NCBI RefSeq assembly: GCF_014042015.1
Contig: NZ_CP059493.1
Span: 310,001 to 374,000 of the forward strand
DNA length: 64,000 nt
Direction of reading: 5' to 3'
From: Actinotalea sp. JY-7876
Lineage (GTDB): Bacteria > Actinomycetota > Actinomycetes > Actinomycetales > Cellulomonadaceae
Shown: in pieces, positions 1 to 64,000 of the stretch
Layout: every line of letters begins with the position of its first letter
Position numbering within the stretch: position 1 is the stretch's first letter
Made by a program: the position numbers and the translations under genes
Notes under the pieces: model-generated
Databases searched by the model: none
Told to the model about the DNA's origin: nothing
Seen by the model: only the letters and a program-made list of their open reading frames with translations

Positions 1-1
1 C

Positions 2-199
2 CGTGCGTCGGACCTCGACTGGACCCTCGTGCGACCACCCGGGCTGTCGGACGGTGCGACCACCCTGCGCTATCGCACCGGGGAGGGCCTGCGCCTGGGG
101 TTCACGTCCACCGTCACGCGCGCCGACCTCGCCGACTTCCTCGTCCGCGAGGCCGGGACCGGCGAGCACGCGGGTCGAGCCGTGGGGATCGCGGCGTGA
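2..199 (+). CDS. NAD(P)H-binding (NmrA/atypical SDR-like) protein, C-terminal fragment
   Basis: An open frame runs in from the left edge and stops at a TGA at 197-199; only about 65 C-terminal residues are inside the window. It contains 'LDWTLVRPPGLSDG' followed by a basic stretch and 'TRADLADFLVRE'. This pattern (a 'WTLVRPP' strand, then a helix with ADLADF) is typical of the C-terminal half of NAD(P)H-binding, NmrA-like atypical SDR proteins. The stop overlaps the GTG start of the next gene by 4 bp, so the two are probably translationally coupled and may form one oxidoreductase operon. The N-terminal dinucleotide-binding motif is outside the window, so the family call rests on the C-terminal pattern only. 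Confidence 0.7.
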   Translation, partial: RASDLDWTLVRPPGLSDGATTLRYRTGEGLRLGFTSTVTRADLADFLVREAGTGEHAGRAVGIAA

Positions 200-1134
200 G
201 CGTCGCGCGGGACGCCGGCGCGCACCCGGTGCCGGTGGGGGTGGACCTGCGCGGGACGACGGCGCTCGTCACGGGCGGCACCGGTGGCATGGGCCGCGTC
301 CTGGTCACCGCGCTGGCCGGGGCCGGCGCGGACGTCGTGACGGTGACGCGCGACCCCGCCCGCGGCCGCGAGCTCGTCGCACGGGTCGCGCGCGACGTCG
401 GCGGCGACCGCGTCCAGGTCCTCACCGCCGACCTGTCCTCGCGCGCCGACCTGCACGCCGTCGCCGAGCGCGTCCGCTCCGAGCGCCCGGAGCTGCACCT
501 GGTGGTCCACAACGCCGGGGCGCACTTCCCCGACCACGCCCTGACGGTCGACGGCGTCGAGCGGCACGTCGCGCTGGACCACCTCGCCGGATTCACGCTG
601 ACCACGCTGCTGGAGGACCGGCTGCGCGCGGGCGCACGCGTCGTCACCGTCGTCTCGGCCGCGATGAACGACACCCGTCGGGTCCGGATCGGCGGTCGTC
701 CCCGCCCTGTGCGGCTCGAGCCCGCGCAGCTCGACGACGTGCGGCTGCTCAACCCCGCCGCGGGCTTCGTGCCGTTCGAGGCGTACGCCCGCGCCAAGCT
801 CCTCGCGACGATGTGCGGGTACGAGCACGCCGGACGCCTCGCCGCGTCCGGCGTGACCGTCAACGCGGTGCACCCCGGCATCGTGGGCACCCCGCTGGTC
901 GACGCGATGGTGCCCGGCCCGCTCCGGGCGCTGCGCCCGCTGCTGCGGCGGGCGCTGTTGACCCCCGAGGCCGGCGCCGCGTCGGTCCTGCGCCTGGCCA
1001 CGGACCCGGCGGTCACGGGCACCGGCCACTACTACGAGCGCGCCGCGCGCGCCGAGAGCCCACCGGCCTCCCACGACGCGCGCCTGCGCGCCATGGCGTG
1101 GGAGGCCAGCCGGGCGTGGGCCTTCGGCCGGTGA
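196..1134 (+). CDS. SDR family NAD(P)-dependent oxidoreductase
   Basis: A 312-residue classical-type short-chain dehydrogenase. Visible motifs are the Rossmann glycine motif 'TGGTGGMG' near residue 27, the 'HNAGAH' (NAG) motif near residue 106, and a 'YARAK' (YxxxK) catalytic pair near residue 197. 'HPGIVGT' follows, as in the family's substrate-side loop. The best-matching relatives by pattern are the retinol-dehydrogenase/WW-oxidoreductase-like SDRs. The substrate cannot be told from sequence. The GTG start overlaps the stop of the upstream NAD(P)H-binding gene in a GTGA arrangement, which supports this start and an operon. It converges with the minus-strand HAD gene. Confidence 0.85.
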   Translation: MSVARDAGAHPVPVGVDLRGTTALVTGGTGGMGRVLVTALAGAGADVVTVTRDPARGRELVARVARDVGGDRVQVLTADLSSRADLHAVAERVRSERPELHLVVHNAGAHFPDHALTVDGVERHVALDHLAGFTLTTLLEDRLRAGARVVTVVSAAMNDTRRVRIGGRPRPVRLEPAQLDDVRLLNPAAGFVPFEAYARAKLLATMCGYEHAGRLAASGVTVNAVHPGIVGTPLVDAMVPGPLRALRPLLRRALLTPEAGAASVLRLATDPAVTGTGHYYERAARAESPPASHDARLRAMAWEASRAWAFGR

Positions 1135-1135
1135 G

Positions 1136-1160
1136 CGCGGGCCGCGGCCGCGCGCCCGCG
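1136..1160. terminator. GC-rich hairpin between convergent genes
   Basis: A 7-bp perfect stem (CGCGGGC at 1136-1142 with GCCCGCG at 1154-1160) encloses a loop that is itself a CGCGGCCGCG palindrome. It lies in the 28-bp gap between the stop of the plus-strand SDR and the stop of the minus-strand HAD gene. No T-run follows on either side, so termination is inferred from position and structure only. Confidence 0.4.
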
Positions 1161-1162
1161 GC

Positions 1163-1963
1163 TCAGATCAGCGGGACGAGGTCCGCGACGGAGTCGACGA
1201 CGTGGCTGGGGCGGAACGGGAAGGTCGGGACGTCGCTCGCGCGCGTCGACCCCGTGAGCACGAGGTAGGTGAGCAGGCCCGCCTCCATGCCGGCGACGAT
1301 GTCCGTCTCCATCCGGTCGCCGACCATCGCGGTCGACTCCGAGTGCGCGTCGATCCGGTTGAGCGCCGAGCGGAACATCATGGGATTGGGCTTTCCGACG
1401 AAGTACGGCTGCCGCCCCGTCGCCGCAGTGATCATCGCCGCCACCGCGCCGGTCGCCGGGAGGTCGCCCTCCGCGCTCGGCCCCGTCACGTCGGGGTTCG
1501 TGGCGATGAACCGGGCGCCGCCCTGCACGAGCCGCACGGCCTTGGTGATCGCCTCGAACGAGTACGTCCGGGTCTCCCCGAGCACGACGTAGTCCGGGTC
1601 CGACTCGGTCAGCGTGTACCCGGCCTCGTAGAGCGCCGTCGTCAGGCCGGCCTCGCCGATCGCGTACGCCGAGCCGTTGGGCACCTGGTCCGCGAGGAAG
1701 TCGGCCGTCGCGAGCGCCGACGTCCAGATGGCCTCCTCGGGGACGTCGATGCCCGAGGACGCGAGCCGCGCCCGCAGGTCGCGCGCGGTGAAGATCGAGT
1801 TGTTCGTCAAGACCAGGAAGGGCAGGCCGGCGTCGCGCAGGGCGCGGATGAACTCCGGCGCCCCGGGCAGGGGCCGGCCCTCGTGGACGAGCACCCCGTC
1901 CATGTCCGTGAGCCAGGTGCGGATCTCGCGGTCGGACATCGGGCGGTGCGGTGTCCCGGTCAT
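1163..1963 (-). CDS. HAD-IIA family hydrolase (NagD-like phosphatase)
   Basis: A 266-residue HAD-superfamily phosphatase of subfamily IIA. Motif I is 'DMDGVL', motif II is 'LTNNS', the capping region follows, and the later motifs are 'GKPNPMMF' (motif III Lys) and 'GDRMETDI' (motif IV acidic pair). These are the signature of NagD/p-nitrophenylphosphatase-like enzymes, which dephosphorylate small phosphometabolites in the cytosol. The chosen ATG lies 4 nt after the DedA stop; an internal ATG at 1939 ('MSDREIRTW') is also possible. Both genes read on the minus strand and probably share a transcript. Confidence 0.88.
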   Translation of the reverse strand: MTGTPHRPMSDREIRTWLTDMDGVLVHEGRPLPGAPEFIRALRDAGLPFLVLTNNSIFTARDLRARLASSGIDVPEEAIWTSALATADFLADQVPNGSAYAIGEAGLTTALYEAGYTLTESDPDYVVLGETRTYSFEAITKAVRLVQGGARFIATNPDVTGPSAEGDLPATGAVAAMITAATGRQPYFVGKPNPMMFRSALNRIDAHSESTAMVGDRMETDIVAGMEAGLLTYLVLTGSTRASDVPTFPFRPSHVVDSVADLVPLI

Positions 1964-1967
1964 CGCC

Positions 1968-2693
1968 TCAGCCCTCGATGTCGTCCTGGGCGACGCGCGC
2001 ACGCTCGGCCGGCTCGTCGTAGCGCGGGTCGCGGCTCTTGCTGCGGGCGCGCAGCAGCTCGATCACGATCGGCAGCACGGAGACGCCGACGATCGCGACG
2101 AGGATGATCTCGATGTTCTCCTTGATGAACTCGACGTTGCCGAGCAGGTAGCCCAGCACCGTGACGCCCACGCCCCACAGGAACGCGCCGATGACGTTGT
2201 AGGAGACGAAGTGCCGGTAGCGCATGTTGCCGACGCCGGCGGCGACCGGGGCGTACGTCCGCACGAACGGCACGAAGCGCGCGACGATGATCGTCCGCCC
2301 GCCGTACCTGTCGAAGTACTTGTAGGTCTGGTCGATGTACTGCTGCTTGAAGAACCGCGAGTCCGGCTTGTTGAAGATCTTCGGGCCGGCCTTGCGGCCG
2401 ATCATGAAGCCGACCTGGTCACCGAGGAAGGCCGCGAGGAAGAGGGCGAGGCAGAGCAGCCAGATCGGGACGTTCATCTCCTCCTGCGCCACCAGCATGC
2501 CCGCGGTGAACAGCAGGCTGTCCCCGGGCAGGAAGGGGAACAGCAGGCCGGTCTCGATGAACACGACGAGCACCACGCCGATGAGGGCGTACGCCCCGAA
2601 CGAGGCGATGAGCTTGTCGGCGTCGAGGAAGTCGGGGCCCAGCGCGGGGACCGGACCGGCGAGGACGTCGGCGAGGAGGAGGGTGGGCTGCAC
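1968..2693 (-). CDS. DedA family membrane protein (SNARE-associated/VTT domain)
   Basis: A 241-residue integral membrane protein with the DedA signature 'FPFLPGDSLLFTAG' near residue 55, a 'FMIGRKAGP' segment, and the 'ARFVPFVRTYAPVAAGVGNM' re-entrant region, followed by C-terminal hydrophobic helices. DedA proteins act in the cytoplasmic membrane, and several are implicated in undecaprenyl phosphate or phospholipid flipping and proton-dependent membrane homeostasis. The GTG start at 2693 is preceded by GGAGG with an unusually short spacer, so the exact start is uncertain. The gene is transcribed divergently from the ABC-2 exporter and leads into the HAD phosphatase. Confidence 0.85.
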   Translation of the reverse strand: MQPTLLLADVLAGPVPALGPDFLDADKLIASFGAYALIGVVLVVFIETGLLFPFLPGDSLLFTAGMLVAQEEMNVPIWLLCLALFLAAFLGDQVGFMIGRKAGPKIFNKPDSRFFKQQYIDQTYKYFDRYGGRTIIVARFVPFVRTYAPVAAGVGNMRYRHFVSYNVIGAFLWGVGVTVLGYLLGNVEFIKENIEIILVAIVGVSVLPIVIELLRARSKSRDPRYDEPAERARVAQDDIEG

Positions 2694-2778
2694 GCCTCCA
2701 GGGTACGGGGCGGGCCCGCGCCGCGACCTCCGTGCCTCGGTAGGGTCGCCGGTGCGACCCGTGGCAGCAGGAGGAACG

Positions 2779-3726
2779 GTGGAGGACGAGCTCAGGCTCA
2801 TCGACGTGAGCCGCCGGTTCGGTGACCGCGCGGCGCTGACGGACGTCGGCTTCGCCGTCCGGCCCGGTCGCATGACCGGGTTCGTGGGAGCGAACGGCGC
2901 GGGCAAGACCACGGCGATGCGCATCGTGCTCGGCGTCCTGGCGGCCGACTCCGGCCGCGTCGAGCTCGGCGGCCGCGAGGTGACGCGCGAGGACCGCCGC
3001 CGCTTCGGGTACATGCCCGAGGAGCGCGGCCTCTACCCCAAGATGGCCGTCGTCGACCAGCTCGTGTACCTCGCACGCGTGCACGGCCTGGACGGCCCGA
3101 CGGCGCGGCGCCGGACGGCCGAGCTGCTCGACCGGCTCGGCCTGGCGGACCGCGCGAAGGACCAGCTGCACACCCTCTCGCTGGGCAACCAGCAGCGGGT
3201 GCAGGTCGCCGCCGCGCTGGTGCACGACCCCGTGCTGCTGGTCCTGGACGAGCCGTTCTCGGGCCTGGACCCGTTGGGCGTCGACACGATGGCGGCGCAC
3301 CTGCGCTCGCGGGCCGACGACGGCGTCCCGGTGCTCTTCTCGTCCCACCAGCTCGAGCTGGTCGAGCGGCTGTGCGACGACGTCGTGATCATCGACAGGG
3401 GTCGCGTCGTGGCGGCCGGGCCCGCTGCGGACCTGCGCGCGCAGCGCACCGGCCGCCGGATCAGGGTGGTCGTCGAGCCGGCGCCGGACGACGCCGGCGT
3501 GCTGCCGACGCAGCCCGAGGGCGCGCCGTCGGGCGTCGCGTCGTTCCTCGAGCAGGTACCGGGCGTCTCGCTCGTCCACCAGGACGGGCGCGCGGTCGTC
3601 GTCGACCTCGCCGACGACGCCGACGACCAGGCGCTCCTCGCCGAGGCCCAGCGCCACGGGGCCGTGCGGGAGTTCGCGCCCGTCGTCCCGACGCTCGCCG
3701 AGATCTTCCGGGAGGTCGTGCGATGA
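2779..3726 (+). CDS. ABC transporter ATP-binding protein (NatA/DrrA-type)
   Basis: A 315-residue ATPase subunit. Walker A is 'GANGAGKTT', the signature loop is 'LSLGNQQRV' (a non-canonical form of LSGGQ), Walker B is 'LLVLDEPFSGLDP', and the switch His lies in 'SSHQLELVE'. 'YMPEERGLY' in the Q-loop region and a roughly 80-residue C-terminal extension after residue 225 are typical of ABC-2 sodium or antibiotic exporters. GTG is chosen because an AGGAGGA ribosome site lies 4 nt upstream; the open frame further upstream is antisense to dedA. It is coupled to the permease through an ATGA overlap. Confidence 0.9.
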   Translation: MEDELRLIDVSRRFGDRAALTDVGFAVRPGRMTGFVGANGAGKTTAMRIVLGVLAADSGRVELGGREVTREDRRRFGYMPEERGLYPKMAVVDQLVYLARVHGLDGPTARRRTAELLDRLGLADRAKDQLHTLSLGNQQRVQVAAALVHDPVLLVLDEPFSGLDPLGVDTMAAHLRSRADDGVPVLFSSHQLELVERLCDDVVIIDRGRVVAAGPAADLRAQRTGRRIRVVVEPAPDDAGVLPTQPEGAPSGVASFLEQVPGVSLVHQDGRAVVVDLADDADDQALLAEAQRHGAVREFAPVVPTLAEIFREVVR

Positions 3727-5000
3727 GCAGCCCCGCCACCGCGGTCGCCCCGCTGCGTGCGGCCCCGGCCGTCCGCGTCGTGGCCGCGCGCGAGATCGCG
3801 GTCAAGCTGCGCGACAAGGCGTTCCTCGCCTCGACCGTGTTCATGCTCCTGCTGGTCACCGCCGCGACGGTGATCCCGGTGCTGCTGAGCCAGCAGACGC
3901 CGTCGTGGCGCGTCGCGGTCCAGGGCGACGCCGCCGACGACGTCGTCGCGGTCGCCGCGCGGCTCGGCCTGCAGGCGCAGGACCCCGACTCCCAGATCCC
4001 GCCGGCGCTGCGCCTGCTCGGCGCGGGCGGCCTGCCCGCGGCCGACCTCACCGCCATCGAGGTCCCCCCGGACGGCGACGTCGAGCGCCTCGTGCGTGAC
4101 GGTGACGTCGCCGCGGCGCTCGTGGGCGACGACGTCACCGACCTGCGCCTCCTGGGCGACGAGTCCGTGCCGGCGCAGCTCGACGTCCTCGTCAGCGCCG
4201 CCGCGAGCGAGGTGCAGGTCGAGCGCGCGGCCACCGAGGCGGGCCTCGACGCCGCCGAGGTGGCGGCGCTCACGAGCCCCGTGCCGCCCGTCGTCACGCT
4301 GCTCGAGCCCCGGCCCGAGGGGTCCGTGCCGCCGGAGCTGCTCGTGCTGGTGTTCGCGTTCCTCTTCTACATCTCGGTGCTGACCTTCGGGATGTCGATC
4401 GCGCAGAGCGTGGTCGAGGAGAAGCAGTCCCGCGTCGTCGAGCTGCTCGTCGCCGCCATGCCGGTGCGGTGGCTGCTGGCCGGCAAGGTCGTCGGCAACA
4501 CGGTGATGGCCGTCGGCCAGGTGGTCGTGGTCGTGGGGGCCGGGTTGCTCGGCGCGACCCTCGCCGGGCAGGGCGAGCTGGTCGGTCAGCTGGCCGGCGC
4601 GTCCGGCTGGTTCGTGCTCTTCTTCCTGCTCGGCTTCGTCATGCTCGCGTGCCTGTGGGCCGTGGCCGGCTCGCTCGCGTCCCGGGTCGAGGACCTGCAG
4701 TCGACGACGGTGTTCATGCAGGTCCTCGTGGTCGTGCCGTTCTTCGCGGCGATCTTCGCGATCGACCCCGGGCCCACGCAGCGCGCCCTGTCCTACATCC
4801 CGTTCACGGCCCCGCTGCTCATGCCCGCGCGGATCGTGCTCGGCAGCGCCGAGCCGTGGGAGCCGTGGGTCTCGGCCGGGCTCGTCCTCGCGACCGCCGC
4901 GGCCTTCGTGCTGCTGGGCGCCCGCCTGTACGAGGGCTCGGTGCTGCACACGTCCTCGCGCCTGCGGGCGACCGAGGCGTGGCGCGCGGGCCGCGGGTGA
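3723..5000 (+). CDS. ABC-2 type transporter permease
   Basis: A 425-residue membrane protein. One N-terminal membrane segment near residues 35-55 is followed by a large, polar, probably extracytoplasmic domain (about 60-205). Five or six further hydrophobic segments lie from about 205 to 405, including a 'SVVEEKQSRVVELLVAAMPV' cytoplasmic loop characteristic of NatB/YhaP-type ABC-2 permeases. It should form the export channel with the preceding ATPase. The substrate is unknown; sodium, lipid or drug efflux are the family's options. Its ATG overlaps the ATPase stop (ATGA) and its own stop overlaps the methyltransferase start (GTGA). Confidence 0.88.
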   Translation: MSSPATAVAPLRAAPAVRVVAAREIAVKLRDKAFLASTVFMLLLVTAATVIPVLLSQQTPSWRVAVQGDAADDVVAVAARLGLQAQDPDSQIPPALRLLGAGGLPAADLTAIEVPPDGDVERLVRDGDVAAALVGDDVTDLRLLGDESVPAQLDVLVSAAASEVQVERAATEAGLDAAEVAALTSPVPPVVTLLEPRPEGSVPPELLVLVFAFLFYISVLTFGMSIAQSVVEEKQSRVVELLVAAMPVRWLLAGKVVGNTVMAVGQVVVVVGAGLLGATLAGQGELVGQLAGASGWFVLFFLLGFVMLACLWAVAGSLASRVEDLQSTTVFMQVLVVVPFFAAIFAIDPGPTQRALSYIPFTAPLLMPARIVLGSAEPWEPWVSAGLVLATAAAFVLLGARLYEGSVLHTSSRLRATEAWRAGRG

Positions 5001-5644
5001 GCGCGCCGGACGAGCCGGGGGAGCGGGAGGAGGTCGGCGTCGGCCCCTGGCCCGGCGGGCCGGACGCGTGGCCACCGCTCGACGTCGACGGCGTACGGCG
5101 CTACGACCCCGAGCTGCTGGCCGGGGGCGACCGGCGCAACGTGGTCGACCGCTACCGGTACTGGACGCTCGAGGCGATCGTGGCGGACCTCGACACCCGG
5201 CGGCACCCGTTCCACGTCGCCGTGGAGAACTGGGCCCACGACCTGAACATCGGGTCGGTCGTCCGCACCGCCAACGCGTTCGCGGCGGAGGCCGTCCACA
5301 TCGTGGGGCGGCGCCGGTGGAACCGGCGCGGGGCGATGGTGACCGACCGCTACCAGCACGTGCTGCACCACCCGGACGTCGCCGACCTGCTCGCGTGGGC
5401 CGCGGAGCGGGACCTGCCCGTGCTGGGCGTCGACAACCTGCCCGGCTCGGTCCCGCTCGAGGGCTACCCCCTCCCGCGGGCCTGCGTGCTGCTCTTCGGG
5501 CAGGAGGGCACGGGCCTGTCGGAGGCCGCCCGCGCGGCGTGCGCCGACGTGCTGCACATCCGCCAGTTCGGGTCCACGCGCTCGATCAACGCGGGCGCGG
5601 CGGCGGCGATCGCGATGCACACCTGGATCACGCAGCACGCCTGA
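4997..5644 (+). CDS. SPOUT/TrmH family RNA 2'-O-methyltransferase
   Basis: A 215-residue SpoU-type RNA methyltransferase. Motif 1 'NWAHDLNIGSVVRTANAF' carries the conserved N and R near residues 79-91. Motif 2 is 'LLFGQEGTGLS', and motif 3 'RQFGSTRSINAGAAAAIA' forms the deep trefoil knot that binds S-adenosylmethionine. The family methylates ribose 2'-OH groups in tRNA or rRNA; the target base cannot be decided here. The GTG start overlaps the permease stop. An N-terminal stretch of about 30 residues, rich in Gly, Pro and Glu, precedes the fold. Confidence 0.87.
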   Translation: MSAPDEPGEREEVGVGPWPGGPDAWPPLDVDGVRRYDPELLAGGDRRNVVDRYRYWTLEAIVADLDTRRHPFHVAVENWAHDLNIGSVVRTANAFAAEAVHIVGRRRWNRRGAMVTDRYQHVLHHPDVADLLAWAAERDLPVLGVDNLPGSVPLEGYPLPRACVLLFGQEGTGLSEAARAACADVLHIRQFGSTRSINAGAAAAIAMHTWITQHA

Positions 5645-5733
5645 GGTGAGCCGGGGCCGAGAGGTCCCGGCGTGTCGGGGGGTCCCCGTGACACCATGGG
5701 GGTGAACCACCCCACTGACCCGCAGGAGTCTTC

Positions 5734-6756
5734 ATGCCCATCGCCACCCCCGAGGTCTACGCCGAGATGATCGATCGGGCGAAGGCAGGCAAGTTCGCCT
5801 ACCCCGCCGTGAACATCACGTCGTCCCAGACGGTCACGGCGGCCCTCCAGGGCTTCGCCGAGGCGGAGTCCGACGGCATCATCCAGGTCTCCGTCGGTGG
5901 CGCCGAGTACGCGTCCGGCTCGACGGTCAAGGACCGCGTCTCCGGCACGCTGGCGCTCGCCGCCTACGCGGCCGAGGTCGCCAAGGGCTACGGCATCACC
6001 GTGGCGCTGCACACCGACCACTGCGTGAAGAAGAACCTCGACTCCTGGGTCCGCCCGCTCCTGGCCCTCGAGGCCGAGCAGGTCAAGCGCGGCGAGAACC
6101 CGACGTTCCAGTCGCACATGTTCGACGGCTCGGACATCCCGCTCGAGGAGAACCTGGTCATCGCGGCGGAGCTCCTCGAGCTCTCGCAGGCGGCGCGCAC
6201 GATCCTCGAGATCGAGGTCGGCGTCGTCGGTGGCGAGGAGGACGGCCACGAGGCCGAGATCAACGAGAAGCTCTACACGACGGCCGAGGACGGCCTCGCG
6301 ACGGTCCGTGCGCTCGGCGCCGGCGAGAAGGGCCGCTACCTGACGGCCCTGACGTTCGGCAACGTCCACGGCGTCTACAAGCCCGGCGCCGTCAAGCTGC
6401 GCCCGGCGATCCTCGCGGAGATCCAGAAGGCCGTCGGCGACGAGATCGGCATCGAGAACCCGTTCGACCTCGTCTTCCACGGCGGCTCGGGCTCGACCGC
6501 CGCCGAGATCGCGGAGGCGGTCGACAACGGCGTCATCAAGATGAACATCGACACGGACACGCAGTACGCGTTCACGCGTCCGGTCGTCGGCCACATGTTC
6601 AGCAACTACGACGGCGTCCTCAAGGTCGACGGCGAGGTGGGCAACAAGAAGGCCTACGACCCGCGCGCCTGGGGCAAGCTCGCCGAGGCCGGCATGGCCA
6701 AGCGCATCGTCGAGGCGTGCCAGCAGCTGCGGTCGGCGGGCCAGCAGATCCGCTGA
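5734..6756 (+). CDS. fbaA: Class II fructose-bisphosphate aldolase
   Basis: A 340-residue class II, zinc-dependent aldolase that reversibly cleaves fructose 1,6-bisphosphate to DHAP and glyceraldehyde 3-phosphate in the cytosol. 'LHTDHC' near residues 92-97 supplies the catalytic Asp95 and zinc ligand His96. 'VGGEEDG' (zinc-ligand Glu region), 'GNVHGVY', 'VFHGGSGS' and 'MNIDTDTQYAFTRP' are the phosphate- and sodium-binding loops of the long (FbaA-type) subfamily. A good ribosome site (CAGGAG) sits 7 nt before the ATG. Codon use is strongly biased to GAG, AAG and CTC, consistent with high expression. A long hairpin follows, so it is probably the last gene of its transcript. Confidence 0.97.
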   Translation: MPIATPEVYAEMIDRAKAGKFAYPAVNITSSQTVTAALQGFAEAESDGIIQVSVGGAEYASGSTVKDRVSGTLALAAYAAEVAKGYGITVALHTDHCVKKNLDSWVRPLLALEAEQVKRGENPTFQSHMFDGSDIPLEENLVIAAELLELSQAARTILEIEVGVVGGEEDGHEAEINEKLYTTAEDGLATVRALGAGEKGRYLTALTFGNVHGVYKPGAVKLRPAILAEIQKAVGDEIGIENPFDLVFHGGSGSTAAEIAEAVDNGVIKMNIDTDTQYAFTRPVVGHMFSNYDGVLKVDGEVGNKKAYDPRAWGKLAEAGMAKRIVEACQQLRSAGQQIR

Positions 6757-6770
6757 GCGCGGGCCCATGA

Positions 6771-6806
6771 CGAAGGCCGCCGTCCCCGTGGGGGCGGCGG
6801 CCTTCG
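6771..6806 (+). terminator. Strong hairpin terminator after fbaA
   Basis: A 12-bp perfect stem (6771-6782 with 6795-6806, CGAAGGCCGCCG and its complement) is extended by an inner CCCC/GGGG pairing and a T-G pair, giving about 17 pairs around a 2-nt apex. It begins 14 nt after the fbaA stop. No long T-run follows, as is common for high-G+C actinobacteria. It could also serve the converging minus-strand STAS gene ending at 6854. Confidence 0.8.
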
Positions 6807-6853
6807 CTGTCTGTCGGGCGGCCCTGCGGGCCGCGGTCTGCTGCGTCGGTGCG

Positions 6854-7345
6854 TCAGGCGACGTCGTCGGGGCCCGGCACCGACTGCGGCGCACGTCCCC
6901 CGGGGCCGATGGTCGGCAGGTGGTGCTCGGGCTCGGGGTCGTCGACCAGCTCGAGCAGCTCGCCGATGCGCGTCACCTGGAGCAGGAAGCGGACCGTCTC
7001 CGGGGCGCGGAGCACGCGCACCTTCTGGCTCGACCGCGTGGCGATGCGGGCGAGGAACGCGATGCCCGACGAGTCCATGAACGTCACGTGCTGGGCGTCG
7101 ATGTCGATGGGCAGGCCGGCGGCCTCCGCGTCAGCCGTCGCCTCGGAGAGGTCCGCGGCCATGTCGGCGTCGACCTCGCCCGACAGCACGATGCGGGTCC
7201 GGCCGTCCTGGACGATGACGTGGACCGAGGCCGGCTCGGAGATCGCGTCCGTGGGGAGCTCTCCGGTCGTGTCCGCCTCCGACGCGATACCTGCCCCCTC
7301 GGACTCGGCAGGCTTGTCCGGCGTCCGGCTGTTACCGTCTCGCAC
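6854..7345 (-). CDS. STAS-domain anti-sigma factor antagonist
   Basis: A 163-residue protein with an acidic, flexible N-terminus of about 38 residues, then a STAS domain (about 40-140) of the SpoIIAA/RsbV type. The phosphoacceptor motif is 'FMDSSGIAFL'; Ser92 after Asp91 aligns with the Ser phosphorylated in SpoIIAA. A further 20 C-terminal residues are acidic and Pro-rich. Such proteins bind an anti-sigma kinase when unphosphorylated, releasing a sigma factor. GTG is preceded by GGAGGAG at 6 nt. It is transcribed divergently from the PP2C/HATPase protein, which carries both a phosphatase and a kinase-like domain that could act on it. Confidence 0.88.
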   Translation of the reverse strand: MRDGNSRTPDKPAESEGAGIASEADTTGELPTDAISEPASVHVIVQDGRTRIVLSGEVDADMAADLSEATADAEAAGLPIDIDAQHVTFMDSSGIAFLARIATRSSQKVRVLRAPETVRFLLQVTRIGELLELVDDPEPEHHLPTIGPGGRAPQSVPGPDDVA

Positions 7346-7436
7346 GTCGCTCCTCCAGCCACACTCGTGCCCACGCCCCGGTCGGGACGTCCCGCAGCGG
7401 AGCGTCTGTGCGAACGCTAGACGATGGGAGGCGGGG

Positions 7437-9605
7437 ATGGTCAACCGGGCCGCCTCGGGGACCCCGGACGACCTCCTCGCCGACGTGCGGGACCGCGCGC
7501 TGCGCGACACCGACGTGTCCTTCGTCATCACCGACGCGCTCACGCCCGGCTCTCCCATCGTCTGGGTGAACGAGGCGTTCACGCGTACGACCGGGTACGG
7601 GCCGGACGAGGTGCGGGGTCGCAACCCGAACCTGCTCCACGGTCACGGGACGGACCGCGTCGAGGCCGCCCGCATGGCGGAGGCGGCCGCCGCCGGCCGC
7701 GCGGCGACGGTGACGGTCCTCAACTACCGCCGCGACGGCACGCCCTTCTGGAACCAGGTCTCCATCTCGCCCGTGCACGACGCCGCCGGGACGGTGACGC
7801 ACTGGGTCGGTGTGCAGGTCGACGTCACCGAGCAGGTGCGCCGTGCCGCCGCGCAGGAGGCGTCGATCGAGGTCGAGCGCCGCGCGCGCGCCGGGCTCTC
7901 GCTCGTCGCCGAGGTCTCCGACCTGCTCTCCGACCTCGACGAGCCGTCGGTGCTGCGCGAGATCGCGGGTCTGCTGCGGGAGCAGGTCGTGGACTGGGCC
8001 GCCTTCCTGGTGGACGACGCGGGCCTGCGCCCGGCGAGCGGGATCGAGCCCGTGTTCCGAGAGAGCGGGACCACCCGGGGGCGCCGACCGGTGGACCTGG
8101 TGGACGGCACCCCCGGTGACGACCCGGTCCAGCGGCTCCTCGACGGGACCGAGCAGGGCCCCCTCGAGGTGCCTCTGGACGCGGAGGGCGTCGGGCCGGT
8201 CACCGCCCGCCTCGTCGCGCACGTGCGGCTGAGCCTCGAGGGTCCCGAGGGCGCCGGCGGGCCGCGCCGACCCACGAGCGTGGTCGTGCACACCGTGCCC
8301 GGGCGCCGGCGCAGCCAGGGGGTCCTGGTCACGGTGCCCCGCGGCGGTGGCGGCCTCGAGGCCCTGGACGCACACGACCGCACGGTGCTGCACCTGGTGG
8401 TCCGTCGCGTCGGCATGGCCATCGACAACGTGCGGCTCTACGCGCGCGAGCACCGCCTCGCCGAGACCCTCCAGCGCGCGATGCTGCCGGAGCAGGCGGA
8501 GGTCCGGGGCCTGGACGTGTGGACCTACTACGCGCCCAGCGCGGGGCACGCCCAGGTCGGGGGCGACTGGTACGACGTGCTCCAGGTCTCCGAGGACCAG
8601 GTGGCGGTCGTCATCGGCGACGTCGTCGGGCACGACGTGGAGGCGGCGGCGGCGATGGGCCAGCTCCGCTCCGTCGTGCGCGCGTACGCGTTCGACGAGG
8701 GGGCTCCCGGGGCGGTCCTCGACCGCGTCGACCAGCTGGTGGCCGGGATGCGTATCACGCGCTCGGCGAGCCTGGTCCTCGCGATGCTGGCCCGCCACCC
8801 CGACGACGGCGGCTGGAGCCTGCGGTACTCGCGCGCCGGCCACCTGCCCCCGATCCTGGTGCGCCACGGACAGGTGACCCAGCTGGCCGAGGCGGGCGGC
8901 CCGATGGTGGGGTTCGGCGGCGCCGGGCGGCCGACGGGGGAGACCTCGCTCGAGCCCGGTGACGTCGTCGTGTTCTACACGGACGGGCTGATCGAGCGGC
9001 GGGACCGGACGCTGCGGGACGGCCTCGGCGCGCTGGTGGACGCGGCGGCGCTCGTCGGCGCGACCGACGCCGCCGGCGTCGGCGAGGAGCTGCTGGCACG
9101 TCTCGCGGACGGACCCGAGGACGACGTGGCGGTCGTCGTCGTGCGGGTGCCCGGCCCGGTGACGCGTCCCGCAGGCAGCCCGGACGCGCCGGCCGCGGCG
9201 ACGGGCGTGCCGCGTCGGCGGCGGTGGTCGATGCCGAGCGACTCGGCGTCCATCGCCCGGGCGCGCCACGCGGTGACGCGCACGTGCGAGGCGTGGGGGC
9301 TGCCGGACGCCCGCGCCGCCGAGCTCGTCGTGTCCGAGCTCGTCGCCAACGCCGTGCTGCACGGCTGGGGCCACCTCGCGCTGCGGCTCTTCGACACCGG
9401 CGAGGGCCTGCGGATCGAGGTCGAGGACGCGAACCCCGCACCGCCCGTCACGACCGAGGGCCACCACGGCCGGGTCGGCGGCTACGGCATGCAGATCGTC
9501 GAGCGCCTCGCCGACTGGGGCTGGCGGCCCTCCGGCGCGGGCAAGGTCGTGTGGGCCCGCGTGCGGCCCACGCCGTTCGGACCGGGACCCGACGCGGCGC
9601 CGTGA
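7437..9605 (+). CDS. LOV-like PAS / GAF / SpoIIE PP2C phosphatase / HATPase multidomain regulator
   Basis: A 722-residue soluble signalling protein. Residues 20-135 form a PAS domain very like a flavin-binding LOV domain: 'GSPIVWVNEAF', 'GRNPNLLHGHGTD' and 'LNYRRDGTPFWN', ending in 'VGVQVDVTE'. The photoactive Cys of 'GRNC' is Pro64. Residues about 160-335 look like a GAF domain. Residues about 345-565 are a SpoIIE/RsbU-type PP2C phosphatase ('GGDWYD', 'GDVVGHD', 'DGLIERRD', and 'DDVAVVV' with metal-binding Asp residues). Residues about 600-715 form an RsbW-like ATPase with N-box 'ELVANAVLHG' and 'GGYGMQIV'. Two flanking STAS genes are its likely substrates. ATG 7437 has GGGAGG upstream. Confidence 0.93.
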   Translation: MVNRAASGTPDDLLADVRDRALRDTDVSFVITDALTPGSPIVWVNEAFTRTTGYGPDEVRGRNPNLLHGHGTDRVEAARMAEAAAAGRAATVTVLNYRRDGTPFWNQVSISPVHDAAGTVTHWVGVQVDVTEQVRRAAAQEASIEVERRARAGLSLVAEVSDLLSDLDEPSVLREIAGLLREQVVDWAAFLVDDAGLRPASGIEPVFRESGTTRGRRPVDLVDGTPGDDPVQRLLDGTEQGPLEVPLDAEGVGPVTARLVAHVRLSLEGPEGAGGPRRPTSVVVHTVPGRRRSQGVLVTVPRGGGGLEALDAHDRTVLHLVVRRVGMAIDNVRLYAREHRLAETLQRAMLPEQAEVRGLDVWTYYAPSAGHAQVGGDWYDVLQVSEDQVAVVIGDVVGHDVEAAAAMGQLRSVVRAYAFDEGAPGAVLDRVDQLVAGMRITRSASLVLAMLARHPDDGGWSLRYSRAGHLPPILVRHGQVTQLAEAGGPMVGFGGAGRPTGETSLEPGDVVVFYTDGLIERRDRTLRDGLGALVDAAALVGATDAAGVGEELLARLADGPEDDVAVVVVRVPGPVTRPAGSPDAPAAATGVPRRRRWSMPSDSASIARARHAVTRTCEAWGLPDARAAELVVSELVANAVLHGWGHLALRLFDTGEGLRIEVEDANPAPPVTTEGHHGRVGGYGMQIVERLADWGWRPSGAGKVVWARVRPTPFGPGPDAAP

Positions 9606-9617
9606 ACGTCGGCGGGC

Positions 9618-9956
9618 TCAGGCCCGCGTGCTCGCCACGGGCGGGCAGACGTGCTCGCCGTCGATGCGGAACATCGGCAGCGCGCCGCACACCTCGAGCA
9701 CGAACAGCTCGCGCTCGTCGCAGCCGCGCAGGACGGTGGCACCGCCGCGCTTGCGGCCGGCGTCGGCGAGCGAGATGAGGAACGCGGCGCCGGTCGAGTC
9801 CATGAAGGTCACGCCGCACATGTCGATGACGAGCAGCTGGCGCCGCAGCCCGGTGATGCGGGCGGTGATCTCGGGGAACTGGTCCCGCTCCGAGAGGTCG
9901 AGGTCCCCCGCGATGGTCAGCGTCGTCGTCGCCGGTGACATGGCGATCTCGATCAT
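9618..9956 (-). CDS. STAS-domain anti-sigma factor antagonist (second)
   Basis: A 112-residue, single-domain STAS protein of the SpoIIAA/RsbV family with phosphoacceptor motif 'FMDSTGAAFL' (Asp53-Ser54). It lacks the long N-terminal arm of the first STAS protein in this module. The last 20 residues include two Cys. The chosen ATG has GGAGC at 5 nt; an in-frame ATG at 9941 is the alternative. It ends 12 nt from the stop of the PP2C/HATPase gene on the other strand. The three genes together provide antagonists, phosphatase and a candidate kinase domain, but no sigma factor lies in the window. Confidence 0.88.
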   Translation of the reverse strand: MIEIAMSPATTTLTIAGDLDLSERDQFPEITARITGLRRQLLVIDMCGVTFMDSTGAAFLISLADAGRKRGGATVLRGCDERELFVLEVCGALPMFRIDGEHVCPPVASTRA

Positions 9957-10070
9957 GGAAGCTCCGATGCGGGGGGAAGGCGGTACCTCGACTCTATCCA
10001 GGCGCCGTGCGCGCTGCACTCCCGTCCCCGGCCGGTCGGCGGTACGCCGCCGCTGCAGGAGGATGGGGGC

Positions 10071-10517
10071 ATGGCCCACGAGAACCCGCACGCCAACCTG
10101 CTGGGCGGCCCCGCGCCGACCCTCCTGCCCGCCGACCACCCCGACACCGCGGCCCGCGCGGCGCTCGCCTCGGCCGGGGCGCGCGACGTCGCCCGCGCCC
10201 ACCCGGCGTCGTCCATCGCCTGGGCGCTGCTCGCCGAGGAGGAGCTCGGGCACGACGACGTCGCCGCCTACGCCTACGCGCGCACCGGCTACCACCGCGG
10301 CCTCGACGCGCTGCGGCGCGCGGGCTGGCGCGGCACCGGCCCCGTGCCGGCGGACCACGTCACCAACCAGGGCTTCCTGCGCGCGCTCCTGGCGCTCGCG
10401 CAGTCGGCGGCGGCGATCGGCGAGGTGGCCGAGGCCGAGCGCTGCACCGCCTTCCTCGCCGACTGCGGCACCACGCCGGCGGAGGTCGAGGCGCTGCGCG
10501 CGGCCGCGCCCGCCTGA
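10071..10517 (+). CDS. DUF3151 domain-containing protein
   Basis: A 148-residue protein matching the actinobacterial DUF3151 family: 'NLLGGPAPTLLP', 'HPASSIAWALLAEE', 'AYAYARTGYHRGLDALRRAGWRG' and 'VPADHVTNQGFLRALLALA'. The fold appears all-helical, resembling a short tetratricopeptide-like array, and it has no signal peptide. The function is unknown. Members of this family are often found near fba and purA, as here. The ATG is preceded by an excellent AGGAGGA at 9 nt. It is transcribed divergently from the second STAS gene. Confidence 0.85.
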   Translation: MAHENPHANLLGGPAPTLLPADHPDTAARAALASAGARDVARAHPASSIAWALLAEEELGHDDVAAYAYARTGYHRGLDALRRAGWRGTGPVPADHVTNQGFLRALLALAQSAAAIGEVAEAERCTAFLADCGTTPAEVEALRAAAPA

Positions 10518-10540
10518 GGGTCCGCCCCGGGCGCCGGTGA

Positions 10541-11941
<1,401 letters not shown>

Positions 11942-11972
11942 GACCCGGCGTGTGCGCCTAGGCTGACGGCCC

Positions 11973-13256
11973 GTGAGGATCCTCGTCATCGGCTCGGGCG
12001 CGCGCGAGCACGCCATCGTCCTCGCCCTCGCGGGCGGGCCCGACGTCCGGCCGGGCGCCGGCCCGGGGCACGAGCTGCACGCCGCACCGGGCAACCCCGG
12101 CATCGGCGCGCTCGCGCAGCGGCACGAGGTGGACGCGCTCGACCCCGACGCCGTGGCGGCGCTGGCGTCGCGGCTCGCGGCCGACCTGGTCGTCGTCGGG
12201 CCGGAGGGCCCGCTCGTCGCCGGTGTCGCCGACGCCGTGCGCGCGGCCGGCATCGCGTGCTTCGGGCCGAGCGCCGAGGCCGCCGTGCTCGAGGGCTCGA
12301 AGGCGTTCGCCAAGGACGTCATGGCGGCGGCCGGCGTGCCGACCGCGATGGCCCACGTGTGCACGACGCCGGCGGAGCTCGCCGACGCGCTCGACGCGTT
12401 CGGCGCCCCCTACGTGGTCAAGGACGACGGCCTCGCGGCCGGCAAGGGCGTCGTCGTCACGTCCGACCGCGACGAGGCGCTCGCGCACGGCGAGGCGTGC
12501 CTGCGCGCGGGCTCGCAGGTCGTGGTCGAGGAGTTCCTCGACGGGCCGGAGGTCTCCCTGTTCTGCCTGAGCGACGGCTCGACGGTCGTCCCGCTCGCAC
12601 CCGCGCAGGACTACAAGCGCGCGCTCGACGGTGACGCGGGCCCCAACACCGGGGGCATGGGTGCCTACTCGCCGCTCCCGTGGGCGCCGCCCGGCCTGGT
12701 CGACGAGGTGATGACGCGCGTCGCCCAGCCGACCGTCGACGAGATGCGCCGCCGCGGCACGCCCTTCGTCGGCGTCCTGTACTGCGGCCTGGCACTGACG
12801 GGCCGCGGCGTGCGGGTCGTGGAGTTCAACGCGCGCTTCGGCGACCCCGAGACGCAGGTCGTGCTCGCGCGCCTCGCGACGCCGCTCGCCGACCTGCTGC
12901 TGGCCGCGGCGACGGGCCGCCTGGACCAGCAGCCGCGCCTGCGCTGGCACGACGACGCCGCGGTGACGGTCGTCGTCGCCGCGCCCGGCTACCCGGGCCC
13001 CGTCCGTGGTGGCGACCCGATCACCGGGGTCGAGGCGGCGGACGGGCTGCCGGCGGTGCACGTGCTCCACGCGGGCACCGCGTCCGGGCCGGACGGTGCG
13101 CTGGTCTCCGCCGGCGGGCGGGTGCTCTCCGTCGTCGGCCGCGGCCCCGGCCTGGACGCGGCGCGCGCCGCCGCCTACGCGGGGGTCGACCGGATCCGCC
13201 TCGACGGCTCGCACCACCGCAGCGACATCGCGGCGCGCATGCCGGAGCCGTCCTGA
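11973..13256 (+). CDS. purD: Phosphoribosylamine-glycine ligase (GAR synthetase)
   Basis: A 427-residue ATP-grasp enzyme that attaches glycine to 5-phosphoribosylamine, step 2 of de novo purine synthesis. The N-domain opens with '[13 protein letters not shown]'. ATP-grasp motifs follow: '[17 protein letters not shown]', '[13 protein letters not shown]', '[12 protein letters not shown]', '[21 protein letters not shown]' and '[12 protein letters not shown]'. The GTG start has no ribosome site but lies 8 nt downstream of TAGGCT (11959-11964), a -10-like element, so the transcript may be leaderless. Its TGA overlaps the apparent CTG start of the next gene. Confidence 0.96.
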
Positions 13257-14101
13257 CCGCGAGGACCCGGACGACCGCGGGCGCGCCCCCCACCGGACCC
13301 GCAGCCGCCCCGGTCCGCAGCGCCGGGCGCGGGCGACGCGGCGCCCTGGCGGCGCTGTCCGCCCTGGCGCTGGCCTCGGTCCCGCTCACGGGGTGCACGG
13401 CCGCGGCGCCCGCGCCGTCGCCGTCCCCCACGGCCGCGGCGACGCCCGTGCCCACGCCCACGCCGACCGGCCCGCCCCCCGCCGTCGTCGCGACCTCGCT
13501 CGGCGCGGAGCTCGCGCTCTACGCGGAGCCCGACGCGGCGGCGCCGTCGCGCACCCTGGTCTCGGCCGACGTCGTCTCCGTGCCCGAGGTCCCCCTCACC
13601 GCGCTGGTCGTGACGACCGACGGCGACTGGCTGGAGGTGCTGGTCCCCGCCGCGCCGGCGCAGGGCGGGACGCCCGCGGCGACGGCCTGGGTGCGCGCCG
13701 ACGCCGTGACGCTCTCGTCCACGACGCTGCGGGTCGAGGTGCGGCTCGCCGAGCATCGCCTCCTGGTCGAGGACGCGGGGGAGGTCGTGCTCGACGTGGC
13801 CGTGGCCCTGGGCGGCGGCGGGGTCCCCGCACCGGGCAGGTACTCCGTCACCGAGCTGCTGCAGCCGCCGGCGGGGGGCGCCCTGCTCGGCGCCTACGCG
13901 TACGGGCTCTCGGGGCACCGGCCGGTGCTCGCCGCGTTCGCGGCCGGCGAGGTCCCGGTCGCGATCCACGGCGGCGCACCGCCGGAGGCCCTCGGCGGCG
14001 ACGCCCCGACCGGGGGTGTCCGGCTCCAGGACCCCGACGTGGCACGCCTCGTGCAGGAGGTCGGGCTCCCGCTCGGCACACCCGTGGACGTCGTGGCCTG
14101 A
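13253..14101 (+). CDS. Lipoprotein with degenerate L,D-transpeptidase (YkuD-like) domain
   Basis: A 282-residue predicted lipoprotein: a basic n-region with 'GRGRRG', a hydrophobic core, and lipobox 'LTGC' with Cys48, then a Thr/Pro-rich linker. Residues about 80-150 resemble an SH3-like domain and about 160-282 match the YkuD pattern. 'VAIHGG' keeps the conserved His (H239) but the usual SHGC[IV]R reads 'PTGGVR', so His is Thr253 and the nucleophilic Cys is Gly255. It is therefore probably not an active transpeptidase. No ATG, GTG or TTG occurs in frame before the signal peptide. CTG at 13253 overlaps the purD stop (CTGA) and has GGAG at 5 nt, so a CTG start is proposed. Confidence 0.72.
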
Positions 14102-14129
14102 CGGCCGCCCGGCGCGCCACACTGCACGC

Positions 14130-15047
14130 ATGACGCTCACGGTGCCCGGGTGGACGCACACCTACTCCGGCAAGGTCCGGGACCTCTACGTCCCGTCCGC
14201 GCCGCACCCCGACGGCGACGTCGTGCTCGTGGTCGCCAGCGACCGGATCAGCGCCTACGACCACGTCCTGGCCACTCCCGTCCCGGACAAGGGCGTCGTG
14301 CTCACGCAGCTGAGCCTGTGGTGGTTCGACCAGCTGGCCGACCTCGTGCCCAACCACGTGGTCTCGGGCACCGCCGAGCGTGACGGCGGGCGGGTGCCCG
14401 ACGTCGTCGCCGGGCGGGCCATGGTCTGCCGCCGCCTCGACATGTTCCCCGTCGAGTGCGTGGCCCGCGGCTACCTGACGGGGTCCGGGCTCGCGGAGTA
14501 CGTCGCGGGCGGGCAGGTGTGCGGTGTGCCGCTGCCGCCCGGGCTGCAGGACGGCTCGCGGCTGCCCGAGCCGATCTTCACGCCGGCGACGAAGGCCGCG
14601 CTGGGGGACCACGACGAGAACGTCAGCCTCGAGGTCGTCGCCGCACGGATCGGCGAGGCCGACGCCCACCTGCTGCGCGACCTCACCCTGGCGGTCTACG
14701 CCCGGGCCGAGGCCGTGGCGCGCGAGCGCGGCGTGCTCCTCGCCGACACCAAGCTCGAGCTCGGCCGCCCCGCGCAGGGCCCGCACGCGGGCGCCGTCGT
14801 GCTCGGGGACGAGGTGCTGACGCCCGACTCGTCGCGGTTCTGGCCGCTCGACACCTGGAGCCCGGGCCGCGCCCAGCCGAGCTTCGACAAGCAGTACGTG
14901 CGGGACTGGCTCACCTCGCCCGCGTCGGGCTGGGACCGCGCCTCCGACGCGCCACCGCCACCGCTGCCCGACGACGTCGTCGAGCGGACGCGCGCCAGAT
15001 ACCTCGAGGCCTACGAGCGACTGACGGGCAGCGCGCTGCCGCTCTGA
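14130..15047 (+). CDS. purC: Phosphoribosylaminoimidazole-succinocarboxamide synthase
   Basis: A 305-residue SAICAR synthetase, which condenses CAIR with aspartate using ATP. Conserved segments are 'YSGKVRDLY' (nucleotide-binding), 'ASDRISAYDHVL', 'ECVARGYLTGSG', 'PIFTPATKA', 'HDENVS', 'LADTKLELG', 'LTPDSSRFWP' and 'SFDKQYVRDWL'. Length and order match the fungal/actinobacterial long form rather than the 240-residue enterobacterial form. There is no clear ribosome site before the ATG, which lies 28 nt after the lipoprotein gene. purD, the lipoprotein gene and purC probably form one transcript. Confidence 0.96.
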   Translation: MTLTVPGWTHTYSGKVRDLYVPSAPHPDGDVVLVVASDRISAYDHVLATPVPDKGVVLTQLSLWWFDQLADLVPNHVVSGTAERDGGRVPDVVAGRAMVCRRLDMFPVECVARGYLTGSGLAEYVAGGQVCGVPLPPGLQDGSRLPEPIFTPATKAALGDHDENVSLEVVAARIGEADAHLLRDLTLAVYARAEAVARERGVLLADTKLELGRPAQGPHAGAVVLGDEVLTPDSSRFWPLDTWSPGRAQPSFDKQYVRDWLTSPASGWDRASDAPPPPLPDDVVERTRARYLEAYERLTGSALPL

Positions 15048-15110
15048 AACGCCGCGACCCGGCTGTGAGCAGGCTCATACGCGTCCGGGGTGAGGGCAGG
15101 GTTATCTTCG

Positions 15111-15129
15111 TTAGGTAAGCCTATGCTTT
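15111..15129 (+). promoter_or_regulatory. Candidate DtxR/IdeR iron box upstream of the siderophore operon
   Basis: TTAGGTAAGCCTATGCTTT matches the 19-bp DtxR/IdeR consensus (TTAGGTTAGCCTAACCTAA) at 14 of 19 positions, with the left half-site nearly perfect. It lies 85 nt upstream of the siderophore-interacting protein gene, and a TATGCT -10-like hexamer at 15122-15127 sits inside it, so Fe(II)-loaded repressor would block the promoter. The surrounding sequence is locally AT-rich for this genome. Confidence 0.75.
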
Positions 15130-15214
15130 ACTGGCAGAGAGCGACGAGACGCGCATCACGTCGACCGCACGACCGCCCACCGCTCGACCGACCCGCAGCA
15201 CTGCGAGGAGCCCG

Positions 15215-16231
15215 ATGTCCGCGAGCACGCTCAACCGCGTGGAGCCCGCCTACCGGGCCTTCGAGGTCGAGGTCCTGCGCGCGCGCCGGCTCTCGCCGAG
15301 CTTCCTGCGGATGACCTTCACGGGCCCGGACCTGGACCTGTTCGCCGACGACGGCCTCGACCAGCGCATCAAGCTGGTCCTGCCGGCCGCGTGCGGCGCG
15401 CGGGTCGACGCCGCGCTCTTCACGAGCGACTCGTGGTTCGAGACGTGGCGCGCGATGCCCGACGACGAGCGGTACCCGCTGCGCACCTACACGGTGCGCG
15501 CGGTCCGGCAGGCGGAGCGCGAGGTCGACGTCGACGTCGTGCTGCACGGCGTCGCGCCCGGCGCGGTGACGACGCGCGGCTGCGGCCTGGCCGAGCTGCT
15601 GGGCTGCGCGTGCTCGTCGCAGGTGGGTCCCGCGGTGCGCTGGTGCGCCGCCGCCCGCTCCGGCGACCCGATCGTCCTCATCGGCCCCAACGCGCGCTTC
15701 GACGGCCGGACCGGCATCGAGTGGCAGCCGCCGGCCGACGCCGGCACCTTCCTGCTCGCCGGCGACGAGACCGCCGTCCCCGCGATCTGCTCGATCGTCG
15801 AGCAGCTGTCCGCGGACGCGCGCGGCCACGCCTTCCTCGAGGTACCCACCGCGCACGACGTGCTGGAGGTGCGCGCGCCCGCCGGCGTCGAGCTGCACTG
15901 GCTGCCCCGGTCGCGCCCGGCCACCGACTCGGACGTCCGCATCGACGCGCCCCACGGCAGCCTGCTGGACGCCGCGGTCCGCAGCACCGTGACCGCGGCC
16001 GTGGAGCGTCGCGCGGCCGCCGCCGTCCCGCTCGAGGACGTCGACGTGGACCACCAGATCATGTGGGAGGTGCCGGAGCAGCCGACCGCGGCCGACGGCG
16101 TCTACGCGTGGATCGCGGGGGAGGCGGGCGTCGTCAAGGAGCTGCGCCGCTTCCTCGTCCGCGACATCGGCCTCGACCGCCGCTCGGTGGCCTTCATGGG
16201 CTACTGGCGCCACGGTCGCGCCGAGGGCTGA
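15215..16231 (+). CDS. Siderophore-interacting protein (ferric-siderophore reductase)
   Basis: A 338-residue flavin reductase of the ViuB/YqjH (SIP) family, which reduces Fe(III)-siderophores in the cytoplasm to release iron. The N-terminal FAD-binding barrel contains 'RTYTVRAVR' (the conserved RxYTxR FAD motif) near residue 90. The C-terminal NAD(P)H-binding SIP domain has 'LLAGDETAVPAI' near residue 185 and ends with 'AYAWIAGEAGVVKELRRFL'. A 25-residue insertion rich in Cys and Gly ('TRGCGLAELLGCACSS') between the domains is unusual. GAGGAG precedes the ATG. It is the first gene behind the iron box. Confidence 0.93.
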   Translation: MSASTLNRVEPAYRAFEVEVLRARRLSPSFLRMTFTGPDLDLFADDGLDQRIKLVLPAACGARVDAALFTSDSWFETWRAMPDDERYPLRTYTVRAVRQAEREVDVDVVLHGVAPGAVTTRGCGLAELLGCACSSQVGPAVRWCAAARSGDPIVLIGPNARFDGRTGIEWQPPADAGTFLLAGDETAVPAICSIVEQLSADARGHAFLEVPTAHDVLEVRAPAGVELHWLPRSRPATDSDVRIDAPHGSLLDAAVRSTVTAAVERRAAAAVPLEDVDVDHQIMWEVPEQPTAADGVYAWIAGEAGVVKELRRFLVRDIGLDRRSVAFMGYWRHGRAEG

Positions 16232-16332
16232 CGCCCCGCGACGACGTCGCCGGTCCGCCTGCCACCGGCGGCCCGAGCCACCCGCACCGCACGACACCCA
16301 CAGCACCAGCACGTCCGCCGAATGGAGCACCC

Positions 16333-17400
16333 ATGTCCCCCGCACGCCCCCGCACGCCGCGCCTCGCGCGCCGGCGCGCCGCCGCCCTCCTCGTCGCCGC
16401 GACGACCGCCCTCACGCTCGCCGCGTGCGGCGGCACCGCCGACGACGGCGACGAGGCCGGGGCCGCCACCTCGGAGGAGTCCTCCGCCTTCCCCGTGACC
16501 ATCGAGCACGCGCTGGGCACGACGACGATCGAGGAGGAGCCCGAGCGCGTCGTGACGCTGGGCTGGGGGTCGCAGGACACGGCCCTCGCGCTCGGCGTCG
16601 TGCCCGTCGGCATCCCGGCCGACACCTGGGCCGGTGACCCGGAGACCGGGCTGCTGCCCTGGACCGCCGAGGCGATCGACGAGCTCGGCGGCGAGCTGCC
16701 CGAGACCTACGTCGACCTGCCCGAGGTCGACGTCGAGGAGATCGCGGCGCTCGAGCCGGACCTCATCCTGGCCACCTACTCGGGGATCTCCCCGGAGGTG
16801 TACGCGCAGCTCGAGCTCATCGCGCCGACCGTCGCCTACCCCGACCAGCCGTGGCTCGTGAGCTGGCAGGACCAGACGCTCATCAACGGCCGCGCCCTGG
16901 GCCAGGAGGCCGAGGCGGAGGAGCTCGTCGCCGAGATGGAGGCGCTCCTGGCGGAGACCGGCGCCGAGAACCCGTCGCTCGAGGGGCTGACCTTCGCGTA
17001 CGTGTACGGCTCGCCGGACGGCACGCTGTCGGCCTACGTCGAGGGCGACCCGCGCGTCGAGCTCCTCACGGGGCTCGGCATGGAGCTGGCGCCGGGCGTG
17101 GCCGACCTGGAGGCGCCCGAGGGCACCTTCTTCGTCAACCTCGGCACCGAGAGCACCGACCTCCTCGCCGACGCCGACGTCCTGATCACGTGGTTCAACG
17201 ACGAGCAGGAGCAGGCGTCGGTCGAGGCCCTGGGGACGTTCGCCTCCATCCCGGCCGTCCAGCGCGGCAGCTACCTGCCGCTGCTGGACCGCCAGCTCGG
17301 CATGGCGATGAGCACGACGACGGCGCTCGGCCTGCCCTGGGGCCTGTCGGAGTTCGTGCCCCAGCTGGTCGAGGCGGCCGACGCCGTCCCGGCGGACTGA
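16333..17400 (+). CDS. Iron-siderophore ABC transporter substrate-binding lipoprotein
   Basis: A 355-residue class III (FepB/FhuD-type) binding protein. The signal peptide contains the lipobox 'TLAAC' with Cys32, followed by an acidic linker. The periplasmic-binding fold has 'PERVVTLGWGSQDTALALGVVPVG', 'VDVEEIAALEPDLILATYSGIS', and a long connecting helix around residues 195-220. It delivers ferric siderophores to the FecCD permeases that follow. GGAG lies 5 nt upstream of the ATG. No siderophore biosynthesis genes are in the window, so uptake of siderophores made elsewhere in the genome or by other organisms is possible. Confidence 0.93.
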   Translation: MSPARPRTPRLARRRAAALLVAATTALTLAACGGTADDGDEAGAATSEESSAFPVTIEHALGTTTIEEEPERVVTLGWGSQDTALALGVVPVGIPADTWAGDPETGLLPWTAEAIDELGGELPETYVDLPEVDVEEIAALEPDLILATYSGISPEVYAQLELIAPTVAYPDQPWLVSWQDQTLINGRALGQEAEAEELVAEMEALLAETGAENPSLEGLTFAYVYGSPDGTLSAYVEGDPRVELLTGLGMELAPGVADLEAPEGTFFVNLGTESTDLLADADVLITWFNDEQEQASVEALGTFASIPAVQRGSYLPLLDRQLGMAMSTTTALGLPWGLSEFVPQLVEAADAVPAD

Positions 17401-17428
17401 CCGCCGCGACCGGGCCAGACCGGCTCGC

Positions 17429-18439
17429 GTGAGCGCGTCCACGAGGAGGACCGCGGTGCTCGTCGGCACCGCGGTCCTCCTCGTCGTCGCGGTGGTGCTG
17501 AGCCTGGCCGTCGGTGCCCAGGGGATCGCGCCCGCCGACGTGTGGCGCCACCTCCTCGCCTCGGACGGCTCCAACGACGCCGCGATCGTGCACGAGGTGC
17601 GCCTCCCGCGCACGCTCCTCGGCGTCGCGGCGGGTGCGGCGCTCGGCCTCTCCGGCGCGCTGATGCAGTCGCTCAGCCGCAACCCGCTGGCGGACCCGGG
17701 GCTCCTGGGCGTCAACGCCGGGGCCGCCGCGGCCGTGGTGGCGGGGATCAGCCTGCTCGGCGTCACGACCGTGGGCGGGTACGTGTGGCTCGCCTTCGCC
17801 GGCGCTGGCGCCGCGACGGTCCTCGTGTACCTCGTCGGGTCGCGCAGCGGTGGCCCCGAGGCGGCCGGGACGCCGGTGCGGCTGACGCTGGCCGGCGCGG
17901 CCGTCTCCGCGGTGCTCATGGCGCTGGTGTGGGCCATGACCTTCCTGGACCGCGAGGCCCTCGACCTGTACCGCTTCTGGGCCGTCGGCAGCCTGTCGGG
18001 ACGCGGTCTCGGGATCCTCGTCCAGGTGCTGCCGTTCCTGGCCGTGGGTCTGGTCGTCGGTCTCCTGCTCGCCGTCCCGCTCAACGCCATGGCGCTCGGT
18101 GAGGACGTGGGCCGGGCGCTCGGGCTCAGCCCGGGCGTGGTCCGCGCCGTCACCGGGGTCGTCGTGACGCTGCTGTGCGGCGCCGCGACGGCCGCGGTGG
18201 GGCCGCTCGTCTTCGTCGGGCTGGCCGTGCCGCACATCGTGCGCGGGCTCACCGGCCCCGACGACCGCTGGGTGCTGCCGCTCTCGGCGCTCGCGGCGCC
18301 CGTCCTGCTGCTGCTCGCGGACGTGCTCGGCCGCGTCCTGGCCGCGCCCGCCGAGATCCAGGTGGGCGTGGTGACGGCGTTCCTGGGCGCCCCGGCGCTC
18401 ATCGCGCTCGCGGGCCGACGCCGGGTGACGGCGCTGTGA
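17429..18439 (+). CDS. FecCD family iron-siderophore ABC transporter permease
   Basis: A 336-residue membrane permease with about nine or ten hydrophobic segments. FecCD hallmarks include 'VRLPRTLLGVAAGAALGLSGALMQSLSRNPLADPGLLGVNAGAA' near residues 55-100, a 'GEDVGRALG' ATPase-coupling loop, and 'GPLVFVGLAVPHIVR' near the end. It forms the inner-membrane channel with the next gene product as a heterodimer. The GTG start has no strong ribosome site and lies 28 nt after the binding-protein gene; the stop overlaps the next start (GTGA). Confidence 0.94.
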   Translation: MSASTRRTAVLVGTAVLLVVAVVLSLAVGAQGIAPADVWRHLLASDGSNDAAIVHEVRLPRTLLGVAAGAALGLSGALMQSLSRNPLADPGLLGVNAGAAAAVVAGISLLGVTTVGGYVWLAFAGAGAATVLVYLVGSRSGGPEAAGTPVRLTLAGAAVSAVLMALVWAMTFLDREALDLYRFWAVGSLSGRGLGILVQVLPFLAVGLVVGLLLAVPLNAMALGEDVGRALGLSPGVVRAVTGVVVTLLCGAATAAVGPLVFVGLAVPHIVRGLTGPDDRWVLPLSALAAPVLLLLADVLGRVLAAPAEIQVGVVTAFLGAPALIALAGRRRVTAL

Positions 18440-19503
18440 CCGCCGTGGCCGCGGAGCGCGCGGCCGTCCCCTCGCGGGCGGGACGCGCGCTCGTGCTGCG
18501 GCTGGGCCCGCTGTCGCTGCGGTGGCGCGTGCGCACCCTGGTCGTCGGTGCGGGGCTCGTGCTCGCGATGCTCGCGCTCCTCGTGGTCGCCGTGTCCGTG
18601 GGGGCACGGTCGGTGGCGCCCGGGGAGGTCGTGCTCGCGCTGCTCGGCGTGGACACCGGCGGGTCGTCGTTCATCGTGCGCGAGCTGCGCCTGCCGCGCG
18701 CCCTGTGCGCGGTCGGCGTCGGCGCGGCGCTGGGCATGAGCGGCGCCCTGTTCCAGACGGTGGTGCGCAACCCGCTCGGCAGCCCCGAGCTCATCGGCTT
18801 CACGCAGGGCGCGTCGGCGGGCGCCGTCGCGGGCATCGTGCTCGCGGGGGCGACGGGGGCGGCCCTGGCCGGCTCCGCGCTCGCGGGCGGGTTCGTCGCG
18901 GCGGTCGTGGTCTACCTCGGGGCCTTCCGGCGCGGCCTGCTGGGCACGCGCCTGGTGCTCGTCGGCATCGGCGTCGGCGCGATGCTCAACGCCGTCACCT
19001 GGTGGCTGCTCACGCGCGCCGAGCTGACGCAGGCGCAGGTCGCCTCGGCGTGGCTCGTCGGGTCCCTCAACGCGCGGTCGTGGGACCACGTATGGCTGGT
19101 GGTGGTCGTGCTCGCGGTGCTCGCGCCCGCGTGCCTCGCGGTCGCGCCGTGGCTGCGCATGATCGACCTCGGCGAGGACGCCGCGTCGGCGCTGGGTGTG
19201 CCCGTGCGGCGGGCCCAGCTGGTGCTCGTGGTGCTCGGGGTCGCGCTGTGCGCGCTCGGGGTCGCCGTCGCCGGGCCGGTACCGTTCATCGCGCTCGTCG
19301 CACCGCAGGTCTCGCGCCGCCTCGTGCGGGGCACCGGCCTCGCGCTCGCGCCGTCCGCGCTCACCGGCGCCCTGCTGCTGCTCGCCGCCGACGTGGTCGC
19401 GCAGCACGCGCTGCCGGTGGCGATGCCGGTGGGGGTCGCGACGGGTGTCGTCGGTGGGGTCTACCTCGCCTGGGTCCTGAGCCGAGAGGGGCGTCGCCGA
19501 TGA
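18436..19503 (+). CDS. FecCD family iron-siderophore ABC transporter permease (second)
   Basis: A 355-residue paralogue of the preceding permease. It has a longer cytoplasmic N-terminus (about 35 residues), then hydrophobic segments and the FecCD motifs 'LRLPRALCAVGVGAALGMSGALFQTVVRNPLGSPELIGF' and 'GEDAASALGVPVRR' (coupling loop), and 'GPVPFIALVAPQVSRRLV'. The heterodimeric permease arrangement is typical of catecholate or hydroxamate siderophore importers in actinobacteria. It overlaps its neighbours by 4 bp on both sides (GTGA upstream, ATGA downstream), so the three membrane-complex genes are tightly coupled. Confidence 0.94.
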   Translation: MTAVAAERAAVPSRAGRALVLRLGPLSLRWRVRTLVVGAGLVLAMLALLVVAVSVGARSVAPGEVVLALLGVDTGGSSFIVRELRLPRALCAVGVGAALGMSGALFQTVVRNPLGSPELIGFTQGASAGAVAGIVLAGATGAALAGSALAGGFVAAVVVYLGAFRRGLLGTRLVLVGIGVGAMLNAVTWWLLTRAELTQAQVASAWLVGSLNARSWDHVWLVVVVLAVLAPACLAVAPWLRMIDLGEDAASALGVPVRRAQLVLVVLGVALCALGVAVAGPVPFIALVAPQVSRRLVRGTGLALAPSALTGALLLLAADVVAQHALPVAMPVGVATGVVGGVYLAWVLSREGRRR

Positions 19504-20366
19504 CCGTCGACCCGTCCGCGCACGCCGGTGCGCCCGAGGGGCCGCAGGGCGCCGCGCCCGGGGGGCCGCAGGACGCCGCGCCCGCCGCCCGGCTGGTCGC
19601 GCGGGACGTCACGCTCGCGTACGAGCGCCGCGTCGTCGTCGACGGGCTCACCCTCGCCGTCCCGGACGGCTCCTTCACGGTCGTCATCGGGCCCAACGCG
19701 TGCGGCAAGTCCACGCTCCTGCGCGGCCTGGCGCGCCTGCTCGAGCCGCGCGGAGGCGCCGTCCTGCTCGACGGGCGGGCCGTGCACACCATGCCCACCA
19801 AGGAGGTCGCACGGCAGGTCGGCCTCCTGCCGCAGACCGCCGTCGCGCCCGAGGGCATCACGGTCGCCGACCTCGTCGCACGGGGCCGCTACCCCTACCA
19901 GGGGCTGCTGCGGCAGTGGTCGCGCGAGGACGAGGTGGCGGTGGCGCGCGCGATGGCGGCCACCCACGTGACCGACCTCGCCGACCGCGCGGTCGACGAG
20001 CTCTCGGGTGGCCAGCGCCAGCGTGTGTGGCTCGCGCTCGTGCTCGCGCAGGAGACGCCCGTACTGCTCCTCGACGAGCCCACGACGTTCCTGGACATCG
20101 CCCACCAGTACGAGGTCATGGACCTGTGCGCGAGCCTGCACGACACGGGCCGGACCCTCGTCGCCGTGCTCCACGACCTCAACCAGGCGTCGCGGTACGC
20201 GACCCACCTCGTGGTGATGAAGGACGGCGCCGTCGTCGCGCAGGGGGCGCCGCAGGACGTCGTGACGGCCGATCTGGTCGGGCACGTGTTCGGCCTTCCG
20301 TGCCGCGTGGTGCCGGACCCCGCCAGCGGCACACCGCTCGTGGTGCCCGAGGTGCGGCGGCGCTGA
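19500..20366 (+). CDS. Iron-siderophore ABC transporter ATP-binding protein
   Basis: A 288-residue ATPase of the FepC/FecE type. Residues 1-30 form a Gly/Ala/Pro-rich, low-complexity extension. Walker A is 'GPNACGKSTLL', the Q-loop reads 'LLPQTAVAPEGITVADLVARGRYPYQG', the signature is 'ELSGGQRQRVW', Walker B is 'PVLLLDEPTTFLDIAHQ', and the switch His is in 'VLHDLNQA'. 'RGRYPYQ' and 'DIAHQ' are family markers of siderophore importers. This is the last gene of the iron operon; about 160 nt separate it from the next open frame. Confidence 0.95.
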   Translation: MTVDPSAHAGAPEGPQGAAPGGPQDAAPAARLVARDVTLAYERRVVVDGLTLAVPDGSFTVVIGPNACGKSTLLRGLARLLEPRGGAVLLDGRAVHTMPTKEVARQVGLLPQTAVAPEGITVADLVARGRYPYQGLLRQWSREDEVAVARAMAATHVTDLADRAVDELSGGQRQRVWLALVLAQETPVLLLDEPTTFLDIAHQYEVMDLCASLHDTGRTLVAVLHDLNQASRYATHLVVMKDGAVVAQGAPQDVVTADLVGHVFGLPCRVVPDPASGTPLVVPEVRRR

Positions 20367-20438
20367 CGCCCGCGCCGGGACGCCGTCGGACCCGGATTCG
20401 TATCGATTTTGGTCCCCGGACTGCGCGGCGGGGCGGGT

Positions 20439-20458
20439 TCTGGCACCATCTGGCACCA
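20439..20458 (+). repeat. Perfect 10-bp tandem direct repeat
   Basis: TCTGGCACCA occurs twice back to back, one helical turn apart, about 70 nt upstream of a small open frame that leads into the amidohydrolase gene. A locally AT-rich stretch (TTCGTATCGATTTTGG, 20397-20412) lies just upstream. The arrangement fits a direct-repeat operator near a promoter, but no regulator is assigned. Confidence 0.5.
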
Positions 20459-20527
20459 CCGGACCGGTCGGCGTGGGCGCGCGCCCCCCGCGTGCCCACG
20501 TCGGCCCCCGAGCGAAGGAGACGCCGC

Positions 20528-20647
20528 GTGCGGAAGCAGCCCGACGGCGTCGTCGTCACCGCGCACGCGCCGGCGCCGAGCGGTCCGCGCGACGCGTCCG
20601 CGCGGTCCGGGCCCCGCACGCCGTCGCGGGGACGGGGCAGGCCGTGA
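20528..20647 (+). CDS. Possible 39-residue leader peptide
   Basis: A GTG at 20528 is preceded by AAGGAG with a 7-nt spacer, the best ribosome site in the area. The 39-residue frame starts 'MRKQPDGVVVTAHAP' and ends in a basic 'SRGRGRP'. Its TGA overlaps the GTG start of the amidohydrolase in a GTGA arrangement. The amidohydrolase itself has only a weak ribosome site, so translation of this small frame could drive it by coupling. No homologue is recognised, and the Arg/Pro/Ser-rich composition is like random high-G+C sequence, so it may be a leader rather than a functional protein. Confidence 0.45.
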   Translation: MRKQPDGVVVTAHAPAPSGPRDASARSGPRTPSRGRGRP

Positions 20648-22173
20648 CGTCCGTGCTCCTGACCGCCGCGCGTGTGGTCCCGGTCCAGGGCGCCGCGGTG
20701 CCTGCGGAGCTGTGCGACGTGCTCGTGGTCGACGGGGTGGTGCGTGCCCTGGCTCCCGCCGTCACGGGCGCCGCCCTGCAGGAGGCGGACGAGGGACCGA
20801 TCGAGACGGTCGACCTCGCCGGCCGCTGGCTCGTGCCCGGGCTGTGGGACGCGCACACGCACATGAACCAGTGGGCGCTCGCGCGGCAGCGGGTCGACGT
20901 GTCGGGGGCGACGTCGGCGGCCCACGCCGCGACGCTCGTCGCCGAGCGCCTGCGCCTCGCGCCGCCGCCCGCGGGCGTGCCGCTCGTGGGGTTCGGCTTC
21001 CGTGACGGCCTGTGGCCCGACGTGCCGACGTCGGCGGTCCTCGACGACGCCGCGGCGGGCGCCGGCGTCCCCGGTGCCGAGGTGGTGCTGGTCAGCGCGG
21101 ACCTGCACTGCGGCTGGCTGGGCACGGCCGCCGCCGCGCGCCTGGGTGTCGCGGGACTGATCGGTGGGGACGGCACGGGGCTGCTGCGTGAGAACGCCTG
21201 GTTCCCGCTGCTCGACCGGCTCGCCGCGGCGCCCACCGACGTCGTCGACGCGTGGGTCGCCGACGCGGTGCGGGCCGCGGCCGAGCGCGGCGTCGTCGGC
21301 GTCGTGGACTTCGAGATGTCCGGCGCCGTGCCCGCCTGGGAGCGGCGGGCGGCCGCCGGGCGGCTCGGCCTTCGGGTGGTCGCGAGCGTCTGGGCGCAGG
21401 GGCTGGACGAGGCGGTCGCGCGCGGGCTGCCGACCGGTCGAGCGCTCACCGCCGACGGCCTCCTGACGATGGGCCCGCTCAAGGTCATCACGGACGGGTC
21501 GCTCAACACCCGCACCGCCTACTGCTTCGACCCGTACCCGGGGCTGGCCGGCCCGGAGGCGTTCGGCGTGCTGTCGGTGCCGCCCGGGGAGCTGCGGCCC
21601 CTCATGGCCCGCGCGACCGCCGCAGGACTCGGGTGCGCGATCCACGCGATCGGCGACCACGCCAACGCGCTCGCCCTCGACGCGTTCGAGGCCACGGGTG
21701 CGCGGGGCAGCATCGAGCACGCGCAGCTGGTCACCGCCGACGACGTCGACCGGCTCGTCCGGCTCGGCATCGTCGCGAGCGTCCAGCCCGAGCACGCGAT
21801 GGACGACCGCGACGTCGCCGACCGGCACTGGGTCGGCCGCACCGACCGCGCCTTCCCGTTCGGTGCCCTGCACCGTGCGGGCGTGCGGCTGACCCTGGGG
21901 TCCGACGCGCCCGTGGCGCCGCTCGACCCGTGGCACGCGATCGGGGCCGCCGTCGACCGGGCGCGCGACGGGCGGGCGCCGTGGCACCCCGAGCACCGGC
22001 TCCCCGCGCACGTCGCGCTCGCCGCATCCGTGCGCTCCCGGGTCGCGCCCGGCGCGGTGGCGGACCTGGCGGTGCTCGAGGCGGACCCGCTCACGACGAC
22101 GGGCTACGGCCTGCGCGCGATGCCGGTGGCCGGGACGCTGCTGGCCGGACGGTGGACCCACCGCCGCTTCTGA
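20644..22173 (+). CDS. Amidohydrolase family protein (YtcJ-like, Amidohydro_3)
   Basis: A 509-residue metal-dependent hydrolase. The β-sandwich edge is at both ends and a TIM-barrel core lies between. '[11 protein letters not shown]' gives the HxH metal ligands near residue 72. '[14 protein letters not shown]', '[18 protein letters not shown]', 'GSIEHAQLV' and '[14 protein letters not shown]' match the YtcJ/LAF3 subfamily of amidohydrolases. The C-terminal '[17 protein letters not shown]' closes the sandwich. The substrate is unknown. The start is set by the GTGA overlap with the small upstream frame; an alternative reading would begin the open frame at 20473, but that part looks non-coding. 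Confidence 0.88.
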
Positions 22174-22313
22174 CGGGTCCCGACCCCGACCCGGTGGGCG
22201 GGAGGGACGGTCCAGTGCCCGGGCGGAGGGCGGCGGCGCGCGGCCGGGGTGGGATCCTGGGCTGCCGCCGACCGGCGGTGATCGTCCGCTCACGACAGAC
22301 CGGGGTGCCTCAC

Positions 22314-23423
22314 ATGCGAGCCGTCGTGTTCGAGCGCTTCGGGGGTCCGCTCGAGGTGCGGGACGTGCCGGAGCCCTCGTGCCCGCCGTCGGGCGCCGTC
22401 ATCCGCGTCGAGGCGACGGGCGTGTGCCGCAGCGACTGGCACGGCTGGCAGGGGCACGACGACGGCATCGCGGTGCCGCACGTGCCCGGCCACGAGCTCG
22501 CGGGGACGGTGGTCCAGGTGGGCGCCGAGGTGCGGGCCTGGCGCGCCGGGGACCGGGTGACGGTGCCGTTCGTCTGCGCGTGCGGCGAGTGCGCGGTGTG
22601 CCGCGCGGGCGAGCAGCAGGTCTGCGAGCGGCAGACGCAGCCCGGGTTCACCCACTGGGGGTCGTTCGCCGAGCGGGTCGCGATCGACCACGCCGACGTC
22701 AACCTCGTCGCGCTCCCCGAGGGGATGAGCGCCGTCACGGCGGCGTCGTTGGGCTGCCGGTTCGCGACGGCGTACCGCGCGCTCACGGTGCACGGACGCG
22801 TCGCGGCCGGGCAGTGGGTCGCCGTGCACGGGTGCGGCGGTGTGGGGCTGTCCGCGGTGATGATCGCCGTGGCGGCCGGTGCGCGCGTCGTGGCCCTGGA
22901 CGTCCGGGCCGAGGCGCGAACGGCGGCCGCGGCGCTCGGGGCCGAGGTGGTGCTGGACCCGCGGTCGGGTGGCGGGCGAGCGCGAGCTCACCGTGAGGCT
23001 CCGGGCGCCGGCGCCCCCGCGCCGACCACGGCCGACGCCCTGGGTGCGCTGGTGGCCGAGGTGACGGGCGGCGGCGCCCACGTGTCCGTCGAGGCGCTGG
23101 GTGACCCCGTGACCGCGGCCGGCTCGATCCTCGGCCTGCGCCGCCGGGGACGCCACGTCCAGGTCGGCCTCCTCCTCGCCGAGCACGCGCGCCCGCCGCT
23201 CCCGATGGACCGCGTCGTGGCCTGGGAGCTCGAGGTCTACGGCAGCCACGGCATGGCCGCGCACGAGTACCCCGCCATGCTCGCCGCCGTCGCCCGCGGT
23301 GACCTGGCGCCCGAGCGCCTCGTCGGCGACGTCATCGGGCTCGACGCCGCTGGCGCCGCGCTCGCGTCCATGGGCGACCCCGCGCCGCGCAGCGGCGCGG
23401 GCATGACCGTCGTCGTGCCGTAG
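22314..23423 (+). CDS. Zinc-dependent alcohol dehydrogenase family protein
   Basis: A 369-residue medium-chain dehydrogenase. The catalytic-zinc loop reads '[15 protein letters not shown]', with 'PGHELAG' after it. The structural-zinc cluster is '[17 protein letters not shown]' (four Cys near residues 90-105). The NAD(P)-binding Rossmann motif is '[10 protein letters not shown]' near residue 173. An unusual Arg/Ala/Pro-rich insertion (about 220-245, '[17 protein letters not shown]') interrupts the Rossmann domain after 'VVLDPRSGG'. The start is the ATG following 'GTGCCTCAC'. It stands alone downstream of the amidohydrolase with a 140-bp gap that holds nothing recognised. Confidence 0.9.
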
Positions 23424-23470
23424 CAGCGCGGCGCGCGGGGATGCGCCCGCGGAGGCGGCAAGATCGCCTC

Positions 23471-23977
23471 GTGCAGCAGAGTCCCTCGATCGACGGCCGC
23501 GCCGACACCGCGCACGGTGAGGTGCACCTCGAGGTGGCGCTCCCGGCGGCCACGTCCGACGTCTGGCGGGCGCTGACCGACGGCGAGCACACCGTGCGCT
23601 GGCTGGGACGCCTGGACGGCGTGGTCGCCGAGGGCGTCCGGTTCGATCTGTGGCACGACGAGCACGTCCGGTCGCGGCACGCCGTGCTGCAGTGGGAACC
23701 GCGCCGACTGCTGATCCTCACCTGGGACTTCCCCGAGGAGCGGCCGAGCCGGCTCACCGTCGCCCTGGACGAGGTGGCGCCGTCGAGCACGACCCTGACC
23801 CTGCACCACGAGGACCTGGACGACGCGGTGTCCTACGCCGCCGGCTGGCACCGGCACCTCGAGTACCTGCACGCCCACCTGGCGGGCGACGACCTCCCGT
23901 TCGACGACTTCTGGACCGGTTACGACGACCTGGTCGAGCACTACACGGACCGGCCCGATCGCCGGCCCCGCGCCTGA
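23471..23977 (+). CDS. SRPBCC (START/AHSA1-like) domain protein
   Basis: A 168-residue cytosolic protein with the AHSA1/SRPBCC pattern. 'EVALPAATSDVWRALTDGEHTVRWLG' begins the helix-grip fold, the middle has 'LQWEPRRLLILTWDFPEE', and the tail has 'TTLTLHHEDLDDAVSYAAGWHRHLEYLHAHLAG'. The fold binds hydrophobic ligands in a cavity; some members are chaperone co-activators or ArsR-linked detoxification proteins. The specific role is unknown. The start is uncertain: GTG 23471 begins the conserved part, while the ATG at 23441 would add ten basic residues. The GGAGG at 23451 is too far from the former and inside the latter. Confidence 0.8.
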   Translation: MQQSPSIDGRADTAHGEVHLEVALPAATSDVWRALTDGEHTVRWLGRLDGVVAEGVRFDLWHDEHVRSRHAVLQWEPRRLLILTWDFPEERPSRLTVALDEVAPSSTTLTLHHEDLDDAVSYAAGWHRHLEYLHAHLAGDDLPFDDFWTGYDDLVEHYTDRPDRRPRA

Positions 23978-24092
23978 TCCATCGGCGCCCGCGACGGCGG
24001 CCGGCCGCCTGGTGAACGCCCCCGACGTCGTGTCGGACGCCGCGGGTATCGTGGCCGTCGTCTCCCCTCGCACCAGACCCAGGAGCCCTTCT

Positions 24093-24353
24093 GTGGGACG
24101 AGTCGTCGTCGATGTGATGCCGAAGCCCGAGATCCTCGACCCGCAGGGCAAGGCCGTCGCCAACGCCCTGCCGCGGCTCGGGTTCCACGGGTTCACGAGC
24201 GTGCGCCAGGGCAAGCGGTTCGAGCTCGAGGTCGACGGCGAGGTCACCGAGGAGGTGCTCGAGGCCGTCCGTCGGGCCGCCGAGACCCTGCTGTCGAACC
24301 CCGTGATCGAGGACGTCGTGCGCGTCGCGGTCGCCGACGAGGTCGGCGCGTGA
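24093..24353 (+). CDS. purS: Phosphoribosylformylglycinamidine synthase subunit PurS
   Basis: An 86-residue subunit of the three-part FGAM synthase (PurSQL). '[28 protein letters not shown]', '[13 protein letters not shown]' and a C-terminal '[13 protein letters not shown]' are the family hallmarks. PurS dimers bridge the PurL synthase and the PurQ glutaminase and help channel ammonia. The GTG has AGGAG at 7 nt. Its stop overlaps the purQ start (GTGA). purL lies 14 kb downstream, so the three subunits are not in one operon here. Confidence 0.95.
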
Positions 24354-25093
24354 GCACCCCGACGATCGCGCGGCCGGCTGCCGACGCGCGCGTCGACGGC
24401 GCCCGCATCGGCGTCGTCACCTTCCCCGGGACGCTCGACGACCGCGACGCCGCGCGCGCCGTGCGCCTCGCGGGCGGCGAGCCGGTCGCGCTCTGGCACG
24501 CCGACGCCGACCTGCACGGGGTCGACGCCGTCGTCCTGCCGGGCGGCTTCTCCTACGGCGACTACCTGCGCGCCGGCGCCATCAGCAGCTTCGCGCCCGT
24601 GATGGGCACGCTCGTCGACGCCGCACGGGGCGGCCTGCCCGTGCTGGGCATCTGCAACGGCTTCCAGGTGCTCTGCGAGGCGCACCTGCTACCCGGCGCC
24701 ATGATCAAGAACGACCACCGGACCTTCCTGTGCCGCGAGCAGGTGCTCGTCGTGGAGAACGCGACGACCGCCTGGACCGGCGACTTCGAGCAGGGCGAGA
24801 AGATCGTCATCCCGCTCAAGAACCAGGACGGCCAGTACGTGGCGTCCGAGCGTGACCTCGACGAGCTCGAGGCCGAGGGCCGCGTGGTGTTCCGCTACGA
24901 CGGCTGGAACCCGAACGGCTCGCGGCGCGCCATCGCCGGCATCGCGAACGCCGCGGGCAACGTCGTGGGCCTCATGCCGCACCCCGAGCACGCCGTCGAG
25001 CCGGGCTTCGGCCCCGACAGCGCGGCCGGTCCGCGCCTGGGCACGGACGGCCTGCGGTTCTTCACGTCGGTCCTCGCCACGCTCGTCCGCTGA
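24350..25093 (+). CDS. purQ: Phosphoribosylformylglycinamidine synthase subunit PurQ (glutaminase)
   Basis: A 247-residue class I glutamine amidotransferase that supplies ammonia to PurL. The nucleophile elbow is '[10 protein letters not shown]' with catalytic Cys, and the His-Glu pair is in '[12 protein letters not shown]'. '[15 protein letters not shown]' is the oxyanion and substrate loop. A 20-residue N-terminal extension ('[18 protein letters not shown]') precedes the conserved '[13 protein letters not shown]'. The start is supported by the 4-bp overlap with purS. Confidence 0.96.
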
Positions 25094-25115
25094 TGCGCCC
25101 GACGGGCACGCGCGC

Positions 25116-25637
25116 GTGAGCGCCCCGTCACCCGCGTCGGGCGGCGCCGCCGCGACGCCGACCGTCGCGGTCGAGCGGGTGCCCTGGGACGACCCCGACG
25201 CCGCGCGCCTGCGCGAGGAGCAGCAGACCGAGCTCGCCGCCCGGTACGACGGCGTCGGCGACATCGAGCCCGTGCTGCCGCCGGACGAGATGCTCGCGAC
25301 CGTCGTCGTCCGGCTCGACGGCGAGGTGGTCGGATGCGGCTCGCTGCGCGCCGCGTCCGGGTACGGCGACGGCTACGGCGAGCTCAAGCGCATGTTCGTG
25401 CGCCCCGCGGCACGCGGCAGGGGACTGTCCCGGGCGGTGCTCGCCGAGCTCGAGCGGCTCGCGGTCGAGCACGGCCTGCGGCGGCTCGTCCTCGAGACCG
25501 GCGTCCGCCAACCCGAGGCGATCGCCCTCTACCGCTCGACGGGCTACGAGCGCATCGACAACTACGGGCCCTACACCGACGAGCCGACGTCGGTCTGCTA
25601 CGCGCGCTGGCTCACGCCGGAGCCCGAGCCGCGCTGA
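25116..25637 (+). CDS. GNAT family N-acetyltransferase
   Basis: A 173-residue acetyltransferase of the GCN5 superfamily. The acetyl-CoA-binding motif A reads 'RMFVRPAARGRGLSRAVLAELERLA' near residues 93-118, and motif B has 'LVLETGVRQPEAIALYRSTGYERI'. The 'YRSTGYERIDNYGPY' ending is common in actinobacterial GNATs acting on small amines. The substrate is unknown. The GTG start has no obvious ribosome site and lies 22 nt after purQ, with which it is likely co-transcribed. It converges with the MaoC gene. Confidence 0.88.
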   Translation: MSAPSPASGGAAATPTVAVERVPWDDPDAARLREEQQTELAARYDGVGDIEPVLPPDEMLATVVVRLDGEVVGCGSLRAASGYGDGYGELKRMFVRPAARGRGLSRAVLAELERLAVEHGLRRLVLETGVRQPEAIALYRSTGYERIDNYGPYTDEPTSVCYARWLTPEPEPR

Positions 25638-25665
25638 GCGCCGACGCCGCGCCGGGCGTCCGGCC

Positions 25666-26565
25666 TCAGCCGAGCGGGACCACCCGGCCCTCGAGGTGCT
25701 TGCGCGCCCTGCGGGCGTCCCACGCCACGAAGCCGTAGCCGTCGTCGTCGGGAGACACGCGGACCGAGGCCGTGCCCGGCAGCAGGACCGGCGCCGCGAA
25801 CTCGACGTCCCAGCGGTACGCGTCGCCGCGCGCCGCCGGCCCGACGTCGGCCAGGGCCCGGGCGGCCGTGTACATGCCGTGCGCGATCGCCCGCGGGAAC
25901 CCGAACGCCTTCGCCGCGAGCGCGGACGTGTGGATCGGGTTCCGGTCGCCCGAGACCTCGGCGTACTGCCGCCCCACGTCCGCGCCCAGGCGCCACTGCC
26001 CGGTGGGCGTCGGCGGGATCCAGGCGAAGCGCGGCTCCTTCTCGGGCCGCGCGGCGCCCGCGACGCGCACGCCGCGCGCGAGGTACGTCGACGTGCCGGA
26101 CCACACGACGAGGCCGTCGACGCTGATCTCGCCGACCAGGTCGACGACGGTCCCGGCGTGGTGCGGCCGCAGGTCGCGCGCGCCCACCTGCACGTCGAGC
26201 GGCGCGTCGAGGCGCACGGGCCGGTGCTGCTCCACCCGGTTGGCCACGTGCACCATCCCGAGCAGCGGCAGCGGGAAGTCGCCGCGGATCATCAGTGCCG
26301 TCTGCAGCGGGAAGGCGAGCACGTGCAGGAACCCGGCCGGCAGGACGTCGCCCGCGGGCTCGCCCACGAGGTGCTGGTACGCGGTGAGCCGCTCGACGTC
26401 GGCCCGCACGTGGTGCACGCGCAGGTCGACGGCGGGCAGCTGCTCGGGTGCGACCGGGCGCCGCGGCGCCATCATCGCGACCGCCGACGTCGTGACGCCC
26501 TTGACGTACGTGCGCGCGAGCGGCGGCATGGTGCGCAGCTCGACGACCTGCCGGCCGGTCCTCAT
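25666..26565 (-). CDS. MaoC/HotDog-fold acyl-CoA (or ACP) dehydratase, HtdX-like
   Basis: A 299-residue double-hotdog protein. The C-terminal half holds the hydratase-2 signature 'VSGDRNPIHTSALAAKAFGFP' with catalytic Asp and His (near residues 200-205), followed by 'AIAHGMYTAA'. The N-terminal half is a degenerate hotdog repeat without these residues. It hydrates or dehydrates 2-enoyl/3-hydroxyacyl thioesters. Its ATG overlaps the stop of the FabG4-like gene (ATGA), so it is the last gene of a thiolase-reductase-hydratase operon. The order recalls mycobacterial htdX-fabG4-fadA2. Confidence 0.9.
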   Translation of the reverse strand: MRTGRQVVELRTMPPLARTYVKGVTTSAVAMMAPRRPVAPEQLPAVDLRVHHVRADVERLTAYQHLVGEPAGDVLPAGFLHVLAFPLQTALMIRGDFPLPLLGMVHVANRVEQHRPVRLDAPLDVQVGARDLRPHHAGTVVDLVGEISVDGLVVWSGTSTYLARGVRVAGAARPEKEPRFAWIPPTPTGQWRLGADVGRQYAEVSGDRNPIHTSALAAKAFGFPRAIAHGMYTAARALADVGPAARGDAYRWDVEFAAPVLLPGTASVRVSPDDDGYGFVAWDARRARKHLEGRVVPLG

Positions 26566-27920
26566 GCGCCGACCAGGCTCTGGCCGCACACGCGCAGCAC
26601 CTGGCCGTTGACGCCCCCGGCCTGCGGCGACGCGAGGAACGCGATCGCCTCGGCGACGTCGACCGGCTGCCCGCCCTGCTGCAGCGAGGACAGGCGACGG
26701 GCGAACTCGCGCGTCGCGAACGGGATGCTCGCCGTCATGTCGGTCTCGATGAACCCCGGCGCGACGGCGTTCGCGGTCCCGCCCAGCGCCGCCAGGCGGG
26801 GCGCGAACGCGCGCACCATCCCGATGACGCCGGCCTTGGACGCGCCGTAGTTCGTCTGGCCGCGGTTGCCGGCGATGCCGCTCGTCGAGGCGAGCGCGAT
26901 GATGCGCGGCGCGGCGCCCAGCGAGCCGGACCCCAGCAGCTCCTCGGTGATCCGCAGCGGCGCCGTGACGTTCACCGCGAGCACCGGGTCCCACTTCTCG
27001 GGCGTCATGTTGACCAGCAGCTTGTCGCGCAGCACGCCGGCGTTGTGCACGACGACGTCGAGGCGCCCGTGGCGGGCGCCGACGTGCGCGAGGATCCGCG
27101 CCGCGGCGTCGTCGGCGGTGACGTCGAGCTGGAGCGCGGTCCCGTGCACCTCGTTCGCGACGGCGGCGAGGGCCTCACCGGCCGCGGGCACGTCGACGAC
27201 GACGAGCGTCGCGCCGTCGCGCGCCAGGGTGCGGGCGATCGCCGCGCCGATGCCGCGCGCGGCGCCGGTGACGACGGCGACCTGGCCCTCGAGCGGCTTG
27301 TCCCAGTCGGCCGGCAGCGCGCCGCCCGACGACGTGACGTGCAGCGGCTGCCCGTCGACGTACGCGGACCGGCCCGAGAGCAGGAAGCGCAGGGCGCCGA
27401 CCGCGCTCGGCGCCGTGACGTCCACGCCCTCGGCCAGGACGATGCCGTTGCCGGTCGCGCCGCCGCGCAGCTCCTTGGCCAGCGAGCGCAGCATGCCGTC
27501 GACGCCCTGCCGGGCCGCGGCCACGGGTGCCGCGACGGCGCCGGGCTCGCCGGGCTCGCGGGAGACGACGACGACGCGGCCGCCCGGGGCGAGCCGCTTC
27601 ACGGCGGGCGCGACGGACAGCATCGGCTGCGTGAGGTCGGCCGGCGCCGCGACGTGCGTCAGGACCAGGACGATCGCGCCGAAGCGGTCGGCGTCGCCCG
27701 TCGGGTGGCGGTGGACGTCGAGGTCCCACGCGAGCAGCTGCTCGGCGATCGCGTCGGCGTCCGCCTCGGCGCCCGCGTCCGGCACCACGAGCACGGGGCC
27801 GGGCACCAGCGGGGCCGCCGGGTCGTGGCGGCGCAGCACCGCGGGCCGGGGGAGGCCGAGCTGCTTGGCGATCTTCTTCGTGAGCCCGGAGTTGACCAGG
27901 CCCAGGTACGTGTCGGTCAC
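26562..27920 (-). CDS. High-molecular-weight 3-oxoacyl-(ACP/CoA) reductase, FabG4-like
   Basis: A 452-residue protein, about 200 residues longer than FabG. Residues 1-205 form a second, low-similarity Rossmann or flavodoxin-like domain with 'VLVVPDAGAEADADAIAEQLL'. Residues about 215-452 form the catalytic SDR: 'VTGAARGIGAAIA', 'HNAGVLRDK', Ser in 'ASTSGIAG', and 'YGASK'. This build matches mycobacterial FabG4 (Rv0242c), an NADH-dependent reductase of 3-oxoacyl-CoA. GTG 27920 has GGAGG at 5 nt and overlaps the thiolase stop. It reduces or oxidises the 3-position in partnership with the flanking hydratase and thiolase. Confidence 0.9.
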   Translation of the reverse strand: MTDTYLGLVNSGLTKKIAKQLGLPRPAVLRRHDPAAPLVPGPVLVVPDAGAEADADAIAEQLLAWDLDVHRHPTGDADRFGAIVLVLTHVAAPADLTQPMLSVAPAVKRLAPGGRVVVVSREPGEPGAVAAPVAAARQGVDGMLRSLAKELRGGATGNGIVLAEGVDVTAPSAVGALRFLLSGRSAYVDGQPLHVTSSGGALPADWDKPLEGQVAVVTGAARGIGAAIARTLARDGATLVVVDVPAAGEALAAVANEVHGTALQLDVTADDAAARILAHVGARHGRLDVVVHNAGVLRDKLLVNMTPEKWDPVLAVNVTAPLRITEELLGSGSLGAAPRIIALASTSGIAGNRGQTNYGASKAGVIGMVRAFAPRLAALGGTANAVAPGFIETDMTASIPFATREFARRLSSLQQGGQPVDVAEAIAFLASPQAGGVNGQVLRVCGQSLVGA

Positions 27921-29251
27921 GCTGCCTCCATGATCGCGACGACGGCCTGGCCACCCGCGGCGCAGACCGAGATGAGACCGCGGCTGCCCGGGCCCTTGGC
28001 GGCGAGCGCCTTGGCGAGCGTCGCGACGATGCGGCCGCCCGTGGCGGCGAACGGGTGCCCGGCGGCGAGCGACGAGCCGTGGACGTTGAGGCGGCTGCGG
28101 TCGATCGACCCCAGCGCACCCGGCAGCCCGAGGCGCTCGCGGCAGAACTCCTCGGACTCCCACGCGGCGAGGTTGCACAGCACGGTGGCCGCGAACGCCT
28201 CGTGGATCTCGTAGAAGTCGAAGTCCTGGAGGGTGAGCCCGTTGCGGGCCAGCAGGCGCGGCACGGCGTGCGCGCCCGCCATGAGCAGCCCGTCGCGGCC
28301 GTGCACGAAGTCCACGGCGCCCGGCTCGGCGTCGACGATCGACGCGAGCACGGGAAGACCGCGCTCGGCGGCCCACGCGTCGCTCGCGAGGAGCACCGTC
28401 GAGGCGCCGTCGGACAGCGGGGTGGAGTTGCCCGCGGTCATGGTCGGCGGGGTGTCCAGGGTCTTGCCGAAGACCGGCTTGAGGGCCCCGAGCTTCTCGA
28501 GCGAGGTGTCGGCGCGCAGGTTCGCGTCGCGCGTCAGGCCCCGGTAGGGCGTGAGCAGGTCGTCGAAGAACCCGGCGTCGTAGGCCGCCGCGAGGTTGTG
28601 GTGGCTCGCGAGCGCGAGCTCGTCCTGCGCCTCGCGGGTGATCTTCCAGGCGGCGGTGGTCAGGGCCTGGTGCTCACCCATGGACAGGCCGGTCCGCGGC
28701 TCGCCGGTGGTCGGCGCCGAGGGCGCCAGGTGCGCGGGGCGTAGCCGGGCGACGGCGGCCAGCCGCTGCTGCGGCGTCCGGGCCCGCGACAGGTCGAGCA
28801 GGATGCGGCGCAGCGGGTCGCTCACGACGATCGGCGCGTCCGACGTGGAGTCCACCCCGCCCGCGATGCCCGACTCGATCTGGCCGAGGCGGATCTTGTT
28901 GCTCAGCCCGACGACGGTCTCGAGGCCGGTCGCGCACGCCTGCTGCAGGTCGTAGGCGGGGGTCTCGGGTGAGAGCGGCGACCCGAGGACGGCCTCGCGC
29001 GCCAGGTTGAAGTCCTTGGAGTGCTTGAGGACGGCACCCGCCGCGACCTCGCCGATGCGCTCGTCGGCCAGGCCGAAGCGCGCGACGAGGCCGTCGAGCG
29101 CGGCCCCGAGCATGTCGAGGTTGCTCGCCCGGACGTAGGGGCCGCCCGAGCGGGCGAACGGGATGCGGTTGCCGCCCACGACCACCGCGCGGCGCGGGGC
29201 GCCTGCCGGGGTCTGCGGTGGCGTGGGTGCGGGGGTGGTGGGTGCCGCCAT
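27917..29251 (-). CDS. Acetyl-CoA C-acyltransferase (thiolase, FadA2/FadI-like)
   Basis: A 444-residue thiolase. The nucleophile Cys is in 'DLQQACATGLETV', the catalytic His is in 'HGSSLAAGHPFAATGGR', and the second Cys is in 'SVCAAGGQAVV'. 'YEIHEAFAA' is the usual HEAFA motif. The insertion of about 50 residues between residues 150 and 235 and the overall length match FadI-type β-oxidation thiolases. A 20-residue Pro/Ala/Thr-rich N-terminus precedes 'RAVVVGGNRIPFARSGG'. GAGAGGA lies 11 nt upstream of the ATG. It is the first gene of the minus-strand operon, divergent from a TetR regulator. Confidence 0.93.
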   Translation of the reverse strand: MAAPTTPAPTPPQTPAGAPRRAVVVGGNRIPFARSGGPYVRASNLDMLGAALDGLVARFGLADERIGEVAAGAVLKHSKDFNLAREAVLGSPLSPETPAYDLQQACATGLETVVGLSNKIRLGQIESGIAGGVDSTSDAPIVVSDPLRRILLDLSRARTPQQRLAAVARLRPAHLAPSAPTTGEPRTGLSMGEHQALTTAAWKITREAQDELALASHHNLAAAYDAGFFDDLLTPYRGLTRDANLRADTSLEKLGALKPVFGKTLDTPPTMTAGNSTPLSDGASTVLLASDAWAAERGLPVLASIVDAEPGAVDFVHGRDGLLMAGAHAVPRLLARNGLTLQDFDFYEIHEAFAATVLCNLAAWESEEFCRERLGLPGALGSIDRSRLNVHGSSLAAGHPFAATGGRIVATLAKALAAKGPGSRGLISVCAAGGQAVVAIMEAA

Positions 29252-29357
29252 GGGGAACGGGGTCCTCTCGCGTCGTCGTCGAGCAGCGATGGTGGTGCAC
29301 GCGCCTACCGGGACCACCGTCCCGGGTCTGCCGGGAGCGGTGCTGGTAGTGCCTGGG

Positions 29358-29382
29358 ACCGACAGTACCTGATACCGTCGGT
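29358..29382. promoter_or_regulatory. TetR-type palindromic operator in the divergent gap
   Basis: ACCGACAGTA and TACCGTCGGT form an inverted repeat with 9 of 10 matching positions around a 5-nt centre (CCTGA). It lies 3 nt before the GTG of the TetR gene and about 107 nt before the thiolase ATG, in a place where a bound repressor would block the tetR start and could also affect the thiolase promoter. Size and form suit a dimeric TetR regulator. Confidence 0.7.
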
Positions 29383-29385
29383 TTC

Positions 29386-30240
29386 GTGAGTCCGATCACA
29401 CCGGCGACGTCGCCGGAGCCGCTGACCGACGCCGCGCCCGAGCGCGCCGTCGGCGGGCCGCCCGTGAGCGGGCAGCCGGACACCGAGGCGGCCGACGGCC
29501 GCTCGCGCCGCTGGGACGACCACCGCGCCGCGCGCCGCGCCGAGCTCGTGCGGGCCGCCCGTCGCGCCGTGCACCGCATTGGACCGGACGTCTCGATGGA
29601 GGAGATCGCGGCGGCCGCCGGGACGTCCAAGTCGATCGTCTACCGCTACTTCGTGGACAAGACCGGGCTCCAGGTCGCGGTCGGCGAGGCCGTCGTCGCG
29701 CAGATGCACGCGGCGCTCGACGAGGCGTCCAGCCGCGCCGCGACGCCGCGCGAGGGCCTGCGCTCGATGATCGACGTCTACCTCGCCATGGTCGAGACCT
29801 CGCCGAACGTCTACTGGTTCGTCACGCGCCCCGTCTCCGAGGACGCCTCGGCGCCCCTGGGCCACTTCCTCGAGGCCGTCGCGGCGCTCGTCGCGCGGCC
29901 GTTCGCCCGCGTGCTGACCGAGGACCGCGACGACGAGGACGGCGACGGGGCCGACGTCGGCGCCGCGCGCCAGGCCGACGTCTGGGCCGCCGGCGCCGTC
30001 GGCTTCGTCCGCGGCACGGGCGACTGGTGGCTCACGCACCGCGACGCACCGGGTGCGCCCACGCGCGAGGAGCTCGTCGAGCGCATCACGGCCTGGCTCT
30101 GGGCGGGCCCCGTGAGCGTCCTGGCCCGCACCCGCACGGCGCGCCCCGCCCACGACGACCCCGCTCACGACCCCGCCGACGACCCGACCACCGCCGAGAA
30201 CCCGGCAGCCGCCGGCCTCAACGACGAGGAGCAGCCATGA
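29386..30240 (+). CDS. TetR/AcrR family transcriptional regulator
   Basis: A 284-residue regulator. A disordered, acidic/Pro-rich N-terminus of about 45 residues is followed by the TetR helix-turn-helix (about 50-95: 'SMEEIAAAAGTSKSIVYRYFVDKTGLQVAVG'). The ligand-binding domain occupies about 100-250 and has two internal acidic stretches ('EDRDDEDGDGAD'). It probably represses the divergent fatty-acid operon and itself through the palindrome just upstream. GTG 29386 lacks a ribosome site; an in-frame GTG at 29464 is an alternative. Its stop overlaps the acyl-CoA dehydrogenase start, so the two genes are coupled. Confidence 0.87.
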   Translation: MSPITPATSPEPLTDAAPERAVGGPPVSGQPDTEAADGRSRRWDDHRAARRAELVRAARRAVHRIGPDVSMEEIAAAAGTSKSIVYRYFVDKTGLQVAVGEAVVAQMHAALDEASSRAATPREGLRSMIDVYLAMVETSPNVYWFVTRPVSEDASAPLGHFLEAVAALVARPFARVLTEDRDDEDGDGADVGAARQADVWAAGAVGFVRGTGDWWLTHRDAPGAPTREELVERITAWLWAGPVSVLARTRTARPAHDDPAHDPADDPTTAENPAAAGLNDEEQP

Positions 30241-32378
30241 CCACCCTGAGCGAGAAGCGAGCGCGCGGAACGAGCGAGCCGCGCGTCGACGTCCCCGCGC
30301 TGGAGGAGGTGCTGCTCGGACGCTGGGCGCCGATCCGCCGCGCGGCGCGCGAGCTCCTCAAGGACCCGCGCTTCCACCGCGTCGAGGGTCAGTCGACGGA
30401 CGTGCACCGCGAGCGCGTGCTCGAGCAGCTGCGCATCCTCGCGACCGAGGGCGACGTGCTCCGCTCCTTCCCGACCGAGCTGGGCGGGGCCGACGACCAC
30501 GGCGGCAGCCTCGCGCGGTTCGAGGAGGTCATCACGGCGGACCCGTCGCTGCAGATCAAGGCGGGGGTCCAGTGGGGCCTGTTCGCGTCGGCGATCCTGC
30601 ACCTGGGCACCGAGGAGCACCACGCGCGCCTGCTGCCGGGCGCCATGTCCGTCGACGTCCCCGGTGCCTTCGCGATGACGGAGACCGGCCACGGCTCCGA
30701 CGTCGCGAGCATCGGCACGACGGCGACCTACGACCCGCAGACGCAGGAGTTCGACCTGCACACGCCCTTCCGGGCCGCGTGGAAGGACTACCTCGGCAAC
30801 GCCGCGGTGCACGGCACGGCCGCCGTCGTCTTCGCGCAGCTGGTGACGGCGGCGCCCGGCGGGCCGAAGGTCAACCACGGCGTGCACGCGTTCTACGTGC
30901 CCCTGCGCGACCCGGAGACGCTGGAGTTCCTGCCGGGCATCGGGGGCGAGGACGACGGCCTCAAGGGCGGGCTCAACGGCATCGACAACGGCCGCCTGCA
31001 CTTCACCCACGTGCGCGTCCCGCGGGCGAACCTGCTCAACCGCTACGGCGACGTCGCGGCCGACGGCACGTACTCCTCGCCGATCCCGAGCCCGGGCCGC
31101 CGCTTCTTCACCATGCTCGGCACGCTCGTGCAGGGCCGCGTCTCCCTCGACGGCGCCGCCGTGAACGTCGGCAAGCTCGCGATGATCATCGCGGTGACCT
31201 ACGCCAACCAGCGCCGCCAGTTCGCCGGACCGCAGTCGAACGAGGAGGTCGTGCTCCTCGACTACGCGGAGCACCAGCGGCGCCTGCTCCCGCTGCTGGC
31301 GCAGACCTACGCGGGCGCCTTCGCGCACGAGCGGCTGCTGGAGACGTTCGACGCCGTGTTCTCCGGCGCGAGCGACACGGACGAGGACCGCGAGAACCTC
31401 GAGACCATCGCGGCGACCCTCAAGCCGGCGTCGACCTGGCACGCCCTGGCCGCGCTCCAGGGGGCGCGCGAGGCGTGCGGGGGCGCGGGCTTCCTCACGG
31501 AGAACCGGCTCACGTCGCTGCGCGCCGACCTCGACGTCTACGTGACCTTCGAGGGCGACAACACCGTGCTGCTCCAGCTCGTGGCCAAGCGCCTGCTCGC
31601 CGACCACGCCAAGGAGTTCAAGGACATCGACGCGGGCGGCGTCGCGCGCTACGTCGCCGGCCGCGCCGCCGACGTCGCGCTGCACCGCACGCCGCTGCTG
31701 CGGGTGGTGCAGACGCTGTCCGACGGCGGCGACGCGCGTCGCTCGGCGGGCCAGCTGCGGGAGACGAGCACCCAGCGCGAGCTGCTCACCGACCGCGTCG
31801 AGACGATGGTCGCGGAGGTGGCCGAGGCGCTGCGACCCGCGATGAAGGCGCCCCGCGAGGAGGCCTCGCGCCGCTTCAACGAGCACCAGCACGCGCTCAT
31901 CGAGTGCGCGCGGGCGCACGCCGACCTGCTCCAGTGGGAGGCGTTCACCGCGGGCCTGGAGAAGGTCCAGGACCCGGGCACGCGGCAGGTCCTGACGTGG
32001 CTGCGCGACCTGTTCGGCCTCGTGACGATCGAGCGCAACCTGGCCTGGTACCTCATCCACGGCCGGCTCTCCGCGGGCCGTGCGCGGACCGTGACGTCCT
32101 ACGTCGACCGCCTGCTGACGCGCCTGCGCCCGCACGCGCAGGACCTGGTCGACGCCTTCGGCTACGGCCCCGAGCACGTGCGTGCCGCGATCGCGAGCGG
32201 CGCCGAGGGCCAGCGGCAGGACGAGGCGCGGGACTACTACCGGCGCCTGCGGGCCACGGGGGACCTGCCCATCCCGGAGAAGTCGGTCGCCAAGAACGGC
32301 GTCCGGCCCGCGACGACGGGGCCGTCCTCGGCCGTGCCGGCGCCCCCGGTCGCCCCCTCGGCGCCGAGCCCGGTCTGA
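30237..32378 (+). CDS. Acyl-CoA dehydrogenase/oxidase, ACOX-like long form
   Basis: A 713-residue flavoenzyme. 'MTETGHGSDVASIGTTATYDPQTQEFDLHTP' is the FAD/acyl-binding middle domain as seen in acyl-CoA oxidases, and the catalytic Glu lies in 'VTFEGDNTVLLQLVAK'. Residues about 550-690 match the ACOX C-terminal domain ('LFGLVTIERNLAWYLIHGRLS'). Oxidases of this build use O2, while related actinobacterial proteins are annotated as dehydrogenases (FadE5-like role); the two cannot be separated here. The C-terminus is a 30-residue Pro/Ser-rich tail. GAGGAGC precedes the ATG, which overlaps the TetR stop. Confidence 0.88.
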   Translation: MTTLSEKRARGTSEPRVDVPALEEVLLGRWAPIRRAARELLKDPRFHRVEGQSTDVHRERVLEQLRILATEGDVLRSFPTELGGADDHGGSLARFEEVITADPSLQIKAGVQWGLFASAILHLGTEEHHARLLPGAMSVDVPGAFAMTETGHGSDVASIGTTATYDPQTQEFDLHTPFRAAWKDYLGNAAVHGTAAVVFAQLVTAAPGGPKVNHGVHAFYVPLRDPETLEFLPGIGGEDDGLKGGLNGIDNGRLHFTHVRVPRANLLNRYGDVAADGTYSSPIPSPGRRFFTMLGTLVQGRVSLDGAAVNVGKLAMIIAVTYANQRRQFAGPQSNEEVVLLDYAEHQRRLLPLLAQTYAGAFAHERLLETFDAVFSGASDTDEDRENLETIAATLKPASTWHALAALQGAREACGGAGFLTENRLTSLRADLDVYVTFEGDNTVLLQLVAKRLLADHAKEFKDIDAGGVARYVAGRAADVALHRTPLLRVVQTLSDGGDARRSAGQLRETSTQRELLTDRVETMVAEVAEALRPAMKAPREEASRRFNEHQHALIECARAHADLLQWEAFTAGLEKVQDPGTRQVLTWLRDLFGLVTIERNLAWYLIHGRLSAGRARTVTSYVDRLLTRLRPHAQDLVDAFGYGPEHVRAAIASGAEGQRQDEARDYYRRLRATGDLPIPEKSVAKNGVRPATTGPSSAVPAPPVAPSAPSPV

Positions 32379-32422
32379 CGGCGCCCGCGAGCCGCGACGC
32401 GTCGCCGGCCTCGCCGGCCTCG

Positions 32423-32500
32423 CCCGCCGAGCACGTCCGTCCCACGCGAGCGCGTCCTGTGCGGCGGACGTGCTCGGTGGGAACGGACGTGCTCGGCGGG
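32423..32500. repeat. Intergenic 18-bp inverted repeat with an extra direct copy
   Basis: An 18-bp perfect inverted repeat (32423-32440 and 32483-32500) is built on the unit CGGACGTGCTCGGYGGG. A third copy in the same direction as the right arm lies at 32465-32481, only 19 bp away, so two alternative stems can form. It fills the gap between the convergent dehydrogenase and hydrolase genes. It may act as a bidirectional terminator, but the exact repeat unit suggests a dispersed intergenic element. Confidence 0.7.
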
Positions 32501-32534
32501 TCGTCGCGTGAGGGACGGGGCCCAGGCGGGCGGG

Positions 32535-33404
32535 TCAGCGCAGGTGGGCGAGCACGGCCGCGGCGACGTCGTCCGGGCGGTGCTCGGGGAGCCAGTGGTC
32601 GGCGTCGAGCTCGACGTGGCGGTACGGGCCGGTGACGTAGCGGCCGGTCGCCCGCACGGAGTCGGGGGCGAAGAACGGGTCCCGGCGGCCCGAGACGTAG
32701 GTGGTCGGCACGGGCGTGGGGCCGGAGCCGCGGCTCTTGGCTGCGCCCTTGCCTCGGCTGCGGCTCACGGGCAGCGCGCGGTACCAGCCCAGCGCCGCGG
32801 TGAGGGCGCCGGGCTCGCTCATGCGGGTGGCGTAGTGGTCCACCAGGTGCGGCTCCAGCCCCGATCCGGCGAGGAAGCGCCGCAGCAGCGCGGCGTCGCG
32901 GCGCAGGAGCAGGGCCTCCGGGACCTTCGGGGCCTGGAACCAGAGCATGTACGACGAGCGCCGGACCTGGTCCCCGCGGCCGGCGGCCATCGCCGCGGGA
33001 TGCGGTGTCGAGAGCACGGTCAGCGACGCCGTCCGCTCCGGGTGGCGCCCGGCGAGCGACCACGCGACGGCGCCGCCCCAGTCGTGCCCGACGACGTGGG
33101 CGCGCTCCACGCCGGCCGCGTCGAGCAGCGCGACGACGTCCGCCACGAGCTCACGGACCGCGTACGCGCGCCGGCCGGCGGGACGGGCGCCGGGCGAGTA
33201 GCCACGCTGGTCCGGCGCGAGGACGCGGAGTCCCGCACCGGTCAGCAGCGGCACGACGGCGTCGTACGCCGACGCGTCCTGCGGGAAGCCGTGGAGCAGC
33301 ACGGCGGTGCCCGTGGGCGCCGACCCCGCGGCACCGTGCGGTGCGCCGGCCGGTGCGTGGTCGTGCACGTCGAAGGTCAGGCCGTCGCGCCGGAAGGTGT
33401 CCAC
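32535..33404 (-). CDS. Alpha/beta hydrolase (epoxide hydrolase-like)
   Basis: A 289-residue α/β-hydrolase. The oxyanion loop is 'LLHGFPQDASAYD', the nucleophile elbow is 'VGHDWGGAVAW' (Asp in GHDWGG, the epoxide/haloalkane hydrolase type), and a C-terminal acid and His lie near 'SGRRDPFFAP' and 'ELDADHWLPEH'. 'SVRATGRYVTGPYRHVELDADHWL' is typical of EphA/EphC-like hydrolases. The physiological substrate is unknown. The GTG start is at the end of a 65-bp gap from the next minus-strand gene. It converges with the acyl-CoA dehydrogenase across the repeat element. Confidence 0.9.
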   Translation of the reverse strand: MDTFRRDGLTFDVHDHAPAGAPHGAAGSAPTGTAVLLHGFPQDASAYDAVVPLLTGAGLRVLAPDQRGYSPGARPAGRRAYAVRELVADVVALLDAAGVERAHVVGHDWGGAVAWSLAGRHPERTASLTVLSTPHPAAMAAGRGDQVRRSSYMLWFQAPKVPEALLLRRDAALLRRFLAGSGLEPHLVDHYATRMSEPGALTAALGWYRALPVSRSRGKGAAKSRGSGPTPVPTTYVSGRRDPFFAPDSVRATGRYVTGPYRHVELDADHWLPEHRPDDVAAAVLAHLR

Positions 33405-33470
33405 CGGGGCAGCACACCACGGCCGGCCCGCCGGCGCCCGGGGACCACCGCGACGGCCCGCGGTCCGCGC

Positions 33471-34367
33471 TCAGGGGCGGTGCCAGGTGCCCGTCGCCGC
33501 GGCCGCCCGCACGTACTCAGAGACGTCGTGCGGCGCTCGTCCGAGTGCCTCGTGCACGCCGTGCGCGAGCGACGCGTTGCGACCGTCGAGCACCTCGGTG
33601 ACCAGGTAGGTCATCAGCTCGACGAGCCCGTCGCCGTAGGGGCGCAGGTCCGCCTGCAGCTCGGCGAGGGTCGAGCGGCGGAAGCGGACCGGCTGGCCGA
33701 CGCCCCGCGTGATCTCGGCCGCGAGGTCGTCGAACGTGAGCAGGCGCGGACCCGTCACCTCGTAGGTCCGCCCAGCGTGACCCTCCTGCGTGAGCGCCGC
33801 GACGACGACGTCGGCGACGTCCTCGAGGTCGACCCACGGCTCGCGGACGTCCCCCACGGGCAGAGCGAGCTCACCCGCGGCGACGGCCTCGGCGAAGAAC
33901 CCCTCGCTCAGGTTCTGCAGGAACCAGGCGCTGCGCACGACCGTCCACGCGAGGCCGTCGCGCTGCACGACGCGCTCGGCGCGCTGCGCCTCGACCTCGC
34001 CGCGCCCTGAGAGCAGGACGACGCGGCGGACGCCCGCACGCTGCGCCTCGTCGACGACGGCCTCGAGGGTCTGCGTGGCGCCCGGGACGGCGAGGTCGGG
34101 CACGTAGCAGAGGTAGGCGGCGTCGATGCCGTCGAGCGCGGCGGGCCAGGTGGACGGGTCGTGCCAGTCGAAGGCGGGCGAGGTCGAGCGGGACGCCGCA
34201 CGGACCGGGACGCCCAGGCGTTCCAGGCGGGCGACGACGCGGCGGCCGGTCTTGCCGGACCCGGCGGTGACGAGCGTGGTGCCGGCCGCGGGGCGGGTCG
34301 GTGCGTCGGCGGTGGACGGTCGGGTGGTCGGCGGCTCGGGACGGGCGGCCGTGGGCTGTGTGGTCAT
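33471..34367 (-). CDS. NAD(P)H-binding protein (NmrA-like atypical SDR)
   Basis: A 298-residue protein. A Thr/Pro/Ala-rich N-terminus of about 28 residues precedes 'TTLVTAGSGKTGRRVVARLERLG', the dinucleotide-binding motif of NmrA/quinone-oxidoreductase-like atypical SDRs. 'DAAYLCYVPDLAVPGA', 'RRVVLLSGRGEVEAQRAE', 'WTVVRSAWFLQNLSEGF' and 'VDLEDVADVVVAALTQEG' follow the same family. It is divergent from an AraC regulator, an arrangement usual for oxidoreductases activated by the adjacent regulator. ATG 34367 is chosen; the extra 19 upstream residues run into the regulator's promoter. Confidence 0.88.
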   Translation of the reverse strand: MTTQPTAARPEPPTTRPSTADAPTRPAAGTTLVTAGSGKTGRRVVARLERLGVPVRAASRSTSPAFDWHDPSTWPAALDGIDAAYLCYVPDLAVPGATQTLEAVVDEAQRAGVRRVVLLSGRGEVEAQRAERVVQRDGLAWTVVRSAWFLQNLSEGFFAEAVAAGELALPVGDVREPWVDLEDVADVVVAALTQEGHAGRTYEVTGPRLLTFDDLAAEITRGVGQPVRFRRSTLAELQADLRPYGDGLVELMTYLVTEVLDGRNASLAHGVHEALGRAPHDVSEYVRAAAATGTWHRP

Positions 34368-34393
34368 GACCCCAGCCAAGCCCGAGTCCGCTG

Positions 34394-34435
34394 GACGATC
34401 CATCGCGGAAAGGCGCATCTGCATACGCGATCGTC
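34394..34435. promoter_or_regulatory. Inverted repeat in the AraC / NAD(P)H-binding gene promoter gap
   Basis: GACGATC at 34394-34400 and GATCGTC at 34429-34435 are perfect inverted 7-mers separated by 28 nt in the 80-bp divergent gap. The intervening sequence (GCATCTGCATACGC) is locally low in G+C. It is a candidate binding site for the adjacent AraC-type regulator; spacing and length alone do not prove it. Confidence 0.4.
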
Positions 34436-34447
34436 TACGGTCGTCGG

Positions 34448-35392
34448 ATGGACGCGCTCACCGGACTCCTTGACGGCCCGCGGGCCCGCGGCGCGTTCCT
34501 GCTGCGCGGCGTCCTCGAGCCGCCCTGGGCCCTGCGCGTCCAGGACCGGGCGCCGATCACGGTGCTCGCCCAGGTCCGCGGCGCCTCGGTGGTCCGGACG
34601 GCCGACGGGACCACCGCGCGCCTGGCACCGGGCGACGTCGCCGTCGTGCGCGGCCCGGAGCCGTACCTCGTCGCCGACGACGTCGGCACGCCGCCCCAGG
34701 CGGTCATCCACCCGGGACAGCAGTGCACGACCCCGGACGGCGTCGCGCTCGCGGAGGCCTGGTACCTCGGCGTGCGGGCGTGGGGCAACGCGGCGGACGG
34801 GTCGACGCACCTGGTGGTCGGCACGTACGAGCTCGCGGGTGAGGTCAGCGGGCGGCTGCTGCGCGCGCTGCCGCAGGTCGTCGTCGTGCCGCGCGGGGAC
34901 GAGGCCGTCGCGACGCTCGTGTCGATGCTCGCGGCCGAGATCGGTCGCGAGGAGCCCGGCCAGACGGCGGTCCTCGACCGCCTCCTCGACCTCCTGCTCA
35001 TCACGGCCCTGCGGTCGTGGTTCGCCCGTGAGGGCGCCGGCGCGCCCGCCTGGTACCGCGCCTGGGCCGACCCGGTCGCGGGCGCCGCACTGCGCCGCAT
35101 CCACCAGCAGCCGGCGGAGCCCTGGACGGTGGTGCGGCTCGCGGACGCCGCCGGCGTCTCGCGTGCCGCTTTCGCGCGCCGGTTCACGGACCTCGTGGGG
35201 GAGTCCCCGATGGCGTACCTCACCGCGTGGCGGATCGCGCTCGCGGCGGACCTGCTCACGCGCCCGGACGCGACGCTCGCCGCCGTGGCGCGCCAGGTCG
35301 GCTACAGCACGCCGTTCGCCCTCAGCACCGCGTTCAAGCGGGTGCGCGGTGTGAGCCCTCGGTCGTACCGCGAGCGCCTGGCCGAGGTCTGA
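34448..35392 (+). CDS. AraC family transcriptional regulator with cupin_6 domain
   Basis: A 314-residue regulator. The N-terminal domain (about 1-195) is a cupin_6-type AraC-binding fold: 'RGAFLLRGVLEPPWALRV', 'PGDVAVVRGPEPYLVADD' and 'VLDRLLDLLLITALRSWFA'. The C-terminal domain (about 210-312) has two helix-turn-helix units: 'WTVVRLADAAGVSRAAFARRFTDLVGESPMAYLTAWRIALAADLL' and 'AAVARQVGYSTPFALSTAFKRVRGVSPRSYR'. Members usually activate a neighbouring oxidoreductase gene in response to a small molecule. It is divergent from the NAD(P)H-binding gene, the likely target. Confidence 0.93.
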   Translation: MDALTGLLDGPRARGAFLLRGVLEPPWALRVQDRAPITVLAQVRGASVVRTADGTTARLAPGDVAVVRGPEPYLVADDVGTPPQAVIHPGQQCTTPDGVALAEAWYLGVRAWGNAADGSTHLVVGTYELAGEVSGRLLRALPQVVVVPRGDEAVATLVSMLAAEIGREEPGQTAVLDRLLDLLLITALRSWFAREGAGAPAWYRAWADPVAGAALRRIHQQPAEPWTVVRLADAAGVSRAAFARRFTDLVGESPMAYLTAWRIALAADLLTRPDATLAAVARQVGYSTPFALSTAFKRVRGVSPRSYRERLAEV

Positions 35393-35422
35393 TCCCCCGA
35401 CGCACGACCGGGCACGGCGGGG

Positions 35423-36214
35423 TCAGCCGAGGAGGGCGCGGCGCCAGGCGTCCGCGTGCTGCTCGGTCCAGCGGGCGTCACGCTCCCAGACCGTGCCGTG
35501 GCCCTCGTCCCACAGGCGCGACCACGGCTGCTCACCGGTGCGATGGCCGTCGGCCAGCAGCGTGTGCATCGACCACGTGCGCGGGCCGAGCGTGGCGAGC
35601 AGGCGCTCGCGGCCGGCGTCGTCCAGGCCGTAGCCGTCGGCGAGGGCAGCGAGCCCGGCGGCCGCGACGTCGACCGGCGTCCCGGGGTCGAGCGGCACGA
35701 GGCCGTGGGCGAGGTAGGCGAGGTCCCAGGTCCGCGTCCCGGGCGCGGCGGCGTCCCAGTCGATGACCACGAGGCGGTCGGGCGCGACGACGAGGTTCCA
35801 CGGGGCGAGGTCGTGGTGGATCACGAGGTCGGCGCCGTCCGACGGGATGGGGCAGACCCAGACGGCCTCGGCCGGCGGCTGCCAGCCGTCCAGGGCGTCG
35901 TGGAGCTCGCGTGCGACGCGGCCCACGGCGGCCGGGTCCAGCGGCGGCGCCCCCGGGGGCGCGGGGTGCGCGACCTCGCCCTCGACGTACTCGAGGACGT
36001 GGCGGCCGCGCGAGTCGATGCCCAGGCTGCGCGGCGCGTGACGGACGCCGACGTCGTGCAGGTGCTCCAGCAGCGCGTGCACGGCGGGCGTCTGCGGGCC
36101 GGCCGGCCGACGGACGGTGTCACCCACGCGGACCAGGCCGGTGGTGACGTTGCCGCCCGTGAGCGGCGTCTCCGCGACACCGGCGGTCTCGGGGAAGGTC
36201 TGCACCTGGCCCAT
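35423..36214 (-). CDS. Aminoglycoside phosphotransferase (APH)-like kinase
   Basis: A 263-residue protein of the APH/choline-kinase fold. The catalytic loop is 'IHHDLAPWNLVV' (HxDxxxxN) near residue 133, and the metal-binding Asp lies in 'VIDWDAAAPGTRTWDLAYLAHG'. The N-lobe begins 'TPLTGGNVTTGLVRVGDTVRRP', as in the short APH-like proteins of actinobacteria. The substrate is probably a small alcohol rather than an antibiotic, but this is not testable here. The ATG at 36214 has no well-spaced ribosome site (GGCAGG abuts it). It converges with the AraC gene. Confidence 0.8.
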   Translation of the reverse strand: MGQVQTFPETAGVAETPLTGGNVTTGLVRVGDTVRRPAGPQTPAVHALLEHLHDVGVRHAPRSLGIDSRGRHVLEYVEGEVAHPAPPGAPPLDPAAVGRVARELHDALDGWQPPAEAVWVCPIPSDGADLVIHHDLAPWNLVVAPDRLVVIDWDAAAPGTRTWDLAYLAHGLVPLDPGTPVDVAAAGLAALADGYGLDDAGRERLLATLGPRTWSMHTLLADGHRTGEQPWSRLWDEGHGTVWERDARWTEQHADAWRRALLG

Positions 36215-36364
36215 CCTGCCGGTCGGGGGCGACGCGGCGCCACGTATCCGCCCGCGGTCGGACGCCTGTGAGGCGCTGCACATGGTCATCTGCTCCAGGT
36301 GCGCGCGCCGCGTGCCGATGCAGGGCAGGGCGCACGGCCGGTGCAGGACCGACGAGGGAGACCC

Positions 36365-36976
36365 ATGACGAGCACGACGCGCGCGGCACGGCGGCCCCTG
36401 CGGCTGGCGGCGGCGCTGACCCTGCTCGGCACCCTGACGGCGTGCGCGGCGTCCACCTCGGGCGAGCCGTCGGCCGCCGCGGAGGCCGCGACCGTCGCGG
36501 AGCCCGCCACGGTCGCGGACCTGCCGGCGCTCGAGGGCGTCACGGCGGGCGTCCCCGAGGGTTGGGCGGCCGCGACGCTCGGCGTCCTCACCTACGCCGT
36601 CCCCGCCGGGTGGGCGGACCTCGGGCTGCCGGCGCCCGGCGGCTGGGAGTACCGCAAGCACGTCGACCCGGCCACGCCGGCGACGCGCGTCCTGGAGGTC
36701 AGCGTGCTCCAGGGCGAGAGCACGTGGAGCGGCGGCTGGCACGGCATGACCGGCGAGCAGGGCTACCGGCTCGACGTCCCCGGCGCCGCGCTCGCGGGCG
36801 TCGACGTGGTCAGCGAGACGGCCGAGGAGGCCGGCGCGTCGACCGCGACGTGGCACGCCGAGATCCACCTGCAGACGCAGGCCGGCCAGTACGTGCTGGT
36901 CGAGCTCACGACCACGCCCGACGACGCCGGCCTGGCGGAGATCCGGTCCCTGGTCGGGACCCTCGCGCTCGCCTGA
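36365..36976 (+). CDS. Putative lipoprotein, unknown function
   Basis: A 203-residue secreted lipoprotein: basic N-terminus 'TRAARRPLRLAAALTLLGTLTAC' with lipobox 'LTAC' (Cys27), an Ala/Glu/Val-rich linker to about residue 55, then a compact domain with 'LGVLTYAVPAGWADLG', 'STWSGGWHGMTGEQGYRLDVPGA' and 'VLVELTTTPDDAGLAEIRSLVGTL'. The domain looks like the 'PsbP/ MOG1-like' or lipoprotein LpqN-type β-α fold, in which a Val-Pro-Gly-Trp strand is followed by a stress-type pattern; the family is not certain. A ribosome site (GGGAG) precedes the ATG. It converges with the DNA ligase, 3 bp away. Confidence 0.75.
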   Translation: MTSTTRAARRPLRLAAALTLLGTLTACAASTSGEPSAAAEAATVAEPATVADLPALEGVTAGVPEGWAAATLGVLTYAVPAGWADLGLPAPGGWEYRKHVDPATPATRVLEVSVLQGESTWSGGWHGMTGEQGYRLDVPGAALAGVDVVSETAEEAGASTATWHAEIHLQTQAGQYVLVELTTTPDDAGLAEIRSLVGTLALA

Positions 36977-36979
36977 GCC

Positions 36980-38041
36980 TCAGCCCAGCACGTCCGACAG
37001 GGCGAACCGCACGGGCACCTCGAGCTGCGCGAAGGTGCAGCTCTCGGGCTCACGGTCCGGACGCCAGCGCGCGAACTGCGCCGTGTGGCGCAGCCGCGTG
37101 CCCTCCATGTGGTCGTAGCGCACCTCGACGACGCGCTCGGGCCGCAGCGGCACGAACGACAGGTCCTTGCCCGAGTTCCACCGGCTGCCGGCGGCCTCCG
37201 TCGGGGTCCGCGTGCCGGAGGCCTGGGCCTGTGCGGTCCACGGGTGGTCCGCGGCGTCCGTGACCAGCGCCTGCAGCTCGGCGAACAGCTCGCGCCGCCG
37301 CGCCATCGGGAACGAGCTGGTCACCCCGATCGAGGTGAGCGTGCCCGCGTCGTCGTACAGGCCGAGCAGGAGCGAGCCGACGGCGGCGTCGTCGGCCTTG
37401 TGGACGCGGTAACCGGCGACCACGCAGTCCGCCGTCCGCTCGTGCTTGACCTTGGTCATGACGCGCTTGTCCGGCTGGTAGGGCAGGTCCGGGCGCTTGG
37501 CCACGACGCCGTCGAGCCCCGCGCCCTCGAAGAGGGAGAACCACCGCGTGGCCTCCGCCAGGTCCGTCGTCGTGCGCGTGAGGTAGACGCCCGGCCCGCC
37601 GCCGGTGACCGCCCTCTCGAGCGCGGCCCGCCGCTCGGCGAACGGGCGTCCCGTGAGGTCCTCGTCGCCCAGCGCCAGGAGGTCGAAGACCACGAGCACC
37701 GCGGGCGTCTGCTCCGCGAGGAGGCGCACCCGCGACTCCGCCGGGTGGATGCGCTGCAGGAGCGCCTCGAAGTCGAGTCCCGAGCCGTCGGCGCTCGCGA
37801 CGACGATCTCGCCGTCGACCACGCACCGCGCGTGGAGCTCGCGCCGGACCGCCTCGACGACCTCGGGGAAGTACCGCGTCATCGGCTTGGTGTTGCGGCT
37901 GCCGATCTCGACGTCGTCGCCGTCCCGGAAGACGACCGAGCGGAAGCCGTCCCACTTGGGCTCGTAGAGCTGGCCGGGCGGGATCTCGGCCGCGGACTTC
38001 GCGAGCATCGGGGCGACGGGCGGCATCACCGGCAGGTCCAT
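36980..38041 (-). CDS. ATP-dependent DNA ligase (LigC-like)
   Basis: A 353-residue ATP-dependent ligase. The adenylated Lys is in 'YEPKWDGFRSV' (motif I, Lys29), motif III is 'VVFDLLALG', motif IV is 'GLDGVVAKRPD', and motif V is 'KRVMTKVKHERTADCVVAGYR'. The OB-fold with 'GVTSSFPMARRRELF' follows. The length and the lack of polymerase or nuclease domains fit actinobacterial LigC, associated with alternative end-joining and base-excision repair; NAD-dependent LigA is presumably elsewhere. ATG 38041 starts the conserved 'MDLPVMPPVAPMLAKSA' segment. Confidence 0.93.
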   Translation of the reverse strand: MDLPVMPPVAPMLAKSAAEIPPGQLYEPKWDGFRSVVFRDGDDVEIGSRNTKPMTRYFPEVVEAVRRELHARCVVDGEIVVASADGSGLDFEALLQRIHPAESRVRLLAEQTPAVLVVFDLLALGDEDLTGRPFAERRAALERAVTGGGPGVYLTRTTTDLAEATRWFSLFEGAGLDGVVAKRPDLPYQPDKRVMTKVKHERTADCVVAGYRVHKADDAAVGSLLLGLYDDAGTLTSIGVTSSFPMARRRELFAELQALVTDAADHPWTAQAQASGTRTPTEAAGSRWNSGKDLSFVPLRPERVVEVRYDHMEGTRLRHTAQFARWRPDREPESCTFAQLEVPVRFALSDVLG

Positions 38042-38094
38042 CGGCCCAGTGTGGTGGCTGCCGCCGACACGGGCGAGGCCTGCGCCGGGCTCGG

Positions 38095-38943
38095 TCACGG
38101 GTTGCACCGCGCCGCGAGGACGCCGATCAGGCCGACGTCGGGCCGCCAGGGCTCGAGGTTCCAGGTCTTCTTGTCCGGGGCGCCGACGGCGTGGCAGACG
38201 AGCTGGTCGTGCATCACGGGCGTACCGGCCTCGGGCTCCATCGCCACCAGCTGTGCCTCGAGCAGGGCGATGGCGGCCAGCCCCGAGGTGCGGGCCCACG
38301 GCGTCGGGTCGACGGCGAGGGACCGGCCGCCCTCGCGGTCGCCCCACGTCGCGGACTCGAGGGTGACGTCGGCCGCCGACGCGTGGACCTCGACGGTCGC
38401 GGGTGCGTCGGCGGCCTGGCCCGCGCCGCCGATGCCCGAGTCGCCCTGGAGGTGGAGCGCGACGAGGTCGTCGGTCCGCAGGGACCAGGTCGCCCGCCCG
38501 GCGCTCGCGCTCGGCGGGGCGAGGGCGGCGACCGGGGCGCCGGCGGCGTCGAGGACGAGCACGGAACCGTCGTCCTCGGTGCGGAAGGAGCCGCCGTCGG
38601 GCGCCGCGAGCAGGAGGGGTTCGGCGACGGCCGTCAGGACCTCGGGCGCGTACGACCACGTCCACCGGGTGGCGCCGTCGGCGGTGGACGGCGGCCCGGC
38701 GGTGGGCGCGAGGAGCACCGCCACCATGCCGCCGACACCCGCCGGTGCCCCGGCGGCGCGCGCCTGTGCGGCGTCCTGCGGGACCACCGTGACGGTCGCC
38801 GTCGTCCCCGGCTCGGTCGAGGGCGAGGGGTGGGTGGCGGCGGGCGGCGTCGTCGGCGCGGGGCCCGCTGGGGCGCACGCCGCGAGCGCGCCGACGAGCG
38901 CCAGCACGACGACGGCGCGGGCACGCCGGGGGATCAGGGGCAC
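38095..38943 (-). CDS. DUF2599 domain lipoprotein
   Basis: A 282-residue lipoprotein. GTG 38943 is preferred because GGAGG lies 5 nt upstream; the ATG 18 nt earlier has a poor site. The signal peptide '[20 protein letters not shown]' ends in lipobox 'LAAC', followed by a Pro/Thr/Ser linker. The mid region is unassigned. The C-terminal 45 residues match DUF2599, with '[29 protein letters not shown]' and a closing 'CNP'. DUF2599 proteins of actinobacteria are secreted and of unknown function. The gene is divergent from purL across a gap with repeated CGGATG motifs. Confidence 0.8.
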
Positions 38944-39014
38944 GGACACCTCCGCCCCCATGCTCCCGGGCGCGCCACCCCCCACGCCACCACCCGCGGG
39001 TGGACGAACCGGTA

Positions 39015-39097
39015 CGGATGCTCGCATCCGCGCATCCGCACAGGTGGCCGCGTACTTTCCCTGGCCAGGTGCACGGATGTGCGCGTTCGAACATCCG
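39015..39097. promoter_or_regulatory. Cluster of CGGATG/CATCCG elements upstream of purL
   Basis: CGGATGC (39015-39021) faces GCATCCG (39024-39030) across 2 nt, GCATCCG repeats at 39032-39038, and CGGATGT (39074-39080) faces ACATCCG (39091-39097) across 10 nt. A GTTCGAAC palindrome lies at 39085-39092. This is five copies of a 7-bp half-site in 83 bp, in the divergent gap between the DUF2599 lipoprotein and purL. A regulator-binding array is the likely reading; the regulator is unknown. Confidence 0.5.
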
Positions 39098-39233
39098 ACG
39101 CCGGCCGCCCGCGGCCCCGGCGGCGCTCGCCGTGCTGCGCCGTGCCGCTGCGTCGGGCGCGAGACGGCCGCACCGGTGTCGGAGGGCGCCGGTAGCCTGG
39201 CGGCGTCCCCTTGGCTCTCCCGGTAGGGAATCG

Positions 39234-41600
<2,367 letters not shown>

Positions 41601-41634
41601 GGGCCCGGCGCGTGAGGACGTCGGCGGTGGGCGC

Positions 41635-42387
41635 GTGAGCGTCGCCGTCGAGGTCGCCGTGCAGGACGCGCCGGGCGCGCGCGTCGCGCTCGCGGCGGGC
41701 GCCGACCGCGTCGAGCTGTGCGCCGGCCTGGCCGCGACGGGCGGGCTCAGCCCGACGCCGGCCGCCGTCGCGGCCGTCGCAGACGTCGGGCTGCCGGTGC
41801 ACGTGCTGGTCCGGCCGCGCGCAGGCGGCTTCGTCCACGACGACGACGAGCGGCGGCTGCTCGTGGCCGAGGTGCGTGACGCGCTCGCGGCCGGGGCGAC
41901 CGGCGTCGTCGTCGGCGCGCTGACCGCGGGCGGCGCCGTCGACGAGCCGGCCGTCGCCGCCCTCGTCGCCGCGGCCGACGGCGCCCCCGTGACCTTCCAC
42001 CGTGCGCTCGACGTCGTCGTCGACCGCGAGGACGCCCTCGAGCGCCTGGTCGGGCTGGGCGTCGCGCGCGTCCTGACGTCGGGCGGTGCGCCACGGGCGG
42101 GCGACGGCGTGGACGCGCTGAGCGCCCTCGTGCGGGCCGCGGCGGGCCGGATCGAGGTCATGGCCGGTGGCGGTGTCGTGCCGCGCGACGTGCCCCGGCT
42201 GCTCGCGGCCGGCGTGGACGCCGTACACCTGTCGGCGCGCGGTCAGGCCGAGGACCGTGGCCCCGTCGGACCCGGGGGCGGCGCGGGCGGTGGGCGCGAC
42301 GTGACCGACGGCTCGGCGGTCGGGGCGGTGGTCGAGCTCGCCCGGGCGTACCGTCGGGGAGGGACCGCGGGCGGGGGGTGGCCGTAG
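41635..42387 (+). CDS. cutC: Copper homeostasis protein CutC
   Basis: A 250-residue TIM-barrel protein of the CutC family. 'EVAVQDAPGARVALAAGADRVELCAGLAATGGLSPTPA', 'VHVLVRPRAGGFVHDDDE', 'VTFHRALDV', 'RVLTSGGAP' and 'IEVMAGGGVVPRDVPRL' are the family signatures. CutC was named for copper tolerance in E. coli, though later work questions a direct copper role. The C-terminal 30 residues are Gly-rich. The GTG start (41635) follows purL by 34 nt and the gene is probably co-transcribed with it. Confidence 0.92.
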   Translation: MSVAVEVAVQDAPGARVALAAGADRVELCAGLAATGGLSPTPAAVAAVADVGLPVHVLVRPRAGGFVHDDDERRLLVAEVRDALAAGATGVVVGALTAGGAVDEPAVAALVAAADGAPVTFHRALDVVVDREDALERLVGLGVARVLTSGGAPRAGDGVDALSALVRAAAGRIEVMAGGGVVPRDVPRLLAAGVDAVHLSARGQAEDRGPVGPGGGAGGGRDVTDGSAVGAVVELARAYRRGGTAGGGWP

Positions 42388-43875
<1,488 letters not shown>

Positions 43876-43887
43876 CGGGTCGACCTC

Positions 43888-44265
43888 ATGCCGCCGCGCC
43901 GCCGGACCGACCCCGCCGAGGGGCGCGCCGCCGTGGCGGCGTGGCGGGCCGACCCGAGCGGGGCGCCGCGCGGCGTCGTGCGCACCGCCGTCCGGTTCAC
44001 GCTCGAGGAGCTGGCCGACGTCGCCCCGGGTAACGCCGTCGAGGTCCGCGTGCCGCCCGACGGCGCCGTGCAGGCCGTCGCGGGGCCCCGCCACACGCGC
44101 GGCACGCCCCCCAACGTCGTCGAGACCGACCCGGCCACCTGGCTCGCCCTGGCGACGGGCGCACTGACGTGGGCCGAGGCGACGTCGTCGGGCGCCGTCC
44201 ACGCGTCCGGCGAGCGTGCGGACCTCTCCGGCCACCTCCCCCTCCAGGCGACCCGCCCCCGCTGA
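43888..44265 (+). CDS. Sterol carrier family (SCP_3-like) protein
   Basis: A 125-residue protein matching the short 'bacterial SCP orthologue' family: '[64 protein letters not shown]' style with a closing '[14 protein letters not shown]'. The SCP2 fold binds lipids in eukaryotes, but the bacterial role is unknown; the family often appears beside purine genes in actinobacteria. The ATG lies 12 nt after gdhA, so it is probably in the same transcript. A repeat-rich region follows directly. (Segments quoted are motifs; the call rests on their order.). Confidence 0.78.
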
Positions 44266-44268
44266 CGC

Positions 44269-44605
44269 CGCGGAGCACGGTGCCACCCGCGGAGCACCGT
44301 GCGCGGAGCGTGAAGCCGCGCCCGGGGAGTGTGGAGCGTCGTGCCGTGACACACCGGCGAGTCGTGGCACGCCGCTCCGCACTGGCGGCACGGCGCTCCG
44401 CGCTCGGGCACGACGCTCCGCGGGTGGTACGACGCTCCGCGGGTGGCACGGTGCTCCGCGCTCGGCACGGTGCTCCGCCCGGGGAGTGTGGAGGGTCGTG
44501 CCGTGACCCACCGGCGAGTCGTGGCACGCCGCTCCACACTCGAGGCACAGGGCTCCGCACTCGGGCACGACGCTCCGCGGGTGGCACGGTGCTCCGCGCT
44601 CGGCA
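44269..44605. repeat. Nested direct and inverted repeat field
   Basis: This fills most of the 530-bp gap between the SCP_3 gene and the secreted nuclease. A 107-bp block at 44321-44427 recurs at 44478-44584 with no indels and 8 mismatches (92.5% identity; 157-bp period). Inside are about six 19-bp units of consensus GCACGRYGCTCCGCGSKYG. A 24-bp unit occurs twice directly (44437-44460, 44575-44598) and once inverted with one mismatch (44269-44292), so a long hairpin spanning the field is possible. Reading frames through it are repetitive and unlikely to be coding. From 44606 to 44796 the gap holds a probable promoter for the nuclease. Confidence 0.85.
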
Positions 44606-44714
44606 CGGGGCGGGGTGGGGGTGTCTGCGGTGGGTGGCGTGACCGGATGCTGGGATCGGTGTCCGGCGGGTGAGCACCTGTCATGGCGCGCATGACGCAA
44701 TGTGACGCGAGCCT

Positions 44715-44725
44715 GGTCATTCACC
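44715..44725 (+). promoter_or_regulatory. Possible PHO-box half-site
   Basis: GGTCATTCACC fits the 11-bp Streptomyces PhoP direct-repeat unit (G[G/T]TCAYYYR[G/C]G) at 10 of 11 positions. It is 71 nt before the nuclease/5'-nucleotidase start, a class often induced by phosphate shortage. The adjacent unit is poor, so this is a weak call. Confidence 0.3.
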
Positions 44726-44796
44726 CGTTCGGCGTCTAACGTCCGTGCGTCGGCACGGTCGCCGACGCTCGGACGCCCCCGGAGGTTCACGCCCAG

Positions 44797-47700
44797 ATGC
44801 ATCCTCAGCGCCGCGGTGCCACGCGCCTCCTCGCACTCTCCGCCGCCGGGGCGACAGCCCTGGTCGCCGGTGTCGTCGCCCCCGCTGCGGCCGACGACGT
44901 CGCCGCCGCCGCCGCGACGCACACGATCGCCGAGGTCCAGGGCGACGGTGACGCCACGCCGCTCGCCGGCAGCACCGTCACCGTCGAGGGCGTGGTCACG
45001 GCCGACCACCGCGAGGGCGGATACCGCGGCGTCTACGTCCAGACCTCTGGCTCGGGCGGCGACGTCGACGCCACCCCCGGCGCGTCCGACGGCGTGTTCG
45101 TGTTCCTCGGCTCCCGCACGACGACCGCCGCCGTCGGCGACCTCGTGCGCGTCACCGGCGTCGCGGGGGAGTACTTCGGGCTCACCCAGATCAGCGCGAG
45201 CGCGGCGGGCGCCGCCGTCGAGGTGCTGGGCGCCGGCGAGCTGCCCGCGCCCGCGCCGCTGCCGGACGACGTCGTCGGCGAGGCGCGCGAGGCGCTCGAG
45301 GGCATGCTCGTCAGCCCGCAGGGCAGCTACCTCGTCGCGTCGACGCACGAGGTCGACCGGTTCGGGTCGGTCTGGCTCGCCGCGGGCGACGCGCTGCCGG
45401 TCAAGAGCACGGAGATCGCGCGCCCCGGCCCCGAGGCCGACGCGATCGCGGCGGCCAACGACGCCCGGCTCCTGCTGCTCGACGACGGCCGCAGCGCCCA
45501 GGTCACGAGCGCCACCCAGCCGTACCTCACCGCGGACCCGGTCCGCACGGGAGACGCCGCGCAGTTCGGCGACCTCGCCTACGTGCTCCACTACGGCTTC
45601 GACCGCTGGCGCCTTCAGCCGACGACGCCGCTGTCGGCCACGACCGACGATGCGCTCGAGCCGACGTTCGCCGAGCTCAACCCCCGCCCCGCCGTCCCCG
45701 CGGAGGTGGGCGGAGACCTCCAGGTGGCGGCCTTCAACGTCCTCAACTACTTCACGACCCTCACGTCCCAGGACCCCGACGCGCGCGGAGCCGCGACGGC
45801 CGAGGCGCTCGCCGTGCAGCGCGCGAAGATCGTCGCCGCGATCTCGGCCCTCGACGCCGACGTCGTCGCCCTGCAGGAGATCGAGAACTCGGTCCACTTC
45901 GGCGACGGCACGCCCGACGTCGCCCTCGCGGATCTCGTCGCCGGCCTCAACGAGGCGGCCGGCGGGCCGGAGTGGGCCTACGTGGCGACGCCCGCCGCAC
46001 TCGTCGGCGAGGGTGCCCCGGACACCGACGTGATCATGAATGCGATCATCTACCGGCCGGCCGCCGTCACGCCGGTCGGGGACCCCGCGACCGACGTCGA
46101 CGAGACGGTGTGGGACATCGCCCGCGAGCCGATCGCGCAGGTCTTCACGACGCCCGCCGGCGAGGGCAGCGCGTTCCTCGTCGTGGCGAACCACTTCAAG
46201 TCCAAGGGCGGCGACGGCGCGGAGCCCGCCGACGGCCAGGGGCACTTCAACGCCGAGCGGGTCGAGCAGGCCCGCGCGGTGCTGGCGCTGGTCACCCGGC
46301 TCCAGGACGAGACCGGGGTCGAGGACGCCGTCGTGCTGGGCGACCTCAACGCCTACGCGCAGGAGGACCCGGTCGTCGAGCTCACCTCGCAGGGCTGGGT
46401 CGACCTCGTGCCGGCGCTCGACCCCGGTGCGGCGACCTACACCTTCGACGGCGAGCTCGGCTCCCTCGACCACGCGCTCGCGACGCCGTCGTTCGCGGCG
46501 CGCGTCACCGGTGCGGACGTCTGGGACATCAACGCCGACGAGTGGTCCGGTCACCAGTACACCGGCCCCCAGGCGGACCCGACGACGGTCTACCGCGCCT
46601 CGGACCACGACCCGATCCTGCTCGGCGTCACGGCGGACGGTGAGGGCGCCGGCGGCACGGTCGAGATCGACCTGCTGGGGATCAACGACTTCCACGGGCG
46701 CATCGAGCCCGACGGCGTGACGGCCGGCGCCGCGGTGCTCGCGGGGGCGGTCGACGCCTACCGCGCGGCCAACCCGAGCACGCTGTTCGTCTCGGCCGGC
46801 GACAACATCGGCGCCTCGACGTTCACCTCCTTCGTCGGCCAGGACCGGCCGACGCTCGACGCGCTCGACGCCATGGGGCTCGACGTGTCGGCCGTCGGCA
46901 ACCACGAGCTCGACCAGGGGCGGGTCGACCTCGACGACCGCGTGATCCCGCGGGCCGACTTCCCGTACCTCGCCGCGAACCTCTACGACCGCGCCACCGG
47001 TGAGCCGGCCTACGACGAGTCGTGGGTCACCGAGGTCGACGGCGTGCGCGTCGGCTTCGTCGGCGCGGTGACCGAGGCGCTGCCCTCGCTCGTGCGACCG
47101 ACGGGCATCGAGAGCCTCGAGGTCCGCCCCGTGGTGGCCGAGGTCGACCGCGTGGCCGCCGAGCTCTCGGACGGCGACGAGGCCAACGGCGAGGCCGACG
47201 TCGTCGTGCTGCTCGTCCACGAGGGACCGGCGACGGGCGACCTCGCGGACTCGACCGACGACTCGGTCTTCGGGCAGATCGTCGCCGGCGTCGGCCCCGA
47301 GGTCGACGTGATCTTCGCCGGGCACACGCACCAGGCGCACGCGCACCAGATCCCGGTGGACGGCTGGGCGGAGGGCCTGACGCGCCCGGTCGTCCAGAGC
47401 GGCCAGTACGGCCAGGGGCTCGCGCACGTGACGCTCGAGGTCGACCCCGCCACGGGCGAGGTCGTCGCGAACGCGTCGGAGGTCGTGCCGCTCGCCCCGG
47501 GCGGCGTCCCCGCGTTCCCGGCGGACCCGGAGGTCGCCCAGATCGTCGCCGACGCGGTCGCGGAGGCGGACGAGCTCGGCAAGGTCTCGCTCGGGCAGAT
47601 CACGGGAGACCTGCTGCGCGCGCGGCAGTCGACCGGCTCGGAGAACCGCGGCGGCGAGTCGACGCTGAACAACCTCGTCGCCGACGTCCAGCTGTGGGCC

Positions 47701-48834
47701 ACGCGCGACGTCGGCACCCAGATCGCCTTCATGAACCCGGGCGGCCTGCGTGCCGACCTGACCTACGCCTCGTCCGGGCCCGAGGACCCGGACGGGAACG
47801 TCACCTACCGGGAGGCGGCGACCGTCCAGTCGTTCGCGAACACGCTGACGACCCTCACCCTCACCGGCGCCCAGGTCGAGCAGGTGCTCGAGGAGCAGTG
47901 GCAGCCCGCGGGGGCCAGCCGGCCCTTCCTCAAGCTCGGCGTCGCCGGCCTGACCTACACCTACGACCCGACGGCGGCCGCCGGCGAGCGCATCACGGAC
48001 GTGCTCGTGGGCGACGCGCCGCTCGACCCCGCGGCCCGGTACACGATCGTCGCGAACTCGTTCCTCGCCGCCGGCGGGGACAACTTCGTCACCCTCGGCC
48101 AGGGCGCCGACCGGCGGGACTCCGGTCGCGTCGACCTCCAGGCCTTCGTCGACTACCTCGGCGAGTTCAGCCCCGTGGGCCCCGACCTCACGCAGCGCGC
48201 GGTCGGCGTCGACCTGGGCGACGTCCCGGCGGAGGGCTTCGCCCCCGGCCAGGAGGTCACGGTCTCGCTCTCGTCGTTGCTCTTCAGCACCCCGACGGGC
48301 CAGCAGGCGCAGGTGGCGCTCAGCGCCGGCGGCGCCGAGGTCGGCACCGCACCGGTCGACCCGACGATCGTCGACACCACGGACGAGGTCGGTCGCGCCG
48401 CCGTGACGTTCACGGTGCCGCCGCTGCCCACCGGCACGACGGAGCTCGTGGTCACCGGGGCCGTCACCCCCACGGGGACGACGTTCTCCTTCACGGTGCC
48501 GGTGGCCGTGCCCCAGGAGCAGCCCGCGACGTGCGGCGTGCAGTACGTCGCCCAGCCGCTCGGCGTCGGCCTGTTCCTCGGGGTCGTGCAGGTGACCAAC
48601 CTCGGTGACGAGCGGCTGCGCGGGTGGGACCTGACGTGGCAGTTCACCAACCGCGAGCGCGTGCTGCTCGACCTCGGGGCGGACCTGCGCCAGCGCGGCA
48701 GCGACGTCACGGTCACGAGCCGCGGCACCCTGCGGCCGGGCGCGTCGTCGACGTTCGCCTTCCTCGGGTTCGGCAGCCCGACGACGCCCGTGTCGTTCGA
48801 GCTCGACGGGCAGGTGTGCGCGGCGACGCCGTGA
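44797..48834 (+). CDS. Secreted ExeM/NucH-like endonuclease fused to 5'-nucleotidase and CBM2-like domain
   Basis: A 1345-residue exported protein. Signal peptide 1-33 ends near 'PAAAD'. Residues 38-115 form the OB-fold of ExeM/NucH nucleases, and about 305-615 the endonuclease/exonuclease/phosphatase domain ('QVAAFNVLNYF', 'VALQEIEN', 'NHFKSKGG', 'GDLNAYAQED', 'SDHDP'). Residues about 625-890 are a metallophosphatase ('GINDFHGRI', 'SAGDNIG', 'GNHELDQG', 'GHTHQ') and 940-1115 the 5'-nucleotidase C-domain ('MNPGGLRADL'). An Ig-like segment follows, then a CBM2-like domain (about 1248-1345) bounded by Cys. It likely degrades extracellular nucleic acid and scavenges nucleosides and phosphate. 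Confidence 0.93.
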   Translation: MHPQRRGATRLLALSAAGATALVAGVVAPAAADDVAAAAATHTIAEVQGDGDATPLAGSTVTVEGVVTADHREGGYRGVYVQTSGSGGDVDATPGASDGVFVFLGSRTTTAAVGDLVRVTGVAGEYFGLTQISASAAGAAVEVLGAGELPAPAPLPDDVVGEAREALEGMLVSPQGSYLVASTHEVDRFGSVWLAAGDALPVKSTEIARPGPEADAIAAANDARLLLLDDGRSAQVTSATQPYLTADPVRTGDAAQFGDLAYVLHYGFDRWRLQPTTPLSATTDDALEPTFAELNPRPAVPAEVGGDLQVAAFNVLNYFTTLTSQDPDARGAATAEALAVQRAKIVAAISALDADVVALQEIENSVHFGDGTPDVALADLVAGLNEAAGGPEWAYVATPAALVGEGAPDTDVIMNAIIYRPAAVTPVGDPATDVDETVWDIAREPIAQVFTTPAGEGSAFLVVANHFKSKGGDGAEPADGQGHFNAERVEQARAVLALVTRLQDETGVEDAVVLGDLNAYAQEDPVVELTSQGWVDLVPALDPGAATYTFDGELGSLDHALATPSFAARVTGADVWDINADEWSGHQYTGPQADPTTVYRASDHDPILLGVTADGEGAGGTVEIDLLGINDFHGRIEPDGVTAGAAVLAGAVDAYRAANPSTLFVSAGDNIGASTFTSFVGQDRPTLDALDAMGLDVSAVGNHELDQGRVDLDDRVIPRADFPYLAANLYDRATGEPAYDESWVTEVDGVRVGFVGAVTEALPSLVRPTGIESLEVRPVVAEVDRVAAELSDGDEANGEADVVVLLVHEGPATGDLADSTDDSVFGQIVAGVGPEVDVIFAGHTHQAHAHQIPVDGWAEGLTRPVVQSGQYGQGLAHVTLEVDPATGEVVANASEVVPLAPGGVPAFPADPEVAQIVADAVAEADELGKVSLGQITGDLLRARQSTGSENRGGESTLNNLVADVQLWATRDVGTQIAFMNPGGLRADLTYASSGPEDPDGNVTYREAATVQSFANTLTTLTLTGAQVEQVLEEQWQPAGASRPFLKLGVAGLTYTYDPTAAAGERITDVLVGDAPLDPAARYTIVANSFLAAGGDNFVTLGQGADRRDSGRVDLQAFVDYLGEFSPVGPDLTQRAVGVDLGDVPAEGFAPGQEVTVSLSSLLFSTPTGQQAQVALSAGGAEVGTAPVDPTIVDTTDEVGRAAVTFTVPPLPTGTTELVVTGAVTPTGTTFSFTVPVAVPQEQPATCGVQYVAQPLGVGLFLGVVQVTNLGDERLRGWDLTWQFTNRERVLLDLGADLRQRGSDVTVTSRGTLRPGASSTFAFLGFGSPTTPVSFELDGQVCAATP

Positions 48835-48868
48835 CGAGGGGCGTCCCGCGCCTCCGTAGACTCCGGGG

Positions 48869-49171
48869 GTGAGCCAGACCCCGCAGGACCCGCAGCGCCC
48901 GGCACCCGACGAGGGAGCCCCGACGCCGGCCGAGCTCGCCCGCGCGCGCGAGGGGCGCGTGCGCCGGGCGCCCCGGTACCGCCGCTTCGTGCAGGTCGGC
49001 GTGCTGCTCGGGGCCCTGGTCGGGGTCCTGCTGGTCCTCCTCGGCCCGGACGTGCCCACGGAGCTCGGCCGCGGTCCGGTCACCGTCTTCGTCGGGCTCA
49101 CGGGTGCCCTGGTGGGTGCGCTCGCGGGGGCCGTCGTCGCCGTGGTCGCGGACCGGCGCAGCACCCGCTGA
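48869..49171 (+). CDS. Small membrane protein, two transmembrane segments
   Basis: A 100-residue protein. A polar, Pro/Ala/Glu-rich N-terminus with basic 'RVRRAPRYRRF' precedes two hydrophobic helices ('VQVGVLLGALVGVLLVLLG' and 'VTVFVGLTGALVGALAGAVVAVVA'), and the tail is basic ('DRRSTR'), so both ends are probably cytoplasmic. The family is not recognised, though short proteins like this commonly lie just upstream of purF in actinobacteria. GTG 48869 starts the frame; the gap to the nuclease stop is 34 nt. Confidence 0.6.
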   Translation: MSQTPQDPQRPAPDEGAPTPAELARAREGRVRRAPRYRRFVQVGVLLGALVGVLLVLLGPDVPTELGRGPVTVFVGLTGALVGALAGAVVAVVADRRSTR

Positions 49172-49255
49172 GCCCGGCGGCCGCCGACTGCCGGCCCGCC
49201 GCCCACGTGGCGGGCGCACCGTGCCAGGCCGGATCGCGTGTGCAAGCATGGGCGC

Positions 49256-50800
49256 GTGGCCCGCGGAGACGGACGTCTGACCCATGACCTGCTTCCCGGA
49301 GAGAAGGGTCCCCAGGACGCCTGCGGCGTCTTCGGACTCTGGGCTCCTGGTGAGGAGGTCGCCAAGCTCACCTACTTCGGCCTGTACGCGCTGCAGCACC
49401 GCGGCCAGGAGTCCGCGGGCATCGCGACGTCCAACGGCGAGCAGCTGCGCGTCTACAAGGACATGGGCCTGGTGTCCCAGGTCTTCGACGAGACCGCGCT
49501 CAACGCGCTGACCGGGCACATCGCCATCGGTCACACGCGGTACTCGACGACCGGCTCCTCCACCTGGGAGAACGCGCAGCCGACGCTCGGCCCGACGGCG
49601 GGCGGCACTGTCGCGCTCGGCCACAACGGCAACCTGACCAACACCTCCGAGCTCGTCCAGCTCGTCGAGGAGCGGTACGGCTCGCGGCGGCGCGGCGAGC
49701 TGGCGCGCGGCACGACGACGGACACGGCCCTGATCACCGCGCTGCTCGCCGGGGACCCGGACCACACCCTCGAGACGACGGCGCTGGAGGTGCTGCCGCG
49801 CCTGCGGGGCGCCTTCTGCCTGGTCTTCATGGACGAGAACACCCTGTACGCCGCGCGGGACCCGCACGGCGTGCGTCCCCTGGTGCTCGGTCGGCTCGAG
49901 CGGGGCTGGGTCGTGGCGAGCGAGACCGCTGCCCTCGACATCGTCGGCGCGTCGTTCGTGCGCGAGGTCGAGCCCGGCGAGCTGCTGACGATCGACGAGG
50001 ACGGCCTGCGCAGCCAGCGCTTCGCCCAGGCGACGCCGACCGGCTGCGCGTTCGAGTACGTGTACCTGGCGCGCCCCGACACCACGATCGCGGGGCGCTC
50101 GGTGCACGCCGCACGCGTGGAGATGGGCCGCTCGCTCGCGCGCGAGTTCCCCGTCGACGCCGACCTCGTCATCCCGGTGCCGGAGTCGGGCACGCCGGCC
50201 GCGATCGGCTACGCCGCGGAGTCCGGCATCCGGTACGCGCAGGGCCTGACGAAGAACGCGTACGTCGGGCGCACGTTCATCCAGCCCTCGCAGACGCTCC
50301 GCCAGCTCGGCATCCGGCTCAAGCTCAACCCGCTGCGCGAGGTGATCCGCGGCCAGCGGCTCGTGGTCGTCGACGACTCGATCGTCCGCGGCAACACCCA
50401 GCGCGCCCTGGTGCGGATGCTCCGCGAGGCGGGCGCGGCGGAGGTCCACGTGCGGATCTCGTCGCCGCCCGTGAAGTGGCCCTGCTTCTACGGCATCGAC
50501 TTCGCCTCGCGCGCCGAGCTCATCGCCACCGGCCTGTCGCCGGAGGAGATCGGACGCTCCATCGGCGCGGACTCGCTCGGCTACATCTCCCTCGAGGGCA
50601 TGATCGCGGCGACGGACCAGCCGTCCTCGCGGCTGTGCACGGCCTGCTTCACCGGGAAGTACCCGATCGAGCTGCCGCCGGCCGACCGCCTGGGCAAGCA
50701 CCTGCTCGAGCAGAGCGAGCTCCCCCTCGGTGCCCCCGAGGACAACCTCACCACCCTGCTCGCGACGACCGGTGGCGCAGGCGCGCTCCACCACCCGTGA
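49256..50800 (+). CDS. purF: Amidophosphoribosyltransferase
   Basis: A 514-residue enzyme for the committed step of purine synthesis: glutamine plus PRPP gives 5-phosphoribosylamine. A 22-residue propeptide precedes the N-terminal nucleophile Cys23 in 'QDACGVFGLW'. The glutaminase domain has 'ALQHRGQESAGIA', 'IGHTRYSTTG' and 'GHNGNLTN'. The PRTase domain has 'VIPVPESGTPAAIGYA' and the PRPP loop 'VVVDDSIVRGNT'. Four Cys are candidates for the Fe-S cluster of the B. subtilis-type enzyme ('CAFEY', 'WPCFYGID', 'LCTACFTGKY'). GTG 49256 is preferred; GTG 49238 would add six residues. Confidence 0.96.
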   Translation: MARGDGRLTHDLLPGEKGPQDACGVFGLWAPGEEVAKLTYFGLYALQHRGQESAGIATSNGEQLRVYKDMGLVSQVFDETALNALTGHIAIGHTRYSTTGSSTWENAQPTLGPTAGGTVALGHNGNLTNTSELVQLVEERYGSRRRGELARGTTTDTALITALLAGDPDHTLETTALEVLPRLRGAFCLVFMDENTLYAARDPHGVRPLVLGRLERGWVVASETAALDIVGASFVREVEPGELLTIDEDGLRSQRFAQATPTGCAFEYVYLARPDTTIAGRSVHAARVEMGRSLAREFPVDADLVIPVPESGTPAAIGYAAESGIRYAQGLTKNAYVGRTFIQPSQTLRQLGIRLKLNPLREVIRGQRLVVVDDSIVRGNTQRALVRMLREAGAAEVHVRISSPPVKWPCFYGIDFASRAELIATGLSPEEIGRSIGADSLGYISLEGMIAATDQPSSRLCTACFTGKYPIELPPADRLGKHLLEQSELPLGAPEDNLTTLLATTGGAGALHHP

Positions 50801-51915
50801 CCGGGCCGACGGCGGCCGGCGTCACCTACGCGTCGGCGGGTGTCGACACGGAGGCCGGTGACCTCGCGGTCGAGCTGATGAAGGACGCGGTCCGCGCGAC
50901 GCACGGTCCGAACGTGCTCGGCGGGGTCGGCGGCTTCGCGGGCCTGTACGACCTCTCCGCGGTGACGCGCTACCGACGCCCCCTGCTCGCGACCTCCACC
51001 GACGGCGTCGGCACCAAGGTCGCGATCGCCCAGGCGATGGACGTCCACGACACGATCGGGTTCGACCTCGTCGGCATGGTCGTCGACGACATCGTCGTGG
51101 TGGGCGCGGAGCCGCTCTTCATGACCGACTACATCGCGACCGGCCGCGTGGTCCCCGAGCGCGTCGCGGCCATCGTGCGCGGCATCGCGACGGCGTGCGC
51201 CGAGACCGGGACGGCCCTGGTGGGGGGCGAGACCGCGGAGCACCCCGGGCTGCTCGGGCCGGACGAGTACGACGTGGCGGGCGCCGCGACGGGCCTGGTC
51301 GAGGCCGACGCCCTGCTCGGCCCCGAGCGCGTGCGCGACGGCGACGTCGTCCTGGCCATGGCGTCCTCGGGGCTGCACTCCAACGGCTACTCGCTCGTGC
51401 GCCGGGTCGTGGAGGTCGCCGGCTGGGGCCTGGAGCGCGAGGTCCCCGAGCTGGGACGCGCGCTGGGCCTCGAGCTGCTGGAGCCCACCCGCCTGTACAC
51501 GCGGCCGTGCCTCGACCTCGCGGCCGACGACGCGGCGCAGGTCCACGCCTACAGCCACGTCACGGGCGGGGGACTCGCCGCCAACCTCGCGCGCGTGCTG
51601 CCCGTCGGCCTGATGGCCGACGTGGACCGCGCCTCCTGGGTGGTGCCGCCGGTCTTCGAGCTGGTGCGCGGGCTCGGTGGCGTGCCGTGGGCCGACCTCG
51701 AGCGCACCCTCAACCTGGGTGTCGGCATGGTCGCGGTCGTGGGGGCCGGCGGCGCGGACGCCGCGCTCGCGCGCCTCGCGGGCGCCGGCGTGCCCGCGTG
51801 GGTGCTCGGCACGGTGCGGCAGGACGACGGGTCCAGCGGGGCCGACGTCGTGCGCGGCACCAAGGGCGTGGACGGCGGCGCCGTCACGCTGCACGGGGCC
51901 TACCGCACGAGCTGA
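50797..51915 (+). CDS. purM: Phosphoribosylformylglycinamidine cyclo-ligase (AIR synthetase)
   Basis: A 372-residue ATP-dependent cyclase that closes FGAM to AIR. 'VTYASAGVDTEAGDLAVELMKD', 'GGVGGFAGLYDL', 'STDGVGTKVAIAQ', 'GFDLVGMVVDDIVVVGAEPLF', 'GGETAEHPG', 'SSGLHSNGYSLVRRVV' and 'SHVTGGGLAANLARVLP' are the standard motifs. The GTG overlaps the purF stop (GTGA), so purF and purM are coupled. A strong hairpin follows, shared with the convergent DUF3073 gene. Confidence 0.97.
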   Translation: MTGPTAAGVTYASAGVDTEAGDLAVELMKDAVRATHGPNVLGGVGGFAGLYDLSAVTRYRRPLLATSTDGVGTKVAIAQAMDVHDTIGFDLVGMVVDDIVVVGAEPLFMTDYIATGRVVPERVAAIVRGIATACAETGTALVGGETAEHPGLLGPDEYDVAGAATGLVEADALLGPERVRDGDVVLAMASSGLHSNGYSLVRRVVEVAGWGLEREVPELGRALGLELLEPTRLYTRPCLDLAADDAAQVHAYSHVTGGGLAANLARVLPVGLMADVDRASWVVPPVFELVRGLGGVPWADLERTLNLGVGMVAVVGAGGADAALARLAGAGVPAWVLGTVRQDDGSSGADVVRGTKGVDGGAVTLHGAYRTS

Positions 51916-51935
51916 GGGCAGGCGTCGTGGACCGG

Positions 51936-51963
51936 CCGAGCGGTTCCCGGGGGAACCGCTCGG
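51936..51963. terminator. Bidirectional hairpin terminator between purM and the DUF3073 gene
   Basis: CCGAGCGGTTCCC (51936-51948) pairs with GGGAACCGCTCGG (51951-51963). The outer 12 pairs close on a 4-nt CGGG apex. It lies 20 nt after the purM stop and 31 nt beyond the DUF3073 stop on the other strand. It has no T-run. Confidence 0.75.
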
Positions 51964-51994
51964 TCAGCTGTCCGACGGCTGTCCTCTCGACGAC

Positions 51995-52201
51995 CTAGCG
52001 GTCGTCGCCCGCCCACTCCGCGTACTCGTCGACGTCGTCGAGGGAGTCCGAGGTGGTCACCCGCGTCTCCGTGACCAGGTCGCTGCGGCGGGATCCAGAC
52101 GTGAGCTCCTGCTCGAGGGCTCGATAGTTCGGCTCGTAGCTCGAGTACTTGAGCTCGCGAGCGACCTTCGTCTGCTTCGCCTTCTGACGGCCGCGCCCCA
52201 T
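51995..52201 (-). CDS. DUF3073 family protein
   Basis: A 68-residue protein with the conserved 'GRGRQKAKQTKVARELKYSS' start, a middle 'NYRALEQEL', and an acidic tail ('SDSLDDVDEYAEWAGDDR'). DUF3073 is restricted to actinobacteria and often sits beside purM and bldC as here. The function is unknown; the basic head and acidic tail suggest nucleic-acid or ribosome contact, which is inference. The ATG has GAGGGGG at 8 nt. It is divergent from bldC. Confidence 0.88.
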   Translation of the reverse strand: MGRGRQKAKQTKVARELKYSSYEPNYRALEQELTSGSRRSDLVTETRVTTSDSLDDVDEYAEWAGDDR

Positions 52202-52501
52202 GGCATCGACCCCCTCTATAACGTAGAAGCGGGGCGGCACCGTGCATTCACGTGCGGCCCCGGGGTGCTGGTTCTCGTCGTGGGGTAACGCTACATGGTC
52301 CGAGCTTGTTCCGGCGACCCGCGGGACGTGCCGACGGTCACCCGGGCGCCCGCACCGTCCGGCAGCCCGCCCGCCGCGTCGGGGGAGGACCGGCAGGCGG
52401 ACGCGGCCACGACGGGGCGGTGCATCCGGGTTAGGGTGGTTTGGTACTGAAAGTCACGGCTCTCGTGACTGCTCGCCGGTCACCGATCGAGGAGGTTCAC
52501 C
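52202..52501. other. Divergent intergenic region between DUF3073 and bldC
   Basis: A 300-bp non-coding stretch. On the minus side it carries an AT-rich TTATAG/TACGTT element just upstream of the DUF3073 gene, a likely promoter. On the plus side TTAGGGT at 52431-52437 precedes bldC. A 7-bp inverted repeat (52452-52470) is described separately. No RNA gene, riboswitch or ORF with a good start was recognised. Confidence 0.55.
52452..52470 (+). promoter_or_regulatory. Inverted repeat in the bldC leader
   Basis: AGTCACG and CGTGACT are perfect inverted 7-mers across a 5-nt GCTCT loop, 31 nt before the bldC start. It could be an operator or a small RNA hairpin in the 5' leader. Confidence 0.45.
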
Positions 52502-52708
52502 GTGTCGGCACGTCACACAGATGTCGAGGCGCTCCTGACCCCGTCCGAGGTCGCCGCGATGTTCCGGGTCGACCCGAAGACGGTCACCCGCTGGGCGCAG
52601 GCGGGCAAGCTCTCCGCGGTCCGCACCCTCGGCGGCCACCGTCGCTACCGCGAGGAGGAGGTCCGCGGCCTCCTGGGCGTGCCGAGGCAGCACGGCCCCG
52701 ACGCCTGA
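52502..52708 (+). CDS. bldC: BldC-family helix-turn-helix transcriptional regulator
   Basis: A 68-residue MerR-like winged-helix protein: 'LLTPSEVAAMFRVDPKTVTRWAQAGKLSAVRTLGGHRRYREEEVRGLL'. In Streptomyces, BldC is a developmental regulator that binds DNA cooperatively as head-to-tail oligomers at direct repeats; orthologues occur in non-sporulating actinobacteria. The length and the 'TPSEVAAMFRVDPKTVTRWA' core agree with that family. The GTG has a strong GAGGAGG ribosome site at 7-8 nt. Confidence 0.93.
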   Translation: MSARHTDVEALLTPSEVAAMFRVDPKTVTRWAQAGKLSAVRTLGGHRRYREEEVRGLLGVPRQHGPDA

Positions 52709-52798
52709 CCGGTCCCCGCGCCCCCGGCCGTGGGCGCGCGGTACCGCCATGTCCGGATCCCGCCAGCCCGGGCCGGCGCGGGGCGCGAGGATGGGGCC

Positions 52799-54265
52799 AT
52801 GACCCCGGCGCTCGCCCTCGACCATGACATCGCGTACCGCGCGGTGCAGGGCCGCGACCCGCGCTTCGACGGGCGCCTCTTCGTCGCCGTCGTGAGCACC
52901 GGGATCTACTGCCGTCCCTCGTGCCCCTCGCGCACCCCCAGGCCCGAGAACTGCCGGTTCCACACGACCGCCGCGGCGTGCGTCGCCGCCGGCTTCCGGG
53001 CATGCCGCCGGTGCCGTCCCGACGCGCTGCCGGGCTCGCGCGAGTGGGACCTCGACGGCGACCTCGTGGGGCGCGCCCTGCGACGCATCGGGGACGGCGT
53101 CATGGACGGCGCCGGCGTGGCAGGGCTCGCCGCGTCGCTGCACGTGAGCGAGCGGCACCTGCACCGGGTGGTCGTGGCGAGCGTGGGGGCGACGCCGGCC
53201 CAGCTCGCCCGCACCCGGCGCGCACAGGTCGCGCGCCTGCTCGTCGAGCAGACGACGTGGCCCATGGCCGACGTCGCCTTCGCCGCCGGGTTCACGAGCG
53301 TGCGCCAGTTCAACGACGTCATGCGCACCGAGTTCGGGGCCCCGCCGTCGGCGCTGCGGCCCGTCCCGCGCGCTGACCAGCACCCCGGCGTGGGCCAGGC
53401 CGTGCCGGGCGGCGCGGTGACCCTGCGCCTGCGCCACGCAGCGCCCTACGACGCCGAGGCGTTCCTCGCCCACGTGACGGCTCGTGCGGTCCCCGGCCTC
53501 GAGGAGGCGGCGGGCGGCGTCGTGCGGCGGGCGGTGCCGACGCGCGGCGGGCACGCGCTGGTGGAGGTCCGACCGGGCGCGAGCCACCTCGCGGCGACGC
53601 TCACGGTGCCGGACATCGCCGACGTGCCCCGGGTCGTCGGGCGCCTGCGTCACTGGGCGGACCTCGACGCCGAGCCGCTGCGCGTCGCGACCGTGCTGGG
53701 CGAGGACCCGCTCCTGGCGCCGCTGGTCGCGCGGCGGCCCGGCCTGCGCGTCCCGGGCACCGTCGACCCCGCGGAGCTCGCGGTGCGCACGGTCCTGGGG
53801 CAGCAGGTCAGCGTGGCCGCCGCGCGCACGCTGACGGCCCGGCTCGTCGCCGCGGCGGGAACGCCCGGCCCGAGCGGGCTGCGCGTGTTCCCCGAGCCCG
53901 CCGCCGTCGCAGCCATGGGCGTCGGAGGGCTGCGCGCCCTCGGGCTCACCGGGGCGCGCGCGGCCACCGTCGCGCGGCTCACGGCCGTGCTCGCGGACGG
54001 GCTCGACCTCGGGCCGGGGGCGGACCGCGGTGCCGCGCGCGCGGCGCTCCACGCGGTGCCGGGCATCGGCCCGTGGACCGTCGAGTACGTCGCGCTGCGC
54101 GCGATGGGGGACCCCGACGCGTTCCCGGCGCACGACCTCGTGCTGCGCCAGGCGCTGGGGGGCGTCAGCGCCGCCGAGGCGCAGCGGCGCGCGGAGCGCT
54201 GGCGACCGTGGCGTGGCTACGCCGCACAGCACCTGTGGACGCACCGAGCACTGGAGGACGCATGA
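52799..54265 (+). CDS. Ada-type methyl-sensing regulator fused to AlkA DNA-3-methyladenine glycosylase
   Basis: A 488-residue fusion. Residues 10-78 form the Ada zinc domain; Cys38, Cys42, Cys69 and Cys72 fall at the exact E. coli Ada positions, so Cys38 should accept methyl groups from phosphotriesters. Residues about 88-185 are an AraC helix-turn-helix ('LAASLHVSERHLHRVV', 'VAFAAGFTSVRQFNDVMRTEFG'). Residues about 205-300 are AlkA_N and 300-485 the HhH-GPD glycosylase ('VLGQQVSVAAARTLTARLV', 'VPGIGPWTVEYVALRAMGDPDAFPAHDL' containing the catalytic Asp). It removes alkylated bases and activates its own regulon. It overlaps ogt by ATGA. Confidence 0.95.
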   Translation: MTPALALDHDIAYRAVQGRDPRFDGRLFVAVVSTGIYCRPSCPSRTPRPENCRFHTTAAACVAAGFRACRRCRPDALPGSREWDLDGDLVGRALRRIGDGVMDGAGVAGLAASLHVSERHLHRVVVASVGATPAQLARTRRAQVARLLVEQTTWPMADVAFAAGFTSVRQFNDVMRTEFGAPPSALRPVPRADQHPGVGQAVPGGAVTLRLRHAAPYDAEAFLAHVTARAVPGLEEAAGGVVRRAVPTRGGHALVEVRPGASHLAATLTVPDIADVPRVVGRLRHWADLDAEPLRVATVLGEDPLLAPLVARRPGLRVPGTVDPAELAVRTVLGQQVSVAAARTLTARLVAAAGTPGPSGLRVFPEPAAVAAMGVGGLRALGLTGARAATVARLTAVLADGLDLGPGADRGAARAALHAVPGIGPWTVEYVALRAMGDPDAFPAHDLVLRQALGGVSAAEAQRRAERWRPWRGYAAQHLWTHRALEDA

Positions 54266-54861
54266 GCACGCACACCGGCGACCTGTCCGAGCGGCTCCGG
54301 GGGCCCGGAGCTCCCGGGGCGGTCCTGCGGCACCCGGGCGCTCCCGTCGCGGTCCTGGCGACCACGGTGCCCACGCCGGGCGGCCCCGTCGCGCTCGTCG
54401 TCTCCGACGACGGCGCCGTCCGGGCGGCCGGGTACGCACCGATCGACGCCGTGCTGGCGCGGCTGCGCGGGGGCCTGCCCGGCCTCGTCTCGCGCGAGGT
54501 GCCCGCGTCCGACGTGCCCGGACCGGCCGTGGCGGCCCTGCGCCGCTACGCGGACGGCGACGCGGGCGCCCTCGAGGAGGTGCCCGTGACCCAGCCGGGC
54601 GGCGCCTTCTTCCAGGCGGCGTGGGCCGCCATGCGCGACGTCGCGCCGGGCACCACCGTGACGTACACCGCGCTCGCGGCCATGGCGGGCCGGCCCGCGG
54701 CCGTGCGGGCGGCGGGCACGGCGTGCGCGCGCAACCTCGTCGCGCCCTTCGTGCCGTGCCACCGGGTCGTGCGCAGCGACGGCACCTTCGGGGGCTACGC
54801 GTACGGCGTCGGCGTCAAGGAGGCGCTGCTGCGCCACGAACGGCGGTCCACGACCGCCTGA
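54262..54861 (+). CDS. ogt: Methylated-DNA-protein-cysteine methyltransferase
   Basis: A 199-residue O6-alkylguanine-DNA alkyltransferase. The active-site motif is 'VPCHRVVRSDGTFGGYAYG' with acceptor Cys, preceded by 'GTTVTYTALAAMAGRPAAVRAAGTACARN', the helix-turn-helix and arginine-finger region. It irreversibly takes the alkyl group from O6-methylguanine. Its ATG overlaps the Ada-AlkA stop with GGAGG upstream. Together the pair supplies phosphotriester sensing, base excision and direct reversal from one operon. Confidence 0.95.
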   Translation: MSTHTGDLSERLRGPGAPGAVLRHPGAPVAVLATTVPTPGGPVALVVSDDGAVRAAGYAPIDAVLARLRGGLPGLVSREVPASDVPGPAVAALRRYADGDAGALEEVPVTQPGGAFFQAAWAAMRDVAPGTTVTYTALAAMAGRPAAVRAAGTACARNLVAPFVPCHRVVRSDGTFGGYAYGVGVKEALLRHERRSTTA

Positions 54862-54868
54862 CCCGCGG

Positions 54869-55180
54869 TCAGAGCTTGCGGACGATCTTCCCGACGACCG
54901 CGAGCACGACGGCGGCGCCCGTGCCGAGCACGACCCACGCGGCCTTGCCGGGCTCGGGCTCGTCCGGAGGGCGCACCTCGCCCGTGACGCGGCGCTTGAG
55001 GTCCGTGACCGCGAGCTTGATGTCGTCGGTGAGCTCGGCGGCCATGTTCTTCGGGTTGAGCCGGTCGCTCAGCTCGTCGACCGTGTCCTGCAGCTGGGCG
55101 CGGGTGCGCGCGATCTCCGCCTCGATCGCCGCCGGGTCCTCGTTCGTGGGGGCCGGCTTCGCGGGACCTGTCGAGCTCAT
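54869..55180 (-). CDS. DUF3618 domain-containing membrane protein
   Basis: A 103-residue protein. A Pro/Glu-rich head is followed by a helical 'PAAIEAEIARTRAQLQDTVDELSDRLNPKNMAAEL' (the DUF3618 pattern, resembling a short coiled coil), and one C-terminal transmembrane helix 'AAWVVLGTGAAVVLAVVG'. The tail is basic. Its ATG overlaps the stop of the Holin-X family gene (ATGA), a pairing common in actinobacteria. The function is unknown, though an envelope-associated role is likely. It converges with ogt. Confidence 0.85.
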   Translation of the reverse strand: MSSTGPAKPAPTNEDPAAIEAEIARTRAQLQDTVDELSDRLNPKNMAAELTDDIKLAVTDLKRRVTGEVRPPDEPEPGKAAWVVLGTGAAVVLAVVGKIVRKL

Positions 55181-55602
55181 GAGTGCAGTCCTTCCTTGAC
55201 GGCGGCCACGTCGGCCTTGATGCTCGCCTGCGTCCGCTCCGGCGCCGGCGGCATCCCCTTGTCGAGGGCCTTCTTGCCGACCAGCGCCAGGAGCCCGGCG
55301 ACGATCAGGAGGACGACCCCCACGATGAGCGCCGCGAGCCACGGCTCGACCACGTTCGCCAGGCCGAGGATGGCGGTCGTGATGAGGGCCGCCAGGCCGA
55401 AGAACCCGAGGAGCGCGGCGGCGGCGAACAGCCCCGCGCCCGTGCCGGCGTGCTTCGCCTTCGCCGCGAGCTCCGCCTTCGCCAGGCGGATCTCGTCGCG
55501 CACGAGCTGGGACACCTTCTCCGAGAGGGTGCTGACCAGCTCTCCGATGCTCGGTCGGGAGTCCGAGCTGCTCCCTGCGGAGCGACCCAGTGTGCTCGCC
55601 AC
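55177..55602 (-). CDS. Phage holin family (Holin-X / PF07332-like) protein
   Basis: A 141-residue protein. A Ser-rich N-terminus and an amphipathic helix ('IGELVSTLSEKVSQLVRDEIRLAKAELAAKA') precede two transmembrane helices ('GAGLFAAAALLGFFGLAALITTAILGLANVV' and 'PWLAALIVGVVLLIVAGLLALVGKKAL'), and the tail is polar. This is the actinobacterial Holin-X pattern; the family is chromosomal and not a sign of a prophage here, as no other phage genes are present. The GTG has AAGGA at 9 nt. It is co-transcribed with the DUF3618 gene. Confidence 0.85.
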   Translation of the reverse strand: MASTLGRSAGSSSDSRPSIGELVSTLSEKVSQLVRDEIRLAKAELAAKAKHAGTGAGLFAAAALLGFFGLAALITTAILGLANVVEPWLAALIVGVVLLIVAGLLALVGKKALDKGMPPAPERTQASIKADVAAVKEGLHS

Positions 55603-55817
55603 CTCACCACGTCCTTCGTCGTGCGGATCCGCGGCCCCGACGGGGTCCCGGCCTTGTGATCGACATTGTTCTGCACTCCGGGGCCGAGCGCATCAGGGCC
55701 TCGGTCCCGGAAGCGCCGCGGGGCCGGGAGACGACGACGCCCCGCCGGCGGCACGTGCCTCGGGGGCGGGTGCTGCGGACGGGGCGTGAGGGTGACCGGC
55801 ACCGCTGCCGGGTCAGG

Positions 55818-55890
55818 TGGCCACTGGCAGGGTCGAACTGCCGACCTTTCGATTTTCAGTCGAACGCTCTACCAACTGAGCTAAGTGGCC
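55818..55890 (-). tRNA. tRNA-Phe (GAA)
   Basis: A 73-nt cloverleaf on the minus strand. The acceptor stem pairs GGCCACT with AGTGGCC, the D-arm is AGCTCAGTTGGTAGAGC, the anticodon stem-loop has CTGAAAA with anticodon GAA, and the T-arm contains GTTCGA. The discriminator base is A. No CCA is encoded. It is the third gene in a Glu-Asp-Phe cluster. Confidence 0.96.
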
Positions 55891-55919
55891 CTGCGCACTG
55901 CTGAGACTTCACTTCCGAG

Positions 55920-55993
55920 CGACCCCGACGGGACTTGAACCCGCGACCTCCGCCGTGACAGGGCGGCGCGCTAACCAACTGCGCTACGGGGCC
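55920..55993 (-). tRNA. tRNA-Asp (GTC)
   Basis: A 74-nt cloverleaf on the minus strand. The acceptor stem GGCCCCG pairs with CGGGGTC (one G-U pair), the anticodon loop is CTGTCAC with anticodon GTC, and the T-arm is GCGGGTTCAAGTCCCGT. The discriminator is G, as expected for Asp. No CCA is encoded. Confidence 0.96.
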
Positions 55994-56058
55994 TTGTGGT
56001 GAGACAAGGTCCTTGCTTGTCGAACTGGTGCTGCTGGTCCTGCGGTACTGCTGGTCCG

Positions 56059-56131
56059 TACCCCCAACGGGATTCGAACCCGTGCTACCGCCGTGAAAGG
56101 GCGGGGTCCTGGGCCGCTAGACGATGGGGGC
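56059..56131 (-). tRNA. tRNA-Glu (TTC)
   Basis: A 73-nt cloverleaf on the minus strand. The acceptor stem GCCCCCA pairs with TGGGGGT (terminal G-U), the anticodon loop is CTTTCAC with anticodon TTC, and the T-arm is CGGGTTCGAATCCCG. It is the first gene after the promoter at 56182-56210. No CCA is encoded. Confidence 0.96.
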
Positions 56132-56181
56132 CCGTGTCACGTCGGACGCCCGTGACGTCATCGCGTCGTAAGACCTCGGAA

Positions 56182-56210
56182 AGCATACGGGCTGCAGGCG
56201 GGATCTCCAA
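56182..56210 (-). promoter_or_regulatory. Sigma-70-type promoter of the tRNA operon
   Basis: On the minus strand TTGGAG (56205-56210) is separated by exactly 17 nt from TATGCT (56182-56187), matching the housekeeping consensus well. The -10 is 50 nt upstream of the mature 5' end of tRNA-Glu, leaving a short leader. Confidence 0.75.
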
Positions 56211-56272
56211 AGCGGGGGTCCTCCGGCGCCGGAGCGGGTCCGGCGCGCGGCCCCGTGGGCCATGATGGCCGG

Positions 56273-56626
56273 GTGGTCGAGATGGCGCGGGAGGCGTTCG
56301 AGGACGCGGTGCGTGACGCCCTCGACCTCATCCCGCCCGAGCTCGCCGAGCGCATGGACAACGTCGTCGTGCTGGTCGAGGACGACGCGCCGCCCGAGGA
56401 GCCCGAGCTGCTGGGCCTCTACGAGGGCGTGGCCCTGACGGAGCGCGACGGCTGGTGGGCCGCGGGCTCCCTCCCGGACCGCATCACGATCTACCGCAAC
56501 CCGACCCTCGCGATCTGCGAGACGGTCGAGGAGGTCGTCGAGGAGGTCGCCGTGACGGTGGTGCACGAGATCGCGCACCACTTCGGCATCGACGACGAGC
56601 GGCTGCACGAGCTGGGCTGGGCCTGA
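56273..56626 (+). CDS. Metallopeptidase family (Zincin_1/DUF1025-like) protein
   Basis: A 117-residue protein of the minimal zincin family: 'REAFEDAVRDALDLIPPELAERMDNVVVLVEDD', 'LLGLYEGVALTERD', 'ITIYRNPTLAIC' and the metal-binding 'VVHEIAHHFGIDDERLHELGW' (HExxH with a downstream acidic ligand). Members are small cytosolic proteins; peptidase activity has not generally been shown. GTG 56273 is preferred; ATG 56282 and ATG 56255 are alternatives. It lies 20 nt upstream of the LLM oxidoreductase gene, so the two are probably co-transcribed. Confidence 0.88.
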   Translation: MVEMAREAFEDAVRDALDLIPPELAERMDNVVVLVEDDAPPEEPELLGLYEGVALTERDGWWAAGSLPDRITIYRNPTLAICETVEEVVEEVAVTVVHEIAHHFGIDDERLHELGWA

Positions 56627-56646
56627 GGGACGAGAGGGGTCGTCGG

Positions 56647-57558
56647 ATGCGGATCGGGATCGTGCTGCTGCCGCAGGAGCGGTGGGCGGTGGACCGTCAC
56701 CGGTGGGTGCGGGCCGAGGAGTACGGCTTCGACCACCTGTGGACCTACGACCACCTCGCGTGGCGCAGCCTCGCGGACGAGCCGTGGCTCGCCACCGTGC
56801 CCCTGCTCGCCGCGGCCGCGGCCGTCACGCGCCGCGTCCGGCTCGGGACCTGGGTCGCCAGCCCGAACTTCCGCCACCCGGTGCCGTTCGCGAAGGACGT
56901 CATGGGGCTGGACGACGTCAGCGAGGGCCGGTTCCTCGTCGGCGTCGGCGCCGGCGGGACGGGGTTCGACGCCGAGGTGCTCGGGCCACCGGTCACGACG
57001 CGCGTGCGCACCGAGCGGTTCGAGGAGTTCGTCGCGCTCCTGGACAGGCTGCTCTCCCAGCCGGTGACCGACTGGGAGGGCGAGCACTTCGCCGCCCACG
57101 GGGCGCGCATGCTCCCGGGGTGCGTGCAGCGCCCCCGCGTGCCGTTCGTCGTCGCCGCCAACGGCCCGCGCGCCCTGCGCGTCGCGGCACGGTACGGCCA
57201 GGGCTGGGCGACGTACGGCAGCGGGACGGGCGCGGGCGCCGGCGAGGGTGTCGTCGGCCGGGCGGCCGAGGCCGAACGGTGGTGGCGGGACCTCGCGGGG
57301 CTCGTCGAGCGGTTCGAGACCGCGGTGCGTGACGCGGGGCGGGACCCGGCGACGGTCGACCGCTACCTCAACATCGACGCGGCGCCCGTGTTCTCGCTGG
57401 AGTCGCTCGCGGTGCTGGAGGAGGGCGTCGCCCGCGCCGCGGCGCTCGGCTTCACGGATGTCGTCGTGCACTGGCCGCGTGAGGGCGGGGTCTACGCGGG
57501 CCGGGTCGAGGTGCTCGAGGAGGTCGCCGCGAACCTGGACCGGCTCCGCGCCCTCTGA
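56647..57558 (+). CDS. LLM class flavin-dependent oxidoreductase
   Basis: A 303-residue luciferase-like monooxygenase/F420-type TIM barrel. 'RIGIVLLPQERW', 'AEEYGFDHLWTYDHLAW', 'VRLGTWVASPNFRHPVPFAKDVMGLDDVSEGRFLVGVGAGG' and 'VPFVVAANGPRALRVAARYGQGWATY' match the LLM fold, with the cofactor-side 'RFLVGVGAG' loop. Whether it uses FMN or coenzyme F420 cannot be told from sequence alone. GAGAGGGG lies 11 nt upstream of the ATG. It converges with galE. Confidence 0.9.
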   Translation: MRIGIVLLPQERWAVDRHRWVRAEEYGFDHLWTYDHLAWRSLADEPWLATVPLLAAAAAVTRRVRLGTWVASPNFRHPVPFAKDVMGLDDVSEGRFLVGVGAGGTGFDAEVLGPPVTTRVRTERFEEFVALLDRLLSQPVTDWEGEHFAAHGARMLPGCVQRPRVPFVVAANGPRALRVAARYGQGWATYGSGTGAGAGEGVVGRAAEAERWWRDLAGLVERFETAVRDAGRDPATVDRYLNIDAAPVFSLESLAVLEEGVARAAALGFTDVVVHWPREGGVYAGRVEVLEEVAANLDRLRAL

Positions 57559-57588
57559 GGGCCACGCTCGGGCCGCGCAGAGGGCGGG

Positions 57589-58566
57589 TCAGGAGTGGGC
57601 GCTGCGCGCCTGCCACGCGCTCGCGACCATCTCCGTGAGCGTGTGGCGCATCCGCCAGTCCAGGTCGCGCGCCGCGGCCTCGCCGGACGCGACGATGCGG
57701 GCGGGGTCGCCCGGGCGGCGGGGTGCGGCCTCCGGCTCGAACTCGACACCCGTGACCTGTGCCATGGCCGTCATGATCTGGCGCACCGAGACGCCGTCGC
57801 CGCTGCCGAGGTTGTAGACGGGCTGCAGGTCGCGGCCCTCGGCGAGGGCTCGCGCGGCCGCGACGTGCGACGTCGCGAGGTCGGCGACGTGGACGTAGTC
57901 GCGCACGCACGTGCCGTCGGGCGTCGGGTAGTCCGTGCCGTTGATGCGGGGGGTGCGGCCCGCGACCAGCGCGTCCAGGACCAGCGGGAACAGGTTGTGC
58001 GGGCTCGTGTCGTAGAGCTCCGGGCGGCCGGACCCGACGACGTTGAAGTAGCGCAGGGACGTGTGCCGCAGGGGTGCGGTGCCGTCGGCGGTCGCGCGGG
58101 CCTGGTCGCGCAGGAGCCACTCGCCGATGAGCTTGCTCTCGCCGTAGGGCGACTCCGGCGCGGGCGGCGTCGCCTCGGTGACGAGGTCGGTGTGCGGGGT
58201 GCCGTAGACGGCAGCGCTCGAGGAGAACACGACGGCGGTGACGTCCGCGTCGGCCATCGCGCGCAGCAGGTGCGCGGTGCCGGTGACGTTCTGCTCGTAG
58301 GTGTGGAGCGGGCGCTGCACGCTCACGCCGGCGTACTTGTAGCCCGCGAGGTGCACGACCCCCGTCACTCCGTGCTCGCGCATCGCGGTCGTGACCGCGG
58401 CGGTGTCCAGGATGCTGGCCCGGACCAGGGGGACGTCGTCGGGCACGAACGCCTCGTGGCCGCTCGACAGGTCGTCCACGACGACCGCGTCGAGGCCCGC
58501 GTCGAGGAACGCGCGGACGACGTGGGATCCGATGTAGCCGGCGCCGCCGGTCACGAGCCAGGTCAT
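57589..58566 (-). CDS. galE: UDP-glucose 4-epimerase
   Basis: A 325-residue extended SDR. 'VTGGAGYIGSHVVRAFL' is the NAD-binding motif, 'VVDDLSSGHEAFVP' the nucleotide-sugar epimerase signature, Ser in 'VFSSSAAVYGTP', and the catalytic 'SPYGESK' (YxxxK) follows. 'LRYFNVVGSGRPEL', 'DYPTPDGTCVRDYVHVADLA' and 'YNLGSGDGVSVRQIM' are typical of GalE. It interconverts UDP-glucose and UDP-galactose. The start is set by 'MTWLVTGGAGYIG'; two CAGAA-type direct repeats lie 26-45 nt upstream. Confidence 0.94.
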   Translation of the reverse strand: MTWLVTGGAGYIGSHVVRAFLDAGLDAVVVDDLSSGHEAFVPDDVPLVRASILDTAAVTTAMREHGVTGVVHLAGYKYAGVSVQRPLHTYEQNVTGTAHLLRAMADADVTAVVFSSSAAVYGTPHTDLVTEATPPAPESPYGESKLIGEWLLRDQARATADGTAPLRHTSLRYFNVVGSGRPELYDTSPHNLFPLVLDALVAGRTPRINGTDYPTPDGTCVRDYVHVADLATSHVAAARALAEGRDLQPVYNLGSGDGVSVRQIMTAMAQVTGVEFEPEAAPRRPGDPARIVASGEAAARDLDWRMRHTLTEMVASAWQARSAHS

Positions 58567-58591
58567 GACGACATCGTTCCACGCGCCCGAT

Positions 58592-58611
58592 CAGAAATCA
58601 ACAGAATCGAA
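58592..58611 (-). promoter_or_regulatory. Tandem CAGAA direct repeats upstream of galE
   Basis: CAGAAATCAA and CAGAATCGAA lie end to end (8 of 10 identical; 10-bp period) in a 27-bp AT-rich pocket within otherwise G+C-rich sequence, directly upstream of galE on the minus strand. The form is like direct-repeat operators of DeoR-family sugar regulators. No such regulator is in the window. Confidence 0.5.
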
Positions 58612-58642
58612 CACTGCGGAGAGTGCTGACGGGTCGCGGACA

Positions 58643-58680
58643 CGACGACGCCCGGCGGCCGTGGCCACCGGGCGTCGTCG
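58643..58680 (-). terminator. Hairpin terminator after the GlsB/YeaQ gene
   Basis: A 13-bp perfect stem (CGACGACGCCCGG at 58643-58655 with CCGGGCGTCGTCG at 58668-58680) closes on a 12-nt GGCC-rich loop. It lies 21 nt beyond the minus-strand stop of the GlsB-like gene and 76 nt upstream of galE, so it separates the two transcripts. Confidence 0.75.
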
Positions 58681-58701
58681 CTGTCCCGCCGGGCGTTCGC
58701 G

Positions 58702-58974
58702 TCAGACGCGGCGGCGACGGCCGAGCATGTTGGCCGCGATCGTCACGCCGATCGCGGCGAGCGCCACCTGGATGATGAGCTCGATCCAGTCGATGCCGTC
58801 GGTCTCCTCGAGGTTGAGCTGGCCCGCGATCCACGTGCCCAGGAGGGCGGCGAGGATGCCGACGATGATCGTGACGAGGATGGAGATGTTCTGCTTGCCC
58901 GGCGCGAAGAGCCGTCCGAGCGCGCCGATGACGATGCCGACGACGATCGCGGCGATGATGGAGCCGACTCCCAT
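58702..58974 (-). CDS. GlsB/YeaQ/YmgE family stress-response membrane protein
   Basis: A 90-residue protein with three hydrophobic helices: 'SIIAAIVVGIVIGALGRLFAPG', 'ILVTIIVGILAALLGTWIAG' and 'LIIQVALAAIGVTIAANML'. The 'GRLFAPG' turn is the family signature (Transgly_assoc, PF04226). The tail is basic ('GRRRRV'). Members are stress-induced and membrane-bound; the mechanism is unknown. The ATG has GGAGG at 5 nt. It is divergent from the MscS gene. Confidence 0.9.
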   Translation of the reverse strand: MGVGSIIAAIVVGIVIGALGRLFAPGKQNISILVTIIVGILAALLGTWIAGQLNLEETDGIDWIELIIQVALAAIGVTIAANMLGRRRRV

Positions 58975-59133
58975 GGTGTCCTCCGTTGCTGAGACTTCGG
59001 TGTAGGGCTGACCCTCGCGTCGGACGGTAGACCCGGCGGGTGGTCCCCGCACGTCGAGTCGATCGTGGACGCCACGGGACAGAACGGACGTCCGGCGTGC
59101 GTGGCCCCGCGGCGCTCGGCCTAGCCTGGTCGG

Positions 59134-60546
59134 GTGACCCCCACCCTCGCGTCCCTCCAGCACCTCGCCGGTGATGCGCTCGCCGGCCCCGCGCCGACCG
59201 CCGCGGTCGTGCCCGACGACGGCACGGCGGCGGGCCCGGTCATCGTCCTCGCGATCGCCGGGGCGCTCATCGTCGCGCTCGTCGTGGCCGAGGTGGTCGC
59301 CGCCGTCGTGCGGGCCGTGGGGCGTCGCACGTGGCTCGCCGAGAACCTCTCGCGCCGTGCCCGGCTCCCGCTGCGCGCCGTGCTGGTCGTGGCCGGCATC
59401 TGGGTCGCGCTGCGGATCGTCACGGAGCCGCCGCCGGAGGGGCCCGCGTGGACCCCCGGCGTGGAGCACGCGCTGCTCATCGGCGTGATCATCGGTGTGG
59501 CCTGGCTGATCGGCGCGCTCGCGTTCGTCGTCGAGGACGCGGCCACGCGGCGGTACCGCACCGACGTGCCGGACAACCGCCACGCGCGCCGCGTCCGGAC
59601 CCAGGTCATGATCCTGCGCCGGCTCACGGTCGCGGTCCTCGTGCTGTGCGCGATCGCGGGCGTGCTGCTCACCTTCGACGGGGCGCGCGCGGCCGGCGCC
59701 GGCGTCCTGGCGTCCGCCGGGCTGCTGTCCGTCGTCGCCGGCCTGGCCGCCCAGACGTCCCTCGCGAACGTGTTCGCGGGCCTGCAGCTCGCGTTCACGG
59801 ACGCCATCCGGGTCGACGACGTCGTCGTGGTGCAGGGGGAGTGGGGCCGCATCGAGGAGATCACGATGACCTACGTCGTCGTGCACCTCTGGGACGACCG
59901 GCGGCTCATCCTGCCGTCCACGTGGTTCACGACCACGCCGTTCGAGAACTGGACCCGCCGCGCCGCCGACCTGCTCGGGACCGTCGAGCTGGACCTCGAC
60001 TGGGAGGTCCCGGTCGCCGAGATGCGTGCGGAGCTCGTCCGGCTGCTCAACGAGAGCGGGCTGTGGGACCACCGCGTGGGCGTGCTCCAGGTCACCGAGG
60101 CCACCGGAGGCTTCGTGCGGATCCGCGCGCTCGCGAGCGCGGCCGACGCGCCGACGCTCTTCGACCTGCGGTGCGAGGTGCGCGAGGGCCTCGTCAACTG
60201 GCTCCAGGCCCAGCACCCCGAGGCCCTCCCCCGCAGCCGCTGGCAGGAGACCGCTCCGGTGGACCGGTCGACCGCGACGCCGGGCGCCCGGCCCGACGCG
60301 CTGCCCCCCACGCCCCCCACCGCGCCGGTCGCCACCGGCGTGCCCACGCGTGAGGACACCGTCCGGCTCGACCCGGGCAAGGACTCGCGGCTCTTCACGG
60401 GCAGCATCCCCGCGCTCGAGCGCTCCCGGGCCTTCACGGGCCCGGGGATCGAGGTGATCGCCGAGCGCGAGCAGATCGCGCGCGAGATGGAGGGCGAGCC
60501 CGAGCCCGAGCCCGAGCGCGGCGAGCGCCGGTCGCGCGAGCGCTGA
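59134..60546 (+). CDS. MscS family mechanosensitive ion channel
   Basis: A 470-residue channel. Four to five hydrophobic segments lie at about 33-60, 78-97, 115-135, 160-182 and 183-205. The pore-lining segment and β-domain read 'GLLSVVAGLAAQTSLANVFAGLQLAFTDAIRVDDVVVVQGEWGRIEEI' and 'RRLILPSTWF', which are the MscS/YnaI core. The C-terminal 110 residues are Pro/Thr-rich and end in a charged 'EPEPEPERGERRSRER', an unusual cytoplasmic tail. It releases solutes on hypo-osmotic shock. GTG 59134 has no strong ribosome site. Confidence 0.92.
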   Translation: MTPTLASLQHLAGDALAGPAPTAAVVPDDGTAAGPVIVLAIAGALIVALVVAEVVAAVVRAVGRRTWLAENLSRRARLPLRAVLVVAGIWVALRIVTEPPPEGPAWTPGVEHALLIGVIIGVAWLIGALAFVVEDAATRRYRTDVPDNRHARRVRTQVMILRRLTVAVLVLCAIAGVLLTFDGARAAGAGVLASAGLLSVVAGLAAQTSLANVFAGLQLAFTDAIRVDDVVVVQGEWGRIEEITMTYVVVHLWDDRRLILPSTWFTTTPFENWTRRAADLLGTVELDLDWEVPVAEMRAELVRLLNESGLWDHRVGVLQVTEATGGFVRIRALASAADAPTLFDLRCEVREGLVNWLQAQHPEALPRSRWQETAPVDRSTATPGARPDALPPTPPTAPVATGVPTREDTVRLDPGKDSRLFTGSIPALERSRAFTGPGIEVIAEREQIAREMEGEPEPEPERGERRSRER

Positions 60547-60594
60547 CGGGCGAGCGCTGACGGGCGCAGGCCCGACGGCGCCGTCGGCGTCGCC

Positions 60595-61530
60595 TCAGCG
60601 GGTCGCGCGCCCGATCGCGGCGAGGGCCTCGGCGGCGACGACGTCCTGGCCCTCGACCAGGCACGAGCGGGCGAGCGACGCCGAGACGCGGATGGCGGCA
60701 GCCCGCGCCCGCAGCTCGCGGTCGGGCGGGACGGCTCCGTACGCCTGGACGAAGGCCCGGCGGGCGGCGCCGTCGAACGCCGAGAAGGCGATCATCAGGT
60801 CGACGCAGGGGTCCGCGAGGGCGGTGTCGCCCCAGTCGATGACGCCGCTCGCACGCCCGTCGTGGACCAGCAGGTGCCGCACGTGCAGGTCGCCGTGGAC
60901 GAGCACCGCCCCGGCGGGGTCGGCCGGGGGCAGGTGCTCGGCCTCGGCGAGCAGCGTCCGGGCGGCCGGGGGCACGGGCACGCCGAGGGCCGTGATCGCG
61001 TCGAGCTGGCCGCGGCCCCGTTCCGCCATGACGGCCGGCTCGCTGCGCCGGTTCGGGTCGGTCAGCAGGGTGAGCCCGTCGGTGGCCAGCGCCGCCACGG
61101 TCTCGCGCGCGAGCGCCGGGTCGTGCAGCTCGCGCAGGAGGGCGCCCACGGCCCGCGCGACGGCGGCGCGGTCGGCGTCGGGCAGGGCGGCGCGGGCCAG
61201 CTCCACGCCGGGCAGGGGGCGCGTGCCCCAGAAAGGCCAGGGGACCTCGGGGGTCGGCGTGCCCAACCGCTCCGGGAAGGGGATCGGCACGGCGAAGCGG
61301 TCGGCGAGGTGCCGCAGGACCGCGACCTCCTGCCGCGCGCCGCGCAGCGCGATCTCGCGGTGCACGAACCGGAAGAGCCAGTCGTCGCCGACCGCGAGCA
61401 CGGCGTTGTCCCAGCCGGCGTCGAAGGCTCGCACGGGCAGGTCCGCGAGGTCGGGGAACTGCTCGGCGATGACGCGCGCCGCGAGCTCCGGGCCGACCAC
61501 GCGCTCCGGGGCCCACTCCGGGGTGGTCAC
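60595..61530 (-). CDS. APH family phosphotransferase
   Basis: A 311-residue APH-fold kinase. The N-lobe has 'FDAGWDNAVLAVGDDWLFRFVHREIA', the catalytic loop is 'LVHGDLHVRHLLVHDG' (HGDxxxxH in place of N), and the metal-binding Asp is in 'GVIDWGDTALADPCVDLMI'. The position normally filled by Asn is His, also seen in some macrolide or homoserine-kinase-like relatives. 'WPFWGTRPLPGVEL' is another marker. The substrate is unknown. The GTG start overlaps the EAL gene stop (GTGA), so it is co-transcribed with a c-di-GMP phosphodiesterase. Confidence 0.87.
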   Translation of the reverse strand: MTTPEWAPERVVGPELAARVIAEQFPDLADLPVRAFDAGWDNAVLAVGDDWLFRFVHREIALRGARQEVAVLRHLADRFAVPIPFPERLGTPTPEVPWPFWGTRPLPGVELARAALPDADRAAVARAVGALLRELHDPALARETVAALATDGLTLLTDPNRRSEPAVMAERGRGQLDAITALGVPVPPAARTLLAEAEHLPPADPAGAVLVHGDLHVRHLLVHDGRASGVIDWGDTALADPCVDLMIAFSAFDGAARRAFVQAYGAVPPDRELRARAAAIRVSASLARSCLVEGQDVVAAEALAAIGRATR

Positions 61531-62771
61531 CGGCGGGCCTGGCGCGGGATGCGTCCGTCGACACCGCGTCCGTGCAGGGCCATGACCTGCGGTGACGTGG
61601 GCGCCGGCGGGAGCGCGCCCGGCCGCCCGACGGCGTAGCCCTGCACGGCCTCCGCGCCGAGCGCGTGCCAGGCGCCGAGGTCGGCGACGTCCTCGATGCC
61701 CTCGACGACGAGCCGGGCGCCGGTGGCGTGGGCGAACTCGATGAGCGCGCCGCCGAGGGCGCGGCGCAGGGGGCTCAGCGCGAGGTCCTGGGTCAGCGAC
61801 ATGTCGAGCTTGATCGTGTCGGGCGCGAGCTGCAGCACGTGGCGCAGGCTCGCGAACCCGGCCCCCGCGTCGTCGACGGCGATCTTCGCCCCGCGGTCGC
61901 GGAGCGCCGCGACCGCGTCCCGGAGCAGGGGGTAGTCCTCGACCATGGCGTGCTCGGTGATCTCGACCACCACGGTGCGTTGCGAGCGCTCGAGCAGCGC
62001 GTGCAGCCGCGGCGAGGCGAGCGTGCCGGGCGAGGCGTTGACCGCGACGTCGACGTCGAGCGGGAGCCCGCGCGTGCCCTCGAGCGCCGCCTCGATCGCC
62101 AGGAGCTCCAGCTCGGTGCCCCGCCCCGCCTCGTGCGCGGCGGCGAACCACACGTCCGGCGGGCGCAGCGGCTCGACGTCGACGCGCGTCAGCGCCTCGA
62201 CCGCGAGCAGGCGCCCGTCGGCGAACGCGTAGATGGGCTGGTAGACGAGGTGGAAGCGCCGACCGTCGACGACGTCGTCGACCTGGCGGGCGAGCCGCTC
62301 GGCCTCCGCCGACCGCTCGCGCACGGGCGCGATGGCCTCCCGGATCTCGGTCCGCAGCTCCGTGCGCAGCTGCCGCTCGTACTCGCGCTGCCGCAGCTGC
62401 AGCGCCAACGCGGCGACGCAGCCGACCGCGACGAACATGGCGCCCCGCACGAGCCAGCTCGCCGGGTCCTGGTGCTCGCCCGTGGCCACGTCGAGCGGCA
62501 TGAGCGGCCCGCAGAGCAGGGTCGCCGCGAGCGCCGTCACGACCGACCCGCGAACCCCGAACGGGAGCGTCGCGAGCACGATCGGCACGTAGAACAGGTG
62601 GGGTGTGGACAGCACCGTGCCGCCGGAGGCGTGGACGAGGAGCCAGCAGCCCGCGAGGCCGGCCGCGACGGTGAGGGCGCCGACCCAGCCGGGCGTCGTC
62701 ATCGAGCGCCGGACGGCGCGGTCGAGCCACGACACGCCGGGCGTGCGCGGGTCGGTGGTCGTCGCGGTCAT
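61527..62771 (-). CDS. Membrane-bound EAL-domain c-di-GMP phosphodiesterase
   Basis: A 414-residue protein. Four hydrophobic segments (about 30-48, 57-72, 78-93, 108-124) form a MASE-like membrane sensor, followed by a short charged linker. The EAL domain (about 160-395) keeps the metal and catalytic residues: 'VEALTRVD' (EAL), Asn in 'VAVNASPGTL', Glu in 'VVVEITEHAM', Asp pair in 'IAVDDAGAGFASL', Lys in 'DTIKLDMSL', and Glu in 'VVEGIEDVADL', with 'VQGYAVGRP'. It should be an active phosphodiesterase. No GGDEF domain is present. The ATG has GAGGA at 5 nt. Confidence 0.93.
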   Translation of the reverse strand: MTATTTDPRTPGVSWLDRAVRRSMTTPGWVGALTVAAGLAGCWLLVHASGGTVLSTPHLFYVPIVLATLPFGVRGSVVTALAATLLCGPLMPLDVATGEHQDPASWLVRGAMFVAVGCVAALALQLRQREYERQLRTELRTEIREAIAPVRERSAEAERLARQVDDVVDGRRFHLVYQPIYAFADGRLLAVEALTRVDVEPLRPPDVWFAAAHEAGRGTELELLAIEAALEGTRGLPLDVDVAVNASPGTLASPRLHALLERSQRTVVVEITEHAMVEDYPLLRDAVAALRDRGAKIAVDDAGAGFASLRHVLQLAPDTIKLDMSLTQDLALSPLRRALGGALIEFAHATGARLVVEGIEDVADLGAWHALGAEAVQGYAVGRPGALPPAPTSPQVMALHGRGVDGRIPRQARR

Positions 62772-62801
62772 CGCCGTCCTCAGCGTCGAGCGGGGCTGTC
62801 A

Positions 62802-62816
62802 CGGTCATTGTGACCG
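62802..62816. promoter_or_regulatory. CGGTCA-TTG-TGACCG palindrome before the EAL gene
   Basis: A perfect 6+6 inverted repeat with a 3-nt centre, 31 nt upstream of the EAL gene start. It overlaps a TCACAAT element on the minus strand that could be part of the promoter. Confidence 0.5.
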
Positions 62817-62884
62817 GCGACGGTGGCTCCGCGGGAACGCTTGGGTGTTTGGTCCCAGGACGGACGCATCTGGGTGGTCGGGAA

Positions 62885-62900
62885 TGACCCGGTCGGGTCA
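62885..62900. promoter_or_regulatory. TGACCCG-GT-CGGGTCA palindrome
   Basis: A perfect 7+7 inverted repeat with a 2-nt centre, between the flavoenzyme stop and the EAL promoter. It shares TGACC/GGTCA half-sites with the palindrome at 62802-62816, in the opposite arrangement. It could be an operator or a weak terminator of the upstream gene. Confidence 0.45.
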
Positions 62901-62910
62901 GTGCACGCTG

Positions 62911-64000
62911 TCAGAGCTGGGCGGCGAGGGCGTACGCGGCGTTGACGGCCTCGCCGACCTTGGCGGGCGCCACGCAGTCCCCGACCGCGTGCACCGGCAG
63001 GCCGGCCGCGGTCAGCTGCTCGAGCAGGTCCGTGCGCGGGCGGCTGCCGAGGGCGAGGACGACCGTGTCCGCGGGCAGGGTCGCGGGTCCGTCGGGGCCC
63101 TGCACCGCGACGCCGTCGTCCGTGATCTCCCGCACCCGCGTGCCGGTCAGCAGCCGGACGCCGGCCTCGTCGAGGCGGCGCAGCAGCGTGATCCGGTTGA
63201 CGACGAGCATGTCGCGGGCGATCTCGTCGAGCATCTCCACGACGGTGACCTCGTGCCCCTCGTGCGCGAGCTCGAGCGCCGCGTCGGACCCGGAGAGGCC
63301 CCCGCCCACCATGACCACGCGGTGGCCGACCGGCGCGCCCTCGTGGAACTGGAGGACGTCGACGACGTCGTCCCGGTCGGTGCCCGGGAGGCTCGCGGGG
63401 ACCAGCTGGACGGACCCGGTCGCGACGACGACGTGATCGGCGTCGCGCAGCTCGGGGGAGTCGGCGGTGATGCGGTGGCCGAGGTGGACGGTCACGGGCA
63501 GCTCGGCCAGCCGGCCCTCCCACCAGTCGACCATGCGCCGCAGCTCGCGCTTGAAGTCCGGCGTCGCGGCGGGCCACAGGACCCCGCCGGCGTGCTCACC
63601 CTCGTCGTAGACGTCGACGCGGTGGCCGCGGGACGCCGCGACCCGGGCGGCCTCCAGCCCGGCCGGCCCGGCGCCGACGACGACCACGTGCCCCGGCGTC
63701 GACGACGGCTGCGGCAGGTGCGCCTCGATGCCGACCTCCGGGTTGACGGCGCAGCCGAGCGGCTGGCCCTCGAGGATGTTGCCGACGCAGAGCTGGTTGC
63801 AGCGGATGCACGGGCGCACCGCCTCGGGCTGGCCGGCGGCCAGCCTGCGCGGCAGGTCCGGGTCGGCGATGAGCGCACGGCCCATCCCGATGAAGTCGAC
63901 CTCGCCGGCCGCCACCGCGCGGTCGCCGATCTCCGGGGTCATGTTGCCGGTCGCCATGACCGGCACGTCCACGACCGCGCGGACGGCGGCCGCCCCTGGG
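62911..64000 (-). CDS. OYE-type iron-sulfur NADH:flavin oxidoreductase (FadH/enoate reductase-like), 5'-truncated
   Basis: The minus-strand frame runs in from the right edge, so the N-terminal TIM barrel is mostly missing and about 362 residues are present. 'VMATGNMTPEIGD' and 'GEVDFIGMGRALIADPDLP' end the OYE barrel. The 4Fe-4S ligands 'CIRCNQLC' and a fourth Cys in 'LGCAVNPEVG' follow. The FAD/NAD(P) part has '[17 protein letters not shown]', 'VYDEGEHAGGVLW', 'VVATGS', 'VVMVGGGLSGSDAALELA' and 'VHAVGDCVAPAKVGEAVNAAYALA'. The enzyme family reduces 2-enoates or dienoyl-CoA with NAD(P)H. The substrate is open. Confidence 0.92.
   Translation of the reverse strand, partial: PGAAAVRAVVDVPVMATGNMTPEIGDRAVAAGEVDFIGMGRALIADPDLPRRLAAGQPEAVRPCIRCNQLCVGNILEGQPLGCAVNPEVGIEAHLPQPSSTPGHVVVVGAGPAGLEAARVAASRGHRVDVYDEGEHAGGVLWPAATPDFKRELRRMVDWWEGRLAELPVTVHLGHRITADSPELRDADHVVVATGSVQLVPASLPGTDRDDVVDVLQFHEGAPVGHRVVMVGGGLSGSDAALELAHEGHEVTVVEMLDEIARDMLVVNRITLLRRLDEAGVRLLTGTRVREITDDGVAVQGPDGPATLPADTVVLALGSRPRTDLLEQLTAAGLPVHAVGDCVAPAKVGEAVNAAYALAAQL

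Follow-up and report, generated by a model that had tools for sequence, protein, structure and literature searches.

A LOV-derived domain with proline at the adduct-cysteine site on a PP2C-HATPase protein of Actinotalea

At one conserved locus of Actinotalea sp. JY-7876, analyzed here within a window of 64,000 nucleotides, it looks as if evolution has switched off a light sensor and kept the rest of the switch. The reading that we favor, at a probability of roughly 60%, is that a cysteine-bearing LOV domain (Cys-LOV) ceased to be photochemically active and persists as a PAS dimer and relay on an Rv1364c-like phosphatase-kinase.

Gene layout and output domains

The protein is encoded by a frame of 722 amino acids that opens with the ATG at 7437, and GGGAGGCGGGG directly upstream is a plausible purine-rich sequence resembling a ribosome binding site. 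Its domains and the two flanking STAS genes are placed in the window as follows.

6854-7345, minus strand: STAS gene 1, anti-anti-sigma-like, divergent from the LOV gene, proposed GTG start at 7345 (Pfam STAS_2, E 2.6e-14)
7437-9605, plus strand: LOV, GAF-like, PP2C, and HATPase protein, 722 aa (open reading frame; Pfam PAS_9, SpoIIE, HATPase_c_2)
7518-7829, plus strand: LOV-fold domain without the adduct cysteine, residues ~28-131 (AlphaFold, Foldseek, phmmer)
7626-7628, plus strand: codon CCG, Pro64 (aligned with Cys paralogs and PDB LOV domains)
7629-7640, plus strand: N65 to H68, in place of Arg451 and Gln454 (alignment)
7722-7724, plus strand: N96, equivalent to N482 (alignment, Actinotalea orthologs)
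7752-7754, plus strand: N106, equivalent to N492 (alignment, Actinotalea orthologs)
7815-7817, plus strand: Q127, equivalent to Q513 (alignment, Actinotalea orthologs)
7827-7931, plus strand: predicted signalling helix, 35 residues, 131-165 (DSSP of the full-length model)
7950-8369, plus strand: GAF-like middle domain, residues ~172-311 (full-length model; weak GAF matches in orthologs)
8370-8480, plus strand: predicted helical linker that leads to the phosphatase, residues 312-348 (full-length model)
8592-9149, plus strand: PP2C/SpoIIE-type phosphatase domain, residues 386-571 (Pfam, E 2.6e-40)
9234-9557, plus strand: RsbW-like HATPase domain, residues 600-707 (Pfam HATPase_c_2, E 5e-10)
9618-9956, minus strand: STAS gene 2, convergent with the LOV gene, proposed ATG start at 9956 (Pfam STAS, E 2.1e-12)

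A first-pass annotation of this DNA had described a LOV-like sensor at 7437-7845 fused to GAF, PP2C, and RsbW-like domains. The SpoIIE and HATPase_c_2 matches confirm the fusion to the last two. The extent needs slight trimming, as the LOV core lies a little inside those limits; the Pfam PAS_9 match covers residues 36-132. The GAF assignment stands in part: GAF fell under the Pfam threshold in the 722-aa protein, with weak matches to GAF models in two or three orthologs, but the full-length model predicts a mixed alpha/beta domain flanked by two long helices, one at 131-165 and the other at 312-348, and a GAF-like identity would fit both its position and its predicted secondary structure.

As in proteins of the Rv1364c/RsbP type, a sensor is joined to a PP2C domain with metal-binding aspartates; alongside the SpoIIE match, D377, D395, H399, D516, D562, and D563, which include the metal ligands, are invariant in 25 orthologs. 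The RsbW-like HATPase domain has its N box and G boxes, with N638, D664, G681, G682, and G684 invariant in the orthologs; with both catalytic parts conserved, the output is intact. The best solved structural match of the output region is the RsbU-RsbW part of M. tuberculosis Rv1364c (3ke6), which spans both PP2C and HATPase. STAS gene 1 is syntenic in all complete loci examined, and STAS gene 2 is syntenic in most. General stress phosphatases are controlled through dimeric N-terminal sensor domains and coiled-coil linkers, and the predicted helix at 312-348 corresponds to the regulatory coiled-coil linker of these proteins (PMC12143880).

LOV fold and flavin pocket

The N-terminal domain has the fold of a LOV domain. 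In the AlphaFold model of residues 1-140 (mean pLDDT, 93.6), strands and helices follow the LOV order, with helices C to F over a five-stranded sheet. The top Foldseek matches are LOV domains, with CrPhot LOV1 and CagFbFP superposing at 0.8-0.9 A over ~105 columns, and the top PDB matches by sequence (phmmer) and fold are Chlamydomonas LOV1, CagFbFP, PAL, and Brucella LOV-HK. LOV-specific NCBIfam models (blue-light histidine kinase, YtvA) scored higher than generic PAS models. Convergence of an ordinary PAS domain on a LOV-like sequence, for which one could cite the frequency of GxNP in generic PAS domains and the unrelated PAS proteins among the Pro-type rows, is hardly credible given the retained LNYRxDGxxFWN and VGxQ motifs and ~53% identity to a Cys-LOV paralog of the same genome; together with the LOV-model scores and the PDB and Foldseek matches, this similarity led us to reject it.

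Codon 64 (7626-7628) is CCG, proline, within the motif 58-EVRGRNPNLLHGHGTD-73, and Pro64 is the first residue of helix E in the model, at the site of the FMN-adduct cysteine (C450 in AvLOV2, C62 in YtvA). A photoactive LOV domain would have its adduct cysteine at the start of helix E, where the cysteine is absent here. When an alternative adduct cysteine was sought across the protein, none was found in residues 1-616, the sole cysteine being C617 in the HATPase domain; therefore, no alternative adduct cysteine exists, and light adduct formation is not possible in the Actinotalea LOV domain. All 17 Actinotalea orthologs in which the domain could be read share Pro64 while neighboring residues vary, and it is thus not a chance feature. 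The first-pass description of a LOV-like domain whose adduct cysteine has become Pro64 accordingly agrees with the fold, the LOV-model scores, the PDB matches, and the codon; the alignment to LOV families that it had proposed as a check puts LOV-specific models above generic PAS models and LOV proteins nearest among PDB sequences, and a different cysteine at the adduct position, which it had named as its refuting case, does not occur in residues 1-616.

Pocket residues were numbered by their AvLOV2 contacts, with position assignment from established LOV structures. N96, N106, and Q127 correspond to the isoalloxazine contacts N482, N492, and Q513 (Q513 being the glutamine at flavin N5/O4), and N65, H68, and A81 occupy the sites of R451 (FMN phosphate), Q454 (ribityl), and R467 (FMN phosphate). 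Both motifs that hold the ring contacts, LNYRRDGTPFWN (with N96 and N106) and VGVQVDVTE (with Q127), lie in the LOV domain. Among 15 Actinotalea species, T418, L453, N482, N492, and G511 are each kept in 15/15; Q513 is kept in 13/15 in this count and in 15/17 in the ortholog alignment. R451 is kept in none of the 15 (S, N, D, or A instead), R467 likewise in none, Q454 in 2 (13 have His), and N449 in 7. Hence the flavin-contacting Asn and Gln positions listed by the first-pass annotation are indeed present, but its statement that most LOV landmarks are kept was too generous, as the three ribityl and phosphate contacts are gone. Judged from these aligned residues, the Actinotalea flavin pocket is split, its ring side held and its ribityl-phosphate side lost, a division that the first reading had missed.

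It is possible, if doubtful, that the Actinotalea domain retains a functional flavin (FMN or riboflavin) and uses it without an adduct for redox or oxygen sensing or for photoreduction to the neutral semiquinone; signalling by flavin redox state was the suggestion of the first-pass annotation. BAT-LOV*, Aer, and NifL are precedents for adduct-free flavin sensing. The invariance of T418, N482, and N492 and the near-constancy of Q513 (13/15) in an otherwise variable pocket speak for such a flavin, but R451 and R467 are lost in all Actinotalea, Q454 in 13/15, and N449 in about half. LOV domains without the cysteine do signal by photoreduction, and BAT-LOV*, which has Pro, takes up flavin and responds to its reduction, although the flavin found on the expressed protein was only modest (PMC4682037). 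In the filter of Yee et al. for Cys-less LOV domains, at least nine other conserved LOV residues are required in the absence of the cysteine; those named, in YtvA numbering, are G59, N61, R63, F64, L65, Q66, N94, N104, and Q123, and nearly all are demanded (PMC4682037). The Actinotalea domain falls short of this filter, with six of the nine (G61, N63, L67, N96, N106, and Q127), which weighs against a working flavin; from the NCRFLQ motif it lacks R, F, and Q. Rescue of the adduct by P64C, as the first-pass annotation had proposed, is unlikely: in the Pro-type BAT-LOV*, the same change (P188C) gave no 390-nm species (PMC4682037).

A search of the literature on the contributions of Gln454 and the arginines to FMN affinity found nothing decisive. 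LOV apo-proteins are stable enough for crystals and bind riboflavin-type analogues (PMC5314338), making an apo or re-tuned pocket realistic. Alternatively, then, the half-retained Actinotalea pocket might have been re-tuned to a phosphate-less flavin-like ligand (riboflavin, lumichrome, or a deazaflavin with an F420-type ring) that controls the anti-sigma switch. We rate this as unlikely; if true, it would make the domain a LOV-fold receptor with a new class of ligand.

Orthologs and the direction of change

With PP2C plus HATPase as the query, 142 of the 150 Cellulomonadaceae genomes each yielded exactly one ortholog, at 56-82% identity outside the genome of origin. The LOV region was read in 116 orthologs from 22 genera. 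Cysteine occupies the adduct column in 0/116 and proline in 60/116, the remainder having mainly Leu, Val, Ala, or Arg, although strongly eroded LOV domains align poorly and single residues in them are approximate. The complete N482/N492/Q513 set (N/N/Q) occurs in 3 of the 22 genera only (Actinotalea, 15/17; g2, 1/1; g6, 2/4) and in no sampled ortholog of the other 19. Since it is incomplete in 19/22 genera and the FMN-tail contacts are lost, the function for which the protein is conserved cannot depend on flavin, and the eroded pockets of other Cellulomonadaceae also count against a working flavin in Actinotalea.

Some individual sequences are of interest in their own right. In L097, from an uncultured Cellulomonas, the motif is GRNPRILQG: R451 and Q454 are retained and the cysteine alone has become Pro, an intermediate state. 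L050 and L051 are also intermediates, with R retained and Ala in place of Gln. L055 lies on a contig titled as a proteobacterial MAG, bears a clear Cellulomonadaceae-type locus, and is probably mislabeled or contaminated. Farther afield, two Brasilonema domains (L082, L085) are LOV-like with Tyr at the adduct site (GKNYSFLHG) and N/N/Q retained. LOV-like PAS domains of Salinivenus, Gemmatimonadota, and Alkalilacustris (L100, L102, L112) have Pro at the adduct position within TPRxLQGP; they retain R, Q, and Gln513, and their N492 has become Val or Leu.

The gene order trmH, fba, STAS gene 1 (minus strand), the LOV gene, STAS gene 2 (minus strand), a DUF gene, and purA forms a block conserved across the order. 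At this locus, with the same architecture and neighbors, complete Cys-LOV domains occur outside the Cellulomonadaceae, in families f18 (L286-L288), f16 (L289), and f8 (L290-L292) and in genus g62 of family f14 (f14/g62, L293); these orthologs have the motif GxNCRFLQ and the full N/N/Q. No complete Cys-LOV was found at the syntenic locus in the sampled orthologs of f2, f3, f12, f13, and f14/g38. On a tree built from Fba, PurA, PP2C, and HATPase, the cysteine state changes at least three times, one change falling within f14 with strong support. The complete Cys-LOV motif is also found in paralogs and in Proteobacteria, including Methylobacterium, which makes loss much simpler than repeated gain.

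The LOV-domain tree was dropped as a judge between loss and primitive absence, its p-AU values leaving the direction undecided, which is the main weak point of the case for loss. Taken alone, it allows a single clade of all Cys rows (AU test, p-AU 0.497); with the Pro domains forced beside the Cys orthologs, the tree is 20.5 log units worse and not the best, but it is not rejected (p-AU 0.136). In a first domain tree, the long branch of L111 gave a misleading root. The direction of change therefore rests on synteny and orthology, from which we infer that the cysteine was lost secondarily at the Cellulomonadaceae locus. The claim of the first-pass annotation that the sensor had evolved for light is likewise supported by the syntenic canonical Cys-LOV orthologs in four other families.

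A primitive Cys-less state has been proposed for ancestral LOV redox sensors, and the Cellulomonadaceae domain could by analogy be a primitive Cys-less LOV or flavin-PAS domain in which the cysteine was never present. Pro is found in LOV-like non-Cys PAS domains (L100, L112, L114), and the single Cys clade is compatible with this account. We nevertheless consider it highly unlikely: complete Cys-LOV domains share the locus and architecture in four families, domain replacement in sister families would be required, and the occurrence of Cys-LOV in Methylobacterium and other phyla indicates that the cysteine predates this locus.

Without the cysteine, the LOV domain has evolved faster. The median ratio of LOV to output (PP2C plus HATPase) divergence over pairs is 0.97 for Cys orthologs and 1.35 for Actinotalea; it rises to 2.49 among the remaining no-Cys Cellulomonadaceae and to 4.09 in f14/g38. 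These ratios are descriptive because pairs share branches. Purifying selection still acts on the Actinotalea LOV domain (dN/dS, 0.12-0.46), a range similar to or somewhat above that of PP2C and below that of the middle domain, which is in keeping with a working flavin. The divergence ratio and purifying selection together place Actinotalea at an intermediate stage, with photochemistry gone and the fold and ring side kept. A separate pattern is seen in L277 and L284 (G315 and G276; f14/g38), which keep the aligned adduct cysteine (GHPCHDLL and GRDCSGLL) and have lost all three ring contacts (D/H or G/H/H), a decay in reverse order.

A proposed relay role and comparison with known systems

In the model that we propose, the conserved stress-switch locus would have lost its cysteine one or more times in the lineage leading to Cellulomonadaceae and relatives, and there would have been loss in other families as well. 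This would have ended the blue-light adduct photocycle and left the PAS/LOV fold together with the helices at its two termini. The LOV-derived domain may now act as a dimerization and signal-relay module. By relay through the long helical linkers, it would control how active the PP2C phosphatase and the RsbW-like kinase domain fused to it are on STAS anti-anti-sigma proteins, probably those of the two flanking genes. The continued conservation of N/N/Q in Actinotalea argues against a pure relay, as a purely structural role does not require it; with the ring half of the pocket still held by selection, some residual ligand input may be possible in this genus.

Natural Cys-less LOV-like domains, Pro types included, were reported in 2015 (Yee et al., PMC4682037), and those described so far are mostly scattered examples. 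As far as our searches show, what is new here is an order-wide syntenic series with repeated loss of the cysteine at one stress-switch locus and with matched Cys and no-Cys orthologs. One syntenic gene thereby offers Cys-LOV in intact form, a Pro form that retains R and Q (L097), a Pro form with the ring contacts only (Actinotalea), and fully eroded pockets. Such matched native proteins at a single locus make two questions testable: whether a LOV domain can still signal once the adduct cysteine is gone, and in which order flavin binding, photochemistry, and output coupling disappear.

The Actinotalea domain resembles BAT-LOV* in its LOV fold, the change of the adduct cysteine to Pro, the lack of any other cysteine in the domain, and the conserved Gln and Asn ring contacts, but BAT is a haloarchaeal transcription activator, whereas the Actinotalea protein has a PP2C/HATPase output and six of the nine filter residues (PMC4682037). 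With canonical actinobacterial LOV-PP2C proteins, on which a literature search found nothing specific, it shares an N-terminal LOV domain, helical linkers, and a PP2C output. One such protein is the paralog L001 of the same genome (G000:C1:3527254-3527568), a canonical Cys-LOV-PP2C protein and the source of the ~53% LOV identity noted above. Unlike the 722-aa protein, it retains NCRFLQ, R467, and a full pocket, lies at a different locus, and matches only to near residue 610, ahead of the HATPase domain; owing to this paralog, blue-light input to PP2C may persist without the 722-aa gene. The syntenic Cys-LOV-GAF-PP2C-HATPase orthologs (L286-L293) share locus and architecture at 50-53% overall identity and differ in their intact photochemical motif. 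Bacillus RsbP is likewise a PAS-PP2C protein, a general stress phosphatase that is under PAS control and acts on a STAS protein, but it is without a HATPase domain and has the RsbQ hydrolase as its partner; no RsbQ gene was seen among the neighbors read at the Actinotalea locus. Rv1364c (3ke6) has the same succession of PAS, PP2C, and RsbW-like domains and differs in ending with a fused STAS domain of its own, where Actinotalea has two separate flanking STAS genes and a GAF-like insertion.
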